From: an uncultured Clostridia bacterium
Lineage (GTDB): Bacteria; Bacillota; Clostridia; Christensenellales; Aristaeellaceae
DNA: 64,000 nucleotides
Assembly (NCBI GenBank): GCA_947166385.1
Contig: CAMVEB010000008.1
Coordinates: 62,001-126,000 of the forward strand
Direction: 5' to 3'
The position numbers were made by a program, and so were the translations under genes. The notes below the pieces were generated by a model, which was not told the DNA's origin, made no database searches, and saw only the letters and a program-made list of their open reading frames with translations. Below are positions 1 through 64,000 of this stretch, piece by piece (position 1 is the stretch's first letter; the number at the start of each line of letters is the position of its first letter).

Positions 1-219
1 CCGGATGAGATTATTTCCCGGGAGACGATCGAACGATCCATCGACAGCGGCGAGGCGTACCGGATCATGCTGGACGGTCAGCCGGTCGGTGGTGTGATCA
101 TCAAAGTGGATGGTGATCGCGGAGATCTGGATTTGGTTATGATACGCCAGATCACTATTACCAGCGATTCCAGCGCGGTGAACTGGAGAAGAAGGATACA
201 TTTTCAAAGCGGATTTTGA
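1..219 (+). pseudogene. GNAT acetyltransferase fragment (cut by the window edge)
   Basis: Frame 1 is open from the left edge to a stop at 217. Its first ~45 codons read like the middle of a GNAT N-acetyltransferase: an acidic helix (ETIERSIDSGEAY), the strand pair LDGQPVGGVIIK and the turn GDRGDLDL. After about position 137 the acetyl-CoA-binding signature (V-x-P-x-x-Q-x-x-G-x-G/A) is absent and the frame degenerates. A different frame (YDTPDHYYQRF, from 138) looks protein-like for a short stretch, suggesting a deletion or recombination join near 137. No convincing gene was found between 220 and 446. The family call rests on pattern only; the remnant state is clearer than the identity. Confidence 0.4.
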
Positions 220-446
220 GCAAGAAGCCAAAATTCGTTCTTTTCTTGACAGCTTTTTGCAGTCCGGGTCCGAATGAGATAGCAGGCATTCCGCGACTGA
301 GAGTCATCTGGGCAAGCGCTACCGGCTTCCATCCGGAAAGGCCCCACAACGGGAATTGTTGTGATAAGCGGAAACCAGTTCGAGCGGTTTCTCAAACTGT
401 TTATTTGTCAGACAGACACTGGCTTCCTCCAATTCTTCAGTGATGT

Positions 447-1100
447 ATGTCGCATAAAAAGTATATAAAGGCAGCGACTTCTGTAAACAGTGAGATGCTT
501 GCCTTTTACTGGTTTCTGGGACGGGATATCGTTACCATGAACGCGGAAAGCAAGTATGGGAGCAGTTTTTTTGATAAACTGAGTTCAGATTTGAAGTCAA
601 TCATACCGGCGGCGAAGTGCTTTTCTCCTACGAACCTGCGTTACATGAAGCGCTTTTATAAACTGGTTTCTGAGCTTTCTGAAAAACTGCCCCAATCTGG
701 GGCAGAATCAGGATTGTCATCCGAAACCATACCGGCTTTAGCATCCTCTGAAAAACTGCCCCAAGTTGGGGCAGAATTGTTGACCATCCCCTGGGGACAT
801 CCCATGTCCTCCTCTGTGATGGATGAGATGCTGTATTATCTTCGTTTCAGGGATGACAGCTATATTCAAAGCCGCCTGGAAGACACGAAACTCTGGAGCT
901 GTCAGTGCCATAACACTTTTGACGGGGAATACGGCTATGGAAAAACCGGCTGGATGTCCGAACGCTTCTGCCACAGTGAGGGATTACTGACGGAAAAATG
1001 GCCGGACAGATCCCCTGTATCCACGTGGTTCGCATTGATGCCCTGGGCATGCGGATCTATTCTGGAAGGGCTGAATGGAAAAGTATGGGATATGATATAG
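447..1100 (+). pseudogene. Truncated YhcG/DUF1016-type PDDEXK nuclease, N-terminal part only
   Basis: Residues 8-75 match the DUF1016 N-terminal domain: VNSEMLAFYWFLGRDIV, then YGSSFFDKLSSDLK and FSPTNLRYMKRFYKL. The family landmark IPWGH follows near residue 113. After that the sequence no longer resembles the family: the helical region after IPWGH and the whole C-terminal PD-(D/E)XK nuclease domain are missing, replaced by unrelated sequence to the stop at 1098. Intact members are about 340-390 aa; this ORF is 217 aa. No good ribosome binding site precedes the ATG. The linker before IPWGH carries two copies of a palindromic motif (see 678-773). A nearly complete relative lies at 7762-8946. 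Inactive as a nuclease by inference. Confidence 0.6.
678..773. repeat. Two in-frame palindromic repeats inside the YhcG-type gene
   Basis: The 18-bp string TCTGAAAAACTGCCCCAA occurs at 678-695 and again at 747-764, 69 bp (exactly 23 codons) apart. Each copy runs into a hairpin-forming palindrome: TGCCCCA/TGGGGCA at 688-704 with a 3-base loop, and TGCCCCAA/TTGGGGCA at 757-773 with a 1-base loop. Both copies are read in the same frame as SEKLPQ-x-GAE. An equivalent pair with different sequence sits at the same place in the second YhcG gene (8170-8224). Confidence 0.8.
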
Positions 1101-1291
1101 TCCTCGCTTTTCAGGAACCAACTATGAATTCAGATTCCTTGCTTTTATCACTTATTATAGGTTGCCAAAGATGTTTGTCAAATTTCTGCACGGCCCTTGA
1201 AAACACTGAAGTTATGGCAGTATTTTCTCCCATAATCGTTATTGGATGTTATTGGCTTTTGCCAGACCATCTGGAGCTGATAAGGGAAAAA

Positions 1292-1495
1292 TCAAGGGCA
1301 GGAATAGCCGCGTAACAAATAGTAATGCGATATGGCGAGTTGGGTAATCATCATGTTATCTGGAAGACGGCTGCCGTTTTCCCATCGGTTAATAGTAGAT
1401 CGAGTGACAAACATCAATTCAGCCAGTTGTGTCTGTGTAATTCCTCTTTCGATCCTCAAGCTTTTCAATGTCTTTGAAAACAAGTTGGAGGCCAT
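1292..1495 (-). pseudogene. XRE-family HTH regulator, N-terminal fragment
   Basis: The first ~50 residues form a textbook Cro/CI-type helix-turn-helix: LKSLRIERGITQTQLAELM, then VTRSTINRWENGSRLPD, ending MMITQLA. After that the reading frame departs from the family and stops at 67 aa, where a full XRE domain continues and usually carries a C-terminal partner domain. The sequence AAGGAAG lies about 9 bp upstream of the ATG on the minus strand, so the fragment could still be translated. The DNA-binding half is complete enough to fold, so a small HTH protein cannot be excluded. Downstream sequence to about 1110 shows no clear continuation in any frame. Confidence 0.55.
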
Positions 1496-1583
1496 ACCCT
1501 GTCACTTCCTTTGCTTAAACAATACTCTATCAAACACACCATAGCAAGTGAAACTCGAAAATCGGTGCGTGACACTTTGTCAA

Positions 1584-1712
1584 CAAACCAGGAAAGAGGA
1601 TCCTGGTGTTGACATCGTCACGGTCAAGCTCCTGTGTGATGACTTGGGGATATCCCTAGCTGATTTCTTTGATGCGGATTGCTTCCATGATCCGGAACCG
1701 GAAAATCTGTAA
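1584..1712 (+). pseudogene. C-terminal fragment of an XRE-type HTH regulator
   Basis: The frame reads D-P-G-V-D-I-V-T-V-K-L-L-C-D-D-L-G-I-S-L-A-D-F-F and stops at 1710. This is the last helix pair typical of small XRE regulators (T-x-x-x-I-C-x-x-L-x-I-S-L-x-x-F-F). The DNA-recognition helices are missing upstream and there is no start codon or ribosome binding site, so this is debris. It is on the opposite strand to the HTH fragment at 1292-1495 and belongs to a different gene. Confidence 0.45.
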
Positions 1713-1774
1713 CCGGCAAGGAATAAACACTATGATATGAGCTGGTTCCATGCTTCGCTGGACGCATAAAACAC

Positions 1775-1803
1775 TTGACGCACAGGTGCTGATCGAGTAC
1801 AAT
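1775..1803 (+). promoter_or_regulatory. Strong sigma-A-type promoter
   Basis: TTGACG (1775-1780), a 17-bp spacer and TACAAT (1798-1803) give a near-consensus promoter, with transcription expected from about 1810. It faces the hairpin at 1910-1940 and the broken PBECR4 gene at 1959. The 1713-1958 stretch has no other recognisable content. Confidence 0.6.
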
Positions 1804-1909
1804 ATAAGTAACCTGAGAGGTTGGTATTACTTCATGGCGTATCAACTGAGGTCTCTTAGCGGTTAGTGCTTATCCGTGCATGAATAGCTTTCGGGCGAAA
1901 GAAAAAGCC

Positions 1910-1940
1910 AAATGGCACTGCGTTATCCGGAGTGCCATTT
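1910..1940 (+). terminator. Stem-loop with short T run: attenuator or terminator
   Basis: AAATGGCACT (1910-1919) and AGTGCCATTT (1931-1940) are perfect inverted arms of 10 bp around an 11-base loop, followed by TTCATTT. It lies between the promoter at 1775 and the ribosome binding site (TTGGAGGG, 1945-1952) of the next gene, so it could end a ~130-nt leader transcript or act as an attenuator. Confidence 0.45.
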
Positions 1941-1958
1941 TCATTTGGAGGGATATCT

Positions 1959-2495
1959 TTGTCCGAGTATCTTACGACTGCGGCGAAGGTATATCAGGCA
2001 ATATGCCGGCATTCGTATTTGTTTTCATTCAGCAACGGGAAAACGATCAAACTTGTTTTCAAGCCTTAAAACTTCGTTCATCTGGCAGGATTAAGAAAGC
2101 TGAATGATGTTTACGAGTTTCAGGCTGGCCGCAGCGCAACAAATATCTATCACGATATCCTTCGCGGAAATATCACCGACCTGCATCTGCAGATGAGCGT
2201 TCACTATGATACAGATGCACGGGAAAGGATTGAAAACCTGTCCCGGCTGGAAGAATTGCTGAAAGCGGATAAAGCAATCTGGAATTTCGATCCGAAGAAG
2301 AGCAAAGTTGTTACCCGCCTTAAAAGCAAAGTCATCTTTTTCAAGCCGGACGGTTTTGATTTTTACCTCATGCTGGGTGCTGCTCCCGATGGAGTCACCT
2401 GGTACCCAGAAACCTTTTTCTTGCGCTTTGACGATCAATATCTGACCGATCAGGAAATAGTCAGCATCCTGTCGATGATAAGGGGGAAAGTCTGA
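1959..2495 (+). pseudogene. PBECR4-type nuclease domain gene interrupted by an in-frame TAA
   Basis: From a TTG codon at 1959, preceded by TTGGAGGG at a good distance, the frame reads 36 codons (SEYLTTAAKVYQAICRHSY...IKLVFKP), meets TAA at 2067-2069, then continues in the same frame to TGA at 2493. The join across the stop reads FKP-stop-NFVHLAGL; related proteins have an uninterrupted FKPENFVHLAGL-like segment, so one G-to-T change of a GAA codon would explain it. Downstream sequence matches the PBECR4 pattern: YEFQAGRSATNIYHDILRG, RIENLSRLEELL and TWYPETFFLRFDD. PBECR domains are predicted phage/toxin-type nucleases of the Barnase-EndoU-colicin-RelE fold (family knowledge). A shorter product from the internal ATG at 2193 would lack the N-terminal part. 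Confidence 0.65.
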
Positions 2496-2547
2496 ACGAG
2501 ATACATATTCTTGTATCATATTACCAAGATGCATATTGAAAGTTTTA

Positions 2548-2673
2548 CTTCCCCGATACAGTCATTGGGTATTGTTTTATCATGGGAAATACTATGATCC
2601 CGAGTTTGGCCTTATGGACAAGCTTTACTGTAAAGCGAAAATACAATCCTATCTGGAACTGTTCCCGGATTGA
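2548..2673 (+). pseudogene. C-terminal fragment of an unrecognised protein
   Basis: A frame without a start codon reads RYSHWVLFYHGKYYDPEFG and continues to a stop at 2671. The H-W-V-L...G-K-Y-Y-D-P-E-F-G pattern is reminiscent of the histidine strand of papain-like or transglutaminase-like proteins, but that is only a resemblance. It lies between the broken PBECR4 gene and the GNAT at 2735 and is best read as debris. Confidence 0.3.
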
Positions 2674-2734
2674 AATGAATCGCCATCTTTTGAGATAATA
2701 CACTATTGTCAAATCGAATTTGAGGTCGGATGAT

Positions 2735-3151
2735 ATGAAGTGTGAACTGTTAGCGGAACAAAATCTTGCGCTGATGCTTGACTTTGTTGATGATGAGAAT
2801 ACGAAATATGATGAGGCCGTGCTGAAGGCGTTTTTGAACGAAAAGAACGCATACGGTTATATTGCTTCAGACAACGGAAAAGCAGTCGGATTTGCTTACG
2901 GCTATGTTCTCAATGAGCCAAATGGGCAGAAAGTATACTATCTGCACGCAATTGACGTTATGGAAGGATGGCAGAATCAAGGTTACGGAACGGAGCTTGT
3001 CCGGTTCGTTCACGAACACTCGAAAGCCCTGGGCTGCTGCAAAATGTTTCTGCTTACCCATAAGCACAATGTTTCCGCCTGCAGGTGTTACGGAAAAGCA
3101 GGAGGAATCTGTAATGCCGCCTCCGATGATATCGTGTTTGCGTTCAAGTGA
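2735..3151 (+). CDS. GNAT family N-acetyltransferase
   Basis: A 138-aa single-domain GNAT that would transfer acetyl from acetyl-CoA to an unknown amine. The central strand KVYYLHAIDV is followed by the acetyl-CoA loop GWQNQGYGTELV (Q-x-x-G-x-G type), then CCKMFLLTHKHNVSACRCYGKAGG, where N-x-x-A-x-x-x-Y-x-K-x-G is the usual GNAT C-terminal pattern. The overall look is that of the small AAC(3)-I/RimI-like group. I chose the ATG at 2735 over the in-frame TTG at 2720 because GAGGT (2722-2726) sits 8 bp before it. Neighbours are gene fragments, so it is probably expressed alone. Substrate unknown. Confidence 0.8.
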   Translation: MKCELLAEQNLALMLDFVDDENTKYDEAVLKAFLNEKNAYGYIASDNGKAVGFAYGYVLNEPNGQKVYYLHAIDVMEGWQNQGYGTELVRFVHEHSKALGCCKMFLLTHKHNVSACRCYGKAGGICNAASDDIVFAFK

Positions 3152-3180
3152 TGTGCTGACAATTCCGGTTTGCCGGGCAG

Positions 3181-3354
3181 ATGTTGAACCGAAAAACCGG
3201 AATCCATGATGTCGGCCTTCCCATGATGATGCTCGTCATGATGGCTTCTGAAATGGACGAACTCAAAGGCGGAGTCACCTGCAACACCATTCCCAGCAAG
3301 GACGGCCAGAATCATTTCAGACTGCTTTATAAAAAAACCGGAACTTCATCCTGA
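3181..3354 (+). pseudogene. Small ORF, probably a C-terminal remnant
   Basis: 57 codons from ATG 3181 to TGA 3352, rich in Met (VGLPMMMLVMMA) and ending FRLLYKKTGTSS. There is no ribosome binding site at the ATG, and the frame is open upstream only to a stop at 3157. It lies 19 bp before the beta-lactamase-like gene. I do not recognise it; lack of a start signal and the surrounding debris suggest a fragment. Confidence 0.25.
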
Positions 3355-3373
3355 AGAAAGAAGGGGCGGCATC

Positions 3374-4837
3374 ATGGAATACGGGAATGTACGGGAAATC
3401 TTTCCCGGAATCGGATGTGCCTGGACAGAAGCAGGCGGAAAAACAACAGCTGAATACTATGGCGTTGCGGATCGGGAAAGCAATACGCCGGTGAACAGGG
3501 ATACCATTTTCCCGGCGTGTTCCATCTCAAAGTTTATTACCGCGATATGCGTCATGATACTGAATGAGCAGGGTACAATGGATATTGATCGTCCTGTCAA
3601 TCATTATTTGCAGCAATGGAAACTGCGTACATTGGACGGGAGTGAAAGCAATGCGTCCATCCGCTCGGTCCTGTGCCATACTGCCGGAATTATTGACGGT
3701 GATGACGCTTTTTACGGGCTCCGCAGAAACGATCCGGAAATCAGCCTGGCGGATATCCTGGAAGGTAAAACAACTTACAATAGCCGCCCGGTCCGGGCAG
3801 AAAAACCGCAGGGAGAAGCTTTTGAGTATTCGGATGCCGGGTACTGTGTCTTGCAGCAGATGCTGCAGGAGATGATGCAAAAACCCTTTGACAAGATTGT
3901 CCGGGATATTCTGTTTGATCCGCTGGGCTTACACAGTACTTTCTTTGCAACGCCCGACAATATGGCCTGCTTTGAAAACAGGATGGCGACTGGTTATGAT
4001 GAAGAAGGTCTGCCCATCCCGGGAAGATTCCCTGCTGTACCCGATCTTGCGGCATCCGGGCTGTGGAGTACGCCGGAAGAGCTGCTGATCATCGCGAGGG
4101 AATTCATGAAGACGTATGATGGCAGAAGCGGATTCCTAAAGCAAAAAACGGTTCGGGAAATGGTGAAACCTGTTGAAAAATTCCCCTGGACAGGCCTCGG
4201 TTTGTTTATCGGAGATCATGATACCCTGATCTCCCAGGGCTGGGGAGAAAACGGACAGTGCATGCTGAAAATACACTGCCGGACAGGAGAGATCGGTGCT
4301 GTCATGACAAACCGGAATCCTGGCGTTGATCAGCAGGCTTCCGGTGTGGAACAGCTTGCAGACAGAAAACTCTGTGAAGGAGACCAGGTGTCCTTTGGCA
4401 ACCCTGATGATATCGAAAGCTGGATGAATCTTGTCCGGTATGTCAGCTGGAATTTTCCCGGACTGGAAACGAAGAAGGCTCTGGATGAGCATCGGCAGAC
4501 TGTGCTGAAGTTCATGGGAAAAAAGCAGGCACTGTGCACGAAAAATGATGAAGAGATCACCGGCGTCCTTTTGTTTTCCAGAAACCGGAACATGATCTGC
4601 TGCCTGGCTGTTTCCCCGAAACACCGCAGGGAAGGAATCGCGTCAAAGCTGCTTGAGAAGGCACTGGATGAACTGGACAGAAACCGGGACATTACCGTTT
4701 CAACCTTCCGTGAAGGTGATGCAAAAGGTGTTGCGCCTCGAAGCCTGTACAGAAAATTCGGCTTCCTCGAAGGTGAACTGACGGTGGAATTCGATTATCC
4801 GAATCAGGTATTTGTGCTGAAAGGTAACCGTTGCTGA
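3374..4837 (+). CDS. Beta-lactamase-family serine hydrolase fused to a GNAT domain
   Basis: 487 aa with two domains. Residues ~10-340 are a class C beta-lactamase/penicillin-binding-protein-like serine hydrolase: the nucleophile motif S-I-S-K is at 50-53, the second motif Y-S-D at 152-154, and a G-W-G-E-N-G segment near 290 replaces the usual K-T-G/H-x-G third motif. Residues ~345-485 form a GNAT acetyltransferase (ITGVLLFSRNRNMICCLAV, then HRREGIASKLLEKAL for acetyl-CoA binding, then SLYRKFGF). There is no signal peptide, which is unusual for this hydrolase family and fits a cytoplasmic fusion. The start is preceded by GAAGGGGC. Such hydrolases are often esterases or D-amino-peptidases rather than antibiotic-inactivating enzymes; the substrate cannot be read from sequence. 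Confidence 0.8.
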   Translation: MEYGNVREIFPGIGCAWTEAGGKTTAEYYGVADRESNTPVNRDTIFPACSISKFITAICVMILNEQGTMDIDRPVNHYLQQWKLRTLDGSESNASIRSVLCHTAGIIDGDDAFYGLRRNDPEISLADILEGKTTYNSRPVRAEKPQGEAFEYSDAGYCVLQQMLQEMMQKPFDKIVRDILFDPLGLHSTFFATPDNMACFENRMATGYDEEGLPIPGRFPAVPDLAASGLWSTPEELLIIAREFMKTYDGRSGFLKQKTVREMVKPVEKFPWTGLGLFIGDHDTLISQGWGENGQCMLKIHCRTGEIGAVMTNRNPGVDQQASGVEQLADRKLCEGDQVSFGNPDDIESWMNLVRYVSWNFPGLETKKALDEHRQTVLKFMGKKQALCTKNDEEITGVLLFSRNRNMICCLAVSPKHRREGIASKLLEKALDELDRNRDITVSTFREGDAKGVAPRSLYRKFGFLEGELTVEFDYPNQVFVLKGNRC

Positions 4838-4974
4838 AACTTCAGATATCTGGATTAATCAACAAGACAACCTGAGTTTATCCTGCAGACGTCATGATCG
4901 GAAAAACCAGGGATTCATAGAATCATCAGCGGGTTTGAATTTGTGTTTCAGCACATTTTGAAAAGGAGCGTAGC

Positions 4975-5577
4975 ATGGCAAATCTGATTATTGTGTGCGG
5001 ACCGCACGCGGTTGGGAAAATGACGGTGGCGGAGAGCCTGAGAGACAAACTGCGTTATAACATGATGATGAATCATGACAGCATTGAGGTGTCCGACAGG
5101 ATCTTTGGCTTTGCCACACCCGCCCAGAAGGAATTCAATGAAGCCTTCAGAGAAAAAACATTTGAGCTGGCTGTGAAATATGATGTAGACCTGATTTTCA
5201 CCTATGTATGCGCTTTTGAAGAGCTGGAAGAACGGGAATATCTGAATAGACTGAAAGACATGTTTGAGCAAAACGGCGGCAGCTTCTTTTTCGTGGAATT
5301 GAGCGCCGATCTCGAAACCCGGATCGCCAGGAATGAGACGCCGCACCGAATGGAAAGGAAAGCTTCGAAAAAGGACCTGGCCTGGAGCAGGGAGAATTTG
5401 CTGAAAGCCGCCCGACAGTACAGGCTGAACTCCAACGAAAATGAAATCTGGTTTGAAAACCATCTGAAAATTGATAACACAAATCTTGAACCGGACCAGG
5501 TTGCGGATCAGGTCATTGAAGCATTTCATCTGATTCCTAACGAAAAGGATGAAAAAGAGTATCGATTCGGAGTATGA
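4975..5577 (+). CDS. P-loop NTPase, small-molecule kinase-like
   Basis: 200 aa with a Walker A loop at the very N-terminus (GPHAVGKMT, residues 9-17). A hydrophobic strand resembling Walker B follows (VDLIFTYVCAF, ~70-80), and a helical R-rich segment (RMERKASKKDLAW) could act as a lid. The architecture is that of shikimate/gluconate/nucleoside-kinase-like P-loop proteins, but no substrate signature is evident. AAAAGGAG precedes the ATG. The first 24 codons and the last few codons of this gene recur, fused together, at 7667-7791, so the gene was duplicated locally and one copy lost its middle. The sequence between 4838 and 4974 contains no gene. Confidence 0.7.
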   Translation: MANLIIVCGPHAVGKMTVAESLRDKLRYNMMMNHDSIEVSDRIFGFATPAQKEFNEAFREKTFELAVKYDVDLIFTYVCAFEELEEREYLNRLKDMFEQNGGSFFFVELSADLETRIARNETPHRMERKASKKDLAWSRENLLKAARQYRLNSNENEIWFENHLKIDNTNLEPDQVADQVIEAFHLIPNEKDEKEYRFGV

Positions 5578-5637
5578 ATCAGATTATTTGTGAAAAGAAA
5601 ACACGGAGAGCTTACTCAGATTTGTTGAGGTGATGAG

Positions 5638-5751
5638 ATGAAGGCAGGGAAAAAATACCTGGCTCCTGTCATATTTCTGGTAATCTTTGAAGCCGTTGCA
5701 GTCACATTGTGGCTGACAAAGGATATGTGCGTTTGGCACGACAGAATTTGA
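5638..5751 (+). pseudogene. N-terminal stub of a membrane protein
   Basis: 37 codons: MKAGKKYLAPVIFLVIFEAV followed by VTLWLTKDMCVWHDRI. One clear transmembrane helix (residues ~8-26) is followed by an abrupt charged end. GAGGTGATGAG precedes the ATG. It looks like the first helix of a longer integral membrane protein whose remainder was deleted; a genuine single-helix small protein is possible. Confidence 0.35.
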
Positions 5752-5779
5752 ATCTTCCTTTCCAAGGAGGTGTCCGAGG

Positions 5780-6190
5780 GTGGTTATCACAATTATCTGC
5801 CAGATTGCGTTATGGATATGGTTTCTGGGATGTACCATCACATACAGAATCGGCAAACATCTTCTTGTGGAAGGCGTGGGAGTGAAGAGCGCTGAATTTG
5901 TCGTGCTGTGTCTGTACGGCCTTGGCATCATTGCCTTTCACTTTCTTCAGCCGGCCGGGAAATGGATCCTGTTTGGCATCTTAACGCTTTGGTTCATCGT
6001 ACAGTTTATGTGCCATTGGTATTTCACCATCTTTGGTGCAAGCGAAAGGAAACTGAAGGGTTATAACGATTGCTTCCGGGACAGTATCCGGATTTTTCCC
6101 ATGAGCGACAAAAGACTGATTCCGGATTTATATCATATTGTTCTTCACCTTCTGATCCTGATCAACATCATCTTATGTCTATGTTGCTGA
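5780..6190 (+). CDS. Small integral membrane protein of unknown function
   Basis: 136 aa with about four transmembrane helices: ~3-22, 38-56, 61-82 and 115-135. Translation starts at GTG, supported by a perfect AAGGAGGT 8-9 bp upstream. Short loops include a cytoplasmic-looking basic stretch (SERKLKGYNDCFRDS) before the last helix. No family motif was recognised. It is followed after ~100 bp by the S41 peptidase-like gene on the same strand, and preceded by the membrane-protein stub. Confidence 0.65.
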   Translation: MVITIICQIALWIWFLGCTITYRIGKHLLVEGVGVKSAEFVVLCLYGLGIIAFHFLQPAGKWILFGILTLWFIVQFMCHWYFTIFGASERKLKGYNDCFRDSIRIFPMSDKRLIPDLYHIVLHLLILINIILCLCC

Positions 6191-6292
6191 GAAATGCCTG
6201 TGATCCGGTCCAAATAGCTTTCAAGTTAACCGGTCAACAACGATCGTTCTTAATAAGAATGATAAATGAGCATTTATTATAGGAGGCGCAAT

Positions 6293-7651
6293 ATGAATAC
6301 CATTACAGATGCCCTGAAAACATACGAGCTTTCAAAGATTTGGAAAGAAGCTGCATACAATTTTGCATTCTGGGACAAGGTGGATATCGACTGGGATGAG
6401 GAGTACAAAAAGGCGCTTGTTCGGATTCTGAGGACAAAAGATTCCTATGATTATTATCGTGAACTGATGCGATTCGTCGCCTTGCTGAACGATGGTCATA
6501 CCGATGTAAGCTTTCCGAATGAAATAGCTCAGAACCCGGAATTCTTTTCCATGCTCCCTGTATTTTTTGCAAAGCCCGGAGACGAAATGATCGTTATCAG
6601 CACTTCCGAGAATATAAAGGACGAGATCCCTTTGTTCAGCATCCTGGTCAAAATCGATGGGACAGATATCCATGATTATATAAAAGAAAACTGTTACCCA
6701 TACTTCTGGCATGCAAACGAGGCAGCCTGTGGTGTTTTTGCAATGAACAATCTGGTATTCGGCAAGCGCGGAAGCAGTGCGGTCTACACTTTTGCAAAGG
6801 ATGGAAGGGAATTCGATATCCGGCTTGAAAAGGTCGAGCCCTCAGGAATTGTGTGGCGTAAAGCAGAGCTGGCTGCACAAAGCAACGTAACCCAAAGGTT
6901 GGTTAGCAATTCGGATGCTCATACTGTACATATCACAGACGATGGGATTGCGATCATCAGGATAAGTTCATTTGACGATGCCTCCGTACCCGAGAAAATC
7001 TATTCCTGCTTTGACGAACTAAAAAGTGCGAAAGGATATATTCTCGACGTCAGAGGCAACAGTGGCGGAAACAGCGAGAATGCCGACGCAATTGCTGCAA
7101 TGTTTATCAGTGGAGAGTTTCATAGCTGCTATGCTGAAACCCAGATCTATGAGCCAACATATAGGGCATGGTCAGTGTTCAGGGAGGATTTCAAAGGCCT
7201 TTCACCTGATCAGGCATTCATGAAATATGCTGATGATGCATTCAGCCTAAAATCCTATCGGATGCAAAAGAATATATTCTACGTCAGAGATGAAGGGAAT
7301 GCAGTTACCAACCATGCGCCCGGAAAGTTGAACGGCCCGATCGCCGTTCTGATGAACCAGTATACTGTTTCCGCGGCAGAGGACTTCGTTGATGTGATGA
7401 AAATGTATACAAATGCAGTCTTCATCGGGAACAACACTGCAGGTACCAGCGGTCAGCCCTTGTGCGAGGCGCTCGAAAGCGGCGGCTTTTTCCGTATCTG
7501 TACACGAAGATGCATAGCCCAGAATGGTGAGGACATCTACAACAAAGGGTTCACTCCCGATATCAGAATCATACCGACAGCAGAAGACATCTCATCGGGT
7601 CGAGATACAGTACTGGAAAAGGGATTGGAAATCATAAAAAAGAATGTATGA
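6293..7651 (+). CDS. S41 family peptidase (tail-specific protease-like), cytoplasmic
   Basis: 452 aa from the ATG at 6293, which follows AGGAGGCGCAAT; the longer frame from 6266 lacks a ribosome binding site. The C-terminal half is the S41/ClpP-like core: strand IAIIRISSF, substrate-loop motif YILDVRGNSGGN, and the catalytic serine in YTVSAAEDFVDVM, followed by FIGNNTAGTSGQP. The N-terminal half (LNDGHTDVSFP) matches the helical region of this group. There is no signal peptide, unlike the S41 homologue at 9582-11267, so the two S41 proteins in the window probably act in different compartments. Substrate unknown. It ends 24 bp before the deleted P-loop gene copy. Confidence 0.85.
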   Translation: MNTITDALKTYELSKIWKEAAYNFAFWDKVDIDWDEEYKKALVRILRTKDSYDYYRELMRFVALLNDGHTDVSFPNEIAQNPEFFSMLPVFFAKPGDEMIVISTSENIKDEIPLFSILVKIDGTDIHDYIKENCYPYFWHANEAACGVFAMNNLVFGKRGSSAVYTFAKDGREFDIRLEKVEPSGIVWRKAELAAQSNVTQRLVSNSDAHTVHITDDGIAIIRISSFDDASVPEKIYSCFDELKSAKGYILDVRGNSGGNSENADAIAAMFISGEFHSCYAETQIYEPTYRAWSVFREDFKGLSPDQAFMKYADDAFSLKSYRMQKNIFYVRDEGNAVTNHAPGKLNGPIAVLMNQYTVSAAEDFVDVMKMYTNAVFIGNNTAGTSGQPLCEALESGGFFRICTRRCIAQNGEDIYNKGFTPDIRIIPTAEDISSGRDTVLEKGLEIIKKNV

Positions 7652-7666
7652 TTATTCCAGCTTATC

Positions 7667-7791
7667 GGAGCGTAGCATGGCAAATCTGATTATCGTGTGC
7701 GGACCGCACGCGGTTGGGAAAATGACAGTGGCGGAGAGCCTGAGAGATATCGATTCGGAGTATGAATCAGATCATTTATGTTTTCAGGATC
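7667..7791 (+). pseudogene. Internally deleted copy of the P-loop gene at 4975-5577
   Basis: GGAGCGTAGC plus the first ~24 codons (MANLIIVCGPHAVGKMTVAE, then SLRD) repeat 4965-5046 with only two silent changes (ATT to ATC, ACG to ACA). The sequence then jumps, inside AGAGA, to TATCGATTCGGAGTATGAAT, which is the 3' end of the first copy (5559-5590). About 510 bp of the middle is missing. The Walker A loop is kept but the frame runs on into unrelated sequence to 7979, so no functional enzyme can be made. Confidence 0.85.
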
Positions 7792-8946
7792 AGCTTCCAT
7801 TATTCCTTCTTCGCCCGCTTCTCCCGGATCTTCCGCAGGCGCCATTCCGCCTTGTGGTCGTCGTCCGCCTTGAAGGGAACCCGCGTTTCCGCCGTTTCCT
7901 CCGCGATCGCCTCTGTTATCCATGCCGCTTCCATCCGCTATGCCCGTGGACTCGCTGTCCAGCAGATCAATATCATTGAGCTTATGACCAACTATGCGCT
8001 GGGGCGCTGGATTGTTGAAGAACAGCAGAATGGTGAGGATCGGGCAAAGTATGGTGCCCGGGTGATCGACCGTCTTTCGGAAGCGTTGACGGAAGAATTT
8101 GGGCGTGGGTATTCGAGGGAAACTTTACGAAATGCGAGAAAGTTTTACCTGATATTTCAAGATCGAATTTCCCAAACGTTGTTTACAGAATTCGCAATCA
8201 GGAAATCCCAAACAATGTTTGGGAAATTGAAGGAATTGCCATTTACGTTGCCTTGGTCACATTATCTGATCCTGATGCGGATCAAGGATGAGAATGAGCG
8301 GAATTTCTATGAAATAGAAGCTGCAAAGAGTCAATGGAACGTCCGTCAGCTTCAGCGCCAATACTCCTCATCTCTGTATGAGCGGCTTCTTCTCAGTACC
8401 GATAAGGAAAAAGTGATGGAGCTTGCCACACAGGGGCTTGTGATTCAAAAACCGGCAGACATAGTGAAGGATCCTTTTGTGCTTGAATTCCTCGGCTTTC
8501 CGGCACAGGCTGTGTATTCCGAAACAGAATTGGAGACGCGTGTCCTGAATCATTTGCAGGAATTCATCATGGAGCTTGGCACAGGTTTCACATTTGTGGC
8601 TCGTCAGAGGCGGTTTGTTTTTGACGAGGACAATTACTATTGCGATTTGGTCATGTTCAATCGGCTGTTGCATTGCTTTGTGCTGTTTGACCTGAAGGTG
8701 AAGAAGCTTACGCACAAAGATCTTGGTCAAATGCAGATGTATGTGAACTATTATGACCGCTATGAGAAGACTGAGGATGAAAACCCTACAGTCGGTATCC
8801 TGCTCTGCAAGGATAAGAATGATGCCTTGGTGGAGCTTACCCTCCCGAAAGATGCAAATATCTATGCGGCGAAATATGAATTGTATCTGCCGGATAAAAA
8901 GCTGCTGCAGAAGAAACGGGAGCAGTGGCTGGCAGAGGAAGAGTGA
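7762..8946 (+). CDS. YhcG/DUF1016 PDDEXK nuclease family protein
   Basis: The conserved protein runs from about codon 51 (7912): VIHAASIRYARGLAVQQIN and the DUF1016 N-domain helix RDxxxKYGARVIDRLSEAL, RGYSRETLRNARKFYL. Then come the landmark LPWSHYLILMRI, the segment DPFVLEFLGFP, and the C-terminal nuclease: CDLVMF (metal Asp), FVLFDLKVKKLTHKDLGQMQMYVNYYDR (D-x-K in place of the usual E-x-K) and PTVGILLCKDKND. The C-terminus is complete. The first ~50 codons from ATG 7762 derive from neighbouring debris, so the original start is lost; translation from 7762 may use CGGAG upstream. Known relatives (YhcG, RpnA-like nucleases) are implicated in DNA cleavage or recombination; the role here is unknown. 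The linker before LPWSH carries palindromic repeats (8170-8224). Confidence 0.75.
   Translation: MNQIIYVFRISFHYSFFARFSRIFRRRHSALWSSSALKGTRVSAVSSAIASVIHAASIRYARGLAVQQINIIELMTNYALGRWIVEEQQNGEDRAKYGARVIDRLSEALTEEFGRGYSRETLRNARKFYLIFQDRISQTLFTEFAIRKSQTMFGKLKELPFTLPWSHYLILMRIKDENERNFYEIEAAKSQWNVRQLQRQYSSSLYERLLLSTDKEKVMELATQGLVIQKPADIVKDPFVLEFLGFPAQAVYSETELETRVLNHLQEFIMELGTGFTFVARQRRFVFDEDNYYCDLVMFNRLLHCFVLFDLKVKKLTHKDLGQMQMYVNYYDRYEKTEDENPTVGILLCKDKNDALVELTLPKDANIYAAKYELYLPDKKLLQKKREQWLAEEE
7800..7911 (-). pseudogene. Inverted gene fragment upstream of the YhcG nuclease
   Basis: On the minus strand one frame reads AETRVPFKADDDHKAEW then RLRKIREKRAKKE and stops at 7800-7802. The charged helical composition looks like a genuine protein end, whereas the same DNA read on the plus strand gives a Ser/Arg-rich run unlike any YhcG N-terminus. 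The natural reading is that a piece of another gene was inserted in inverse orientation between the deleted P-loop copy and the YhcG gene. No start codon is visible. Confidence 0.35.
8170..8224. repeat. Palindromic repeat pair inside the second YhcG gene
   Basis: TCCCAAAC-AAT-GTTTGGGA (8206-8224) is a perfect 8-bp-arm palindrome. A related, partly decayed copy starts 36 bp (12 codons) upstream: TCCCAAAC-GTT-GTTT (8170-8184). Both are in frame and encode SQT-L/M-F. Their place, in the variable linker just before the LPWSH motif, is the same as that of the unrelated-sequence palindromes at 678-773. Confidence 0.75.
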
Positions 8947-9007
8947 ACAATTCCGCAATCAGACAAAAAAATAATGCGTAACTCGCAATGTGAAGCCCCA
9001 AGTTCTC

Positions 9008-9212
9008 AAAAAGAAGCGGCGTTCCTGGCGGACGCCGCTTCCTTGAAAAGGGGATAGGGGTGGAGAAAAAACCACTTATCAGAACATTCCAACCGGGATC
9101 AGGAGAGAAACCCGGCGGGAATGGGGGTCGTCTTGATGCAGGAGCATCCTTTCTCCTGCTGACAGATGTATAATAACCCGGGTCCCTAAAATCAACTTAA
9201 AAACTCACCGTC
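9008..9212 (-). ncRNA. Candidate structured non-coding RNA, copy 1 (unidentified family)
   Basis: Read on the minus strand, this ~205-nt element starts near GACGGTGAGTTTTTAAGTTG (9212), contains a hairpin GCAGGAG...CTCCTGC at ~9139-9163, and ends with a perfect intrinsic terminator: AAGCGGCGT/ACGCCGCTT arms at 9014-9022 and 9032-9040, then a U run (AAAAA at 9008-9012 on the plus strand). A second copy, about 80% identical by eye, is at 17024-17219 in the same orientation. No gene follows on the minus strand, so it is not a leader of a neighbouring gene. I do not recognise a known RNA family. A short plus-strand ORF (MG-V/I-VLMQE...PFSC) is also shared and is the main alternative. Confidence 0.5.
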
Positions 9213-9581
9213 GATAACTATTTGTTTTCGCTTTTTTTATTTCCGTCAACTTTGCCGCTTTTCGCGGCCTGAACAACGTCCAGAAGATGACTTTCAGGCC
9301 TCGGAGATCATCGAAAAAATCCTGACCGCCTGAAATGCTTTGCAGGAAATGGTTTTGATGGTTTCTTCTGCTTCCTGGATGAGAAAAATCGCTGTGGCGG
9401 GTTGTTTTCACCTGAGGTATAATAGATAAGCTCAGGAAACAGGAAGCCTGATTTTCTACTTTGAATTTTCTTGTCTATCGGTATGGAAGAAAGTGAATCT
9501 GTAACCATATCGTGGATTCCGGACAGGACGTCGCAACAGGGAAAGTTCATATTATCAACAGACACAGAAAGGAAATGTACA
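9213..9581. other. Intergenic region before the secreted S41 gene
   Basis: This stretch holds no convincing gene. It contains two inverted repeats: GCCGC/GCGGC near 9254-9268, and GGCCTGAA (9266-9273) with TTCAGGCC (9293-9300). A TATAAT at 9418-9423 faces the S41 gene, though a good -35 box is not visible. A minus-strand frame of 68 codons (9205-9411) has no ribosome binding site and is probably not a gene. Confidence 0.4.
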
Positions 9582-11267
9582 ATGAAAAAACTGCTTTGCG
9601 TTCTTTTGGCGTTATCCTTGATTTTGTCCATGGGCACAGCCTTGGCGACAGAGATGCATGAAATCACCAGCAATGTATTCCCATTCTATGACGGCGGGGA
9701 AGAGCCGAGTGCAGAGCTGACGCTCTATTTCATGGACGGAGCGAATGACCTGCCTTACATGGAAGCCAATGATCTGTTGGCGTTGCTGACGAACGTCTAT
9801 CACAACACCGTGGACTTCTCGATGGCAGCAGACGGCCCTGTCGTGACCTATACCAGAATCAACAAGCTCTATGGTACGGATGTACCCCTGACAATTGATT
9901 TTGACAAAGACACTTTGACTTTTGCAGACTACAACCTGTTCGTCATGCGGGCAGATCAGTCCACGATGCTGGACATGACCAGCATCATCACGAGTGAAGG
10001 AGCGGAGCTGCTGCAAAAGGTTGGCACGGGTGTACTGGACCGCCGCGGAGACACGTTTGAAATTGATCTCGGTGCCTACGGAATCGACCTGATCGAACAG
10101 GACGGCCTTCACCTGATTCCAATGCAGACAATCTCTGATATCCTCATCTCTCCCACTTGGCTGGACACGCTCTTTTTCAACGGCCAATGCGTGATCAAGG
10201 CTGATGATATGTCCCATTCTCCATATAAGGAACTGTACTATTCAGCGCCCACAGGCGACCGCAGTGAAGCCCTTGCAGCGTTCGGTTACGCAGAGCTCTG
10301 CCTGATGCTGGATACCCTGTACGGCCTGAAGGAAGACCACAAGATCACAAGCTTTGATCAACTGTTCAAGGAAGTCGGATTCCAGGAACTTCTGAAGGGA
10401 ACAAGCGCGGTCGATGCCGACAAGGCGGTATACCGTCTGATTACCGAATATCTCGACGATGTTCACAGCAACTGGTATGATTTCTCTTATCTGACCGGCG
10501 AGATCGAATACTCAGCGCTCGGCACTTCCCGTGCACGTATCATAGACGTAAGGAAACGTTACAGGTCCGCGAGAGATAAGGCTTATCCCGACGGTGTCCC
10601 CGGCTATGAGGAAGTGGGCAATACCGCCTATATCACCTTTGACGAATTCAGCGCGCAGCTTACCGCGAATCCGTACTATGAGACGGAAAACACCATGGAG
10701 CTGGGGGATACCATCGGCCTGATCATGTATGCCCATGAGCAGATCACCCGTGAGAACAGCCCCATCGAGAACGTGGTTATTGACCTGAGCTGTAACGGTG
10801 GAGGCGATGCCAACGCCGCGGAGTTCCTTATCGCCTGGTTCCTGGGTGTAGGCTCCGTCGGCATGGAGGACGCCATGACCGGCGCAATGTGTGTTTCCAG
10901 CTATCGGGCTGACGTCAACCGCGACCATGTTTTTGACCAGAAGGACACACTGGGCGACAGACGGCTGTTCTGCCTGATTTCACCCGTCAGCTTCTCCAGT
11001 GGCAACCTGGTGCCCTGTATGTTTAAGGAATCCGGTGTCGTGACCCTGCTGGGCCGCAACTCCGCGGGCGGCGCCTGCGTCATTCAGCCCATCTCCAGTG
11101 CCTGGGGCACATCATTCCGGATCTCCAGCCCCCGCCGTCTGTCCTTCATGAAGAACGGCTCCTTCTATGATATCGACCGCGGCGCAGCACCGGACTTCAT
11201 CCTCACCAATGCCGATATTTACTATAACCGCGAAGCCCTGAACGCTTATATCAACAGCCTGCCGTAA
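9582..11267 (+). CDS. Secreted S41 family peptidase homologue
   Basis: 561 aa from the ATG at 9582, preceded by AAAGGAAA; the frame is open upstream to 9471 but without a start signal. Residues 1-22 are a signal peptide (MKKLLCVLLALSLILSMG, then TALA) with a likely cleavage after ALA. The C-terminal half is the S41 core: VVIDLSCNGGGDANAAEFL (substrate-loop, with CNGGG for the usual RGNGGG), CLISPVSFSSGNLVPCMF (candidate catalytic Ser in SFSSGN), then LLGRNSAGGACV. The N-terminal ~300 residues hold family-typical beta and helical elements but no recognisable PDZ domain. It is probably cell-surface or extracellular and of unknown substrate. It is not in an operon with the cytoplasmic S41 homologue at 6293. 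Confidence 0.85.
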   Translation: MKKLLCVLLALSLILSMGTALATEMHEITSNVFPFYDGGEEPSAELTLYFMDGANDLPYMEANDLLALLTNVYHNTVDFSMAADGPVVTYTRINKLYGTDVPLTIDFDKDTLTFADYNLFVMRADQSTMLDMTSIITSEGAELLQKVGTGVLDRRGDTFEIDLGAYGIDLIEQDGLHLIPMQTISDILISPTWLDTLFFNGQCVIKADDMSHSPYKELYYSAPTGDRSEALAAFGYAELCLMLDTLYGLKEDHKITSFDQLFKEVGFQELLKGTSAVDADKAVYRLITEYLDDVHSNWYDFSYLTGEIEYSALGTSRARIIDVRKRYRSARDKAYPDGVPGYEEVGNTAYITFDEFSAQLTANPYYETENTMELGDTIGLIMYAHEQITRENSPIENVVIDLSCNGGGDANAAEFLIAWFLGVGSVGMEDAMTGAMCVSSYRADVNRDHVFDQKDTLGDRRLFCLISPVSFSSGNLVPCMFKESGVVTLLGRNSAGGACVIQPISSAWGTSFRISSPRRLSFMKNGSFYDIDRGAAPDFILTNADIYYNREALNAYINSLP

Positions 11268-11337
11268 CCATCGTCGAACAGGAGAAACCATGGAATGATG
11301 ACTTTGGAGAGATTATCTGCGGAGGAAGATCAGAACA

Positions 11338-12777
11338 ATGCTTCCTGAAACACGAGTTGCTTTCCGGACGGAGAATACGATCCTCCAGCGTGTATTTGAT
11401 GCCGCGGAAGAAAAATGCCGGCAGAATCTGAGGGACTTCGGCGGCAGAACGGTCCTGGTCGAAGGCGGAGGCTATGAGAAAATCTGGTTGGAAACGCAGC
11501 CAATGGGCGGGGAAATGTATGCGCTGCGGAACCCGGAGGCGGCGTTGAACAATTGCCTGATGTTTATGGAACACCAGCGGGCAGACGGGCGCCTGCCGGG
11601 ATCCATTCACTGTTCAGACGGAAGAATTGAACCGCAGTTCAACAAATATCAGGGTTTCTGTTTCCCGTTTCATGCGCTGAACCTGTACTGGCTGTTCGGA
11701 AGGGACGAAGCATATCTGAACCATCTGAAGGACGTACTGATCCGTTTTGATGCATGCCTGTGGCGAACACGCCATCTGACAGGTAATGGGATCCTGTCCT
11801 CCTTCTGCGTATATGACACCGGGGAGGATCTGGCATTGCGCTACGGAGATGCTCCCTGCTACTGGGAAGAGGACACGCCTCCGGAAGGATATCAGGTTGT
11901 TCCGATGGCCAGCATGGACGTAACCAGCTGGAGTTACGCGTGCCGGCATACAGTTGCGGAGATATGCCGGATTCAGAGGGATCCTGCCACGGAGGAATGG
12001 GCGAGGATAGCGTCCGAGGTAACAGACGCGTTACGGAAGCATCTGTGGAACCGGAAACGCGGTGCGCTGTATGACCGGGACAGGCAGGGGAAGACGATTG
12101 ATATCCTGTGCCACAACACGCTCAGATGCATGTATTGGGGAAGTATTTCACAATCTATGGCGAACCGTTTTGTGAAAGATCATCTGCTGAATCCCGCTGA
12201 GTTCTGGACGAGGCTCCCATTGCCCAGTGTGGCGGCCAATGATCCTGCTTTCCGGAACGCGCCGGAGAATAACTGGAGCGGACAGCCGGAAGGCCTGACG
12301 TACCAGCGGGCAATCACCGCACTGGAAAACTATGGGTATTGCCCGATTGTAACAGCACTGGGAAGCAGGCTGATCCATGCTGTCTATGAAAGCGGGTGCA
12401 GATTCACCCAGCAGTATGATCCGTTCACAGGAAAGCCGTCCCTTGTCTGCGCTGCGACGCATCAGCTGATTGAGGAGAACAGTCGGGATACGATCCAGGA
12501 TGATTACGGCCCGACAATGCTGGCCTGCCTGGAGTATATTGCCCATCACTATGGTATTCATCCGCATATGGGAACAGTCTGGTTCAGTCTGGGTTCAGGA
12601 AGTTCATATGAATATGAAGCTGAATGCTATGGACATCAATACAGGATTCTGAGCAATGGTCAAAAAGCGGAAATACAGGTTGATGGGAAAGCTGTTGGAA
12701 CGTGGAAATGCGGCATACGCATCATTGCGCAGGAAACAGGGCAGGTGGTCAGAATGGAAAATATAGAGAGTGAATGA
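11338..12777 (+). CDS. Six-hairpin (alpha/alpha)6 glycosidase-like protein
   Basis: 479 aa, no signal peptide. The pattern is that of (alpha/alpha)6-barrel glycosidases of the GH63/mannosylglycerate-hydrolase-like type: MASMDVTSWSYACRHTVAEI, HLWNRKRGALYDRD, and the C-terminal LPLPSVAANDPAF followed by NNWSGQPEGLTYQR and ENYGYCPIVTALG. These correspond to the family's substrate-loop region (typically N-Y-W-R-G-P-x-W), here altered to N-N-W-S-G-Q-P. DDYGPTMLACLEYI near the end would carry the second catalytic region. GGAGGAAG precedes the ATG. The stop overlaps the start of the next GNAT gene by 4 bp. The substrate is unknown; an intracellular oligosaccharide is plausible. Confidence 0.65.
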   Translation: MLPETRVAFRTENTILQRVFDAAEEKCRQNLRDFGGRTVLVEGGGYEKIWLETQPMGGEMYALRNPEAALNNCLMFMEHQRADGRLPGSIHCSDGRIEPQFNKYQGFCFPFHALNLYWLFGRDEAYLNHLKDVLIRFDACLWRTRHLTGNGILSSFCVYDTGEDLALRYGDAPCYWEEDTPPEGYQVVPMASMDVTSWSYACRHTVAEICRIQRDPATEEWARIASEVTDALRKHLWNRKRGALYDRDRQGKTIDILCHNTLRCMYWGSISQSMANRFVKDHLLNPAEFWTRLPLPSVAANDPAFRNAPENNWSGQPEGLTYQRAITALENYGYCPIVTALGSRLIHAVYESGCRFTQQYDPFTGKPSLVCAATHQLIEENSRDTIQDDYGPTMLACLEYIAHHYGIHPHMGTVWFSLGSGSSYEYEAECYGHQYRILSNGQKAEIQVDGKAVGTWKCGIRIIAQETGQVVRMENIESE

Positions 12778-13532
12778 TCCGGATATGGCAGAACAGATGG
12801 ATGAACAGTTCCCGGAAGGCATGTTCCGGTTTGAGAATCATAATGGGTGAAAACAGCATGGAGCTGACGGGCATTGATTACCTTGGCATTGACCGTGTTT
12901 TGAAGCGCGGCACCGGAAAAGTGATGGAGCAGCACGATGCCGCACTGCTGGCTCACGACAGCATCAGCGGCGCATACATGCTGGGCTGCGAGGACGCCGC
13001 GCTGGGCGCAGATATTCTGCGGCGGAGGCTGGGCGGGGATTGCCGTCTGCTTATGGTATCCGATCACAGCCTCGGGCTGAAAACCTTTGCCCAATATGGC
13101 TTTGAGGGCATGATGGAGTGTTACCAGGCGGCATATTCAGGCTGTATGCCGGAGCTGACAGGCCGTCTTGCTATGAGGGAAGCGGAAGAAGCAGATCTTC
13201 CGGTGCTGACTGCCACATATGATCTGGTGAGTGCGGAAGAGCTGCGGCTCATTGTGAAGCGCAGGAAGCTCACGCTCGGTTATGAAGGCGACAGGCTGTC
13301 ATGCTTTATGGGAGAGCACCTGGAAGGCAGCATGGGTCTGCTGTATGTCTTCCCGGAATTCCGGCGCAAAGGGTATGCAACGGAGCTTGAAAAGGCGATG
13401 ATCGCAAAGACGCTTCGGGAGGGGTATACTCCCTTCTGTCAGATTGAGAAGAACAACAGTGCTTCTATGGCGCTGCAAAGGAAGCTCGGCCTGGCTATAT
13501 CCGACCGACTGATCTGCTGGATGTGGAAATGA
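12774..13532 (+). CDS. GNAT family acetyltransferase
   Basis: 252 aa. The C-terminal GNAT domain shows LLYVFPEFRRKGYATELEKAM (acetyl-CoA loop R-R-K-G-Y-A) and NNSASMALQRKLGL. The N-terminal ~120 residues (DYLGIDRVLKRGTGKVMEQHDAALL) form a second, ligand-binding-type half often seen in two-lobed GNATs. The annotated ATG overlaps the stop of the glycosidase-like gene (ATGA), suggesting translational coupling; internal ATGs at 12843 or 12858 are alternatives, since the first ~23 residues look unlike a GNAT N-terminus. Substrate unknown. Confidence 0.75.
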   Translation: MIRIWQNRWMNSSRKACSGLRIIMGENSMELTGIDYLGIDRVLKRGTGKVMEQHDAALLAHDSISGAYMLGCEDAALGADILRRRLGGDCRLLMVSDHSLGLKTFAQYGFEGMMECYQAAYSGCMPELTGRLAMREAEEADLPVLTATYDLVSAEELRLIVKRRKLTLGYEGDRLSCFMGEHLEGSMGLLYVFPEFRRKGYATELEKAMIAKTLREGYTPFCQIEKNNSASMALQRKLGLAISDRLICWMWK

Positions 13533-13592
13533 ACTCCGGGAATTGGATGAAGCGGAAAAAAGGAGCCTGTATTAGATGATGAAAGTCCTCTC

Positions 13593-13772
13593 ATGATGAA
13601 GGAACAACTAATGCAGTTCAAACGCATCAATCATGAAAACAGGACGAAACCAACGATTTCGCTTCGTATTTCTCCAGCCATCCTGAAAAAAGCAAAGCAA
13701 TACGGAAAGGGTTATACCGGACTCCTCAGCGAAGCAATCGATGACGAGGGATTGGTGCGTAAATGTATTTGA
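13593..13772 (+). CDS. BrnA-like antitoxin, possibly degenerate
   Basis: 59 aa. RTKPTISLRISPAILKKAK followed by QYGKGYTGLLSEAIDDE and GLVRKCI matches the C-terminal dimerisation/DNA-binding part of BrnA (KxxxSLRIxxxxLxxxKxxGxGYTGxLSRxL). The usual Ser-Arg-Leu-Leu is changed to SEAI, so it may be decaying. No BrnT-type ribonuclease toxin is visible upstream or downstream, making it an orphan. The start overlaps a very short frame (13576-13596, MMKVLS) that has the better ribosome binding site (AAAGGAG), which suggests a frameshifted original N-terminus. Confidence 0.55.
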   Translation: MMKEQLMQFKRINHENRTKPTISLRISPAILKKAKQYGKGYTGLLSEAIDDEGLVRKCI

Positions 13773-13852
13773 ATCACACCTGCTGTGCTATGAGAATTCT
13801 CCGCCTACGCGGACGACGTGGATGAGGATTTTCCCGAACTGAACAGACAACG

Positions 13853-13884
13853 GGGGCGCCGCATTTGCGGCGCCCCGGCTTTTC
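13853..13884 (+). terminator. Rho-independent terminator
   Basis: GGGGCGCCGC (13853-13862) and GCGGCGCCCC (13867-13876) form a 10-bp GC stem with loop ATTT, followed by GGCTTTTC. It separates the antitoxin-like gene from the convergent diguanylate cyclase. Confidence 0.8.
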
Positions 13885-13960
13885 TCTGCTCATCCAAACA
13901 TTTCATTGAGATTTCAGGAATCCTCGGTATGTCTTTTCTGGAAAGAAAGGCAGAATGCAT

Positions 13961-15325
13961 TTATTCCTTCAGATCATTCGTATAGATGCAGCATCCGTTT
14001 CGCCCGCTTTCTTTTACGCGATACAGAGCGGTATCAGCCTGTCGGAACATTTCGTTTGGATCATTTCCTTCCGGATTATAGGAAACGCCCACACTCATCG
14101 AAATCGGCGGCAGCCCGTCCGATCCGTCACTCAGATCCTGATTGATCCGTGCCACTTTTTGCTCGATCAGTTTGTCCGGTTCCTGGCCGATATGCATCAT
14201 GAATACCACAAACTCGTCTCCACCGATACGGCAGATATAGTCGTCCGAGCGGAAGTTTCTTTTCAGTGCGGCCGCGATTTTCTGCAGTACCCGATCACCT
14301 GTTTCATGACCAAACTGATCATTGACGCTCTTGAAAACATCGGCGTCAAACAGAAGCATCGCCGTTGTCTTCATATCCAGGCTGGATCGGATCAGATCAT
14401 ATCCCGCGCGGTTATACGCGCCAGTCAGTTCGTCATGAGACGCCTTGTAGTTCAGGCTCGCGATGCTCTTCTTATAAGCGTTGTACATCGTATTATAGGT
14501 TCCGGCCAGGTAACGGAATTCCGTCGCGCCGACAATCGGGATTTTCTGGTCCATTTTTATATGATCAACCGCCCGCAGAACCGGGTTGACGCCCAGGTGC
14601 GTCGTTACCCACATCATCATCAGAACAGCCAGCGTCTGGATCACGACAAGAACCAGCATCCAGATCAGATCATGATAAGCGCGGTCTTCCATCGCCTGCT
14701 GGTTCCCGTGCATGCCGTTTTTCAGTTCTGCCAGGCATTCCGCCATATTGCCGCGAATCCGGTCTTTCTGCTCATAATAACCCGCGTCATGCACCAGCTG
14801 TCGCGCGATCTCCATTTTTTCTTCCGTGTTTAACGCGCTGTCTGCTTCGCTGAGCGATATCTTTTTTACCTCTTCCGGGATATCGTTATCACCCAGCGCC
14901 TCGAGCATCAGCCGCATCGCATAGTATTCCCGGTCCATCAGAGCGACGGATTCGGCCATGCTTTCCCGCAGCTTTTTCAGCGCCTGGGAACCCGGCATCT
15001 CTCTTTCCAGAACGGCAAGGGCCCTGTCACGGCGGCGTGTCACATTCGCTTCCGTGAAATAATTCTCCATATGTTTCCGATCGCCCATGACCGTAAAGCA
15101 CTGAACTTCTTCGGTCAGACAGTCTGACGCGCTCATCAGGTTAGAGGCTGCCTCTGTCAGTGCGATATAATTATCTGTGGACTTCTCCATTGCCCTGAAG
15201 CTCCGAAACGCCCGAATCCCGGTAATCAGAAGCCCCACTGCGATGATCACTGAGATGATGACCATCAGCATGGACGTGGTTTTCAGAGAAATCCCTTTTT
15301 CCCTGGTCTCCTTCAGTACCTGCAT
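13961..15325 (-). CDS. Membrane diguanylate cyclase (GGDEF)
   Basis: 454 aa. Transmembrane helices at ~18-36 and ~220-240 enclose an extracytoplasmic helical sensor of ~180 residues; a HAMP-like linker leads to a GGDEF domain at ~290-450. The catalytic motif is intact (RIGGDEF, GGDEF at 368-372), with DELTGAYNRAGYD at the domain start. The inhibitory I-site R-x-x-D is present as R359-S-D-D362, five residues before GGDEF, so product inhibition by c-di-GMP is expected. It makes c-di-GMP from two GTP at the inner face of the membrane. It is monocistronic and divergent from the bacteriocin-like gene. It is one of five c-di-GMP turnover proteins in the window. Confidence 0.92.
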   Translation of the reverse strand: MQVLKETREKGISLKTTSMLMVIISVIIAVGLLITGIRAFRSFRAMEKSTDNYIALTEAASNLMSASDCLTEEVQCFTVMGDRKHMENYFTEANVTRRRDRALAVLEREMPGSQALKKLRESMAESVALMDREYYAMRLMLEALGDNDIPEEVKKISLSEADSALNTEEKMEIARQLVHDAGYYEQKDRIRGNMAECLAELKNGMHGNQQAMEDRAYHDLIWMLVLVVIQTLAVLMMMWVTTHLGVNPVLRAVDHIKMDQKIPIVGATEFRYLAGTYNTMYNAYKKSIASLNYKASHDELTGAYNRAGYDLIRSSLDMKTTAMLLFDADVFKSVNDQFGHETGDRVLQKIAAALKRNFRSDDYICRIGGDEFVVFMMHIGQEPDKLIEQKVARINQDLSDGSDGLPPISMSVGVSYNPEGNDPNEMFRQADTALYRVKESGRNGCCIYTNDLKE

Positions 15326-15559
15326 TGATTTATGCCTCCGGCGTCCGCTGTGTCATGAATCTGTTCATTCCTGCTCGTTTCACGAAAGCAGTCTTTAAGA
15401 TGAATCATGTCTTTCACCTTGTTGTCTATATTCTTTCCACAATCTTGATAATATACATGAATTACTAAAAAATGTCAATCTGCATGAAACTGCAGGACCA
15501 TCCGCAGGAACTGCAAAAAGCGTTTAAAGCAGCGGGAAAGAGGGGGTTTTCCTCCCATT

Positions 15560-15796
15560 ATGATGAAGGAAATGGAAATGGTGAACGGCGGCGATACGTT
15601 GGATCATGTGGCAAGGGCGCTCATGGGCGTGACGGTTGGAGCCATGGTCGGATCCGCGGCCGGCTTTGTCGCCGGTGCACCGGGCTGTGTGATCGGAATG
15701 GGCGTAGGAGCAGTCGGCGGCGGCGTATCCTGCGGAATTCTCGGTATAAGCAAGGTCAAGAACTGGGTCCGGCAGTACCTCCCCACAAAAAAGTAA
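15560..15796 (+). CDS. Double-glycine leader, Gly-rich class II bacteriocin-like peptide
   Basis: 78 codons. The N-terminus MMKEMEMVNGGD is a double-glycine leader end (E-M-x-x-V-x-G-G), cut after GG by C39-peptidase ABC exporters. The predicted ~67-residue product is hydrophobic and Gly/Ala rich (GVTVGAMVGSAAGFVAGAPG, then CVIGMGVGAVGGGVSCGILG), with many G-x-x-x-G helix-packing motifs and two Cys, like Blp-type two-peptide bacteriocins. The leader is unusually short (11 aa) and no good ribosome binding site is seen. A frame from ATG 15472 (MSICMKLQDHPQELQKAFKA) runs just upstream in another frame and could be the original leader displaced by a frameshift. No exporter or immunity gene is recognised in the window. 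Confidence 0.6.
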   Translation: MMKEMEMVNGGDTLDHVARALMGVTVGAMVGSAAGFVAGAPGCVIGMGVGAVGGGVSCGILGISKVKNWVRQYLPTKK

Positions 15797-15841
15797 GCCC
15801 AACCCCTCAGAGGAAAGGGGACAACCCATGGAATGACCTCA

Positions 15842-15864
15842 CCGGCGGCTTCGGCCGCCTTTTT
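15842..15864 (+). terminator. Rho-independent terminator after the bacteriocin-like gene
   Basis: GGCGGC (15844-15849), tetraloop TTCG, GCCGCC (15854-15859) and TTTTT form a compact intrinsic terminator 46 bp after the peptide gene, indicating that it is transcribed separately from the gene at 15975. Confidence 0.8.
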
Positions 15865-15974
15865 CTGGATTTCCAATATTTACCATTTCTTCGATGGGGA
15901 CTTTTCCCCGCATCCAAAAATTATAATGGGATTATCGGAGGAAATCCTACACCACCAGAAACGGAGGAAAGAAC

Positions 15975-16298
15975 ATGATCAGGAACTGGTTCAGCATCGA
16001 AAAATCCCTGGCACTGCGCCGCTATGGCTTCTTTGACACAAAGGATCATCTGGCGCGGGATCTGTTTGTGAAGTATGGTGTCACCGTTCACTGCGAAAAG
16101 CAATACGGCAACCGGGAGAATGATTATATCCTGGCTGTCTGCCGGATCATGCCCTGGCAGCATGCCGCCTTCCTCCGGGCCATGGCGGAGCTGCCGGAGG
16201 TGATTGCTGCCGCGGGGTATGAGGATTACGCGATATTCTGCAGGGAACGCCTGGACTGGTCCGAGCAGTGGCTGGCGGAGAAAAGGAAAGCAGCGTAA
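15975..16298 (+). CDS. Hypothetical protein, 107 aa
   Basis: A well-started ORF (GGAGGAAAGAAC before the ATG) encoding a soluble, mixed-charge protein: FSIEKSLALRRYGFFDTKDH at the start, a YILAVCRIMPWQHAAFLRAM core and a helical C-terminus ending WSEQWLAEKRKAA. There is no signal peptide or transmembrane segment. It was not recognised as a known family. Position after the bacteriocin-like gene invites the idea of an immunity or accessory protein, but a terminator separates the two and the protein is not membrane-embedded as many immunity proteins are. Confidence 0.6.
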   Translation: MIRNWFSIEKSLALRRYGFFDTKDHLARDLFVKYGVTVHCEKQYGNRENDYILAVCRIMPWQHAAFLRAMAELPEVIAAAGYEDYAIFCRERLDWSEQWLAEKRKAA

Positions 16299-16338
16299 AA
16301 GGGGCGGGATGGCCCGTGAATGACTATTATTGATTGCC

Positions 16339-16503
16339 ATGATGGATCACTGGACCGATAAGGATGAAACAAGAGCTGTTGTGCAGAACCTGATCCGTGA
16401 CGAACTGTATATCAATATCCCGGACAGTATGTTTGAGCAACTGGATCATTATCGGGAAGCAGTATATGAGTATGTGTATTCGCATTATAAGGAAGTTGCA
16501 TGA
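16339..16503 (+). pseudogene. C-terminal remnant resembling the end of a type I restriction R subunit
   Basis: 54 codons: MMDHWTDKDETRAVVQNLIR, then DELYINIPDSMFEQLDHYRE and AVYEYVYSHYKEVA. The V-x-x-x-I-R-D-x-L-Y...Y-E-Y-V-Y layout resembles the C-terminal helices of HsdR-like proteins, a tentative match. There is no ribosome binding site, and a stop lies 18 bp upstream in frame (16321). Convergent with the nucleotidyltransferase at 16520. Best read as gene debris. Confidence 0.3.
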
Positions 16504-16519
16504 TGATCATCTTGTCAGG

Positions 16520-16858
16520 TCATCCAACAAGCTGCCCCTCCTCCATGATATTCCGATAGTAGGGAAGTATTTCCTTATATTGATCGTATTCGTTTTCCGG
16601 GCTAACAGTCGGCGAAATCACCACATCGTTCTCCATGCCGAGTTCTGCGGATCGTGCCCAGACGGACTTCAGCTTCTGCTGGAGTTCGCGACGGTCACCG
16701 TCCACAATGGCGGTATAATCGATATCGGATTCATCATCAAAGTCACCCCTGGCATAAGAGCCATACAGAATGACGCTGCGGAGATCCGCCCCGTATGTTT
16801 CCCGGTAGCAATCCAGCATCTGCCGGTTGATTTCATTCAGCTTGTTTGCGCTGCACAT
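16520..16858 (-). CDS. Minimal nucleotidyltransferase (MNT/MntA-like)
   Basis: 112 aa. The NTP-transferase signature is complete: VILYGSYARGDFDDESDIDY (G-S-x9-D-x-D) with a further Asp in the third strand region (YTAIVDGD). This is the size and layout of MntA-type antitoxins, which AMPylate a partner HEPN RNase toxin (family knowledge). No HEPN gene is next to it: downstream on the minus strand are only the HsdR-like scrap on the opposite strand and non-coding sequence. GAAAGGAGG precedes the ATG. It is thus an orphan antitoxin-type gene, or a stand-alone nucleotidyltransferase. The stretch 16859-17023 shows no other gene. Confidence 0.8.
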   Translation of the reverse strand: MCSANKLNEINRQMLDCYRETYGADLRSVILYGSYARGDFDDESDIDYTAIVDGDRRELQQKLKSVWARSAELGMENDVVISPTVSPENEYDQYKEILPYYRNIMEEGQLVG

Positions 16859-17023
16859 GGATGCGGCCTCCTTTCACGAAGATCTTTATTTCGTTGAGTC
16901 TTTCTTTTCTTCGCGCTCATCATACCATTTCTCCCTGCGAAAGTCAAAAATCCATATTCCATGGAACATGGGCTGAGTTCGGAAAAAGAAGTGCGTGTTT
17001 ATTGGTTTCACGCATTTTTCAGA

Positions 17024-17219
17024 AAACAAAAGAAGCGACGTTCCTGGCGGACGCCGCTTCCTTGAAAGGGGATTTGGGGTGGGGTACATATCGATACATT
17101 CCTTCCGGGGGTAGGAGAGAAACCTGCATGGGGATCGTCTTGATGCAGGAGCGACCCTTCTCCTGCTGACAGACGTATCATAACCCGGGTTCCTAAAACC
17201 AACTTAAAAACTCACCGTC
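17024..17219 (-). ncRNA. Candidate structured non-coding RNA, copy 2
   Basis: This is the second copy of the element at 9008-9212, same orientation. Conserved blocks are the 5' end GACGGTGAGTTTTTAAGTTG, the AACCCGGGTT block, the hairpin GCAGGAG...CTCCTGC followed by ATCAAGACGA, and the 3' terminator (arms 17033-17041 and 17051-17059, then CTTTTG on the minus strand). The terminator stem has one mismatch compared with copy 1. The region between hairpin and terminator is the most divergent. The next minus-strand gene starts 166 bp beyond the terminator, so the element is probably a free transcript. Confidence 0.5.
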
Positions 17220-17292
17220 TCCGTCGGCAAATGATCTGTGATCCCATCGCTGCGGAGCAGAACACCCTGCTTTACCATTTATTTGGTCAATG

Positions 17293-17320
17293 AAAAATCC
17301 CTCGGTTTTTCCCCGAGGGA
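17293..17320 (-). terminator. Rho-independent terminator (minus strand)
   Basis: TCCCTCGG (17298-17305) and CCGAGGGA (17313-17320) form an 8-bp stem; on the minus strand it is followed by TTTTT (17297-17293). It lies just after the end of the degenerate minus-strand ORFs at 17329-17580. Confidence 0.7.
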
Positions 17321-17328
17321 CGGATTGG

Positions 17329-17580
17329 TTAATCCTGTTTCAGCAAATCGCGGTAAAACTCCAAAGCTGACTCAAAAGCATCCGGATTGTTGTTGCATGC
17401 TGCAAGAACGCCGGGCATCTGCTCCAGGAGCGTTTTTGTTCTGTCAACATTACCTGCTTCCGAATGCCTGGAGAATTGATCTCTATTCAAATGCTGTCCC
17501 GTTTTCGTCCACCACAATCACGTTTTTTTCGATGGGTATCATCCCCCTTGCGGTGTCAGCCTGCCGTTTTTTCTGATGGG
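17329..17580 (-). pseudogene. Degenerate minus-strand coding remnants
   Basis: Two minus-strand frames look protein-like but neither is a complete gene. One reads ARGMIPIEKNVIVVDENGTA and stops in mid-domain at about 17487. The other runs from a TTG at 17517 to 17329 (LLEQMPGVLAACNNNPDAFE, then SALEFYRDLLKQD). They lie in tandem and end at the terminator at 17293, as if one gene had been disrupted by a frameshift and deletion. Family not recognised. The following 17581-17720 stretch holds nothing I can support. Confidence 0.3.
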
Positions 17581-17721
17581 GCCCTCCCCGAGGCTTTAGA
17601 TGATTGTAAGCGAGAAAGACTTGTTTCGTCAATGATTGATTTTCCTGCCGCCGGTTTCCGATCGGCTGTCAATATATGTACGATTGATTCATGGCGTCCA
17701 TATAAACGCCAAGCAGGAATG

Positions 17722-17750
17722 AAAAAGGACTGCCTCATATGAGACAGTCC
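17722..17750 (-). terminator. Terminator of the DUF3798/ABC operon
   Basis: GGACTG (17727-17732) pairs with CAGTCC (17745-17750), extended by CTCATATGAG inside the loop; on the minus strand TTTTT (17726-17722) follows. It lies 22 bp after the last permease gene. Confidence 0.8.
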
Positions 17751-17771
17751 CGGAATACGTGCTCTTCAGCA

Positions 17772-19058
17772 TCAGGATTTCACGGCGTGACGGTCGGCCA
17801 GGTTCAGCTGGCCGGCCTTCCGCTGCCGGTTTGTCCGCCAGGCGTAGATAATCAGGGCCAGGGCGATGACGCCGTAAGACAGGAAGGCCCGGAAGTATTC
17901 GCCGATGACGGAATTGCCGAACATGGCGGAAGAGGCGCTCTGGGCGGTGATAAACAGCGAGTGGAACAGGAAGGTTCCGATCAGGGCCTGCAGGTTCGTA
18001 GCCCGGTCGATGGAGGCGCCGCCGACCAGGATGGCCGCGCCGGCGTAAAGACCGACCTGCTCATGGGCCGCGTAGGTCTGGAAGGTTCCGATGCCCTCAC
18101 TCTGCATGAACATGATCTGGCCCCATCCGGCCAGGACGGTGGAGATCATGATGGCGATGACGCGGGTCCGGTCCACATTGATTCCGGACGCGTTGGCGAC
18201 GGTCTGATTCTGACCGACGGCGCGGAACTTCTGGCCCAGGCGGGTCCGCATGATCGTGGAGTTGAAGAGACACAGGCCCAGGATCAGCAGCCAGGTGACC
18301 AGAGGCAGCTTCAGCTCCCGGCCATGGCTGCCGTTCACCGTGTTCGCGACGGCGGGAATCAGGAAGATCCCGGCGATCAGGACGGAGGCAATCACGCCGA
18401 CGAGCATCTTTTTCCGGCTGATCTTCTTCCGCAGGTACTGGACTACGGTGAGCAGGGCCAGCACGCCGCAGGAGATATACAGCGCCAGCAGGAAAGGGAT
18501 ATGGGCAATGCCGTCCACGGCGGTGTAGAGCCCGACGGAACCGGTCAGGTTCAGGGTGTTCTGCACGCCGCTGGCGCCGACGATGGTCACGTTGCTGTTC
18601 AGCGGAATGATGGATCCGAAAATGAAGAGGAACAGCAGTTGGTAAGCCCCGTTGGCAAAGTATCCGAGGATCAGGGAACCGATGGTTTCCTGGCCTTTCA
18701 TTTTATTCAGCAGCTTGCCGATCAGGAAACCGAAAAGGGAACCGAGGGGCAGGGTAATCGCGGCAGCCAGCAGGATGCCGGGCACACCGGAGATGCCCCA
18801 GCTGATGACCAGCAGGAGGCCGATCTGGGCCGCCATGGCGCCGATGGTGATCGCGAAGTTGATACCCATGCCGGCGATGATCGGGATGATCAGGGCCAGC
18901 ACGATAAAGGCGTTCCGGTTCAGCCGCAGGAGCAGTTGGCTGGCGACATAGTTGATATCCAGCCCGGAGGTGATAATGAAGAGGACGCTCAGGGCGATGA
19001 ACAGATACGTTACGACATACTTCTCCAGATGGGATTTCAGCTGATTTTGCTCACGCAC
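17772..19058 (-). CDS. ABC transporter permease 2 (BPD_transp_2 family)
   Basis: About 428 aa of membrane-spanning sequence (roughly nine helices) of the nucleoside/ribose-type permease family. The family loop is present as INFAITIGAMAAQIGLLLVI, and the cytoplasmic coupling segment TIMRTRLGQKFRAVGQNQTV, ANASGINVDRTR matches the EAA-like loop. I prefer the GTG at 19058, 8 bp after GGAGG, over the upstream GTG at 19073. This start overlaps the end of permease 1 by 8 bp, implying translational coupling. It would pair with permease 1 (19051-21309), the ATPase (21306-22901) and the DUF3798 binding protein. The substrate is unknown; relatives import nucleosides or purines. Confidence 0.85.
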   Translation of the reverse strand: MREQNQLKSHLEKYVVTYLFIALSVLFIITSGLDINYVASQLLLRLNRNAFIVLALIIPIIAGMGINFAITIGAMAAQIGLLLVISWGISGVPGILLAAAITLPLGSLFGFLIGKLLNKMKGQETIGSLILGYFANGAYQLLFLFIFGSIIPLNSNVTIVGASGVQNTLNLTGSVGLYTAVDGIAHIPFLLALYISCGVLALLTVVQYLRKKISRKKMLVGVIASVLIAGIFLIPAVANTVNGSHGRELKLPLVTWLLILGLCLFNSTIMRTRLGQKFRAVGQNQTVANASGINVDRTRVIAIMISTVLAGWGQIMFMQSEGIGTFQTYAAHEQVGLYAGAAILVGGASIDRATNLQALIGTFLFHSLFITAQSASSAMFGNSVIGEYFRAFLSYGVIALALIIYAWRTNRQRKAGQLNLADRHAVKS

Positions 19059-21309
19059 GACGCCCACCTCCACTCTGTGTTAAGGCATACAGGATGATGC
19101 CGTTGGAAATCATAATCCGCATGACCTCGCTCAGGCCGCCGCCGGCCACCACGGAGTTGGCGATCTGCTGGCCGAAGACCAGCACGCCCTCGAAGAGGAA
19201 AACACCGATGATGACATGGCTGACTTTGGCCTTGCTGACGGTGGCACCGCCGATCAGAATGGCGGAAGCGGCGATGAAGCCCAGCTGGCGCGGCGCGGTA
19301 TACAGCTGCGCGTAGCCGAAGGCCTGGGAATAAATCACGATACCGACGGCCGCAATGACAGTGGAGAGCACGGTGCCGACGGTACGCATCCGGTTGACAT
19401 TGATGCCGCTGGCCTCCGCAAAGCGGGGGTTGGAGCCGGCGGCTGTCATCGCGATGCCCAGGCGGGACCGGGAGAAGAGCCAGACCAGCAGGCAGCACAG
19501 CGCCAGGAACAGCAGGCCGCCGGTCGGCACCTTGATACCGAAAATCTTAAAGGCCAGGAAATTATCCAGCAGGTGGGCAAAGCTGCCCAGCAGGCTGTGG
19601 GTGACGCGCAGGCCTTTGCCCATCAGGAGCCAGATAATTCTGGGATTGTTAAAGGGAAGCATCATCCAGCCGATACACATCAGAGAGACGAAGGAGAAGC
19701 CCACATAGGTGGAAATGGTCATCTCATTGCCCTTCATCCGGTTCAGGAGCTTGGCGTAGCACCAGCCCAGCGGCAGGGCGACCAGCGCTCCGAGGACGCA
19801 GGAGCACGCCAGCGCCGGGAAACCGACCAGGTCAAACTGCAGGGCGGTAACAATGCCCAGCAGGCCGGAGATGCAACCGATGGTTATGCCCATGTTCAGG
19901 CCGATACCGCACTGGATGCCGGGCATCATGGCCAGAACCAGCACGCCGTACATCGTCATCCGCTCAAGCACGTTGCCCATCATCATGCGGACGCTGATAT
20001 TGTAGAACTCGGCCAGCAGGCACAGATAGACAAAGAACAGGGCGATAATCGTCCGCGGAACGCCGAAGCGCCCGGTCAGCGGCTTCCAGAACAGGATCAC
20101 CAGGCCCAGCAGCAGCACGGCGATGCCGGCCAGCAGCAGGGGAGTGGCCAGGGAAGCCAGGTTCATCTTCCACGCGCCGGATGTGATTTCCGCCTTGTGC
20201 TGCTGGTAGGTATGGAAGCGGGAACTGAAGCTGTTATCCTCCATCCAGAGGACTTTTTCAATATTCCCGCGCAGCGAGGCCTGCAGCTTTTCGGAAAGGC
20301 CGCCCAGATCCGGGATTACCGCGACCAGCTGGGTGTTCAGCTGCTCATAGGCATCGTTTTTCTCCGCTTCCTCCTTCTCCAGCGCAGCGGTGGGCGTGAA
20401 ATAGGAGTAGTCCGCCTGGGTTTCAAAAACGGTGTCCGCGCCTTCATCCGCTTCCGCGGGCGGGGGAAGCGTCTCTCCCTTTTCCGCGGCGGCGATATGT
20501 TCGGCGGCTTTCTTCAGCAGGTCTCCGCGGAAAGCTTCGCCTTTCTCCAGGCCGGGGACTTCCTGCAGGAGCTTCTCCCAGAGGGCGTCTTCTTCCAGGC
20601 CGATATACTCGGTCCAGGAAGGAACATCCGAAGCCAGCAGATTGATCAGCTGATTTTTCAGCTCCGCTTCTTCCGCCGTCTGCTGGGCAGCCGCCTGATC
20701 CCGGGCCATGCGGACAAGGGCGCTGCCCAGGTGGGCATTCGCTTCCTTCGCCAGGTCGGGAGCGGTGGACTGCAGGGAGGCCAGGACATCGGCGTCCGCG
20801 ACAGACTCACCGGCGATGGCTTTCCAATCGGAAATATTGTCCACCAACTGGACATAGATCTCCGCATAGGCGGCCCGCTCGGTGACAGAGAGGGAACTGC
20901 TCTCGGACAGGGCTTTCTCAAAGGTCTGGATCGCGCTGTCCAGGGCGGCCTGATCCTGCACGACAGGATTGGCATAGAGCTTTTCCGCTTCCGCCCGGGC
21001 TTCTTCCATGGCAGCGTCGCAGATGCTGTTCACCTCATCGAGGCCGCGCTTCCGGAAATTCTTATCCTTGCGCAGCTCGGCGAGCTTGTCCGCCCGGGCC
21101 TGCTGCGCGATGTTATTGATCAGGCCTTCGGAGGCGGCATGCAGCACGGCACTGGTCTGCATCTGCCCGAGGCTTTGCGTCGTTTCCTGCGTTCCCTGGA
21201 GGACAAATCCCACGACGGACAGCACGAGCAGCACGCCTGCCATCACCAGCAGGATCAGCGGGACGATCCGGGAACGGATGCCGGACTTCTCTTTGACTTT
21301 CTCGCTCAT
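19051..21309 (-). CDS. ABC transporter permease 1 with a large extracytoplasmic domain
   Basis: 752 aa. One transmembrane helix (~14-37) is followed by ~345 residues (39-383) of Ala/Glu/Lys-rich, mostly helical sequence outside the membrane, then about nine helices of a BPD_transp_2 permease from residue ~386 to the end. The permease part has GIGLNMGITIGCISGLLGIV and the coupling loop SRLGIAMTAAGSNPRFAEAS. Typical members are 300-450 aa, so the extra domain roughly doubles the protein. The ATG overlaps the ATPase stop by 4 bp, and the end overlaps permease 2. A domain between the first two helices could capture the binding protein or sense ligand; this is inference. Confidence 0.85.
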   Translation of the reverse strand: MSEKVKEKSGIRSRIVPLILLVMAGVLLVLSVVGFVLQGTQETTQSLGQMQTSAVLHAASEGLINNIAQQARADKLAELRKDKNFRKRGLDEVNSICDAAMEEARAEAEKLYANPVVQDQAALDSAIQTFEKALSESSSLSVTERAAYAEIYVQLVDNISDWKAIAGESVADADVLASLQSTAPDLAKEANAHLGSALVRMARDQAAAQQTAEEAELKNQLINLLASDVPSWTEYIGLEEDALWEKLLQEVPGLEKGEAFRGDLLKKAAEHIAAAEKGETLPPPAEADEGADTVFETQADYSYFTPTAALEKEEAEKNDAYEQLNTQLVAVIPDLGGLSEKLQASLRGNIEKVLWMEDNSFSSRFHTYQQHKAEITSGAWKMNLASLATPLLLAGIAVLLLGLVILFWKPLTGRFGVPRTIIALFFVYLCLLAEFYNISVRMMMGNVLERMTMYGVLVLAMMPGIQCGIGLNMGITIGCISGLLGIVTALQFDLVGFPALACSCVLGALVALPLGWCYAKLLNRMKGNEMTISTYVGFSFVSLMCIGWMMLPFNNPRIIWLLMGKGLRVTHSLLGSFAHLLDNFLAFKIFGIKVPTGGLLFLALCCLLVWLFSRSRLGIAMTAAGSNPRFAEASGINVNRMRTVGTVLSTVIAAVGIVIYSQAFGYAQLYTAPRQLGFIAASAILIGGATVSKAKVSHVIIGVFLFEGVLVFGQQIANSVVAGGGLSEVMRIMISNGIILYALTQSGGGRRA

Positions 21310-22901
21310 TCGCCCACCCCCTCCTTGCTCTTCACGCCGGACATGGCCAGACCGAAGGCCGTATCCGACGCGTCGGTTTTCAGGATATCAACCACTTTTC
21401 CTTCCGCTACGATGGCAATCCGGTCGCAGACGGAGCGGAGTTCCTGCAGCTCGGAGGAGACCATGACAATCGTCATGCCTGTCTCCCGGTTCAGCCGCAC
21501 GAGCGTTTCAAGCACCAGCTGCTTCGCACCGATATCGATGCCGCGGGTCGGCTCGGAAACGAACAGGAAGCGGGGCTTCATGGCCAGTGCCCGCGCCACG
21601 CAGACCTTCTGCTGATTGCCGCCGGACAGCGTGCCGACCGGCTGGGCCGGGGAGGTGCAGCGGATATCCAGCTCCTTAATCATTTCCTCCGCGTAGCGGC
21701 GGATGGCGCCGGTATCCTTCTGGTGCAGGAAGCCTTTCATGAAATCGCCATTGACCTGCATGGCCGTGAAGGCGATATTGTTTTCAATGGACTGATCCAG
21801 CAGCAGGCCGACGCCCCGCCGGTCCTCGCTGACCATGGCCAGGCCGCTGCGAAGCACGGCGCCCGCGTCGCCCAGGGGCAGCTTCTGCCCGTAGAACTCC
21901 ACATCGCCGGCTGCCTCATACAGGCCCATGACGCCGTTGGGAATGCCGAGCTTTCCCTGGCCCGCGAGACCGCCGATTCCGAGGATTTCCCCTTCCCGGA
22001 CGGTCAGGTTGATGCCTTTATCCACTTCGCCGGGCATGTTGACCCAGAGATCGCTGATCGACATGGCGACCGTGTCTCCGACAGGCTCTGTGCGCTTTTC
22101 CACCCGGACCATCCCGTCCTCATCGCTGCGGCCGATCATCAGGGCGGCGATATCCTCCGGGGTGATGCTGGATTTATCGAAGGAGGAAACCAGCTGACCG
22201 TCCCGCAGGATGGTGATGGTGTCCGCCGCGTTCATGACCTCATCCAGCCGGTGGGTAATGAAGATGATCGCGATCCCCTTGGCGGCGATGGATTTCATTA
22301 CATCCAGCAGCTGCTGGGCCTCGCTCTCCGTGAGCACGGCGGTGGGCTCGTCAAAGACCAGGAGCTTCATGCCGCTCTTGTCAATCTCGCGGGCAATTTC
22401 AATGAACTGCATATGGCCGACGGGCAGGCCGCTGACCAGGGTATACTCCTCGATGCTCATCCCGACATCGTCGAGCGCTTTGCGCGCGTCCCGGGCCATG
22501 GTTTTGGTATCCAGGAATTCCAGATCCTTCCCGAGGACTTTGCTGACGAGCCAGGGACGGGTGATTTCCCGGTTCAGCTTGATGTTATCGGTGACGCTGA
22601 AGCCCGGGATCAGCATGAATTCCTGGTGTACCATGCCGATGCCCTTTTCCATCGCGCTCATGGGGGAAGAGATTTCCACCTTCTCCCCGTCAAAGAGGAC
22701 CTCTCCCTCAAAACCGCCGGTGGTATGAATCACCGGCATGCCGAAGAGCACGTTCATCAGCGTGCTCTTGCCGGCGCCGTTTTCGCCCAGGAGCGCATGG
22801 ATTTCTCCCGGACGGATTTTCAGGGAGACGTCCTTGAGAACCGCATTGGATCCATAGAGCTTGGTAATGTGGTTCATCTCAAGGATAAATTCATTTGCCA
22901 A
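21306..22901 (-). CDS. ABC transporter ATP-binding protein, duplicated (sugar/nucleoside type)
   Basis: 531 aa with two ABC domains in tandem, like MglA/RbsA/YufO. Domain 1 has Walker A GENGAGKST, a Walker B ending VFDEPTAVL and a degenerate signature (VGHMQFIEIAREI). Domain 2 has a degenerate Walker A (GGLAGQGKLG), a good signature SGGNQQKVCVARAL and FVSEPTRGID. This mixed degeneracy is normal for the family. Translation starts at TTG (22901), placed by AAGGAG 9 bp upstream. It is the second gene of the operon, after a long intercistronic hairpin region. It energises the two permeases that follow with 4-8 bp overlaps. Confidence 0.9.
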   Translation of the reverse strand: MANEFILEMNHITKLYGSNAVLKDVSLKIRPGEIHALLGENGAGKSTLMNVLFGMPVIHTTGGFEGEVLFDGEKVEISSPMSAMEKGIGMVHQEFMLIPGFSVTDNIKLNREITRPWLVSKVLGKDLEFLDTKTMARDARKALDDVGMSIEEYTLVSGLPVGHMQFIEIAREIDKSGMKLLVFDEPTAVLTESEAQQLLDVMKSIAAKGIAIIFITHRLDEVMNAADTITILRDGQLVSSFDKSSITPEDIAALMIGRSDEDGMVRVEKRTEPVGDTVAMSISDLWVNMPGEVDKGINLTVREGEILGIGGLAGQGKLGIPNGVMGLYEAAGDVEFYGQKLPLGDAGAVLRSGLAMVSEDRRGVGLLLDQSIENNIAFTAMQVNGDFMKGFLHQKDTGAIRRYAEEMIKELDIRCTSPAQPVGTLSGGNQQKVCVARALAMKPRFLFVSEPTRGIDIGAKQLVLETLVRLNRETGMTIVMVSSELQELRSVCDRIAIVAEGKVVDILKTDASDTAFGLAMSGVKSKEGVGE

Positions 22902-22951
22902 TGGCTACAACTCCTTTTTGCCGCAGTCTTTGCGGAAGATTCCGCAAAGCG

Positions 22952-23061
22952 GGCTTTCCGGCGGATACCGCGGCGGATATCCGCCGGAAAGCCTGCTTCT
23001 TTCGCAAACATAAACGGAGGGGCTGCCCGGGTTGGCCGAAAACGGCTGCCGGACAGCCCCT
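22952..23061 (-). promoter_or_regulatory. Intercistronic stem-loops between binding-protein and ATPase genes
   Basis: The 175-bp gap holds two strong hairpins: AGGGGCTG (23018-23025) with CAGCCCCT (23054-23061), and a longer GC stem GGCTTTCCGGCGGATA...CCGCCGGAAAGCC spanning 22952-22993. Neither has a proper U run on the minus strand. Their position after the binding-protein gene suits mRNA stabilisation or partial termination, giving more binding protein than transporter. Confidence 0.6.
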
Positions 23062-23076
23062 GCCGGATCAGACAGA

Positions 23077-24219
23077 TCAGTTCAGATAATCAGCAAAGTT
23101 GATGGGATCGAGGGCGATCAGCAGGTAGTTCGGATACTCGGTGCCGGAAGCGTCCACATAGGCGCCCAGCTCGATGTTGCTGCCGGTCGCTTCGGCGTAG
23201 CACTTGGACAGCACGTCGAGATCCAGCTTGCCGTTGGTCTTGCCTTCCGCATAGGCCTGGGCATAGGCGAAACCGGCGTTGATCATGGACATGTTCACCG
23301 GCAGGGCCCAGGTGGAGAAGCGGTTCACGGCATCATGCTCGTTCAGGTAGGCAGCCAGGTTCTTGATGGCGCCTTCCACATCGCCGTAGGTGGCGGTGAG
23401 GCCGAAGGCTTCCTGGAATCCGTGATAGGGGCTGGGGCAGCAGGGCAGCGCGTAGTAGGCGTTGGGCTCGTTGACGATCGCCTGCTGCAGGGCCACCTGC
23501 AGGCCGCAGTTGGTGCAGTAGAAGCAAACCTTCTTACCAGCGTATTCCGCCATGACCTTCGGGATGTCTTCCAGCACGGCCGCCTGCGCGCCGCTCATGC
23601 CGGCGTCACCGGTGGGATCGGGACAGTCGCGTTCCACAAATTCGATGCCCTGGCTCTCGGCAGTAGCCTTCATGGCATCCCGCTTGGCCACGATGGTCTC
23701 GTAGGACAGGTGACGGGCGAAGGAATAGTGCACCAGCACGTCGCAGTCCCAACCCTTGGCCAGGTCAGCCACCTGGTAGCCGCAGCCGATTTCATCGTTC
23801 GCCAGGACGATATCCGTCACAGCGGCGATGTCAGCCGGATCTTCCGCGGGAACGCCAGCGATGAACAGGATGTCATCGCGGCCCATGTCCTTGACGATCT
23901 GGGTGAAGGCGGCGGTAGCGCCCTGCACGGCCTGCACGAAGATGATGGCTTTCACTTCAGGATCATTCGCGAAAGCGATGAGCTTGGAAATGGTGGTTTC
24001 CACTTCGGAAGAGAAGTTATCCGGATAGGTGTCATGGATGACGATGTCGGGATACTTTTCCTTCAGCTGCAGGGCGGCGTAGACTTCTTCCTCACCCTGG
24101 GTGGTGGAGCCGGTCATGATCGCGATTTTGTAGCCAGGGGCGGCGGAGTCGGCAACGGCGATGTTCGCCAGGCCGAGCACCAGCGTCAGGGCCAGCAGAA
24201 GGGAAATCAGTTTTTTCAT
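23077..24219 (-). CDS. DUF3798 family extracellular binding protein
   Basis: 380 aa from the ATG at 24219, placed by AAAAAGGAGG. Residues 1-22 are a signal peptide (MKKLISLLLALTLVLGLANI, then AVA). There is no lipobox Cys, so anchoring must be by other means. The rest is a two-lobed periplasmic-binding-protein-like fold: GYKIAIMTGSTTQGEEEVYA, VKAIIFVQAVQGATAAF, DILFIAGVPAEDP, KVCFYCTNCGLQVALQQAIV and a C-terminal ADYLN. These match the DUF3798 family, whose ligands are not established. It is the first gene of the operon with the ATPase and two permeases, which assigns it as the solute receptor. Confidence 0.85.
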   Translation of the reverse strand: MKKLISLLLALTLVLGLANIAVADSAAPGYKIAIMTGSTTQGEEEVYAALQLKEKYPDIVIHDTYPDNFSSEVETTISKLIAFANDPEVKAIIFVQAVQGATAAFTQIVKDMGRDDILFIAGVPAEDPADIAAVTDIVLANDEIGCGYQVADLAKGWDCDVLVHYSFARHLSYETIVAKRDAMKATAESQGIEFVERDCPDPTGDAGMSGAQAAVLEDIPKVMAEYAGKKVCFYCTNCGLQVALQQAIVNEPNAYYALPCCPSPYHGFQEAFGLTATYGDVEGAIKNLAAYLNEHDAVNRFSTWALPVNMSMINAGFAYAQAYAEGKTNGKLDLDVLSKCYAEATGSNIELGAYVDASGTEYPNYLLIALDPINFADYLN

Positions 24220-24334
24220 AACAGGGAATCCTCCTTTTTGATTGATCCCACACGGGGATATTGTGACGATTATTATATGGAAAACATTCGGCACAAGTCA
24301 AGAAAACCGACAGGGAAGTACAGAAGAAAAGCAA

Positions 24335-25816
24335 TTACTTATGATACAGCTTATGGCTCTGGTAGCTGGGATCGCAGGTCAGGTTCAGACCGAGACGGCG
24401 GAAAGTGTTATCGTCCACGGCGGGGAGAATCACGGTGGAATGCGCCTCGCAGTTTTTCAGCATCGGCAGCATGCTCAGGGCTTTCGCCGCGTTGGGATCG
24501 GAAGCGGCGGAAACGGACAGGGCGACCAGCACCTCGTCCGAGTGCAGGCGCGGGTTGTGGTTGCCCAGATATTTGCATTTCAGCTCCTGAACCGGTTCAA
24601 TGACCTCCGGCGGGATCAGGTGGATTTCCTTGGAGATATGGCCCAGACGCTTCAGCGAGTTCAGGATCACGGCGGCGGAGGGACCCAACAGATCCGTGGT
24701 TTTGCCGGTAATGATCTCGCCTTCCGGAAGCTCGATGGCCAGCGCGGGATTTTCGGTTTCCGCGGCGCGGGCGCGGGCGGCGGCGATCACGGGACGGATG
24801 CTGTCATCCAGATTCAGATGCTTCATGAGCAGGCGGATCTTTTCCGCTTCCTCGCGGGCGGCATGGCCCTGGAGGTAGGAGCAGCGGGCGGTGTAGAACC
24901 GGCGGAGAATCTCCTTCTCCGCGGCACGGCGGCAGACCTGGTCATCCGTGATGCACATGCCGGCCATGTTGACGCCCATATCCGTCGGGCTTTTATAAGG
25001 AGACTTTCCCCAGACATGCTCAAACAGCGCGTTGAGCACGGGGAAGATTTCGATGTCCCGGTTGTAGTTGACGGTGGTTTCCCCATAGGCATCCAGATGG
25101 TAGGGATCGATCATGTTGACATCGCTGAGATCCGCGGTGGCGGCTTCGTAGGCGACATTGACCGGATGCTTGAGGGGCAGGTTCCAGATCGGGAAGGTTT
25201 CGAATTTGGCGTATCCGGCCTTGATGCCGCGGCGGTTTTCCTGGTACAGCTGGCTGAGGCAGGTGGCCATCTTGCCGCTGCCCGGGCCGGGCGCGGTGAC
25301 CAGGACCAGCGGCCGGGTGGTTTCCACATAATCATTCCGGCCGAAACCGTCATCGCTGACAATATGATCAATATCCGTGGGGTACCCTTCGATGGGATAG
25401 TGGCGGTAGGTGCGGATATCCAGAGAATTCAGCCGCTGCTCAAAAGCGACGGCGGCGGGCTGGCCAGACCAGCGGGTGAGCACCACGGACCCGACATACA
25501 GGCCGATGCCGCGGAAAGCGTCAATCAGGCGGAGCGTATCCAGATCGTAGGTGATGCCCAGGTCGCCCCGGACCTTGCTCTTCTCAATATCATCGGCATT
25601 GATGACAATCAGGATTTCCTCCCGGTCCTTCAGCTTCAGGAGCATCTGCACCTTGCTGTCGGGCTGGAACCCGGGCAGGACGCGGCTGGCGTGGTAGTCA
25701 TCAAACAGCTTGCCGCCCAGCTCCAGGTAAAGCTTGCCGCCGAACTCGTCGATCCGCTGGATGATGCGCTCGGACTGCATCCGGGTGTACCTGTTATGAT
25801 CAAAACCGATTTTCAT
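24335..25816 (-). CDS. DUF1846 (UPF0371) family protein
   Basis: 493 aa from ATG 25816, 8 bp after GGAGG; an upstream in-frame GTG overlaps the ribosome binding site and is rejected. It carries the DUF1846 landmarks: KIGFDHNRYTRMQSERI at the start, YPTDIDHIVSDDGFGRNDYV, the loop LVLVTAPGPGSGKMATCLSQ, and NMAGMCITDDQVCRRAA. The G-P-G-S-G-K loop and HH-type segments suggest nucleotide handling, but the biochemical role of the family is not established. It is transcribed leftward, 116 bp upstream of the DUF3798 gene, with no clear terminator between; co-transcription is possible. Confidence 0.9.
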   Translation of the reverse strand: MKIGFDHNRYTRMQSERIIQRIDEFGGKLYLELGGKLFDDYHASRVLPGFQPDSKVQMLLKLKDREEILIVINADDIEKSKVRGDLGITYDLDTLRLIDAFRGIGLYVGSVVLTRWSGQPAAVAFEQRLNSLDIRTYRHYPIEGYPTDIDHIVSDDGFGRNDYVETTRPLVLVTAPGPGSGKMATCLSQLYQENRRGIKAGYAKFETFPIWNLPLKHPVNVAYEAATADLSDVNMIDPYHLDAYGETTVNYNRDIEIFPVLNALFEHVWGKSPYKSPTDMGVNMAGMCITDDQVCRRAAEKEILRRFYTARCSYLQGHAAREEAEKIRLLMKHLNLDDSIRPVIAAARARAAETENPALAIELPEGEIITGKTTDLLGPSAAVILNSLKRLGHISKEIHLIPPEVIEPVQELKCKYLGNHNPRLHSDEVLVALSVSAASDPNAAKALSMLPMLKNCEAHSTVILPAVDDNTFRRLGLNLTCDPSYQSHKLYHK

Positions 25817-25933
25817 CTCCGACACCTCCTGAAAGACAATGTCTCAAAAAAACAGCACTATTTTACGCTTGAAGCACCGGCGGGTCAATGCACAAACCGG
25901 CAGAATATGGAAGAAAGACGAAAAAAAACCGGC

Positions 25934-25962
25934 TTGCAATTCCGGACGAAAGACGTTATACT
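25934..25962 (+). promoter_or_regulatory. Promoter of the SRP RNA
   Basis: TTGCAA (25934-25939), a 17-bp spacer and TATACT (25957-25962) place transcription start at about 25970, exactly at the 5' arm of the SRP RNA terminal helix. Confidence 0.8.
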
Positions 25963-25970
25963 AGTTTCTG

Positions 25971-26100
25971 CCGTGTGCGCGATGATGATTGGGTCCTGTG
26001 CGATTTTTCGGTGTGAACCCTGTCAGGTCCTGACGGAAGCAGCAGTAAGCACTTGAACGATGTGCTGCGGGGCTGCCCGGTTTGAGCGTACACGGTTTTT
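25971..26100 (+). ncRNA. ffs: Signal recognition particle RNA (small bacterial type)
   Basis: The conserved SRP core is present: GTGTGAACCCTGTCAGGTCC followed by TGACGGAAGCAGCAGTAAGC, i.e. the GGAAGC-AGCA apical loop motif that binds Ffh. The ends pair perfectly: CCGTGTGCGC (25971-25980) with GCGTACACGG (26086-26095), one G-U pair included, followed by TTTTTCTTTT as terminator. Length ~125 nt. It is the RNA scaffold that targets ribosomes with signal sequences to the membrane. Confidence 0.92.
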
Positions 26101-26115
26101 CTTTTGTATCGCTCT

Positions 26116-26143
26116 TTGTCCGGCGGGGGAATTATGCTATACT
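26116..26143 (+). promoter_or_regulatory. Promoter of glyA
   Basis: TTGTCC (26116-26121), a 16-bp spacer and TATACT (26138-26143) lie 38 bp before the glyA start and after the SRP RNA terminator. Confidence 0.7.
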
Positions 26144-26180
26144 GTGCGCATCAACGTTTTGAGTAATGGGGGTAATCAAC

Positions 26181-27416
26181 ATGGAGCTGGAACTGATCCG
26201 TCATACCGATCCGCAGGTAGCGGAAGCGATTGAACTGGAACTCAACCGCCAGAGGACGCACATCGAACTGATTGCCAGCGAGAACTTTGTTTCTCCGGCG
26301 GTGATGGCGGCGATGGGCACCTGCCTGACGAACAAATACGCAGAGGGGTATCCGGGAAAGCGGTATTACGGCGGTTGCGAATATGTTGATATTGTGGAGG
26401 AAATCGCAAGAAAGCGCGCATGCGAGCTTTTCGGCGCAGATCACGCCAACGTGCAGCCCCACAGCGGCGCCCAGGCGAACACGGCGGTGTATTTTGCCAT
26501 GCTGAAGCCGGGAGACACCGTGATGGGCATGAGCCTGTCCAACGGCGGGCACCTGACCCACGGAAGCCCCGTGAACCTGAGCGGCTCCTATTTCAACTTT
26601 GTTCCCTACGGCGTATCTCCCGAAACGGAAGTCATTGACTACGACGAGGTGCGCCGTCTGGCGAAGGAGTGCAGGCCGAAACTGATTGTGGCCGGCGCTT
26701 CCGCCTATCCCAGAATCATTGATTTCAAAACGCTGCGGGACATCGCGGATGAAGTCGGCTCCATGCTGATGGTGGACATGGCGCATATCGCCGGCCTGGT
26801 TGCGGCGGGAGAGCATCCGAATCCCGTGCCCTACGCGGATTTTGTGACCACCACGACGCACAAGACCCTGCGCGGACCCCGGGGCGGTATGATTCTCTGC
26901 CGCGAGGAGTATGCCAAGGCGATCGACAAGGCGATCTTCCCCGGGACCCAGGGCGGACCCCTGGAGCATGTGATCGCCGCCAAGGCGGTGTCCTTCGGCG
27001 AAGCGCTGACGGAATCGTTCAAGGCGTATCAGCACCAGATCATCCTGAACGCAAAGGCGATGGAGCTTGCTTTCCGGGAGGAAGGCGTGCGCATGGTTTC
27101 CGGCGGGACGGACAACCACCTGCTCCTGCTGGACTTCACCGGCACGGAAATGACTGGCAAGATGATGGAGAACCTGCTGGAGGACGCCAACATCACCGTG
27201 AACAAAAATACCGTGCCCAACGAAACCCGCAGCCCCTTCGTGACCAGCGGGATCCGGGTCGGCACCCCCGCGGCGACGACCCGCGGACTGAAAGAAGCGG
27301 AGATGAAGAAGGTTGCCGGCTGGATTGCCCGCGTGCTGCGGGAAGGCGAGAACGCCGTGGCCGACGTCCGGGCCCAGGTGGAAGAACTGATGGCAGGCTA
27401 TCCGCTGTACACCTGA
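26181..27416 (+). CDS. glyA: Serine hydroxymethyltransferase
   Basis: 411 aa, the usual family length. It interconverts serine and glycine while moving a one-carbon unit to tetrahydrofolate, using PLP. Visible landmarks are the N-terminal [18 protein letters not shown], the substrate region [31 protein letters not shown], the PLP-Lys motif [14 protein letters not shown] and the C-terminal [13 protein letters not shown] start at ATG 26181, preceded by GGGGGT; the frame also opens at 26166 without a ribosome binding site. It has its own promoter and is closed by a strong bidirectional terminator, so it is monocistronic. Confidence 0.97.
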
Positions 27417-27436
27417 AAAATCACACACAGTCAAAA

Positions 27437-27464
27437 TGCACCGGCCAGCGGCCGGTGCATTTTT
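27437..27464 (+). terminator. Bidirectional terminator between glyA and the tldE-like gene
   Basis: TGCACCGGCC (27437-27446), loop AGC and GGCCGGTGCA (27450-27459), flanked by AAAA upstream and TTTTT downstream, can stop transcripts from both sides. Confidence 0.92.
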
Positions 27465-27485
27465 GACTGAAAGAGCGCGAGAGGT

Positions 27486-28697
27486 TTAATTTACGTCCAT
27501 CATAACGGCCGCCAGCTGAACCTTTTTGAAGGGCCAGTCGTATACCGTGCCGATGTAGTCTTTGCCCAGCATATCGAAGAAGTTTCCGCCGATGCTCATT
27601 TCCGGCAGACGACCGACCAGCTTTCCATCCTCCAGCAGGAAGGCCAGCTGCACCGGCGTCGCGAAATGACCGTCGGGCGTCATGTCGCCGCCGGAGGCGA
27701 TTGTCAAGAGGATCGCTTTTCCAGGGACCAGTTCCTTCAGACTCTCCGCGGTCTTTGCCAGGAAGCAGCCGTGGAATCCAATGGATGGAACGCCGTCATA
27801 TGGCGCGCTTGCCGTTCCGGGATTCGGCAGCCCGTACTGGGACGAAGTCTTTTTCGTGGTTAACAGGCTTTTCAGCACGCCGTTTTCGACCAATACCGGC
27901 CGGCAATCCTTTGCCACGCAGCCTTCGGCATCGAAAAAGCAGGTTTCGAAGGAGGTGCCCGGATTCATGTCATCGCAGAATGTCAGTTTCTCGCTGAAGA
28001 CTTTTTCGCCCAGCTTGCCGCTCAGCAGCGACGCGCCGGCCGCGTACAGGTCACCAATAAAGTGCTGGAGCGTCGTCCCAAACAAGTCCTGAGGCATTGC
28101 CACAACAGGCCAGCGGCCCGGCTGGATCTCCGCCGGAGTATAAAACGCATCATACTGCTGTTTGAATTGAGCCAGGATCATCTCCGGGTCGAAATGCTCG
28201 CCCTGCCAGACAAATGCCATGTCGAACAGATTGCCGGAACCGCGATTCTGCGCGAGCAGTTCGATGGACAGATGCCTGCCGGAGCTCAGCAGGTGCCGGC
28301 CCAGACTGTTGCGGTACTCCGTTTTGCCATACTCCAGGCGGATCTTGTTGGAGAACGCCATCTTCGGGCACTGCGCGCCAAGACGCTCCAGGAAATCCTT
28401 CATCGCGGGAATCAGTTCCCGAACCGGGATGATCTCCCCGTCGTGCAGATCGATGATCTCAGCCGCACCTTCCAGACTACACGGATACGGAATACCAAAG
28501 GAAAGGGCATCCGTTGCCTGCGCGGTCAGAGTTTCTTCATCCGGTTCTCCCAGGCATCCGGCTACGCCGATGCACCCGTTCTCATATACGCGGACGGTGC
28601 CGGTCGTCTTTTCCAGCTCGCGGTAGCTGTCAATCTGCCCCGCGGTTACATTCAATGTAACGGAATGATGTGTCTCTTTCAAAAATTCTTTTTCCAT
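27486..28697 (-). CDS. TldE/PmbA-like modulator of TldD protease
   Basis: 403 aa from ATG 28697 (GAGG 9 bp upstream); an in-frame GTG at 28712 overlapping the upstream stop is the alternative. It has the PmbA/TldE fold but no HExxxH zinc motif: RVYENGCIGVAGCLG, RNSLGRHLLSSGRHLSIELL, KLGEKVFSEKLTFCDD, and PVQLAFLLEDGKLVGRLPEM in the C-terminal domain. TldD/TldE form a heterodimeric protease that degrades unfolded peptides and in some systems matures peptide antibiotics (family knowledge). It directly follows the tldD-like gene with about a dozen bases between preferred starts and stops, so the two are one operon. Confidence 0.88.
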   Translation of the reverse strand: MEKEFLKETHHSVTLNVTAGQIDSYRELEKTTGTVRVYENGCIGVAGCLGEPDEETLTAQATDALSFGIPYPCSLEGAAEIIDLHDGEIIPVRELIPAMKDFLERLGAQCPKMAFSNKIRLEYGKTEYRNSLGRHLLSSGRHLSIELLAQNRGSGNLFDMAFVWQGEHFDPEMILAQFKQQYDAFYTPAEIQPGRWPVVAMPQDLFGTTLQHFIGDLYAAGASLLSGKLGEKVFSEKLTFCDDMNPGTSFETCFFDAEGCVAKDCRPVLVENGVLKSLLTTKKTSSQYGLPNPGTASAPYDGVPSIGFHGCFLAKTAESLKELVPGKAILLTIASGGDMTPDGHFATPVQLAFLLEDGKLVGRLPEMSIGGNFFDMLGKDYIGTVYDWPFKKVQLAAVMMDVN

Positions 28698-28708
28698 TTT
28701 TTCTGCCC

Positions 28709-30046
28709 TCACTGTACGTTCATGGAGGAGACCCGCACGTACGGGCCGCCGAAACCGACCGGAAGATTCATCTGCTCCATCTTGCCGCAGCCGCCCGTCA
28801 CAAAGGACAAGAGCTCCACATCCTTCGTCAGGCCATCGATCAGGCCGAGGGTTTCAAATACGGAACCCGTGATCACGCTGATCTGTACCGGCCGGCCGAG
28901 CTTCCCGTTCACGATCTCGTAAGATACACTTGGCGCGATGGTGAAGGTGCTCATGCCGCTGCCGTGGTTGATGGTCTTGATGAAATAGCCTTTTTCAATC
29001 GGGGCGATGAGCTTATCGAAGTTCAGATCCCCGCCCTCGATATACGTGGTGGTCATGCGGACGATAGGCTCGAAGGTGCAATCGATGGCCCGCGCATTGC
29101 CCGTCAATCCTTCATCCAGCGCAGCGGCGGTCATAGCGCTGTGCAGCCGGCCTGCCAGTATGCCGTTTTTGATCAGGTAGTTCTTTTTCGCCTTCGTCCC
29201 CTCATCGTCATAGGGAACGAATCCAGAGCCGACGACATTTCCGCATTCGGCAATGGACAGGATTGGTGAACCCACCGTCTTTCCCAACTGCCATTCATTC
29301 TTCATGGATTCGTCAGAAAGCATGAAGTCCGATTCGGACTTATGGCCGAAGGATTCATGAGCAAACACGCCCGCAGCCTGGGGCGACAGCACCACGGGGT
29401 ACTTCCCGGCCTCCACCGGCACGGAATTGCGCAGGAACGCCGCCTGCTCCCGAACGGCTTCCCGGAGTTCCTCCCCGATGGAGGTCATCTCCTCAAAGCG
29501 TGTTCCGCCTTTCTGCCAGAAGCCCTGGAACTGCTTTTCCCCCTCAGCCATGCTGAAATTAAAGGAAATTCCGCAGGTCTGGTAATCATATTCGATGTCA
29601 GCGCCGAGGCTGGACATGAAATGAAAAATGCTGCTACGGTCAAGGTAAGTCCCCATCGGCAGGACCACGCATGAATCCTCTGTGAGGAGCGGCAGGAAGC
29701 CGAGCAGCAGTTTCTGCTTTTCGGCCAGCGGGATCTCACGCACCGAGCAGTCCGCGAAAGTGTACAGCTTGTCGCTGTTCTTTTCAAAGCGTTTGACCAC
29801 CGGATCCTCCAGGATCTCCGGATTCTCCTCTGCGGCAGCGTAAAGCCCGTCCAGCGTCTTCTGCAGGTTGCCGGTGTCAGTCGTAGATGCGTAATACCAC
29901 AGCTTTCCGTCGTATACGCGCAGGAAAGCCTGCTTCTCCCTGCGGTTCCGCATTTCCTCCAGCGCTCCCGCTTTATAGGAAATCACGGTCCGACACCGGT
30001 CCTCCACACGGATGTCGGCATAATAACCGTTTCTGAACTGGATCAT
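28709..30046 (-). CDS. TldD-like metalloprotease
   Basis: 445 aa from ATG 30046, which follows AAAGGAGTCGAATTC. The catalytic zinc motif H-E-x-x-x-H is in GVFAHESFGHKSESDFML. Other family segments are EVRYYADIRVE-like start (NGYYADIRVEDRCRTVISYK), GSGFVPYDDEGTKAKKNYLI, NARAIDCTFEPIVRMTTTYI and the C-terminal VTGGCGKMEQMNLPVGFGGP. It is the catalytic partner of the TldE-like protein encoded next. It probably acts in the cytoplasm: no signal peptide. A 44-bp gap separates it from the upstream EAL gene, transcribed in the same direction. Confidence 0.92.
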   Translation of the reverse strand: MIQFRNGYYADIRVEDRCRTVISYKAGALEEMRNRREKQAFLRVYDGKLWYYASTTDTGNLQKTLDGLYAAAEENPEILEDPVVKRFEKNSDKLYTFADCSVREIPLAEKQKLLLGFLPLLTEDSCVVLPMGTYLDRSSIFHFMSSLGADIEYDYQTCGISFNFSMAEGEKQFQGFWQKGGTRFEEMTSIGEELREAVREQAAFLRNSVPVEAGKYPVVLSPQAAGVFAHESFGHKSESDFMLSDESMKNEWQLGKTVGSPILSIAECGNVVGSGFVPYDDEGTKAKKNYLIKNGILAGRLHSAMTAAALDEGLTGNARAIDCTFEPIVRMTTTYIEGGDLNFDKLIAPIEKGYFIKTINHGSGMSTFTIAPSVSYEIVNGKLGRPVQISVITGSVFETLGLIDGLTKDVELLSFVTGGCGKMEQMNLPVGFGGPYVRVSSMNVQ

Positions 30047-30090
30047 GAATTCGACTCCTTTCATTGTATAGTATCATGGATCCATGTGTT

Positions 30091-32004
30091 TCAAAAGTTT
30101 TTCTGATCTGCCCCTGCAGATCGCAGGACCTTTGCAAAATCATCTATGGGCAACGGCTTTGAAAAAGCGTATCCCTGAAGATAATCACAGCCAATATCTT
30201 CCATTGCTTCCGCCATTTCCTGTGTTTCTATCCCCTCAGCTGTAATGCTGAAGCCAAGCTGTCTGAATGCCTGGACCAGGGACGGAAGGAGAGTATCCCT
30301 GGAACTGAAATAATCCCAGACGATTTTCATATCCAGTTTAATATTCGAAAACGCTATCTTTTTTACCTGATGGAGATTGGAGAAACCGGATCCGTAATCA
30401 TCCAGTGAAAGCTGAAAGCCAAACTGCAGGAGGCTTTCGATCTGCTTTTCCTGCTTGGTATAATTGATCATCGATTCTTCCGTGATCTCCAGATGGATCT
30501 GCTCGGCAAGCACGCCGTATTCCCGGAGAATCGAGGCAAACAGGCCCGGCAGATTGCTGTGCATGCACTGGATCGGGGACAGGTTCACATTAATCCACCG
30601 CAGCCCCATCCCATGGATGTCATAGGTCCGGATGAATGCACATACTTTCCGCATCACCTGCTCTCCCAGCAAGTTGATCGTTCCGTTTTTTTCTGCAATC
30701 GGGATAAAGAGACCAGGCGGAACTAATTCACCGCGGTCATTCCGGATTCGCGCCAAGGCTTCCGCAGCAACAATCTGATGGGTGTGGCTGTCAACAATTG
30801 GCTGAAAGAAAACCTCTACGGCATTGTTCTCAAGGGCTGTATCCAGGTATCGTTTGATCTCAATCTGACGGTCGATTGTTCTTAAAGTCTCTTCCGACAT
30901 CAATGTTTGTTCGATATCCGCACTGTCTCCGGCCTCATCCAAGGCGTATATTAGTGTATTCACAATCCTATCCGGAGAATCGGTCCGATCGGATAGTCTG
31001 ATCTCCACGCAAGTTGCGCTGAGATTCAAATCCACACTCTCTGCCTGCCAGGAATCCTGAAAGCGTTCCAGAATCTGACCGCGTATATGTTCCCAGTCTG
31101 CGTCTTCATGACCGGCGACACAGAAATTACCGCCCCGCAAATAGAACAACAGGAGATTCGGAAACTGTTTTCCCAACCAGGCAATCATCATTCCAAGGCC
31201 CTGATCCATCTGCACGCCGCCATACATGCTACGTTCATCATTGTAGTTCCGGATGGCGAAGCCAAGGACTCTGCTGTTTTTTCGATGCTGCGGATCGTCC
31301 AGCCAGTCGGTAAACGCCCTGGTATTAAACGCACGGCCCCGGTCAGTGATATACAAGTCGGGATTTTCAAACGCGAGGAAAATCACCAGGATTGCCAGCA
31401 GACAGAACACATTCATGACAAGATATTGCGGAAGCAATATCCGAACAACATTACCGGCAATCAGGATCACGTGATAAGCCATGGCGCTGATCAGCGCGCT
31501 TTTCCGTATCCGCTTTCGGAACCGAAGCAAAAGACATATTCCAAGAATCAGGAACACAAATGAGCTCAGGGACAGTATCACGTACAGTGGTCCCCGATGA
31601 TATCCCATCGCATCCACCGTATAGACCGCACCTGTCAGGGGACTGGAGAAAACGATGATTTCGCTGACCAGAAAAACGAAATATGAAAGGACTCTGAGCC
31701 ACGCAAATCCAACTCTGTCCTGCTTTACCAATACCACTGCGAACCGAAGGAACAGAAAACTCCGGAGTATATATGCCACAAAAAAGAGAAGGTTCAGAGC
31801 AGAGACCAGCCATAAGGGCAGAGATTGATACGCATTGTCCGCCCTGGTAGCCAGAATGTCAGTAAAGATCGTTGCGATATCCGATACAATCAAAAACAGG
31901 AAGGTTCCGTTCAGCCTGTTCGGAAGCCGCGGCCGGACAAAATAAAAGATCAGCACAACAGCCAGTACCAACAGGCTGGGTAATACAAAGTCCATATTCC
32001 ACAT
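30091..32004 (-). CDS. Membrane c-di-GMP phosphodiesterase (7TM-like, degenerate GGDEF, EAL)
   Basis: 637 aa from ATG 32004, preceded by AGAGGTG; a TTG at 32031 is the alternative. About seven transmembrane helices occupy residues 1-210. A degenerate GGDEF-type domain follows (LRGGNFCV in place of GGDEF), then an EAL domain from ~375. The EAL catalytic set is visible: AAEALARI, INVNLSPIQ, LEITEES, SLDDYGSGFSN, IKLDMK and AEGIETQE. It should hydrolyse c-di-GMP to pGpG, with the GGDEF relic possibly binding GTP as regulator (inference). It is transcribed leftward after the SGNH hydrolase gene and may be read on into tldD. Confidence 0.9.
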   Translation of the reverse strand: MWNMDFVLPSLLVLAVVLIFYFVRPRLPNRLNGTFLFLIVSDIATIFTDILATRADNAYQSLPLWLVSALNLLFFVAYILRSFLFLRFAVVLVKQDRVGFAWLRVLSYFVFLVSEIIVFSSPLTGAVYTVDAMGYHRGPLYVILSLSSFVFLILGICLLLRFRKRIRKSALISAMAYHVILIAGNVVRILLPQYLVMNVFCLLAILVIFLAFENPDLYITDRGRAFNTRAFTDWLDDPQHRKNSRVLGFAIRNYNDERSMYGGVQMDQGLGMMIAWLGKQFPNLLLFYLRGGNFCVAGHEDADWEHIRGQILERFQDSWQAESVDLNLSATCVEIRLSDRTDSPDRIVNTLIYALDEAGDSADIEQTLMSEETLRTIDRQIEIKRYLDTALENNAVEVFFQPIVDSHTHQIVAAEALARIRNDRGELVPPGLFIPIAEKNGTINLLGEQVMRKVCAFIRTYDIHGMGLRWINVNLSPIQCMHSNLPGLFASILREYGVLAEQIHLEITEESMINYTKQEKQIESLLQFGFQLSLDDYGSGFSNLHQVKKIAFSNIKLDMKIVWDYFSSRDTLLPSLVQAFRQLGFSITAEGIETQEMAEAMEDIGCDYLQGYAFSKPLPIDDFAKVLRSAGADQKNF

Positions 32005-32041
32005 CGCGTTCACCTCTGAATGGATCTTCAAACCAGCATAA

Positions 32042-33106
32042 TCATTCCGCCTGGCCGGCTTCCAGCCGGTTGATCATCTCCTGTACGCAGGCGGCATAAG
32101 CCTCGCAGCCCTTTGCGTTCGGATGCATGGAGTACATGCTCATCACAGCGGTCTCCTTCAGGTCCTGCTCCTGAGGTTTCGCGATGACCGGATTGATCCA
32201 GGGATCCTCCGCGTAAGCACCGTGGCCGTCAAAGGCTTCTTCCACAGAAACAAAGCAGATCCTGATTCCTTCTCCGCGGCATTCTTCGACAATATTCCGG
32301 AGTTCCTCATTGAAGAGCGTTGCCATCCGATTGATGATATCCGCGGTTTTATCCGAGAAAACAGCGGGCTGGCTTTTTCCGCAGTCCGGATCCAGAATCC
32401 TCGGATACCCGGCTACGATGATCCAGGCCTGGCTGCCTGCCCGGGCCGCGATATCCCGATAGGCCCGCTTGATCTTTCCGCGGACGCCGCTGAGCAGGTA
32501 GTAAGATTCCCAGAGGAGTTTCGTATGATCCTGGATCGCTTTGTACGGGATCAGATTCATGGAGCCGGAAAGGCCGAGACCGATGATTTTATCGAATCCG
32601 AGATCGTTGCCGCCGATGGTTACGGTGACATAATCCGCTTTCAGCCCCCTGGCGTCCAGCTCGTCAAAGATCTGCAGCTGCGGGTCAAGCTGCCGGGCTC
32701 CTTCCGCGAACTCCCGGTTGAACTTCTTCTCCTGCTGCGCAGTTTTCCCCTGACTGATCTCTTCCTCCGAAAGGAGATAAAGATGCTGTGATTTGGCGCC
32801 CGAGGCGGCGACAAAGAACCAGTTCTCCCCGCGATGATCCCTCATGGGCCCATCCACGGCGGGCAGGGTCAGCATGCCGGGCCAGCTTTGCCTGGAGCGG
32901 TGGGCCAGCCAGTCGGGATTCCGGGATTTCAGCGCAAAGACTTCCTCCTGGCCGTAGAAGGGCTCCACCCCTTCCCCTGAGGCATAGGAATCCCCCAGGG
33001 AAACGATGATTTTCCCTTCCGCTGCGGCGGCGGGAACGGCTCCCGGGCGGAGAAAGAAAAACGCCATCAGCGCTGACAGGATACGGGTCCGGCCCTTGAT
33101 GCTCAT
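32042..33106 (-). CDS. Secreted SGNH/GDSL hydrolase
   Basis: 354 aa from ATG 33106, preceded by GAAGGAG. Residues ~1-30 look like a signal peptide ending in AVPAAAA. The four SGNH blocks are present: block I VSLGDSYASGEG (Ser), block II-like ASGAKSQHLYLL (Gly), block III TIGGNDLGF (Asn) and block V MYSMHPNAKG (His, with Asp-like context). Such enzymes are esterases or lipases acting on acylated sugars, lipids or cell-wall acetyl groups. The substrate cannot be determined. It is divergent from the YdcF gene across a region with overlapping promoters. Confidence 0.88.
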   Translation of the reverse strand: MSIKGRTRILSALMAFFFLRPGAVPAAAAEGKIIVSLGDSYASGEGVEPFYGQEEVFALKSRNPDWLAHRSRQSWPGMLTLPAVDGPMRDHRGENWFFVAASGAKSQHLYLLSEEEISQGKTAQQEKKFNREFAEGARQLDPQLQIFDELDARGLKADYVTVTIGGNDLGFDKIIGLGLSGSMNLIPYKAIQDHTKLLWESYYLLSGVRGKIKRAYRDIAARAGSQAWIIVAGYPRILDPDCGKSQPAVFSDKTADIINRMATLFNEELRNIVEECRGEGIRICFVSVEEAFDGHGAYAEDPWINPVIAKPQEQDLKETAVMSMYSMHPNAKGCEAYAACVQEMINRLEAGQAE

Positions 33107-33156
33107 ACACAATCTCCTTCGCGTCAAAATCCGGGGTGCAGGGCAGCATTTTTTCA

Positions 33157-33185
33157 TGTATAATAAATACAGCCTGCATTATACA
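33157..33185. promoter_or_regulatory. Divergent promoter region with a symmetric operator-like palindrome
   Basis: TGTATAA (33157-33163) and TTATACA (33179-33185) are perfect inverted arms 15 bp apart. Each contains a TATAAT: plus-strand -10 at 33159-33164 and minus-strand -10 at 33178-33183. The -35 boxes are weak (minus: TGTTCA at 33201-33206). They would serve the SGNH gene leftward and the YdcF gene rightward, and the two polymerases would exclude each other. Confidence 0.5.
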
Positions 33186-33257
33186 TCATCCGGAGCGGAA
33201 TGAACAGGGATGATGCGGATAAAAATCCCGGACCAGACAGGAGTCGAAGAACGAAGC

Positions 33258-34694
33258 ATGAGAAAAGCAGCCAAACAGATTATCCTATGCGCCGTCGGGC
33301 TGGTGCTGTTCTGTATCGTTTGCCGCGCGGCCTTCTTCAATCAGTTTCATATCTATGTTCCCGTGCCGGCGGAGCGCCAGGAAAACATCCAGCTCCGGAC
33401 GGAGCAGCCGGAGGTGCTCCGGATCGGAGAAGCGGAAAAGCATGACGGCTTTGTGAAAGTGCCCGTTTATCCGGACAGGCCCGGCGAGGCGGACCTGATG
33501 TACGGAAGCGGGGCGGACGGGGCGGAATCGCTGGTGGTGCTGCGGGTGGATCGCTTTCATACGGTCTACGATATGAATACCGGCAACTTCACGGGGGATA
33601 CGGCGGTGCTGATTGCGGTCACGCTGTTCTGGCTGCTGGTGAGCGCGATTATGATGTGGCATTTTTTCCGGGCGAAAGGCGCCCTGTTCTATGACTACGG
33701 GAGCATCTATTACGCGGGGTTCTCCCTGTTCGCCCTGGCCAGCGGGCTGGTGATGCTGAGCGTGACAGTGACCCACTTTGCGCACCCGGAAACGTACAGC
33801 ATGTATTCCGCCTATTCCGCGATCAGCGGGGCCAGCACGCGGTACATGCTGATGACGATGCCGCTGATGCTGCTGTTTGCCGGGGCGATGGCTGTGAGCA
33901 ATATCGCTTTGCTCCGGCATGAGCGGCCCCGCATCCAGAATCTTCTCGGACTGCTGGTCAGCGTGATGCTGGTGATCGGAGAAGCGCTGGGATGGTTCCT
34001 GTTCAGCCGCGATTTCATGGGATCGGAGATGGAGGCCCGGATCAACAGCACGCTGGAGAATACCTACGCGACGGTGTTCGTCTACTTCCAGTGCATGCTG
34101 ACCGGCGCGGTGATCTGCGGGATCAAAGCGGCCCGGAACCGGCCCGCTCCGGACAAGGATTTCATTATTATCCACGGCTGCTGGTTCCGCCCGGACGGAA
34201 CGCTGCCGCCGCTGCTGCGCGGGCGGGCGGACAGGGCGCTGGAATTCTGGCACGCCCAGAAGGAGAAGACCGGCCGGGAGGCCCGGTTTATTCCCTCCGG
34301 CGGACAGGGCGGCAATGAACCGATGGCCGAGGCGGAGGCGATCCGGCAGTACCTCCTGTCCCGGGGCATGGAGGACCGGCTGATCCTGCCGGAGGATCAG
34401 TCGATGAATACGTATGAGAACATGGATTTCTCCCGGAAAATCATTGAGGAAGAGAATCCGGAAAGCCAGGTGGTGTTCGCGACCAGCAGCTACCATGTTT
34501 TCCGCAGCGGGCTGTGGGCCCGGCAGGCCGGGCTGACCGCCGAGGGGATCGGCAGCAAAACAAAGTGGTGGTTCTGGCCGAACGCGTTCATGCGGGAAAC
34601 CGTCGGGCTGATGCAGAAACGCTGGAAACAGGAGCTTCTGTTCCTGGTCACATTAATTGCTTTCTTCGGAACGCTATCTATGGTATTATGGTAA
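33258..34694 (+). CDS. YdcF/ElyC-type DUF218 membrane protein
   Basis: 478 aa from ATG 33258 (or 494 from 33210). An N-terminal helix (~5-25) is followed by an extracytoplasmic beta-rich segment, then about five helices (residues ~130-310). The C-terminal ~190 residues are the DUF218 domain: KDFIIIHGCWFRPDGTLPPL, RFIPSGGQGGNEPMAEAEAI, EDQSMNTYENMDFSRKII and QVVFATSSYHVFRSGLWARQ. Relatives such as ElyC and SanA influence cell-envelope integrity; the chemistry is not established. Convergent with pyrH; 41 bp separate the ends. Confidence 0.85.
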   Translation: MRKAAKQIILCAVGLVLFCIVCRAAFFNQFHIYVPVPAERQENIQLRTEQPEVLRIGEAEKHDGFVKVPVYPDRPGEADLMYGSGADGAESLVVLRVDRFHTVYDMNTGNFTGDTAVLIAVTLFWLLVSAIMMWHFFRAKGALFYDYGSIYYAGFSLFALASGLVMLSVTVTHFAHPETYSMYSAYSAISGASTRYMLMTMPLMLLFAGAMAVSNIALLRHERPRIQNLLGLLVSVMLVIGEALGWFLFSRDFMGSEMEARINSTLENTYATVFVYFQCMLTGAVICGIKAARNRPAPDKDFIIIHGCWFRPDGTLPPLLRGRADRALEFWHAQKEKTGREARFIPSGGQGGNEPMAEAEAIRQYLLSRGMEDRLILPEDQSMNTYENMDFSRKIIEEENPESQVVFATSSYHVFRSGLWARQAGLTAEGIGSKTKWWFWPNAFMRETVGLMQKRWKQELLFLVTLIAFFGTLSMVLW

Positions 34695-34735
34695 AGAAGG
34701 TGAAGGACGCGGGAAAACGATACCGGGGGAACTGA

Positions 34736-35446
34736 TCAGGGATGGACAAAAGTCCCGATGTCGCTGCCTTCCAGCACGCGGATCAGGTTATCCGGATCGT
34801 CCAGCCCGAAAACGCGGAGCATCGGCACTTTGTTTTCCGCGCAGAGGGCGAAGGCAGCGGCATCCATGACTTTCAGGCCGCGCTGCAGCGCTTCGGTGTA
34901 GGTGATATCCCGGATCAGCACGGCGGAAGGATTTTTGAGCGGATCGGCCGTGTAGACGCCGTCAATATTCTTGGCCATGAGGATGGCATCCACTTCCATC
35001 TCCACCGCGCGCAGGGCAACACCGGAGTCCGTGGAGAAGAAGGGATTGCCCGTCCCGCAGGCGAAGAGTACCACGCGGCCTTCGCCCAGGTGCCGGCGGG
35101 CGGCCATCGCGTTGAAGGGCTCGGCAAAGCGGTTCATATCCACCGCGCTCTGCACCACCGCGTCCAGCCCGGCCTGGCGCAGAGCATCAGCCACGCACAG
35201 GCAGTTGATGACCGTGCCCAGCATGCCCATCTGATCCGCCGTCACAGCGTCCATATGGGCGGCAGGGCCCTGACGGCCGCGCCAGATGTTCCCGGCGCCG
35301 ATGACGATCCCGATTTCCACCCCCATGTCGTGCATGCGTCGGATCACGGAGGCGACGCGGTTCACCTTGTCAAAATCGAAGAGGTCTTTGTCAGATTTGA
35401 GCGCTTCGCCGCTCAGCTTCAGAAGAACCCGGTGATAAACAGCCAT
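34736..35446 (-). CDS. pyrH: Uridylate (UMP) kinase
   Basis: 236 aa, the normal length. It phosphorylates UMP to UDP with ATP in pyrimidine nucleotide synthesis. Amino-acid-kinase landmarks: RVLLKLSGEALKSDKD at the start, IGIVIGAGNIWRG, AVTADQMGMLGTVINCL, VVLFACGTGNPFFSTDSGVA, LMAKNIDGVYTADP and KVMDAAAFALCAEN. It is usually found in rpsB-tsf-pyrH-frr, but here it stands alone between YdcF and a GNAT gene, with no translation-factor genes on either side. AGGAGGAAGATT precedes the ATG. Confidence 0.96.
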   Translation of the reverse strand: MAVYHRVLLKLSGEALKSDKDLFDFDKVNRVASVIRRMHDMGVEIGIVIGAGNIWRGRQGPAAHMDAVTADQMGMLGTVINCLCVADALRQAGLDAVVQSAVDMNRFAEPFNAMAARRHLGEGRVVLFACGTGNPFFSTDSGVALRAVEMEVDAILMAKNIDGVYTADPLKNPSAVLIRDITYTEALQRGLKVMDAAAFALCAENKVPMLRVFGLDDPDNLIRVLEGSDIGTFVHP

Positions 35447-35511
35447 AATCTTCCTCCTGTTATTTGCGATGAAAACAGTATACCACGATTTGGGAAAGGG
35501 AGAAAGAGGAA

Positions 35512-36033
35512 ATGAGAATTGAAACGGAAAGACTGGTCATCACGGAATTCACGCCGGACATGGCGCAGGCTGTCCATGACAACTCGCTGGACGAGGACAA
35601 CCGCAGATTCGTTCCGGACGAGGTTTTCGAAACCGTGGAGAATGCCCGGGAAGCCGTAGATTTTCTGATGTCGAAGTACGGCGGAACAGAGGGGCCGCTG
35701 GCGTATCCGCTGCTGACCCGCGACAGCGGGGAAAATATCGGGTATGTTCAGCTGGTTCCGCTGGGCGGGGGAAGATGGGAAATCGGCTATCACATCGCGA
35801 AGCGGCATACCGGAAAAGGCTATGCCACGGAAGCCGTCCGGGCGTTTCTGCCGGCAGCGGCGGAGATTGTCGGCACCGACGAAGTATACGGAATCTGCCT
35901 CGGAGAGAATACCGCCTCCCGGCATGTGCTGCGCAAGTGCGGGTTTGAGCCGGTTTATGAAGGCCCCGGCGACTACCAGGGAGAAAAGCGCGAAATCTTC
36001 CGGAGTGTATGGAAGAGAAGCCAGAAAGGATGA
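35512..36033 (+). CDS. RimJ/RimL-type GNAT acetyltransferase
   Basis: 173 aa. RIETERLVITEFTPDMAQAV is the classic RimJ-type N-terminus, followed by GYVQLVPLGGGRWEIGYHIA, the acetyl-CoA loop KRHTGKGYATEAVRAFL and ENTASRHVLRKCGFEPVYEG. Such proteins acetylate N-terminal residues of ribosomal proteins or small amines. The ATG follows GGGAGAAAGAGGAA. The next gene starts 9 bp after its stop, so the GNAT and the frameshifted sensor may share a transcript. Confidence 0.88.
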   Translation: MRIETERLVITEFTPDMAQAVHDNSLDEDNRRFVPDEVFETVENAREAVDFLMSKYGGTEGPLAYPLLTRDSGENIGYVQLVPLGGGRWEIGYHIAKRHTGKGYATEAVRAFLPAAAEIVGTDEVYGICLGENTASRHVLRKCGFEPVYEGPGDYQGEKREIFRSVWKRSQKG

Positions 36034-36042
36034 GACTCCGCA

Positions 36043-38249
36043 GTGAATAGAGCCATGAACCGCAAGCGACTATTGAGGCGCCTGCTTTCCATGCTCCTTC
36101 TCCTGGCCTGCGTGACGATGCACGGCCCGGCGGCAGCCGCGGAGGAGGGGAAAGTGCTGAAAGTCGGCGTCCCTGTGGATCGCTGTCCGATTTTTTATCT
36201 GGATGAAAGCACGCATGAGATCGTGGGTATCGGAGCGGATCTGATGATTGCAGCGGCCGAAAACGCGGGCTACACTGTTTCTTTCACGAAGATCGGGGAA
36301 GCAACGCTCAAGGAGGCGCTGGACAATCCGGAGTATGACCTGGTGATGCCCTCGGCAGCGCGATTGCCAGCGCTTCCGGGGAGGCAACCATCGTTTCGGA
36401 TAACCTGATCCAGACGCCGTTTACCCTGCTGACAGCCGGCAACCGGCAGCTGCCGCCGCTGAACAGCCTGCGGGTCGGCATGCTGCGCTCCCAGGGCGGC
36501 GTCGCGGAGACCGTCCGTCAACGTTATCCCGGTATCGGGATCAATCTGTATGAAACCATGCCGGAATGCGTGAATGCCCTCCGGGCAGGGACGGTGGACG
36601 CCCTGCTGCATAATTCCTATGTATGGAGCTATGTGCTGCAGAAACCATCGTATTCAGACCTGACGGTTCAGCCTTCCGCTATGATTACCATGGATTTCCG
36701 GGCAGGCGCGCCGGATACTCCCGCCGGGCAGGCCCTGATCGGGCGGCTGAACCGGGGAATCGCTGAAATCAGTGAGACACGCCGCCAGGCGATCACCCTG
36801 GATTATACTTCCCGACGGCTGTACCGGTATGATTTTTCCGATTACCTGCATGAGTACTGGCTGGTCGTGGTCCTGATCGTGCTTGCTTTTGCCGCCGCGG
36901 CGGTGTTCTTCATCCGGAAACAGCGGGTCACCCACCGGGCTCATGAGGAAAAGCTGCGGCAGCTGGTCGACCAGGATCCGCTGACCGGCGTGCTCAGCAT
37001 GGAAGGATTCCGGAAAAAGGCGGAGGAACTGATCCGAAACCATCTGGATATTCCGTATATGCTCTCCTATAACAACATCAGAAACTTCAAATACATCAAT
37101 GACAGTCTGGGCCGGGAGGCAGGGGATGACCTGCTGCGCTTCTGGGTCGGCAAAGCCCGGCAGATGATGACGGATGAGGAAGCGATGGGGCGCATTACAG
37201 CGGACCGGTTTGCCATTCTGCTCCGCATGGAAGGGGAAGAGAAGATCCAGCGGGAAATCCGGGAAGTGGTCCATCCTGTCCGGGATTATTTCACGGACAG
37301 GGGAAAGGAATACCGCGTCCGCTTATTCAGCGGCGTATATCTGCTGACGCCGGAGGATTATCGGGAGATCGATGTGGACCGCATGCTGGACTGCGCGCGG
37401 GTGGCGGAACGCAAGGCCCGCGAAAGCCACAAGGAGGGCTTCGAGTTTTACAACCCTGACCAGTGGAAGAAAGGAGAGCAGATCGCGGATATCTGCAACC
37501 ATCTGCCGACGGCGGCCCGGAACGGGGAGCTACGGGTGTGGTACCAGCCCCAGGTGAATTATGAGACCGGGGAGATCACCGGCGCGGAAGCGCTGTGCCG
37601 CTGGAATCACCCCAAGATGGGATGGATTTCCCCGGCGGTGTTTATTCCCCTGCTGGAAGAAGCCGACCTGATTTATGAGCTGGACAGCTTTGTCTGGGGG
37701 CAGGTCTGCCGGGATCTGCAAAGATGGAACAGCCAGGGGCGGCACCATTCGGTATCGGTCAACCTGTCCCGCAACGACCTCCGGAACGACAGGGATATTC
37801 CCGGTCAGTTCCTTGACATGATCCGGGCTTACGGACTGACGCCCGACCAGCTGCGGATCGAGATTACGGAGACCGCGTTTACGGAAGATGCCGCGCTCCT
37901 GATCCGCACGACGGCCAGGCTCCGGGAACTGGGTTTCCAGGTCGAGATGGATGACTTTGGCAGCGGGTATTCCTCCCTGCATATGCTCAAGGAAGTGCCT
38001 GTGGACCGGATCAAGCTGGATCTCCATTTCCTGTCCGGAACCGGTGATCCGGAGAAAGGGCGGATTATTGTCAGCCACATCATCCGGATGGTGCATTCCC
38101 TGGGCATGAAAATGATTGCCGAAGGCGTGGAAACCGCGTCCCAGGCAGATTTTCTCCGGACCCACGGATGCTTTGAGATGCAGGGCTTCCACTTCTACAA
38201 ACCGATGCCGGTCGATGAATTTGAAACCATCGACAGCCATCAGGATTAA
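36043..38249 (+). pseudogene. SBP_bac_3-degenerate GGDEF-EAL sensor, split by one frameshift
   Basis: Frame 1 (36043-36408) gives a signal peptide and the first lobe of a family-3 solute-binding domain (GKVLKVGVPVDRCPIFYLDE, then GIGADLMIAAAENAGYTVSF). At about 36349-36352 (ATGCCCTCGGC) the reading must shift by one base: the other frame continues naturally as GSAIASASGEATIVSDNLIQ and TPFTLLTAGNRQLPPL into the ORF whose first ATG is 36480. The restored protein would be ~735 aa: binding domain, one transmembrane helix (YWLVVVLIVLAFAAAAVFFI), a GGDEF domain with RITADRF for GGDEF, and an intact EAL domain (GAEALCRW, MDDFGSGYSS, AEGVETAS). It is either a real null allele or a sequencing error. 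Translation from 36480 would give a protein without signal peptide. Confidence 0.85.
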
Positions 38250-38257
38250 TCGATGAG

Positions 38258-38289
38258 ACACAGCCACCGGCCGGTGGTTGTGTCTTTTT
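38258..38289 (+). terminator. Rho-independent terminator
   Basis: ACACAGCCACC (38258-38268) pairs with GGTGGTTGTGT (38273-38283), with one G-U pair and loop GGCC, followed by CTTTTT. It closes the sensor-EAL gene before prfC. Confidence 0.85.
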
Positions 38290-38416
38290 GCTGTGTCCTT
38301 TTTCGGGCGAAAAACCTTGACAATCAAAGGGCTGGCGATATAAAATATTTTGTTGTGTTTCGCGCGGGAACGCGCGGGACGCGGCGCGCAAGAATGAGGA
38401 AAGACGGAGGAGAAAC

Positions 38417-40033
38417 ATGCTGCCTGCCAATGATACACCGGAGTTTCGGACCATGCTGCACGAGCAGGTGGAGAAGCGGCGGACTTTCGCGATTATTTCA
38501 CACCCCGACGCCGGCAAGACGACCCTGACGGAAAAGCTGCTGCTCTACGGCGGGGCGATCCGCAGCGCGGGAAGCGTCAAGGCCCGGAAGACAGACAAGC
38601 ATGCGACCTCTGACTGGATGGAGATTGAGAAGCAGCGCGGCATTTCCGTGACCAGCTCGGCGATGCAGTTCGTCTACGACGGATACCGGATCAACATCCT
38701 GGACACGCCCGGGCACCAGGACTTCTCGGAGGATACCTACCGGGTGCTGGTGGCCGCGGACGCGGCCGTGATGCTGCTGGACGCGGCGAAGGGCGTGGAA
38801 GCGCAGACGATCAAGCTGTTCAAGGTCTGCCGGATGCGGAATATCCCGATCTTCACATTTGTGAACAAGATGGACCGGGCGGCCAAGGATCCCTTCGCCC
38901 TGATGGAGGAACTGGAGCAGGTGCTGGGCATCCGCAGCTGCCCCATCAACTGGCCGATCGGCGTGGACGGGGATTTCCAGGGCGTGTACCACCGGGATAC
39001 GAAGATGGTGGAACTGTATACCGGCGGGGATCATGGCAAGAAGATGGTGGAAAAAACCGACCTGGCGATGGACGATCCGGAACTGGAAAAAGCGCTGGAG
39101 AAGCATTACCGGGACCGGCTGCGGGACGAGATTGAGCTGCTGGACGAAGCCGGGGACGAGTTTGACCTGGAAAAGGTGCGGCAGGGCGAACTGACGCCCA
39201 TGTTCTTCGGATCCGCGGTGACCAACTTCGGCGTCGAACCTTTCCTGGACCGGTTCCTGTCCTTTACGCCGCCGCCATTGCCGCGGGAGAGCGACCAGGG
39301 AATGGTGACGCCGGAGGATCCGTATTTCTCCGGGTTTATCTTCAAGATCCAGGCCAACATGAATCCCGCGCACCGGGACCGGCTGGCCTTCATGCGGATC
39401 GTCAGCGGCGCCTTTGAAAAAGGCATGGAAGTATGGCACAGCGGAACGGGGAAGACCGTGGCGCTGAAGCAGCCGCAGCAGTTCATGGCGGACGAGCGGG
39501 AAGCCGTCGAGGAAGCCTGGGCCGGCGACATCATCGGCCTGTTTGACCCGGGAATCTACCGCCTGGGGGATACGCTGAGCACGGGACCGAAGCTGCACTA
39601 TGCCAACATCCCCGTGTTCGCGCCGGAATTCTTCAACCGCGTGCGGCCCATGGACAGCATGAAGCGCAAGCAGTTCCAGAAAGGCATCAGCCAGCTGGCG
39701 GAGGAAGGCGCCATTCAGACATTTATCCGCACGGAGACCGGGCGGGAAGAGTTCATGGTCGGCGTGGTCGGCGTGCTGCAGTTCGAGGTGCTGGAGCACC
39801 GGCTGCGGACGGAATACCAGACCGAGATCGTGATGGAAGGCATGCCCTTCCGCCATGTGCGGTGGGTGGTGAAGACGCCGAAGCCCGTCGAGGATCTGAA
39901 GCTGACCTCCACCTCCGGCCGGGCAAAGGACAGCCACGGCAGGGATGTGCTGCTGTTTGAAAACGAATGGAGTATCCGGCTGGCCTGCGAGAACAACGAA
40001 GGGCTGGAACTGAAGGAAACATCGGACAGGTAA
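38417..40033 (+). CDS. prfC: Peptide chain release factor 3
   Basis: 538 aa translational GTPase that removes RF1/RF2 from the ribosome after termination. G1 is SHPDAGKTTLTEKLL, the switch I region GSVKARKTDKHATSDWMEIE with KQRGISVTSS, G3 DTPGHQDFSEDTYR, and G4 VNKMDR. The RF3-specific C-terminal domains follow (PVFAPEFFNRVRPMDSMKRK, QLAEEGAIQTF, VGVLQFEVLEHRL). GGAGGAGAAAC precedes the ATG. Only 27 bp separate it from typA, so the two GTPase genes form an operon. Confidence 0.96.
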   Translation: MLPANDTPEFRTMLHEQVEKRRTFAIISHPDAGKTTLTEKLLLYGGAIRSAGSVKARKTDKHATSDWMEIEKQRGISVTSSAMQFVYDGYRINILDTPGHQDFSEDTYRVLVAADAAVMLLDAAKGVEAQTIKLFKVCRMRNIPIFTFVNKMDRAAKDPFALMEELEQVLGIRSCPINWPIGVDGDFQGVYHRDTKMVELYTGGDHGKKMVEKTDLAMDDPELEKALEKHYRDRLRDEIELLDEAGDEFDLEKVRQGELTPMFFGSAVTNFGVEPFLDRFLSFTPPPLPRESDQGMVTPEDPYFSGFIFKIQANMNPAHRDRLAFMRIVSGAFEKGMEVWHSGTGKTVALKQPQQFMADEREAVEEAWAGDIIGLFDPGIYRLGDTLSTGPKLHYANIPVFAPEFFNRVRPMDSMKRKQFQKGISQLAEEGAIQTFIRTETGREEFMVGVVGVLQFEVLEHRLRTEYQTEIVMEGMPFRHVRWVVKTPKPVEDLKLTSTSGRAKDSHGRDVLLFENEWSIRLACENNEGLELKETSDR

Positions 40034-40060
40034 CGAGAGATTGGGAGGAAAAGTCTGAAC

Positions 40061-41887
<1,827 letters not shown>

Positions 41888-41906
41888 GATCCCATGCAGA
41901 AAAAAA

Positions 41907-41937
41907 GTGCCGTTGACGATTGTCAACGGCACTTTTT
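41907..41937 (+). terminator. Bidirectional terminator after typA
   Basis: GTGCCGTTGAC (41907-41917), loop GATT and GTCAACGGCAC (41922-41932), with AAAAAA before and TTTTT after, serve typA and the convergent foldase gene. Confidence 0.93.
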
Positions 41938-41956
41938 CTGACGGTGAGAAAGGCGA

Positions 41957-43510
41957 TCAGGCGGCCGGGGTTTCTTCCGGAGTTTCCTCTTTGTCCGACT
42001 CTACTTCCACGGTGATCTCGGTTTCATCCTCTTCCTCTTCGTCGTCTTCTTCAGCATCTTCATCTTCATCTTCGTCATCTTCGTCTTCAGCGTCCTCGTC
42101 TTCGTCCTCTTCGTCGTCTTCGGCGTCTTCTTCGTCGTAGTACTTGGAGATCAGTTCTTCATCATACTTCCAGGCGGCGCCGGCTTCGGTATAGACGATA
42201 TCAGCTTCCTTCATCCAGTCATCCAGCTTGTCGAGGAAAGCGTCGCTCTGCTTTTCGGACTCGATGGTGGACTTCAGCTCGTTGCGGATGTCATCGGTCA
42301 TCTCGATGGGGCCGCTGGGAACATCCCGCACATAGCAGAGGATATGCACGCCGAACTGGCTGACGAAAGGATCGCCCACATCGCCGACCTTCTCCAGCTT
42401 GAAGGCATTCTTGGTAAAATTGGCATCATACAGGATGCTGTCGCTGCGGACGGCGTAGCCTTCCTTCAGGTTGGTGGGATCCGCCATGCCGGGATCCTCG
42501 CCGTACTCGGCGATGAGCTCTTCAAAAGACGTGCCGGCGGCCAGCTTTTCCTGAATGGCATCCAGCTTGTCCTTCACGCTGTCCAGGACGGCCTGGGCGG
42601 CCTGATCCACCATTTCCTGGGTGACAGGCTCCTCGGTGGGGGCGGGCTCTTCCGTCTCGGCCGGTACATCTTCCGCTGCGGGAGCAGGGGTTTCGGAGGC
42701 GGGCTCGTTGGAAGCCGGCTCTTCCTTGGACTCCTCCAGGCGTGCGGTCAGGGACATCCAGTTATCCAGCAGGGTCTGATCCACATTCAGCAGGACATGG
42801 GTGATGCCGCGGTATCCTTCCGGGGCAAAATAGGGATCCTTGCCCAGATAGTTCGGATACAGCTCATAGACCAGGGGATTGCCCTCGATCTGCTCGCGGT
42901 CTTCCTCCACCCGGTCATTGAAAGCGGAGAGGATTTCCTCCTCGGAGGCGGCCAGATCGGGATCGGCCATGAACTCCGTCTCCAGGCCGGTCAGGTAGGC
43001 GTTGTAGATCAGCGCCTCGGTCTCCTCATCCAGATAGCGCTGCTCGGTCCATCCCTGGGCCTCCAGCATGGAGAGGACGGAGGTGCGGGCTGTGGCGCGC
43101 TCTTCCTCGGTGGACTCGGCGGTGATGCCGTAGTTCTGCGTCATGAAATCCTCCAGGATCTCGGCCCATTCGGATGCGGACTGGGCCGCGCAGGCGGCCT
43201 TTTCCTCATCGGACACATAGGCCTGCGCGCGCTGGTTGAGCAGGCGGATTTTCAGCGTCATATCCATGGCCTGCATCTGGACGAGCTCCATCCGGTGGGG
43301 TGTCTCTTCCTCCACCTGCTCGAGATAGCTCTCCAGATAGGACTGCAGCATCTCATTATCTTCATAAATCTCTTCGCCGTTGATGGTGGCGAGGAGGACG
43401 GCGGTATCTTCCTCTTCCGAAGCGGGGGCGGCTTCCTCTTCCGCGAAAACGGCAGTGACGGACAACAGCATGGCCAGCGCCAGGAACAGGGCAAGGAATC
43501 GTTTCATCAT
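41957..43510 (-). CDS. Secreted parvulin-type peptidyl-prolyl isomerase with acidic tail
   Basis: 517 aa. Signal peptide 1-23 (MMKRFLALFLALAMLLSVTA, then VFA), no lipobox. A SurA/PrsA-like N-domain (ATINGEEIYEDNEM) leads into a parvulin domain: the part GYRGITHVLLNVDQTLL is separated from FEELIAEYGEDPGM...VGDVGDPFVSQFGVHILCYV by a Pro/Glu-rich insertion (~255-300). The last ~61 residues are almost entirely Asp/Glu (e.g. DEDEDAEEDDEEEEDE). It should assist folding of exported proteins at the outer face of the membrane. An acidic tail is unusual in PrsA-like foldases; Ca2+ binding or cell-wall positioning are possible roles (inference). GGAGG lies 6 bp before the ATG pair. Confidence 0.85.
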   Translation of the reverse strand: MMKRFLALFLALAMLLSVTAVFAEEEAAPASEEEDTAVLLATINGEEIYEDNEMLQSYLESYLEQVEEETPHRMELVQMQAMDMTLKIRLLNQRAQAYVSDEEKAACAAQSASEWAEILEDFMTQNYGITAESTEEERATARTSVLSMLEAQGWTEQRYLDEETEALIYNAYLTGLETEFMADPDLAASEEEILSAFNDRVEEDREQIEGNPLVYELYPNYLGKDPYFAPEGYRGITHVLLNVDQTLLDNWMSLTARLEESKEEPASNEPASETPAPAAEDVPAETEEPAPTEEPVTQEMVDQAAQAVLDSVKDKLDAIQEKLAAGTSFEELIAEYGEDPGMADPTNLKEGYAVRSDSILYDANFTKNAFKLEKVGDVGDPFVSQFGVHILCYVRDVPSGPIEMTDDIRNELKSTIESEKQSDAFLDKLDDWMKEADIVYTEAGAAWKYDEELISKYYDEEDAEDDEEDEDEDAEDEDDEDEDEDAEEDDEEEEDETEITVEVESDKEETPEETPAA

Positions 43511-43705
43511 TCAGGTCCTCCGTATCTAATCTGCGGGACAGCGGTCCCGATGGAAGGTATTATACACGAAAGCGGGCCGCGAAACAATGCGTGAATGTGA
43601 ACAGAATGTAAACAATGGAAGGAAATGGGGCTATGACACGTTTTTTATACTGGAACCATAATGGGGCGGTGTGATACAATAGGAAGCACCAAAGGAGGGA
43701 ACATC

Positions 43706-43987
43706 ATGAAACCTGTTACCATCATTATTCTGGCCGCAGTGGCGGTCATGAATCTGATTTCCTTTTTCCTCATGGCGCATGACAAGCGCTGCGCCCAGCA
43801 GGGGAGCCGGCGGGTGCCGGAAAAGACGCTGTTCCTGGTGACCGGGCTGTTCGGCGGGCTGGGAGGGACAGCGGCGATGTGGATCTGCCGCCACAAGACG
43901 AAGCACTGGTATTTCGCGGTGTTTTTCCCGGTGATGCTGCTGGTGCAGGCGGCGATTGTCGCGTATGTGCTGTTCCACGTGGTATAA
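43706..43987 (+). CDS. DUF1294 family small membrane protein
   Basis: 93 aa from ATG 43706, placed by AAAGGAGGGAACATC. Helices at ~4-22, ~42-58 and ~70-90. The family signature is clear: NLISFFLMAHDKRCA (N-x-x-x-F-x-x-x-x-x-D-K), RVPEKTLFLVTGLFGGLGG and MWICRHKTKHWYFAVFFPVM. Function unknown. It is followed by the cystatin-like gene after 94 bp on the same strand. Confidence 0.9.
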   Translation: MKPVTIIILAAVAVMNLISFFLMAHDKRCAQQGSRRVPEKTLFLVTGLFGGLGGTAAMWICRHKTKHWYFAVFFPVMLLVQAAIVAYVLFHVV

Positions 43988-44081
43988 CAGAAGTAAATTT
44001 ATTTTCCACGGGAACTTTTATGATCCGTTCCCGTCTGACAGGATGTGACCGGGAAGGTCACGGAAAGGAAGGATAATATTT

Positions 44082-44462
44082 ATGAAGAAATGGATTGCTA
44101 TGATTCTGGCGGCGGTTATGCTGCTGGGGACTGCCGGAGCGGAAGGTATGCTGGCCGGCGGATGGACGCCCGCGGAGGATCCCGCGATTACCGATGAGGT
44201 GAAGACCCTGCTGGACAAGGCGCTCGACGGCCTGGTCGGCATGAATTATGTGCCGGTGGCTTACCTGGGATCCCAGGTGGTTGCCGGAACGAACCACGCG
44301 ATTCTCTGCCAGGGAACGGTCGTCTATCCGAACGCGAAGCCGAGCTGGAAGATCATCTTCCTGTATGAGGATCTGCAGGGAAATGTTTCCATCATGAACA
44401 TCGCGGACTTTGACTTCGGCGCGCTGTGCACCTACGGCGCGGAAGCGGAACCGGCGAAATAA
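44082..44462 (+). CDS. Secreted cystatin-like protein
   Basis: 126 aa. Signal peptide ~1-20 (MKKWIAMILAAVMLLGTAGA). The mature part follows the cystatin layout: an N-terminal AGGW with the conserved Gly, a long helix (ITDEVKTLLDKALDGLVGMN), Y-x-P-V-A-Y, the inhibitory loop QVVAG (Q-x-V-x-G) in LGSQVVAGTNHAILCQG, and two more strands (WKIIFLYEDLQG, VSIMNIADFDF). Eukaryotic cystatins with this motif inhibit papain-type cysteine proteases; bacterial relatives are little studied. A host or competitor C1 protease could be the target (inference). It is followed within 7 bp by the MGMT-GNAT gene. Confidence 0.65.
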   Translation: MKKWIAMILAAVMLLGTAGAEGMLAGGWTPAEDPAITDEVKTLLDKALDGLVGMNYVPVAYLGSQVVAGTNHAILCQGTVVYPNAKPSWKIIFLYEDLQGNVSIMNIADFDFGALCTYGAEAEPAK

Positions 44463-44469
44463 GACAGGC

Positions 44470-45483
44470 ATGGACTATCTTCATTCCTATGAATCGCCGA
44501 TCGGCGGGATCACCATGGCCAGCGACGGGAAGGCTTTGACCGGGCTGTGGTTCGACGGGCAGAAATACTTTGCCGACAGCCTGGCAGCCGTGCATGAGAG
44601 AAAAACGATGCCGGTGTTTGAACAGGCAGCCCGGTGGCTGGATTTTTATTTCAGCGGCCGGGCTCCTTGCTTTACTCCCCCGATCCGGATGCGGACAACC
44701 GCGTTCCGCAAAGCGGTCTGGCAGATCCTGCTGACGATTCCCTTCGGGCAAACCATGACATACGGCGAGATCGCGGAGAAGATCGCAAAGCAGAAAGAGA
44801 TCGGCCGAATGTCCGCCCAGGCAGTCGGCAGCGCGGTTGCCCACAACGCCATCTCCCTTATTATTCCCTGCCACCGTGTGATCGGATCAGACGGAAAGCT
44901 CACTGGCTATGCCGGAGGCCTGGAAAAGAAGGAATGGCTGCTGGCCATGGAAAAGGAAGCAGGGGAAAAGGCGGGGGAGCATGAAAAAAGAATGAGGGGA
45001 CAGAGGAAAATGATCAGACTGGCGGAGAAGAAAGACGCGGATCGCCTGAACGAACTGCTTTTCCAGGTTCAGCAGATTCACGCGAAAGGGCGGCCGGATA
45101 TTTTCAAGATCGGGGCCCGGAAATATACGAGGGAGGAACTGGACGGGATCCTGGCGGATGACAACCGGCCCATCTTTGTGTACGAAGAGGGCGGGACTGT
45201 CAAGGGATATGTGTTCTGCATTTTCCAGGAGACCCGGGAAACAAACCAGCTGCATCCGAGAAAGACCCTGTATATTGACGATTTATGCGTGGATCAGGCG
45301 GAACGGGGGAAACAGATCGGGCGGGAGCTGTACCAGTACGCGTGCTCCGTGGCCGCGGAAAACGACTGCGACAGCATTACCCTGAACGTATGGGAACTGA
45401 ATGGCTCCGCCAGGGCGTTTTATGAAAAGATGGGATTAGAGCCCCTGAAGACCACAATGGAGAAAAGACTGAATCAGCCCTGA
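44470..45483 (+). CDS. Methylated-DNA-cysteine methyltransferase fused to a GNAT
   Basis: 337 aa. Residues 1-~165 are an Ogt/MGMT suicide DNA-repair protein: SPIGGITMASDGKALTGLWF, then FRKAVWQILLTIPFGQTMTY, and the acceptor-Cys motif IIPCHRVIGSDGKLTGYAGG. Residues ~180-337 are a GNAT: MIRLAEKKDADRLNELLFQV, YIDDLCVDQAERGKQIGREL (acetyl-CoA loop) and NGSARAFYEKMGLEPLK. The linker EAGEKAGEHEKRMRGQRK carries no stop, but ATG 45010 with GAGG in front would start a normal stand-alone GNAT, so a separate GNAT may also be made. Looks like recent gene fusion by stop loss. The last 10 bp overlap the convergent cyclase gene. Confidence 0.88.
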   Translation: MDYLHSYESPIGGITMASDGKALTGLWFDGQKYFADSLAAVHERKTMPVFEQAARWLDFYFSGRAPCFTPPIRMRTTAFRKAVWQILLTIPFGQTMTYGEIAEKIAKQKEIGRMSAQAVGSAVAHNAISLIIPCHRVIGSDGKLTGYAGGLEKKEWLLAMEKEAGEKAGEHEKRMRGQRKMIRLAEKKDADRLNELLFQVQQIHAKGRPDIFKIGARKYTREELDGILADDNRPIFVYEEGGTVKGYVFCIFQETRETNQLHPRKTLYIDDLCVDQAERGKQIGRELYQYACSVAAENDCDSITLNVWELNGSARAFYEKMGLEPLKTTMEKRLNQP

Positions 45484-46565
45484 TAGATATGATATCTGGT
45501 CTCCGGATCGGCTTTCGCTTCATATAAAGCGATATCAGCTTTCTTGAAAATTTCAGAATAATTGTGCTCGGCTCCGTTGTATACCGCGATGCCGATGCTC
45601 AGGCTGACGCTCTGGCTGCTGTCCGGGAGCGTCACTTTTTCCGATACCCTTCTGACAATTTCGCCGGCAAGACGGCAGGCGGTCTCCTGATCATCCGTAT
45701 TGCCGATGAAGGTGATGAACTCATCGCCGCCGAAGCGGCCGACGACCTCGCCATGGGTGAACATTTCGCCCAGAATACCGCCAAGCCGGCGAATCACCTC
45801 GTCCCCGACATCATGGCCGTACCTGTCGTTGATCGACTTGAAACGATCCACATCCATCATGAACAGTAGCCCTTTTCCCTTCGACTGATCCTGCAGAAAC
45901 TGATTGATTTCCCTGGTCAGGGCGCCTTTGTTCTTCAGGCCGGTCAGATCATCCGTATCCTTCTGGATCCTGATTTTCCTGGACAGGATGAATTCCCTGA
46001 TCCGGAGGGAATTGGCAATCACATTCAGGAAAATACCGACAAAGGTAAAAGAAATCACATTGCCGAGATCGATCACCCAGACATCATGCGGCTTGACACC
46101 GTGCGTCCACAGCAGGAAGACGGCAGACGCGGCGCTTAGCTCAATCGCCATGAAAAACGGCTTATCGATCATGATCATCGGCGTAATCAGCAGGAAAGCT
46201 ATGAAGGCCACAGCGGGGATCTCAGGCCTTTTCAGGGAGAGCACGCAGCCGAACAAAAACAGCAGCGACATGGACAGATAGATCAGAAACTGGGCAATGA
46301 TCGAATCTTTCTTCAGGACGAAGAAGAGATAAATAACAAGCAGAGAATAAACAAAAGCCGACAAATACAGCCAGGTGTTTGCCTTCATCAGATCATAACG
46401 CAGTGAGCTGATAAACAGAGCGCCGAACACGGCCGCCATCAGGAAGTGCAGGACGCGCCACACCTCGAAATTGGAGACGTAGGCATCCTTCTTGACCGCG
46501 TTGTATTCGTCCTTTTCGATTCCGCAGTAGAAAAAATAATTGCGAACAATCTGTAATACCTTCAT
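45474..46565 (-). CDS. Membrane diguanylate cyclase (GGDEF)
   Basis: 363 aa. About six transmembrane helices (residues ~37-185) with short loops, then a GGDEF domain from ~203: DDLTGLKNKGALTREI, LFMMDVDRFKSINDRYGHDV and the active site GRFGGDEFITF (GGDEF at 279-283). The R-x-x-D inhibitory site is replaced by THGE, so feedback inhibition is not expected, unlike the cyclase at 13961. It makes c-di-GMP in response to an unknown membrane or small-molecule signal. Its 3' end overlaps the MGMT-GNAT gene tail-to-tail by 10 bp. The upstream 46566-46800 region shows no gene. Confidence 0.92.
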   Translation of the reverse strand: MKVLQIVRNYFFYCGIEKDEYNAVKKDAYVSNFEVWRVLHFLMAAVFGALFISSLRYDLMKANTWLYLSAFVYSLLVIYLFFVLKKDSIIAQFLIYLSMSLLFLFGCVLSLKRPEIPAVAFIAFLLITPMIMIDKPFFMAIELSAASAVFLLWTHGVKPHDVWVIDLGNVISFTFVGIFLNVIANSLRIREFILSRKIRIQKDTDDLTGLKNKGALTREINQFLQDQSKGKGLLFMMDVDRFKSINDRYGHDVGDEVIRRLGGILGEMFTHGEVVGRFGGDEFITFIGNTDDQETACRLAGEIVRRVSEKVTLPDSSQSVSLSIGIAVYNGAEHNYSEIFKKADIALYEAKADPETRYHIYQG

Positions 46566-46860
46566 TGCAGACGAAGATCCTCCTCTGATGGACCGCGATG
46601 TTTCCTATTTTAGACCTGATCACCGCGGTCTGGGCCGGCTTTCGGAACCGCGAGCCGACTGGACTATTATACACATTCCCCGGCGATTGTCCATGCATTC
46701 CAAGTTTTTTGCATTGAGGCAGAAAGAAAACAGAAAAATGATAAAAAAGCTAATTTAGTTGCGAAAAATCGAATAAAAAGTATTGCAAAAAGAGATTGTT
46801 TGTGATATTATGCTAATGGATCAAATTTCACCCTGGGGGAAAGACGGCGATCGGGATTTT

Positions 46861-47029
46861 GCACTCGAAATTCTTCGCACTCGAAAAAGAGAGCTTCCGC
46901 AAAGGAAAAAAGGCGGGAAAGCCAGATGTTTCAAGGCACGGAGGGGATTACGACATATTTCGCACTCGAAATTCTTCGCACTCGAAAAACGAAAAGCACT
47001 CGCACACTCGTACACTCATACACTCGCGG
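46861..47029. repeat. Direct and tandem repeats next to the tRNA pair
   Basis: A 28-bp string (GCACTCGAAATTCTTCGCAC + TCGAAAAA) occurs at 46861-46888 and 46962-46989, 101 bp apart. It is followed at 46998-47029 by four tandem 8-mers (ACTCGCAC, ACTCGTAC, ACTCATAC, ACTCGCGG). A diverged copy is visible at ~46696-46722 (CATTCCAAGTTTTTTGCATT). Translation of all three gives H-S-K-F-F-A-L, but the frames have no ribosome binding site, and one runs antisense through tRNA-Glu, so I treat this as non-coding repeat DNA. Confidence 0.7.
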
Positions 47030-47074
47030 AGCGACGGGGACGGCCGATGGCGGCAGAATCCATTTTTTGGCAAA

Positions 47075-47105
47075 GAAAAAACCCTGCAAACAATGATTTG
47101 CAAGG
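47075..47105 (-). terminator. Terminator of the tRNA transcript
   Basis: On the minus strand CCTTGCAAA and TTTGCAGGG pair (one G-U) around a 6-base loop, followed by TTTTTTC (plus-strand 47075-47081). It closes the tRNA-Gln/tRNA-Glu unit. Confidence 0.8.
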
Positions 47106-47117
47106 ACTTCAGAAAGC

Positions 47118-47189
47118 AGCTCCGACGGGATTCGAACCCGTGTTTCAGCCTTGAGAGGGCCGCGTCCTAGGCCTCTAGACAACGGAGCC
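47118..47189 (-). tRNA. tRNA-Glu (anticodon CUC)
   Basis: The 72-nt minus-strand cloverleaf begins GGCTCCG (47189) and ends CGGAGCT (47118). The anticodon stem CGGCC/GGCTG encloses loop CTCTCAA with anticodon CTC, decoding GAG. The T arm is CACGGGTTCGAATCCCGT-like. No CCA is encoded. Confidence 0.93.
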
Positions 47190-47199
47190 AAAAAAAGCG

Positions 47200-47270
47200 C
47201 TGGGGAACTAGGATTCGAACCTAGACAATACGAGTCAGAGTCGTAGGTGCTGCCGTTACACCATTCCCCA
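47200..47270 (-). tRNA. tRNA-Gln (anticodon CUG)
   Basis: The 71-nt minus-strand cloverleaf has acceptor TGGGGAA (from 47270) with TTCCCCA and discriminator G at 47200. The anticodon stem TACGA/TCGTA encloses loop CTCTGAC with anticodon CTG, decoding CAG. The T arm contains GGTTCGAATCC. It is 10 bp upstream of tRNA-Glu on the same transcript. No CCA is encoded. Confidence 0.93.
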
Positions 47271-47293
47271 TCGGCGGATCAACCGCAGACAAT

Positions 47294-47322
47294 ATTATAA
47301 CAGAGCGAAAGGGGTGTGTCAA
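47294..47322 (-). promoter_or_regulatory. Consensus promoter of the tRNA-Gln/tRNA-Glu unit
   Basis: On the minus strand TTGACA (47322-47317), a 17-bp spacer and TATAAT (47299-47294) form a perfect sigma-A consensus, ~24 bp before the tRNA-Gln 5' end. Confidence 0.93.
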
Positions 47323-47387
47323 GAAGAAAAAATGAAAACAGGGAAAGTTCCTCCAGATCGGTCTCCGGCAGGCGATAAAAGAAGTTC

Positions 47388-47417
47388 TTGCTTCCGGTCC
47401 GGTATTCCATGTATAAT
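47388..47417 (+). promoter_or_regulatory. Promoter of glnS-gltX
   Basis: TTGCTT (47388-47393), an 18-bp spacer and TATAAT (47412-47417) precede the glnS start by 36 bp. It is divergent from the tRNA promoter, 66 bp away. Confidence 0.75.
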
Positions 47418-47452
47418 ATATTATTATCCCGTTTGTAAAGGAGCACGACCCC

Positions 47453-49138
47453 ATGGAAGAGACATCTGCCCGCAGCAATTTTATCTGGGACGCGATTGAC
47501 AAGGACCTGGCCGAAGGCCGGTATACGGAGGTCCATACCCGGTTTCCCCCGGAACCGAACGGATATATGCACATCGGCCACTGCAAAGCCCTGATCATGG
47601 ACTTCCTGACCGCGGAAAAATACGGCGGCAAGTGCAACCTGCGCTTTGACGATACCAACCCCGCCAAAGAGGATACCGAGTATGTGGAGGCGATCAAGCG
47701 TGATATCCACTGGCTGGGCTTCCACTGGACCGGCGGCGAGTTCTATGCCTCCGACTACTATGACCAGTGCTACGAAATCGCGGAGGACTGGATCCGCCGC
47801 GGGCTGGCGTATGTGGACGAGCTTAATAAGGAAGAGATGCGCGAATACCGCGGCACGCTGACTGAGCCAGGCAAAAACAGTCCCTGGCGCGACCGGCCCG
47901 CGGAGGAATCGCTGGATCTTTTCCGCCGGATGAAGGCCGGCGAATTCCCGGAGGGAAGCAAAACCCTGCGCATGAAGATCGACATGGCATCGCCGAACAT
48001 CGTGATGCGGGATCCCGCGATGTACCGCATCCTGTACAAGGAACACTGGCGCACCGGAAAGAAATGGTGCATCTATCCGATGTACGACTTCTCCCATCCC
48101 ATCGGCGACGCACTGGAAGGCATCAGCCACTCCATGTGCTCCCTGGAGTACGAGATTCACCGGCCCCTGTATGACTGGGTGGTGGAAAAGAGCGCGAACA
48201 TGCTGCCCGCCCGTCCGCGGCAGATTGAGTTTTCCCGGCTGAACATGACGGGGACTGTCATGTCCAAGCGGTACCTGCGGCAGCTGGTTGAGGGCGGATA
48301 CGTGGCCGGATGGGACGACCCGCGGATGCCCACGCTTTCCGCCATGCGCCGCCGGGGCTATCCCGCCATGGCTATCCGGAACTTTGTCGACACGATCGGC
48401 ATGTCAAAGGCGGACTCCACGGTGGACTACGCGGTGCTCGAACACTGCGTGCGCGATGTGCTGGGCGATACCGCGCCCCGGGCAATGGCTGTGCTGAACC
48501 CGCTGAAGGTGGTATTCACCAACTGGCCCGAAGGGGAAACGAAGGACGTGACGCTCGAAAACCATCCGGACCATCCGGAAATGGGGAGCCGCACGCTGGC
48601 CTTCGGCAGGGAAATCTGGATTGACCGGGACGACTTCATGGAAGTGCCCGTCAAGAAATACCAGCGCATGTTCCCCGGGAATGAGGTGCGCCTCAAGGGC
48701 GCGTATATCGTCCGCTGCGACGAGTGCGTCAAGGACGGAGACGGCAATATCACCGAGGTGCACTGCAGCGTGGATATGGACTCCTTCTCCGGCAGCGCCG
48801 GCGCCGACCGCAAGATCAAGGGCAAAACGCTGCACTGGGTTCCCGCCGGGGACTGCATCCCCTTCGAGGCCCGGCTGTACGAGCCCCTGCTGAACGACGA
48901 TCTGGACGACGAACAGGCCGAAGCCGACAAGAAGGACTTCATCTCCCGGCTGAATCCGGCCAGCCTGCAGGTTTTCCGCGGGGTGGCGGAGAAGGTCATT
49001 GCATCCGCGGAAGCCGGCGCCTCGTTCCAGTTCCTGCGGACCGGGTATTTCTGCAAGGATCCGGACTCCACCGAAGCATTGCCCGTCTATAACCGCACCG
49101 TCGGCCTGAAGGATACCTTTGTCAAAACCATGAAGTAA
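47453..49138 (+). CDS. glnS: Glutaminyl-tRNA synthetase
   Basis: 561 aa class I synthetase that charges tRNA-Gln with glutamine. HIGH motif: RFPPEPNGYMHIGHCKALIM; KMSKS-like motif: MTGTVMSKRYLRQLV. GlnRS-specific features include LRFDDTNPAKEDTEYVEAIK, YDFSHPIGDALEGISHSMCS and the two C-terminal beta-barrel domains that read the anticodon. Many Bacillota lack GlnRS and use GluRS plus GatCAB, so its presence implies direct glutaminylation. AAAGGAG precedes the ATG. It is followed 14 bp later by gltX, and lies next to the tRNA-Gln gene. Confidence 0.95.
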   Translation: MEETSARSNFIWDAIDKDLAEGRYTEVHTRFPPEPNGYMHIGHCKALIMDFLTAEKYGGKCNLRFDDTNPAKEDTEYVEAIKRDIHWLGFHWTGGEFYASDYYDQCYEIAEDWIRRGLAYVDELNKEEMREYRGTLTEPGKNSPWRDRPAEESLDLFRRMKAGEFPEGSKTLRMKIDMASPNIVMRDPAMYRILYKEHWRTGKKWCIYPMYDFSHPIGDALEGISHSMCSLEYEIHRPLYDWVVEKSANMLPARPRQIEFSRLNMTGTVMSKRYLRQLVEGGYVAGWDDPRMPTLSAMRRRGYPAMAIRNFVDTIGMSKADSTVDYAVLEHCVRDVLGDTAPRAMAVLNPLKVVFTNWPEGETKDVTLENHPDHPEMGSRTLAFGREIWIDRDDFMEVPVKKYQRMFPGNEVRLKGAYIVRCDECVKDGDGNITEVHCSVDMDSFSGSAGADRKIKGKTLHWVPAGDCIPFEARLYEPLLNDDLDDEQAEADKKDFISRLNPASLQVFRGVAEKVIASAEAGASFQFLRTGYFCKDPDSTEALPVYNRTVGLKDTFVKTMK

Positions 49139-49152
49139 AAGAGGGAAAGAAT

Positions 49153-50604
49153 ATGCAAGTACGTACCCGTTTTGCCCCGAGCCCGACGGGGTTCATGCAT
49201 CTGGGCGGCGTCCGCACCGCGCTGTATGCCTATCTGTATGCCAAACAGCACAACGGCCAGTTTATCCTGCGGATTGAGGATACAGACCAGGTGCGCTACG
49301 TTGAGGGAGCCACCGAGGTGATCTATGACACGCTGCGCGCCTGCGGCCTGAACTGGGACGAGGGCCCGGACATCGGCGGCCCTGTGGGTCCCTATATCCA
49401 GAGCGAGCGCAAGGACATCTATCTGCCCTATGCCGAGCAGCTGGTGAAGTCCGGCCATGCCTACTACTGCTTCTGCTCCAAAGACGAGATCGATGACCGC
49501 CGGGCCGCGGTGGAAGAAGCCGGCGGGACCTGGAAGTATGACAAACACTGCCTGCACCTGACGCCCGAGGAAGTGGCGGCGAAGAAGACGGCCGGCATCC
49601 CCTGGACCATCCGCATGAACGCTCCCACCGAAGGGGAAACCTCGTACAGCGATGTGGTGTTCGGCGATATGACCTTCCAGAATGCCGAATCGATGGACGA
49701 TATGGTGCTCATCAAGCAGGACGGCATGCCTACCTATAATTTCGCCAACGTGATCGACGACCATCTGATGGGCATTACCCATGTGATGCGGGGGATGGAG
49801 TACCTTTCCTCCACTCCGCGGTACAACTACCTGTATACCGCGTTCGGCTGGGACATCCCGGTATACATCCATCTGCCCACCGTCATGCGGGACGCCACCC
49901 ACAAGCTCTCGAAGCGGGACGGCGACGCCTACTATTCCGACTATATTGAGAAGGGATTCCTGACGGAAGCGCTGGTCAATTACCTGGCGCTGGTCGGATG
50001 GAATCCCGGCGATGACCGGGAGTTCTTCACCCTGGAGGAGCTGGTGGAGGTATTCGACATCCACCGGATCAACCATTCGCCCGGCATCTTTGACGTGGCG
50101 AAGCTGGAGTGGATGAACAGCCAGTATGTGGCGAAGATGGATCCGGAGAAGTACCTGGCCATGGCCACCCCCTGGTTTGACCAGGCGCTGGAAGGCAAGG
50201 GGACGGATTACCGCCGGCTGGCCGAGCTGATGCAGTCCCGCACGGATATCTTCTCCCGGATTCCGGAGAAGATTGCCTTCCTGGCGAAGCTGCCGGACTA
50301 CGACACCGCCATCTTCTGCAACAAGAAGCAGAAGAGCGACGAGACAGTGGCGAAGGAAGTGCTGCCGCTGCTGATCCCGGTGCTGGAGGGCGTTTCCGAG
50401 TGGACTGAGCAGAACATCCACGATGCCGTGATGGAGCAGATCCAGGCCTGGGGCCGCAAGAACGGTTCCGTGCTGTGGCCGATGCGCATCGCGATCTCCG
50501 GCCAGGAATCCACCCCCGGCGGCGCTTTTGAAATCGCCTACCTGCTCGGCAGGGAGGAAACACTGCGCCGGCTGCGCGACGCGATGCAGCGGCTCGGCGT
50601 ATGA
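49153..50604 (+). CDS. gltX: Glutamyl-tRNA synthetase
   Basis: 483 aa bacterial-type GluRS. HIGH-like motif RFAPSPTGFMHLGGVRTALY and KLSKR motif in ATHKLSKRDGDAYYSDYIEK. LRIEDTDQVRYVEGATEVIY and the helical anticodon-binding domain at the C-terminus (FEIAYLLGREETLRRLRDAM) complete it. It charges tRNA-Glu for protein synthesis and tetrapyrrole formation. The gene is in an operon with glnS and adjacent to tRNA-Glu(CUC). GAGGGAAAGAAT precedes the ATG. Confidence 0.96.
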   Translation: MQVRTRFAPSPTGFMHLGGVRTALYAYLYAKQHNGQFILRIEDTDQVRYVEGATEVIYDTLRACGLNWDEGPDIGGPVGPYIQSERKDIYLPYAEQLVKSGHAYYCFCSKDEIDDRRAAVEEAGGTWKYDKHCLHLTPEEVAAKKTAGIPWTIRMNAPTEGETSYSDVVFGDMTFQNAESMDDMVLIKQDGMPTYNFANVIDDHLMGITHVMRGMEYLSSTPRYNYLYTAFGWDIPVYIHLPTVMRDATHKLSKRDGDAYYSDYIEKGFLTEALVNYLALVGWNPGDDREFFTLEELVEVFDIHRINHSPGIFDVAKLEWMNSQYVAKMDPEKYLAMATPWFDQALEGKGTDYRRLAELMQSRTDIFSRIPEKIAFLAKLPDYDTAIFCNKKQKSDETVAKEVLPLLIPVLEGVSEWTEQNIHDAVMEQIQAWGRKNGSVLWPMRIAISGQESTPGGAFEIAYLLGREETLRRLRDAMQRLGV

Positions 50605-50699
50605 AAAAAGTATTAAAATTTGAACTGCCAGACGGGATCTGTGATCCGTATAAACATACAGAACCCGGTTTCTGACCGGAGATGAAGGAGGGGCATGAC

Positions 50700-50954
50700 A
50701 TGGAAGGCAAGATGGAACTGAACCTGGACGAAATGAGCATGATCAACGGCGGGGCCAACGCCTACGGCGGATACAAGGACAAGCCTGAGAAGAAGCACGG
50801 ATGCAGGATCTATCAGATCCAGAAGGGCGATACGCTGGGCAATATCGCGCGGGCGCACAACACGACCGTGGAAGAGATCATGAAGGTGAATCCTGAGATC
50901 AAGGACTACAACAAGATCATGATGGGGTATTTCATTTACATTCCGAAGACTTAA
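50700..50954 (+). CDS. Double-glycine leader peptide carrying a LysM domain
   Basis: 84 aa from ATG 50700, 9 bp after AAGGAGG; the ATG at 50682 overlaps that site. Residues 1-18 end in LNLDEMSMINGG, a double-glycine leader (L-x-x-x-E-M-x-x-I-x-G-G) of the kind cleaved and exported by C39-peptidase ABC transporters. After a short Gly/Lys linker with one Cys, residues ~37-83 form a LysM domain: CRIYQIQKGDTLGNIARAHN, then TTVEEIMKVNPEIKDYNKIM and GYFIYIP. LysM binds N-acetylglucosamine glycans such as peptidoglycan. A peptide combining the two is unusual: it would be exported by the bacteriocin route and then stick to cell wall (inference). No exporter is nearby. Confidence 0.75.
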   Translation: MEGKMELNLDEMSMINGGANAYGGYKDKPEKKHGCRIYQIQKGDTLGNIARAHNTTVEEIMKVNPEIKDYNKIMMGYFIYIPKT

Positions 50955-51003
50955 TGGATGATTCTTCCCCGTGTTCGGCATGACACGGGAGAGAACGCCG
51001 GGA

Positions 51004-51040
51004 AAGCAGCCGGGCCGGATGAAGGCAGGCTGCTTTTTTT
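51004..51040 (+). terminator. Rho-independent terminator after the LysM peptide gene
   Basis: AAGCAGCC (51004-51011) and GGCTGCTT (51028-51035) form the stem, followed by a TTTTTTT run, separating the peptide gene from the aquaporin gene. Confidence 0.88.
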
Positions 51041-51056
51041 CATGAAAAAGTTATCA

Positions 51057-51085
51057 TTGAGGAGGCGGGAAAAGAGTGATACAAT
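51057..51085 (+). promoter_or_regulatory. Promoter of the aquaporin gene
   Basis: TTGAGG (51057-51062), a 17-bp spacer and TACAAT (51080-51085) lie 55 bp before the aquaporin ATG. Confidence 0.7.
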
Positions 51086-51140
51086 ATGCAGGATGGGTCG
51101 GCCGGAACGGCCGATCCCGCAAGAAGGAGGATGAGGGAAT

Positions 51141-51797
51141 ATGAAAGACTTCAAAAAGTATCTGGCTGAGTTTATCGGCACGTTTGTGCTGGTGCTGTTC
51201 GCGTGCGGCGTGGCAGGGCAGACCTGCAGCGGGCCGAAGGAAGGCGCCGGATACCTGATCACCGCACTGGCTTTCGGCCTGGTGATCGTGGCGATGGCCT
51301 ACTCCATCGGCAATGTGTCCGGATGCCACATCAACCCGGCGGTGTCCATCGCGATGCTGGTGCGGGGAAAGATGAACGTCAAGGATTTCTGCGGATATGT
51401 CGCGGCCCAGTTCCTGGGCGGTATCGCGGGCGCGGGCGTGCTGCAGCTGATTGTGAAGGATCCGACAAAGCTGGGAACCAACGCCCTGTACAACGGGGAC
51501 GCGATGATCAGCTTCGTGATTGAGGCGATCCTGACCTGCGTGTTTGTGCTGGCGATCCTGGGCGTGACTTCGAAGCAGGAGAACAGCTCGGTGGCCGGCC
51601 TGGTGATCGGCGGAGCGCTGGTGCTGGTACACCTGCTGGGCATCAGCTTCACCGGGACTTCCGTGAACCCTGCCCGCTCCTTCGGGCCCGCGCTGATCGC
51701 CGGAGATCTGAGCGGCATCTGGGTATTCCTGCTGGCGCCTCTGGCGGGCGGCGTGGTGGCCGCGCTGCTGTACGGATTCCTGGACAAGAAGGAATAA
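51141..51797 (+). CDS. Aquaporin (MIP family channel)
   Basis: 218 aa with six membrane helices and the two half-helix NPA loops: GCHINPAVSIAML in the first half and TSVNPARSFGPAL in the second. The N-terminus KKYLAEFIGTFVLVLFACGV is typical, and the length and ARSFGPAL segment favour an AqpZ-type water channel over a glycerol facilitator, which usually has NPARD. AAGAAGGAGG lies in good register. It may be read through into the binding-protein gene 50 bp downstream. Confidence 0.92.
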   Translation: MKDFKKYLAEFIGTFVLVLFACGVAGQTCSGPKEGAGYLITALAFGLVIVAMAYSIGNVSGCHINPAVSIAMLVRGKMNVKDFCGYVAAQFLGGIAGAGVLQLIVKDPTKLGTNALYNGDAMISFVIEAILTCVFVLAILGVTSKQENSSVAGLVIGGALVLVHLLGISFTGTSVNPARSFGPALIAGDLSGIWVFLLAPLAGGVVAALLYGFLDKKE

Positions 51798-51847
51798 GGC
51801 TGACTGCGGAGAGAAGCAAGGAAGGACATACACAAAACGGAGGCTGC

Positions 51848-52939
51848 ATGAAGATTCGCAAAATCATCGCATGGACGCTGGCCCTGGCGCTGAGTTTTTC
51901 CGCGGGGGGTGCCTTTGCGGCGGACGAAGGACCATCGGAAACGGTTGCCATTTATTCCTCGATGTATCCTTTTGTGCTGGAGATGCTGGATGAGGCGATT
52001 CACCAGCAGTTTCCGAACCTGAAGCCGGGCGGGGAAAACGGCAGCTTCTTCATCTACGGCGGGACGAGCGCGCTGATCAAACGCATCTACGCCGGGATGA
52101 AGGAAGGCACGCTGGAATGTGATATGATGCTGGTTGCCGAGCCGAGCCTGAGCCTGGAGCTGAAGGAAGCGGACTACCTGAAGCCGGTGGAGATCCCGGG
52201 CATCGCGGAGCAGCTGCGGTTCCCCTGCGACGAGGAGGGATACTGGTACCCGGTGCGCGTGTGCAACATGGTGCTGGCGTACAACCCGATGACGGAGCAG
52301 GAATGGAACGCGAAAGGCATCCAGGTGCCGCGGACATTTGAGAACTTCGCGATGGACCGGTCGCTGAAGGGCCTGATTACCATGGGCGATCCGATGACAA
52401 GCGGGACGACATTCGCCGCGGTGGCGGCGCTGACCAGCGTCGACCGGTATGGGCGGCAGTTCCTGAAGGGACTGGCCCGCAACCAGGTCCGGATCGAAAG
52501 CGGAAGCGCCGGAATCAGGAAGGTCCGGGAAGGGACCTGCATTGCGGCCATGATCCTCGAGGAATCCGTGCTGAAGGCCATGAAGGATGCGGAGAACGCC
52601 GGGACACCCCTGAAGGACCTGGCGTGCATCTATCCGGAGGACGGGGCGGTGCTGATTCCCTCCACGGTGATGATCGTGGCGGACGAGCACAGCAAAAACC
52701 GGAACTCCGAAGCCTGCGAGGCGGTGGAGAAATGGTTCCTGACGGAGGAAGCCCAGCAGATCATCATGCAGGGATTCATGCACTCCGTGCTGGCCGGGAT
52801 GCAGGAGTATCCGTGGCACTCGGTGGATACGCAGAAGCTGATGGACAGAATGATGAGCGTCAACTGGGAAAGCGTATACAAAAACCGGGCGGAGCTGAAC
52901 TTCGCCTGGCAGGACTATGTGTATGTGTCGAACTGGTGA
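51848..52939 (+). CDS. Extracellular solute-binding protein (iron/sulfate-type), orphan
   Basis: 363 aa with a signal peptide (MKIRKIIAWTLALALSFSAG, then GAFA). The mature part has the AfuA/PotD-like layout: ETVAIYSSMYPFVLEMLDEA, FFIYGGTSALIKRIYAGMKE, CDMMLVAEPSLSLELKEADY, YPVRVCNMVLAYNPMTEQEW and GLITMGDPMTSGTTFAAVAA. Such proteins bind Fe3+, phosphonates or similar ligands. There is no lipobox. No permease or ATPase of that class is adjacent; the following ABC genes are an amino-acid system in the opposite orientation. It could use a transporter elsewhere or serve a sensor kinase. Confidence 0.85.
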   Translation: MKIRKIIAWTLALALSFSAGGAFAADEGPSETVAIYSSMYPFVLEMLDEAIHQQFPNLKPGGENGSFFIYGGTSALIKRIYAGMKEGTLECDMMLVAEPSLSLELKEADYLKPVEIPGIAEQLRFPCDEEGYWYPVRVCNMVLAYNPMTEQEWNAKGIQVPRTFENFAMDRSLKGLITMGDPMTSGTTFAAVAALTSVDRYGRQFLKGLARNQVRIESGSAGIRKVREGTCIAAMILEESVLKAMKDAENAGTPLKDLACIYPEDGAVLIPSTVMIVADEHSKNRNSEACEAVEKWFLTEEAQQIIMQGFMHSVLAGMQEYPWHSVDTQKLMDRMMSVNWESVYKNRAELNFAWQDYVYVSNW

Positions 52940-52980
52940 GGAAAAGGATCCTTCGCTCTGATCAGAAAAACAGGACTGAA

Positions 52981-53015
52981 AACCCGGATGCGCTTCAGGC
53001 GCATCCGGGTTTTTC
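52981..53015 (+). terminator. Bidirectional terminator between the binding-protein gene and the amino-acid ABC operon
   Basis: AACCCGGATGCGC (52981-52993) and GCGCATCCGGGTT (52999-53011) form a 13-bp stem with loop TTCAG, flanked by AAAA and TTTT. Confidence 0.93.
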
Positions 53016-53796
53016 AGTCGGCGTAATGGGAGAGGAACTGGCGGGTTCGCTCCTGCTGCGGGTGAAGGAAGACTTCATCCGGGGAGCCCTGCTCGCAGAT
53101 GGTGCCGGAATCCATGAAGATGACGTGGTCCGCCACATCGCGGGCGAAGGACATCTCATGGGTGACAATGATCATGGTGGTGCTGCGGTCCGCCAGGGAG
53201 CGGATCACGCGCAGGACCTCCCCGGTCAGCTCCGGATCCAGAGCGGAGGTGGGCTCATCAAAACAGAGGATATCGGGATTCAGCGCCAGGGCCCGGGCAA
53301 TGGCCACGCGCTGGCACTGGCCGCCGGACAGCTGGTGGGGATAATTGCCCATGCGGTCCTGCAGGCCCATTTCGGCCAGGAGCGCGCAGCCGTGCTCCTC
53401 GATGGACTTCAGATAAGCGGACTTGTTGTCCTTCCAGTCCGGCTTTTCCCTGGCCAGGAGCTTCTCCGCCAGGGTCACGTTCTCGAGGGCGGTATACTGG
53501 GGGAAAAGATTGAAGGACTGGAAAACCAGGCCGAAATGGAGCCGCTTGAGGCGGATATTCCGCTGGAAATCCGAAGCGGGGGAGGCGGCGTCCAGCAGCG
53601 TTTCCCCCTTCACCCGGATGATGCCGGCATCCGGACGCTCCAGGAAATTGAGGCAGCGGAGGAGCGTTGTTTTGCCGCTGCCGGAGGAACCGATGATCGA
53701 CAGGGCGGTGCCCGGTTCCATGGTGAAGGAGATATCATCCAGCACACGGGTGGCGCCGAAGGATTTCCGGAGATGTTCCACTTCCAGAATAGGCAT
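53014..53796 (-). CDS. Polar amino-acid ABC transporter ATP-binding protein
   Basis: 260 aa single ABC domain of the GlnQ/HisP group. Walker A GSSGSGKTTLLRCLN, Q-loop VFQSFNLFPQYTALENV, signature LSGGQCQRVAIARAL, Walker B ILCFDEPTSALDPELTGE and switch His in IIVTHEMSFARDVAD. It powers import of an amino acid together with the permease (53817) and binding protein (54573). It is the last gene of this leftward operon, 20 bp after the permease. GGAGGAATCCGCC precedes the start. Confidence 0.95.
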   Translation of the reverse strand: MPILEVEHLRKSFGATRVLDDISFTMEPGTALSIIGSSGSGKTTLLRCLNFLERPDAGIIRVKGETLLDAASPASDFQRNIRLKRLHFGLVFQSFNLFPQYTALENVTLAEKLLAREKPDWKDNKSAYLKSIEEHGCALLAEMGLQDRMGNYPHQLSGGQCQRVAIARALALNPDILCFDEPTSALDPELTGEVLRVIRSLADRSTTMIIVTHEMSFARDVADHVIFMDSGTICEQGSPDEVFLHPQQERTRQFLSHYAD

Positions 53797-53816
53797 AGGG
53801 CGGATTCCTCCTTTCC

Positions 53817-54500
53817 TCAGCGGAAATAGCTGAGCTTCTTTTCCAGCCTGGCGAACAGGATGGTCAGGATGCCGGTGAAGGCCAGGTAATAGATGCCGGT
53901 GAAGAACAGCGGCCAGATGACGCCGGAGATTCCCTGGCTGCCCTTCATGAAGGACTGGCCGGCCCAGATAATCTCCTGCAGGGCGATGATGCGCGCCAGG
54001 GAGGTGTCCTTGATCAGCGTGATGATTTCATTGGAGATCGGGGGAAGAATCGCCTTGATGACCTGGAGCAGCTTGACCCGGAAGAAGATCTGGGCCGGCT
54101 TCATGCCCAGGACCAGGCCGGCTTCCTCCTGGCCGACGGGGATGCCCTGGATGCCGCCGCGGAAGATTTCGCAGAAATAGCAGGCATAATTGATGATAAA
54201 GGCCACCGAGGCCGCGGCGAAACGTCCGCTCTCCCCGCCGCCCCAGATGGGCGTGTTCAGCACGAGACCGGGGAAATAGAAGATGATCAGCAGCTGGATC
54301 ATCAGGGGTGAGCCGCGCACGATCCAGACGACGGTCCTGATGAAGGCGCGGAGCAGCTTCCAGCGGGAGATCTCGGCCACGGCCAGCAGCATACCCAGGG
54401 GGATCGCGCCGACCAGGGTGATCAGAAAGAGGCGAAACGTCTGCAGGAAGCCGGTGTTCAGCGAGCCCAGGACGATCGGAAATTGTTCGGCAAAAGTCAT
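53817..54500 (-). CDS. Polar amino-acid ABC transporter permease
   Basis: 227 aa from ATG 54500, placed by CCGGAGG; a TTG at 54524 is rejected. Five or so helices of the HisM/GlnP family: LNTGFLQTFRLFLITLVGAI, VVWIVRGSPLMIQLLIIFYF and the EAA loop EEAGLVLGMKPAQIFFRVKL, then AILPPISNEIITLIKDTSLA. It would homodimerise or pair with itself, as only one permease gene is present. Functions with the neighbouring ATPase and binding protein. Confidence 0.94.
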   Translation of the reverse strand: MTFAEQFPIVLGSLNTGFLQTFRLFLITLVGAIPLGMLLAVAEISRWKLLRAFIRTVVWIVRGSPLMIQLLIIFYFPGLVLNTPIWGGGESGRFAAASVAFIINYACYFCEIFRGGIQGIPVGQEEAGLVLGMKPAQIFFRVKLLQVIKAILPPISNEIITLIKDTSLARIIALQEIIWAGQSFMKGSQGISGVIWPLFFTGIYYLAFTGILTILFARLEKKLSYFR

Positions 54501-54529
54501 GGAAACCTCCGGAGAATAAAACAAAGATG

Positions 54530-54555
54530 CGGCAGGCGGATGCTTCCGCCTGCCG
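54530..54555 (-). promoter_or_regulatory. Intercistronic hairpin after the binding-protein gene
   Basis: CGGCAGGCGGA (54530-54540) and TCCGCCTGCCG (54545-54555) form a perfect 11-bp stem with loop TGCT, between the binding-protein and permease genes. No U run follows on the minus strand, so it probably protects or tunes the upstream mRNA segment. Confidence 0.65.
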
Positions 54556-54572
54556 GAAAAAAACCTGCGGGA

Positions 54573-55352
54573 TTACTCGGTGATCAGGGCAGCCTGGACA
54601 CCGTAGGTTTCCGCGATCTTGGCGAGGGAACCGTCGGCCAGGGCGGCAGCCAGGAACTCATCCAGGGCAGCGGCCAGGTCGGAATCCTTGCGGAAGCCGA
54701 CGCCGTACTGCTCGTCATTCAAGGGCAGGGTGTAGGTCAGATCCGGATAGGAGGTGCCTTCCCCGACCATGGCGGCGGCCATCAGGGCGTCGATCACGGC
54801 GGCATCAGAGGTGCCGGCCTTGACTTCCATCAGGGCGGCGGCCTGGTTCTGGACGGCGTTGACCGTATAACCAAGCTCCGTCAGCACGGCTTCACCGGCG
54901 CTGCCGGCTTCGGCCGCGAAGGCCAGGGAAGCGAGGCTTTCCACGGTGGCATAGTCGGCGAGCTTCGCGGCGGGGAGAACGACAACCTGCGCGTTGTTCA
55001 TATAAGCCTTGCTGCAGGTCATGGCGGCGAGGACTTCCTCCGTCAGGGTCATGCCGTTCCACACGCAGTCGATATTCTTCGAATCCAGCTCAAGGGCCTT
55101 GTTGTCCCAGTCGATCTCCTGGAACTCGATTTCCACGCCCAGGGAAGCCGCGAAAGCGCGGGCCAGGTCGGCATCAAAGCCGATCCATTCGCCGGACTCA
55201 TCCTTATAATCCATGGGCTCGAAATCCGTGATCCCGACGATCAGCTTTCCCTTGCCGACCACATAGTCCTTATCCCCGGCGGCTTCCGCCACGGACAGGG
55301 CGGAAACGGCCAGCAGCACCAGGCACAACAGCATTGCAACGATCTTTTTCAT
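54573..55352 (-). CDS. Polar amino-acid ABC transporter substrate-binding protein
   Basis: 259 aa. Signal peptide (MKKIVAMLLCLVLLAVSALS, then VAEA); a Cys at residue 10 is too deep in the hydrophobic core to be a clear lipobox. Family-3 binding-protein motifs: GKLIVGITDFEPMDYKDESG, EWIGFDADLARAFAASLGVE, NIDCVWNGMTLTEE and AAVIDALMAAAMVGEG. The ligand is probably a polar amino acid. It is the first gene of the operon, preceded by GGAGGCTATCAAG and the promoter at 55412-55440. Confidence 0.93.
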   Translation of the reverse strand: MKKIVAMLLCLVLLAVSALSVAEAAGDKDYVVGKGKLIVGITDFEPMDYKDESGEWIGFDADLARAFAASLGVEIEFQEIDWDNKALELDSKNIDCVWNGMTLTEEVLAAMTCSKAYMNNAQVVVLPAAKLADYATVESLASLAFAAEAGSAGEAVLTELGYTVNAVQNQAAALMEVKAGTSDAAVIDALMAAAMVGEGTSYPDLTYTLPLNDEQYGVGFRKDSDLAAALDEFLAAALADGSLAKIAETYGVQAALITE

Positions 55353-55411
55353 CTTGATAGCCTCCGAATCATCATTTTTCCTTCCCGGGAAGATCCCGGG
55401 ATCTCTTCTCC

Positions 55412-55440
55412 AGAATAATCCTTTATTACGCTAAAGTCAA
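55412..55440 (-). promoter_or_regulatory. Promoter of the amino-acid ABC operon
   Basis: On the minus strand TTGACT (55440-55435), a 17-bp spacer and TATTCT (55417-55412). The leader downstream contains TCCCGGGA-AGA-TCCCGGGA, a small hairpin. Confidence 0.8.
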
Positions 55441-55464
55441 CGGAACATTTGTTTTTTTTACGCA

Positions 55465-55493
55465 TTGACCGAAAGAGGCGGGTATCATATAAT
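55465..55493 (+). promoter_or_regulatory. Promoter of the SDR gene
   Basis: TTGACC (55465-55470), a 17-bp spacer and TATAAT (55488-55493) lie 38 bp before the SDR start, divergent from the ABC operon promoter. Confidence 0.88.
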
Positions 55494-55531
55494 GACGTGA
55501 CCAAGCATATCAAAAGGAGGCGAAGGAGAGC

Positions 55532-56548
55532 ATGAAGGCACTGTTTATCGGCGGCACAGGGGTGATCAGCACGGCCATTTCCCAGCTGGTGACGGAACGT
55601 GGATGGGATCTGACCCTGCTGAACCGGGGAAACCGGGCGGGCGAAGTTCCCGGCGCGAGGCAGCTGACGATCGACATCGGGAAGGAAGACGAGGTCCGGG
55701 AGGCGATCCGGGATGAATCCTACGACGTGGTGGCGGATTTCATCGCGTTTGTTCCGGAACAGGTGCAGCGGGATATCCGGCTGTTTGCCGGGAAGACGGC
55801 GCAGTACATCTTCATCAGCTCTGCTTCCGCCTACCAGAAGCCGCTGTCACATCCCGTGATCCGGGAGAGCACGCCGCTGAGCAATCCCTACTGGGCGTAT
55901 TCCCGGAACAAGATTGCCTGCGAGGAGATCCTGATGAAGGCTTACCGGGAGACGGGTTTCCCGGTGACGATCGTTCGGCCGAGCCATACCTTCTCCTGGC
56001 GGTCCCTGCCGCTGGCGATTCACGGGGACAACGGGCCTTGGCAGGTGCTGAAGCGCATGCAGGAAGGGAAAAAGGTGCTGATGCCCGGGGACGGCAGCAC
56101 GCTTTGGGCTGTGATGAACAGCCGGGACTTCGCGCCGGCCTTTGCCGGGCTGATGGGGAATATCCACGCGATCGGCCAGGCGGTTCAGATCACGGGAGAG
56201 GAACTGCTGACCTGGAACCAGATCATGGAAGCGGTGGCAAAGGCGCTGGGCGCGGAATACCGGCCCTGCTATGTGCCAACGGACCTGCTGGCGAAATACC
56301 GGAAGTATGACTTTGAAGGCGGAATGCTGGGAGATAAATCGAACACGGTGATCTTCGACAACAGCCTGCTGCACCGGCTGGTGCCCGGGCTGGCAGCGGC
56401 GAAGCGGTTCGACGAATATGCCCGGGAATCGGTGGCGTATTTCCTGGAGCATCCGGAAATGCAGAACGAGGATCCCGAGTTTGACCGGTTCTCCGACGCG
56501 GTGGTCAGCATCATGGAGAAAGCCGGGGAGAAAATATCGGCGCTGTAA
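55532..56548 (+). CDS. NAD-dependent epimerase/dehydratase (extended SDR)
   Basis: 338 aa. The Rossmann glycine motif is at the N-terminus (ALFIGGTGVISTAISQLV), and the catalytic pair appears as Y-S-R-N-K in YWAYSRNKIACEEILMKAYR, with the Ser in FISSASAYQKPL. The C-terminal half is typical of nucleotide-sugar or isoflavone-reductase-like members (PSHTFSWRSLPLAIHGDNGP, VQITGEELLTWNQIMEAVAK). Substrate unknown. AAAGGAGGCGAAGGAG precedes the ATG. It may be co-transcribed with the DAHP synthase gene 42 bp downstream. Confidence 0.9.
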   Translation: MKALFIGGTGVISTAISQLVTERGWDLTLLNRGNRAGEVPGARQLTIDIGKEDEVREAIRDESYDVVADFIAFVPEQVQRDIRLFAGKTAQYIFISSASAYQKPLSHPVIRESTPLSNPYWAYSRNKIACEEILMKAYRETGFPVTIVRPSHTFSWRSLPLAIHGDNGPWQVLKRMQEGKKVLMPGDGSTLWAVMNSRDFAPAFAGLMGNIHAIGQAVQITGEELLTWNQIMEAVAKALGAEYRPCYVPTDLLAKYRKYDFEGGMLGDKSNTVIFDNSLLHRLVPGLAAAKRFDEYARESVAYFLEHPEMQNEDPEFDRFSDAVVSIMEKAGEKISAL

Positions 56549-56590
56549 AGGGCCGGACAGAACGGAAACACAGAGGGGAGCGGAACGCAC

Positions 56591-57595
56591 ATGATTATCG
56601 CATTAAAGAAGAACACACGGAAAGAGGACCGGGACCACCTGATTGCCTGGCTGGAAAGCTACGGCGTGGGGACTCATGTCTCGGAAGGCGAATACCAGAC
56701 GGTGGTTGGCCTGATCGGCGACACCACCCGGATCGATACCGACCTGATCAGCGGGCTGGAGATCGTGGACAGCGTGACGCGGATTTCGGAACCGTTCAAG
56801 AAAGCCAACCGGAAGTTCCATCCGGATGACACGGTGGTGCAGGTGGCGGACAAGGCGGCCTTCGGCGGCGGGCAGTTTGAGCTGATTGCGGGGCCCTGCT
56901 CGGTGGAATCGGAGCAGCAGGTGCTGACGATCGCGGAAGCGGTACAGAAGAGCGGCGCCGGCATGTTGCGCGGCGGCGCATTCAAGCCCCGGACGTCGCC
57001 CTACGACTTCCAGGGCCTGCACGAGGAAGGCATCCGGATCCTGCTGGAGGTGCGGAAGCGCACGGGGATGCCGATCATCACCGAGATCATGGACATCGCG
57101 CATCTGCCGCTGTTTGAAGAAGTGGACGTGATCCAGGTGGGGGCCCGGAACATGCAGAACTTTGAGCTGCTGAAGGAGCTGGGGAAGATCGACAAGCCGA
57201 TCCTGCTCAAGCGCGGGCTGGCCAACAACATCAAGGAACTGCTGATGAGCGCGGAATACATCATGGCCGGCGGGAACGAGCAGGTGATCCTGTGCGAGCG
57301 GGGTGTGCGGACTTTTGAGACCTACACGCGGAACACGCTGGATCTGTCCGCGGTGGCAGTGCTGCACGAGCTGAGCCACCTGCCGGTGGTCGTGGATCCG
57401 AGCCACGCGACGGGCGCGGCGCGATATGTCAAGCCCATGGCGATGGCCGCGGCAGCCTGCGGGGCGGACGGCCTGATGATCGAGGTACACAACGACCCGC
57501 CGCACGCACTGTGCGACGGGCCGCAGAGCCTGACACCGGAACAGTTTGACGACGTGGCGAAGGCTGTCAGGAAGGTAAGGGCCGCAGTGGCCTGA
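56591..57595 (+). CDS. aroF: 3-deoxy-7-phosphoheptulonate (DAHP) synthase, AroA-beta type
   Basis: 334 aa. The first step of the shikimate pathway: condensation of PEP and erythrose-4-phosphate. Residues 1-~70 are the ferredoxin-like regulatory domain (MIIALKKNTRKEDRDHLIAW), and ~95-330 the barrel: LIAGPCSVESEQQVLTIAEA, GAGMLRGGAFKPRTSPYDFQ, DVIQVGARNMQNFELLKELG, PILLKRGLANNIKELLMSAE, ERGVRTFETYTRNTLDLSAV and VVVDPSHATGAARYVKPMAM. The metal Cys, His and Glu of the family are visible. Feedback control through the N-terminal domain is likely. Its TGA abuts the fucosidase stop: the shared string TGATCA ends both genes. Confidence 0.95.
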   Translation: MIIALKKNTRKEDRDHLIAWLESYGVGTHVSEGEYQTVVGLIGDTTRIDTDLISGLEIVDSVTRISEPFKKANRKFHPDDTVVQVADKAAFGGGQFELIAGPCSVESEQQVLTIAEAVQKSGAGMLRGGAFKPRTSPYDFQGLHEEGIRILLEVRKRTGMPIITEIMDIAHLPLFEEVDVIQVGARNMQNFELLKELGKIDKPILLKRGLANNIKELLMSAEYIMAGGNEQVILCERGVRTFETYTRNTLDLSAVAVLHELSHLPVVVDPSHATGAARYVKPMAMAAAACGADGLMIEVHNDPPHALCDGPQSLTPEQFDDVAKAVRKVRAAVA

Positions 57596-59053
57596 TCAGC
57601 GGATTTTCAGCGTGTTGGCGCAGAGAGAGGGGAGACGGTCCGGCAGGGGAACCACCAGGAGACCGTATTCCTGCCGGAAGGCGAGGGGGCCGGCGCCCAG
57701 CAGTTCCACCGAGCGGACTTCGGTGTCCGCGAAGCTGCGGAGAACGACGGTTTCCCCGGCGGCGGCGCCCAGCATGAAGGCATAGACGGCGCCGTCCTTC
57801 TGCACAAAGCGGAAATCGCTACGGTTCCAGTCTGTCTTTTCCTCGGTGAAACCGTCGATTTTGACCCGGGTATCGCCCTCGCCGAAGACGCGCCAGGGGC
57901 GGGTGCCGTAAACGGCCTCGCTGTTGACGGCGAACCAGGCCGCCAGCTGATCCAGGATGAAGGAGGCATCGTCGTCGATGGTGCCGTCCGGGCGCTGGAG
58001 GATATTGAGGAGCATATTGCCGTTCTTGGAGATGATATCCACGAGCATCTCAATGATCTGCTCCGGACGCTTGTAGGGATGATGCACATCATAGAACCAG
58101 TTGCCGATGCAGGTATCGGTATGCCAGGGATCCGGCATGATGCCGGGGAGCTGGCTTTTTTCTATATCCAGGATACCGACATGGAAGATTTCCGGGCGGC
58201 GGTCCTTCTGCAGATAGACGGCGCGGTTTTCGCCATGCTGATCGATGGACGTGTTGTACAGGCGGGCGACAGCCTGCAGGCCCAGGCGGTAAACTTCGGG
58301 ATCCGGATCGGCCTGGCGGTCCAGCCAGTGCTCGCCGAAGGGGAGGACGCCGTCGGTATACAGCAGGTCCGGGCAGAAGATATCGATCATCTCGCAGACG
58401 CAGCGGTACCAGTATTCACGGAACTGCGGATTGGACGTATACCAGGGGGAGCAGTCCTGGGGATTGTCCGTGCCGTGCTCCTGATTGGCATGGTAGAAAT
58501 CCTGATAGGCGGGGTCATTGCCGTCGTAGGGGACGCCGGCATAGGGACCGAATTTGTCACAGCCCTTGTTGACGCGCCACCAGGAGAAGGAGGCGCCGAG
58601 GTGCTCGCTGAGGCCAAAGGCCATGCCGAGGCGGTCGGCTTCCTTCTTCCACAGGGCGAGGATATCTTTCTTCGGGCCGACATTGACGCTGTTCATACGG
58701 TTAATTTTCGAGCCGTAATTAAAAAAATGGTCATGGTGGGTGGCCTGGGTCATCAGATAGCGGGCGCCGGCTTTGTAATACCGGTCCGCCAGGGCGGCCG
58801 GGTCGAAGTTCTCGGCCTTCCAGAGGGCGCAGATATCCTTATAGCCGAATTTGGAGGGATGGCCGTAATGACGCAGGTGGTATTCATACTGCGGAGTGCC
58901 CTCGATATACATATTGCGGGCGTACCAGTCCCCAAACATGGGGACGCTCTGCGGGCCCCAGTGGCTCCAGATGCCGAACTTGGCATCCCGGAACCAGGCG
59001 GGAGCGGAGAACCGGTGGAGGGAGTCGAAAGTGGGAGAGAAATGCTGGCTCAT
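57596..59053 (-). CDS. GH29 alpha-L-fucosidase, cytoplasmic
   Basis: 485 aa without signal peptide. GH29 landmarks: APAWFRDAKFGIWSHWGPQS near the start, GARYLMTQATHHDHFFNYGS, FGLSEHLGASFSWW, and DLLYTDGVLPFGEHW, where the Asp of LLYTDG is the expected nucleophile. DIISKNGNMLLNILQRPDG closes the barrel, followed by a C-terminal beta domain. It removes alpha-L-fucose from short glycans imported into the cell. The ATG overlaps the stop of the permease-GGDEF-EAL gene (ATGA, 59050-59053) and its AAGGAGG lies inside that gene's last codons, so translation is coupled. Confidence 0.92.
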   Translation of the reverse strand: MSQHFSPTFDSLHRFSAPAWFRDAKFGIWSHWGPQSVPMFGDWYARNMYIEGTPQYEYHLRHYGHPSKFGYKDICALWKAENFDPAALADRYYKAGARYLMTQATHHDHFFNYGSKINRMNSVNVGPKKDILALWKKEADRLGMAFGLSEHLGASFSWWRVNKGCDKFGPYAGVPYDGNDPAYQDFYHANQEHGTDNPQDCSPWYTSNPQFREYWYRCVCEMIDIFCPDLLYTDGVLPFGEHWLDRQADPDPEVYRLGLQAVARLYNTSIDQHGENRAVYLQKDRRPEIFHVGILDIEKSQLPGIMPDPWHTDTCIGNWFYDVHHPYKRPEQIIEMLVDIISKNGNMLLNILQRPDGTIDDDASFILDQLAAWFAVNSEAVYGTRPWRVFGEGDTRVKIDGFTEEKTDWNRSDFRFVQKDGAVYAFMLGAAAGETVVLRSFADTEVRSVELLGAGPLAFRQEYGLLVVPLPDRLPSLCANTLKIR

Positions 59054-62000
59054 GAGCGGGCCTCCTTTTTATCGAAGAATGATTCAAATTCCTCACGGGG
59101 GACGGGTTTGGAGAAGAAATAGCCCTGGGCGAGGTCGCAGCCCAGATTCTTCAGCGTGTTCAGCTGCTGATCCGTCTCCACGCCCTCGGCGATGACGGGG
59201 ACGGACAGATGGCGGGCGATATCGAGGATCAGCTCGATGATGCGGGTGTCCGGTACATCACCGGCGAAGGCGGTGCGGACAAAGCTCATATCCAGCTTCA
59301 GGGCGTCAATGGGCAGGTTGTTCAGCAGACCCAGGGAGGAATAACCTGTGCCGAAATCGTCCATCTCAATCATGAAGCCCATGGCCCGCAGCTCCCGGGC
59401 CATGGCGATGACCGGGCCGGAGGAGCCGGTATAGGCGGACTCGGTGATCTCCAGCATGAGATCGGAGGCCTGCAGGCGGTAGGTTTGCAGGATGCGGGAG
59501 AAGATCTCCTTCAGGTCCGTGGCCAGCATATCCACACGGGAGACGTTGACCGAGACAGGAACGGAAGTGCCGAGGCGATCCTTCCAGAGGCGGATCTGTT
59601 CGGCGGTTTTCTCCCAGACAAAGGAATCCAGATCCAGGATCAGGCCGCTTTCCTCCAGCAGGGGGATGAACTCCGCCGGGCTGATCATGCCGAACTCGGG
59701 ATGCACCCAGCGCACCAGCGCCTCGGCGCTGGCCAGGAAGGGCTGCTCGCCGCGGATGTTAAACTTGGGCTGCAGGAAGACTTTGAAGCAGCCCTGCTCC
59801 AGGCAGGGATGGAAATCCTCCAGGAGACGTTCCCGATGGAGCTGGGTCTCATGGACAGCGGCATCATAGAAGCCGATGAAGGTCGTGCGGCTGCCGCGGA
59901 TCGAATCGGCGGCCTTCTTGGCCCGGTCGAAGCGGCGTTCGATATCCAGGGAGCGATCCACCCCGGCATAGACGCCCATGCGCAGATGCACCTGGCCGGC
60001 AATGTCCTCCTCGCCGCCGATGCCGGCGCCGACCTCCTCCAGGAGGGCCTCATAATCCTCGCTGTGGGGCCGGTAGAGCAGGAAGGTATCGCCGGCCTGG
60101 CGGCAGCAGACGCCGCCGCTTTCCCGGGCGGCCAGGCGGATCTTCTCACCCAGGCGGCAGAGAACCTGATCGCCGTAGTCCCGGCCGTGGCGCTCATTGA
60201 TGATCTGGAAATGGTTCACATCCAGAACGATGGCGTCCATGGCCAGATTTTCATAATGCCGGTCGTAGGTTTCCACATAGCGGACAAAATAATCAATATT
60301 GAAGAGATGAGTCAGGGAATCGCGCTCGGTGGACTGAATAATATCGCGGGTTTCGGACAGCTCGATGCACTTGCTGACGCGGGCGCGGATGATCTCCGGC
60401 TCCGGATAGGGCTTGGGGATGAAATCGATGGCGCCCAGATTCAGGCATTCCACTTCGGCCTGCTGGTCGCCCGTGAGGACGATGACCGGGATGCCGCGGA
60501 GGACTGGATCGGCCTTCATGGTACGGAGAACCTCGATGCCGTCCACCTGGGGCATCTGCAGATCCAGGAGAAGGAGGGTGATCCCATCCTGCAGCTCCTG
60601 CAGCTTCTCCAGGGTTTCGGCGCCGTCGGAGGCGAAGAGCACATCATACTCCTCCTCCAGGATGGCGCCGAGCATCATCTGGTTGATGGCGATATCCTCG
60701 GCGATCAGGATCTGTCGGCGAACCTCCGGAACGGGGGCGGCGGCAGGCTTTTCCCCGGCGGCGGAAACGTCCTCCCGGGTAACGGCGCCCAGACTCTTCA
60801 GCAGCTGCTTCTCCTCGTACATGAGGGCGTCGGAGCGGGTGAAGACATCATGGAAGGATGTATCCTCCGGCTTACGCTCGGAGAGGCCGCCGGAAACAAC
60901 GGCGCCATCGGCGGCGATATTCTTGACGGAACGGTCATGCAGGGCGGCGCGGAGCTCCCGGCGGCATTCAAAATCCCGCCCGGTCAGGATGACCGCGAAC
61001 TCGTCGCCCCCGATCCGGTAGACCGGGCTGTGGCCGAAGATTTCGCAGATCAGCCGGCTGGCGGCACAGATGTACTCATCCCCGGCGTGATGACCCTGGG
61101 TGTCATTGATCTGCTTGAGGCCGTTGACATCGCAGACCATGACGGCGAAATCCTCCATCGCGCCTTCCGCCAGGGCGGCGTTGATCTCCTTCTCCCGGAC
61201 CAGAAAGGCGTGCTTGCTCTTAACGCCGGTCATCGGGTCGATATTCGCCATGGTTTCGCTTTCCTTTGTGCGGCGCTTCATGGCACGGTGATTGGTGAGC
61301 ATGACGGCAAGGGCAAAGCCGAACATGCCCACAGACATCAGGACGGTGCGCATATTGGAGGCTTCAAGCTGATCCACCTGATCCTCGATAAAGCGGGCAT
61401 CCTCCAGGTGATCCTGGTGCGCGGCCTGCTGATAATAGGCATTGATATTCTCCAGCATCCGGTCATTGGCGGAAATCATGGACTGGCGCATCCAGATCAG
61501 GGCCACGAAGAGCACCAGGGAGAGCAGCACAATCCATACGACGGCGGAAGAGCCGAAGCGCCTCTCCTGATCCCGCCGGAGGATCAGGCGGAAGAAGAGG
61601 AAGCCCAGAATGCTCCAGACAATGAAGAGGAAATACGTTTCCCGCGCAAGGGAACCGGTGGAGATCAGGCTGGGGATCAGCAGATAGAGCCCGAAGCCGA
61701 TCATGACGAGCAGGCCGAAGAAGCCGGTGACCCGCTCAGGCTTATCCCCCCGGAGACGGGCGGTCTTCATGGCGGCGGCGGACACAAGACCGTAGATCAG
61801 CGTGGCACCGATGGTGGTGACATCCACGATCCAGCCGATGGCGGTGCGCCCCACGAAGGGGATCACCAGAGAAACGCCGGTGACCAGCAGGATCGCGGCG
61901 GAGGGAACGCCGCGCGCGTTCAGCCGGGCAAAGCAGGCGGGGAGAACCTTGTCCTTCGGCTGGGCGCAGAAGAGACGGCTGAGGGCAGTGATGGTACCGA

Positions 62001-62958
62001 TGAGGCTGGTGATGATCAGGGCCAGGAGGGAGAGCATCAGGATGACGACCCCGGCATCGCCCAGATAATGCCGGGCGGCGTAGAAGGCGGGAAGGGACTC
62101 CAGCCCGGAAAGATTCCCGCGGTCCTGAATATACTCCAGCCAGGAGCCGTAACGCTCCGGATAGGCGGAGACGGACAGAAGCGTGACAAAAACATAGAGC
62201 AGGGTGACGGAGATGACGGAAGCAACCAGGATCCGGAAGATCCGCGTGCGCCGGAAGGTGTACTCCTCGGCACCGTGGGAAACGGATTCAAAGCCGATAA
62301 AGGCCCAGGGGGAGATGACCGCGATCTTCACGACCTGGGAGAGGGCGGAAGTATCCGGGACGAACCCCGGGGCGAAGGCGGGACGGACGCCGAACAGCGC
62401 GGCCAGGAAAACGGCCGTGATCCCGGCGGCAAAGAGGCAGACCAGACCGATCATCAGGATGACGGAAAGGCGGCTGCTGTGCAGGCAGACCGCGGCGGTC
62501 AGCACCAGGACCGCGGCGGTGACCAGAACCTCACCCAGATAGACATCATAGCCGAAGAGGGCATACAGCCGGCCGAACTGAAACAGATCGCCCACAAAAA
62601 TCCTCATGAAGAGAGGGACGGAGGTGGCGTTGGCCCAGAGAATGGCCAGATATGTCAGGGCCAGGAACCAACCGGTCAGAAATCCGTAATCATGCCCAAA
62701 GGCATGCGTGGAATAGCAGCAGGCGCCGCCTGCATCCGGATGAATCTGGATCAGATAGGCATAATTGCGGCTGATGACCAGCATGATGGCCGCGCCGATG
62801 AGCAGACCGAGGACGCTGCCCCAGGGGCCGGCCTGGGCCAGATAGGTATTGCTGGTCACGACCAGGGAACCCCAGCCGATGCTGCTGCCCAGAGCAAACG
62901 CCCAGACACCGACGGGGGAGAGCCCCGGAATCAGTTTCCCGTGTTTTTTCATACCCAT
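59050..62958 (-). CDS. Amino-acid permease fused to GGDEF-REC-GGDEF(degenerate)-EAL
   Basis: 1302 aa from ATG 62958 (AAGGTG upstream). Residues ~10-465 form an APC-superfamily permease of about 12 helices: FALGSSIGWGSLVVTSNTYL, HPDAGGACCYSTHAFG, PWAFIGFESVSHGAEEY. Two more helices (~471-490, ~536-555) flank a short helical segment. A GGDEF domain follows (570-725) with an intact site YRIGGDEF (650-654) and no R-x-x-D I-site. Then a receiver domain (748-865) with phospho-acceptor D799 in LLLLDLQMP and K849. A second GGDEF is degenerate (QAGDTF, 954-959). The EAL domain (1045-1300) is complete: ASAEALVRW, VNVSRVD, LEITES, EMDDFGTGYSS, ALKLDMS, AEGVETD. It could couple amino-acid uptake or sensing to c-di-GMP synthesis and breakdown. 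Transport ability is unproven. Confidence 0.93.
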   Translation of the reverse strand: MGMKKHGKLIPGLSPVGVWAFALGSSIGWGSLVVTSNTYLAQAGPWGSVLGLLIGAAIMLVISRNYAYLIQIHPDAGGACCYSTHAFGHDYGFLTGWFLALTYLAILWANATSVPLFMRIFVGDLFQFGRLYALFGYDVYLGEVLVTAAVLVLTAAVCLHSSRLSVILMIGLVCLFAAGITAVFLAALFGVRPAFAPGFVPDTSALSQVVKIAVISPWAFIGFESVSHGAEEYTFRRTRIFRILVASVISVTLLYVFVTLLSVSAYPERYGSWLEYIQDRGNLSGLESLPAFYAARHYLGDAGVVILMLSLLALIITSLIGTITALSRLFCAQPKDKVLPACFARLNARGVPSAAILLVTGVSLVIPFVGRTAIGWIVDVTTIGATLIYGLVSAAAMKTARLRGDKPERVTGFFGLLVMIGFGLYLLIPSLISTGSLARETYFLFIVWSILGFLFFRLILRRDQERRFGSSAVVWIVLLSLVLFVALIWMRQSMISANDRMLENINAYYQQAAHQDHLEDARFIEDQVDQLEASNMRTVLMSVGMFGFALAVMLTNHRAMKRRTKESETMANIDPMTGVKSKHAFLVREKEINAALAEGAMEDFAVMVCDVNGLKQINDTQGHHAGDEYICAASRLICEIFGHSPVYRIGGDEFAVILTGRDFECRRELRAALHDRSVKNIAADGAVVSGGLSERKPEDTSFHDVFTRSDALMYEEKQLLKSLGAVTREDVSAAGEKPAAAPVPEVRRQILIAEDIAINQMMLGAILEEEYDVLFASDGAETLEKLQELQDGITLLLLDLQMPQVDGIEVLRTMKADPVLRGIPVIVLTGDQQAEVECLNLGAIDFIPKPYPEPEIIRARVSKCIELSETRDIIQSTERDSLTHLFNIDYFVRYVETYDRHYENLAMDAIVLDVNHFQIINERHGRDYGDQVLCRLGEKIRLAARESGGVCCRQAGDTFLLYRPHSEDYEALLEEVGAGIGGEEDIAGQVHLRMGVYAGVDRSLDIERRFDRAKKAADSIRGSRTTFIGFYDAAVHETQLHRERLLEDFHPCLEQGCFKVFLQPKFNIRGEQPFLASAEALVRWVHPEFGMISPAEFIPLLEESGLILDLDSFVWEKTAEQIRLWKDRLGTSVPVSVNVSRVDMLATDLKEIFSRILQTYRLQASDLMLEITESAYTGSSGPVIAMARELRAMGFMIEMDDFGTGYSSLGLLNNLPIDALKLDMSFVRTAFAGDVPDTRIIELILDIARHLSVPVIAEGVETDQQLNTLKNLGCDLAQGYFFSKPVPREEFESFFDKKEARS

Positions 62959-62992
62959 ACGGAACACCTTCGTTTTTGTTTTGGACAGCGGT

Positions 62993-63022
62993 ATTATATC
63001 AAATGAAGACGGCGCATGGCAA
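62993..63022 (-). promoter_or_regulatory. Promoter of the permease-GGDEF-EAL/fucosidase operon
   Basis: On the minus strand TTGCCA (63022-63017), an 18-bp spacer and TATAAT (62998-62993), 35 bp before the start codon. Confidence 0.7.
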
Positions 63023-63035
63023 GACAAGAATTCGA

Positions 63036-63064
63036 TTGTATTTCCCCGGGTTCTCTGGTATACT
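63036..63064 (+). promoter_or_regulatory. Promoter of the membrane sensor gene
   Basis: TTGTAT (63036-63041), a 17-bp spacer and TATACT (63059-63064), divergent from the promoter at 62993 and 52 bp before the sensor start. Confidence 0.75.
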
Positions 63065-63115
63065 TTTTTTATCAGGGAAACCGATACCGGAAAACAGAAC
63101 TGAAGAAGGCGGAGC

Positions 63116-64000
63116 ATGAAACTGAAGCAGAAACGGACCACAACGATCGCAATCATCGGCGGTATCCTGGTTGCGCTGATCCTGGTGCTGGGGACGATAT
63201 GGCTGGGGCAGAATGCCCGGAAGGACGCGCAGAACGCCGCCCATTCCGTGAGCCTGCTGTACCTGGACGAGCTGGCCGGGCGGCGGGAACAGGTTGTGAA
63301 GAATCACCTGGAGGACAACATCGCGGTGATCCGGACGGCCAACGAACTGATGACCGCGGAGGATCTGAGCGACAAGGCGCACATGGAAGCCTACCAGGCG
63401 CGGATGAAGAAGCTGTTCCGGCTGGACAAATTCGCCTATGTGGATACAAAGGGCCGGATCTACACCTCGCTGGGGATGGAGAACAACATCGGAGACTACC
63501 GGTTTGACCACCTGGATCTGCAGGGGCCGGAGGTTTCCCTGTACCAGACGGCGGAGGGAAAGAAGCAGGTCATTATCGCGGTACCGGTGGACCTGGCATT
63601 CCAGGGAGAGAAACTGTGCGTGTGCTTCATGGCGATTGACATGGAGGAGATGCTGGCCGGGGTATCCATGGATACGCAGCAGTCGGAAACAACCTTCAGC
63701 AACATCTACACGAGCGAAGGCGTCTCGCTGACGGACAAGGTGCTGGCCGGCGAGGCGGCGGAAAGCAACCTGCTGGACGCACTGAAACTGGCAATCTTTG
63801 ACGAAGACTACAGCTACGCCCAGGTGGTGGAAGACTTCCGGGAGGGCCGGAAGCATACGTTCACCTTCCGCTATAACGGCGCGCACGAAACGATGAGCTA
63901 TGTGCCGGTGAAGGGGACGGACTGGATGCTGACCTATCTGATCCGGGAACGGGTGATCACTGACCAGATCAGCAGCATCTCCGGGAACATCATTACCCGG
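63116..64000 (+). CDS. Membrane sensor protein with extracytoplasmic dCache-like domain (incomplete at window edge)
   Basis: 295 codons are open from ATG 63116 (GGCGGAG upstream) to the edge. A basic start (MKLKQKRTTT) and one transmembrane helix (IAIIGGILVALILVLGTIWL) lead to an extracytoplasmic sensor: a long helix (SLLYLDELAGRREQVVKNHL), then PAS-like strands FAYVDTKGRIYTSLGMENNI and VIIAVPVDLAFQGEKLCVCF, and a second lobe ending YVPVKGTDWMLTYLIRERVI. This is the layout of dCache-type domains in histidine kinases, cyclases and chemoreceptors. The output domain lies beyond the window. Its divergence from the c-di-GMP fusion gene makes a related signalling role plausible. Confidence 0.8.
   Translation, partial: MKLKQKRTTTIAIIGGILVALILVLGTIWLGQNARKDAQNAAHSVSLLYLDELAGRREQVVKNHLEDNIAVIRTANELMTAEDLSDKAHMEAYQARMKKLFRLDKFAYVDTKGRIYTSLGMENNIGDYRFDHLDLQGPEVSLYQTAEGKKQVIIAVPVDLAFQGEKLCVCFMAIDMEEMLAGVSMDTQQSETTFSNIYTSEGVSLTDKVLAGEAAESNLLDALKLAIFDEDYSYAQVVEDFREGRKHTFTFRYNGAHETMSYVPVKGTDWMLTYLIRERVITDQISSISGNIITR

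Follow-up and report, generated by a model that had tools for sequence, protein, structure and literature searches.

On the minus strand of the window (the whole stretch of 64,000 nucleotides analysed here), a single uninterrupted open reading frame at 59050..62958 encodes a protein of 1302 amino acids in which an APC-type permease is followed by a transmembrane hairpin, a GGDEF domain, a receiver, a degenerate GGDEF domain and an EAL domain. The original prediction had read the locus as one frame joining the permease to these signalling domains, and the open reading frame, Pfam matches and motifs confirm it. The ATG at 62958 has AAGGTG on its 5′ side; the frame stays open further upstream and would give 1368 amino acids if counted from 63156, and the ATG at 62958, with a ribosome site in front of it, is the better start.

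The permease domain (residues 13–426, 61681..62922; modelled core about residues 8–472) matches AA_permease_2 with an E-value of 3.9e-24 and 85.8 bits against a cut-off of 27, over positions 1–397 of the 427 in the profile. At E 0.001 the protein matches permease, GGDEF, receiver and EAL models in Pfam and no others, and two APC-type permease models are the only membrane domains; AA_permease_2, GGDEF, Response_reg and EAL, the domains by which the predicted layout could be checked, are thus all found. The structure model (pLDDT 88, pTM 0.77) has the 12-TM LeuT-type fold in the permease domain, with AdiC and other amino-acid transporters as its best structural likenesses. Behind it the model, alignments, frame lengths and hydropathy place an extra transmembrane hairpin (helices 473–511 and 517–571, 61246..61542), the second helix of which continues in the model into the first GGDEF domain. 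Stand-alone permease relatives end ahead of this hairpin, as judged from alignments and frame lengths.

The GGDEF profile matches in two stretches. The better one (residues 571–718, 60805..61248, E-value 2.3e-33) is the first GGDEF domain, with an intact motif at residues 650–654 that is kept in 39/39 members with this five-part layout, window included; the window protein has no RxxD motif upstream of it at the usual position. The receiver (residues 750–858, 60385..60711, Response_reg at 5.1e-20) carries the complete set of an acidic pair (E754, D755), phospho-acceptor D799, T829 and K849, and the aspartate is aligned in all 39 five-part members. The second GGDEF domain (about residues 880–1035, 59854..60321), located from the second Pfam stretch, its own profile on the relative L081 and its motif, reads AGDTF and is degenerate. 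The EAL domain (residues 1053–1285, 59104..59802, 2.4e-58) has E1079, N1138, E1170, D1200/D1201, K1221, E1258 and Q1278, the catalytic positions; E1079 is present in all 39 five-part rows and the others in 38, the remaining row (L155, a frame cut by its contig end) being gapped there. By these motifs the first GGDEF and the EAL domain are predicted to be active enzymes, and the residue check agrees at each point with the prediction of an intact first GGDEF, receiver aspartate and EAL and a degenerate second GGDEF.

A conserved permease on changing outputs

Relatives were compared through 137 distinct full-length permease cores, a chosen and not a random set, so that the class numbers below are not frequencies. 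Sixty regions were handpicked from the same-family search list to span frame lengths, and the 80 named loci are the top 80 of 583 when ranked by their similarity to an alignment headed by the window protein; cores with a profile envelope below 440 residues and 11 exact duplicates were left out. Behind the permease stand GGDEF (49 cores), GGDEF-REC-GGDEF-EAL (39, window included), a histidine kinase, in some cases with receivers or PAS (32), PAS...GGDEF (7) or an HD domain (4), with 6 cores having none or an unclear output. The ten cores without a listed output comprise the four HD types, L152 (the permease and then a GGDEF-REC-GGDEF-EAL frame in another reading frame), L149 and L057 (permease running to the contig end) and L070, L071 and L073 (which look like permease alone).

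We built a quick maximum-likelihood tree of the 137 cores and four stand-alone permeases. It has all fusions on one side (support 99), with the warning that long outgroup branches meet there, and the branches closest to the stand-alone outgroup are those of the kinase types. Among the fusions the output changes at least 14 times by parsimony, or 15 times if the step from stand-alone permeases is counted, whereas shuffling all labels gave a mean of 70; 12 changes remain when the two GGDEF types are merged. Since 47 of the 138 forks are open, fewer changes are forced by the starred branches alone: the five-part type accounts for 6, GGDEF for 8 and the kinase for 3. A more careful tree, limited to 38 rows near the window protein, needs two changes between the GGDEF and five-part types, and places the window in a supported set of 14 rows (99/92) that also holds the permease of L101.

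Conservation within the chain was measured as column entropy in 80 sequences over 728 aligned residues, with helix limits set by hand from the model. It was lowest in TM3 (0.82), TM10 (0.85), TM1 (0.86), TM6 (0.97) and TM8 (1.11), the other seven helices lying at 1.40–1.98 and the GGDEF domain at 1.34. These five are the helices that surround the substrate site of the APC fold, so the permease domain does something for which this site is needed. The pattern fits binding and transport alike and cannot tell them apart, as a working transporter would show it too. Motifs in TM1, TM6 and TM10 are common to the fusions and their closest stand-alone relatives, so these motifs are no sign of lost transport. 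We also considered the TM5 lysine of GkApcT (K191), which has a role in that transporter, as a possible mark of a transport-dead sensor. The corresponding position 177 is basic in 0/30 aligned members; the lysine is missing from the window protein and equally from the closest stand-alone permeases, so its absence is no evidence of lost transport and the idea was dropped.

In the host genome (94.6% complete) PF13520 has two matches, PF00324 the same two and neither model any other; both are signalling fusions, the second being a paralogue of the permease, 43% identical, joined to a histidine kinase with a receiver. Sensor domains are typically recognised by just this combination of a conserved input and changing outputs. 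The proposal that the permease serves as sensory input is thus supported by the 14 output changes, by the substrate-site helices being best conserved and by the lack of further permease-model matches in the genome.

Of 300 genomes sampled from the same family, 91 matched at E 0.001, and in 73 of these, the own genome among them, the best E-value was below 1e-70. The order sample (396 genomes) gave 19 with a match, and outside the family only G308, with a fusion of the kinase type, fell below 1e-70. Matches in the phylum sample (101 of 398 genomes) are nearly all permeases of normal size; apart from the own genome, frames above 800 amino acids occur there only in G907, G690 and G1022, all of kinase types, one of these frames (L193 3507-5951) being typed only by a sub-cut-off Pfam match. 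In these samples c-di-GMP fusions are confined to one family, and other families enter through named records. By title, the best 80 of 583 such records are 66 Bacillota, 10 Actinomycetota, 2 Spirochaetota, 1 Chloroflexota and 1 Thermodesulfobacteriota, and a word list finds a ruminant or rumen-project label in 64/80, the project codes RUG, RUI and SIG being counted as such labels. Distinct cores of the five-part form from these 80 number 18 in Bacillota and 3 in Actinomycetota; with titles under Erysipelotrichaceae and the three under Actinomycetota, the form is, by record title, wider than Clostridia. Most records are metagenome bins, so single placements may be binning errors, above all that of a short Desulfovibrio contig; the Treponema and Anaerolineaceae contigs, also placed by title, are 51 to 193 kb long. 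In a plasmid collection 12 records matched, the best at 29% identity, and none covered 80% of the query. Many fused relatives have a C-terminal extension of about 140 amino acids that the window protein lacks; a Pfam scan of this extension in two members, L102 and L142, found nothing.

Neighbouring genes and the origin of the five-part chain

Divergent from the permease fusion, with 157 bases between them, lies a hybrid histidine kinase gene (63116..64000, plus strand; 875 amino acids, running out of the window). Pfam and the neighbour analysis give it a sensor part (a sub-threshold dCache match), HisKA, HATPase and two receivers, and it is a likely candidate for the phosphate donor of the internal receiver. 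The same arrangement, with a hybrid kinase diverging on the upstream side, is found at L086, L087 and L106. Neighbour counts were made from stop-to-stop frames with an overlap limit of 150 bases (stricter) or 250 bases (looser); the stricter limit drops L101 and the window's own kinase and the looser admits both. Within 500 bp of the fused genes a hybrid kinase is found in 10/39 under the looser limit, window among them and four being permease-kinases, and in 9/39 under the stricter, window not counted. At L082, the nearest relative of the window protein (72%), profiles found no other signalling gene in 15 kb.

The C-terminal half has counterparts in separate genes. Under the stricter limit a REC-GGDEF-EAL gene lies within 500 bp of 14/49 permease-GGDEF genes, all on the same strand; under the looser, which admits L101, 15/49 have one, nine downstream (the fused order) and six upstream, and 34/49 have none. 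Some contigs are short, 36 of the 49 genes having 1500 bases on both sides. The rough base rate of an adjacent EAL gene is 0.9% (18 EAL genes in 4.33 Mb), which assumes 0.9 genes per kb and independence; as the relatives are not independent, the binomial value computed from it is a guide only. Beside kinase-type permeases a REC-GGDEF-EAL gene occurs in 5/17 and 6/9 of the two main kinase classes, and 2/39 fused genes have a further one next to them.

At L101 the order is hybrid kinase, permease-GGDEF and REC-GGDEF-EAL-GGDEF, the last two genes overlapping by 4 bases, and the kinase is 62% identical to that beside the window gene. Given the adjacent gene in 15/49, nine of them in the fused order, the most economical account is that the window protein is such a permease-GGDEF and REC-GGDEF-EAL pair fused, or else that L101 is its split. 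Counting against this account are the 34/49 genes with no such neighbour, the six with it upstream, the scarcity of hybrid kinases beside fused genes (10/39), the two fused genes with a further REC-GGDEF-EAL gene and the empty surroundings of L082. The adjoining hybrid kinase and the separate REC-GGDEF-EAL genes beside unfused relatives also support the prediction that the receiver takes a second input.

Two nearby genes were tried as clues to the ligand and rejected. A 4-base overlap joins the stop of the window gene to the ATG of a fucosidase gene, and a search of L040-L179 for a conserved operon gave no fucosidase match above 180 bits except at the window's own locus. Amino-acid ABC genes at 53817–55352 are not adjacent, and their binding protein likewise has no match above 180 bits in L040-L179. 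A search of the host genome for PilZ effectors found no match (control positive in 5/14), and one for c-di-GMP-I riboswitches gave zero matches, as did its control.

Receptor, transporter or anchor

We consider it probable that the window protein is a membrane receptor (a "transceptor"), derived from an APC amino-acid transporter, that brings two signals to bear on c-di-GMP. The APC-type domain would bind a small ligand, by its fold most likely an amino acid or amine, and the resulting conformational change would pass through the added hairpin and its continuing helix to the first GGDEF domain, thereby setting c-di-GMP synthesis. The REC-GGDEF-EAL half would be a response-regulator phosphodiesterase fused onto a permease-GGDEF protein. 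Breakdown of c-di-GMP would be set by phosphorylation of the receiver in this half, for which the neighbouring hybrid kinase is the most likely donor. One polypeptide would in this way weigh two signals into a single second messenger. That ligand binding drives the output we infer from the conservation of the permease and the shuffling of what follows it.

A stricter version, in which the domain is transporter and signaller at once, like CbrA with histidine, is a sub-case of this receptor reading, so that confidence in the two overlaps. We hold it tentatively, as a possibility short of an expectation: the permease core is conserved, the host genome has no other match to the two permease models and CbrA, according to PMC7096432, binds and transports L-histidine and is a kinase, but no sequence feature here separates such a protein from a pure receptor.

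It seems improbable that the protein is instead a working transporter with local feedback, its GGDEF and EAL domains regulating the permease or keeping a local c-di-GMP pool, with the signal running from cytoplasm to permease. The conserved substrate-site helices would suit such a transporter, any uptake by this permease family must pass through the fusions, and nucleotide control has a precedent in the APC superfamily in KimA, which is listed as a structure with c-di-AMP bound. However, the same permease sits on histidine kinases, PAS-GGDEF and HD domains, which have no common way back onto a transporter, and the kinase types lie nearest the stand-alone outgroup in the quick tree.

We think it quite unlikely that the permease is a mere membrane anchor or dimerisation scaffold, with the true signal arriving through the receiver alone. 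The receiver aspartate kept throughout the five-part members and the adjoining hybrid kinase would both agree with this, but an anchor has no need of substrate-site helices more conserved than the GGDEF domain, and in the 49 relatives of the GGDEF type the chain contains no receiver at all. A chimeric assembly or read-through of two genes, which a draft genome in 96 contigs might invite and which absence of the architecture from related genomes would have suggested, is in our view already refuted by the relatives, since the five-part order in 39/137 distinct cores from many separate assemblies is neither chance nor misassembly and related fusions occur in three records that carry no MAG or uncultured label (Ruminococcus sp. 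YE71, Lachnospiraceae AD3010 and Clostridiales NK3B98).

Returning to the receptor reading, we lean slightly towards a broader view in which these proteins form a new receptor family made from APC permeases, an exchangeable nutrient sensor for cyclases, phosphodiesterases and kinases that has passed from one phylum of gut bacteria to another, mostly in ruminants, the window form joining an extracellular nutrient and a phosphorelay to c-di-GMP. To our knowledge, the signals sensed through the many c-di-GMP enzymes of gut and rumen Clostridia are largely unknown. A well-understood transporter fold in place of the usual sensor would offer a direct handle on the ligand, as relatives of solved structure allow its binding site to be modelled. 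Such a family would provide a ready-made set in which one input drives different outputs, and the old question of whether a transceptor signals by binding or by transport would become testable with transporters and receptors of the same fold.

Comparison with known systems

The prediction also held that a transporter serving as sensory input of a c-di-GMP enzyme was new, and this stands in part. Our literature search, covering titles, the starts of abstracts and, for one query, part of the result list, found no fusion of an APC permease with GGDEF or EAL, so that the APC/c-di-GMP version is new to the literature searched; the idea itself has precedents in CbrA, CrbS and SLC5-STAC heads, which by passages of PMC5715377 occur with GGDEF too. 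The CbrA-like kind of transceptor is therefore known. According to PMC7096432, L-histidine had no significant effect on any of the activities of CbrA, so fusions of this sort are not necessarily coupled in a simple way, and for CrbS/CbrA activation of the regulator is described as independent of transport (PMC5715377). A structure of CbrA appears in a 2026 preprint, parts of which call it a rare transceptor (PMC13022988), and prokaryotic transceptors are treated as a wider class in sections of a paper on S-components (PMC11109136).

Compared with APC transporters such as AdiC, ApcT and GkApcT, the window protein differs in having a hairpin and signalling domains after TM12. Its C-terminal half has the domain order of REC-GGDEF-EAL response-regulator phosphodiesterases, and separate genes of that kind score next after the fused ones against it, but here the half sits behind a permease-GGDEF part in one chain; the named NCBIfam phosphodiesterase models, among those listed, match only below their cut-offs. 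The 5TMR/S-component-fold receptors are alike in that a transporter-related membrane fold serves as a modular input, with PAS, GGDEF, EAL and kinase domains as outputs, yet their fold, as described in sections of PMC11109136, is unrelated, being that of an ECF S-component and not a 12-TM secondary transporter.

Similar in plan are the SLC5-STAC kinases (CbrA, CrbS and, reportedly, RpuS), which also have a transporter head on a signalling protein, with modular outputs including GGDEF. The window protein shares the transporter fused to a signalling output in one chain, but its head belongs to the APC family proper (AA_permease_2) and has no SLC5/SSF match in Pfam at E 0.001. The Pfam scan, in which a STAC model may not be included, returned no STAC match, and the model places the hairpin in that position; coupling would run through this hairpin and the helix to the output, and the output is predicted to be c-di-GMP synthesis and breakdown with an internal receiver. 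By analogy, then, the window protein would work like a transceptor of the CbrA sort, yet it is no member of the SLC5-STAC family.

Genes around the permease fusion

The permease fusion gene (window 59050–62958, minus strand) is separated by 157 bases from a divergent gene for a hybrid histidine kinase of 875 residues (window 63116–64000, continuing as 7117–9744 of L081, the window's own locus extended beyond the window end). This kinase has HisKA, HATPase and two receiver domains, together with a sub-threshold dCache match. The end of the permease fusion gene and the start of an alpha-L-fucosidase gene (window 57596–59053, minus strand) share 4 bases, and no strong match to this fucosidase is found beside the permease relatives in the fetched loci. 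A further GGDEF gene of 618 residues lies nearby (L081 10968–12824, minus strand), in which the part ahead of the GGDEF domain looks like a LacI-type ligand-binding part. The genome from which the window comes holds 18 EAL domain matches and no PilZ match.

An open frame of 1265 residues (window 59209–63006, plus strand) runs antisense to nearly the whole permease fusion gene, which has a G+C content of 61%; the frame is probably a shadow of this high G+C content.

Variation among the permease relatives

Many relatives with the same five-part order, L102 and L142 among them, carry about 140 conserved residues after the EAL domain, an extension absent from the window protein. It looks PAS-like; a Pfam scan of two members, L102 and L142, gave no match to it. 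Five copies have in-frame stops or frame shifts disrupting the permease part or its output junction (L089 7749–12089, L097 15934–19854, L074 6429–8317, L099 3089–5298 and L152 5905–10217).

Other outputs of the same permease

In four loci (L119, L146, L158 and L178), one of them a record of Ruminococcus sp. YE71, the same permease is joined to an HD-type (HD_5) domain. L186 (5908–11156), from another family of the same order, holds a gene that joins the permease to a kinase and a receiver, and after it comes a separate REC-GGDEF-EAL-GGDEF gene.
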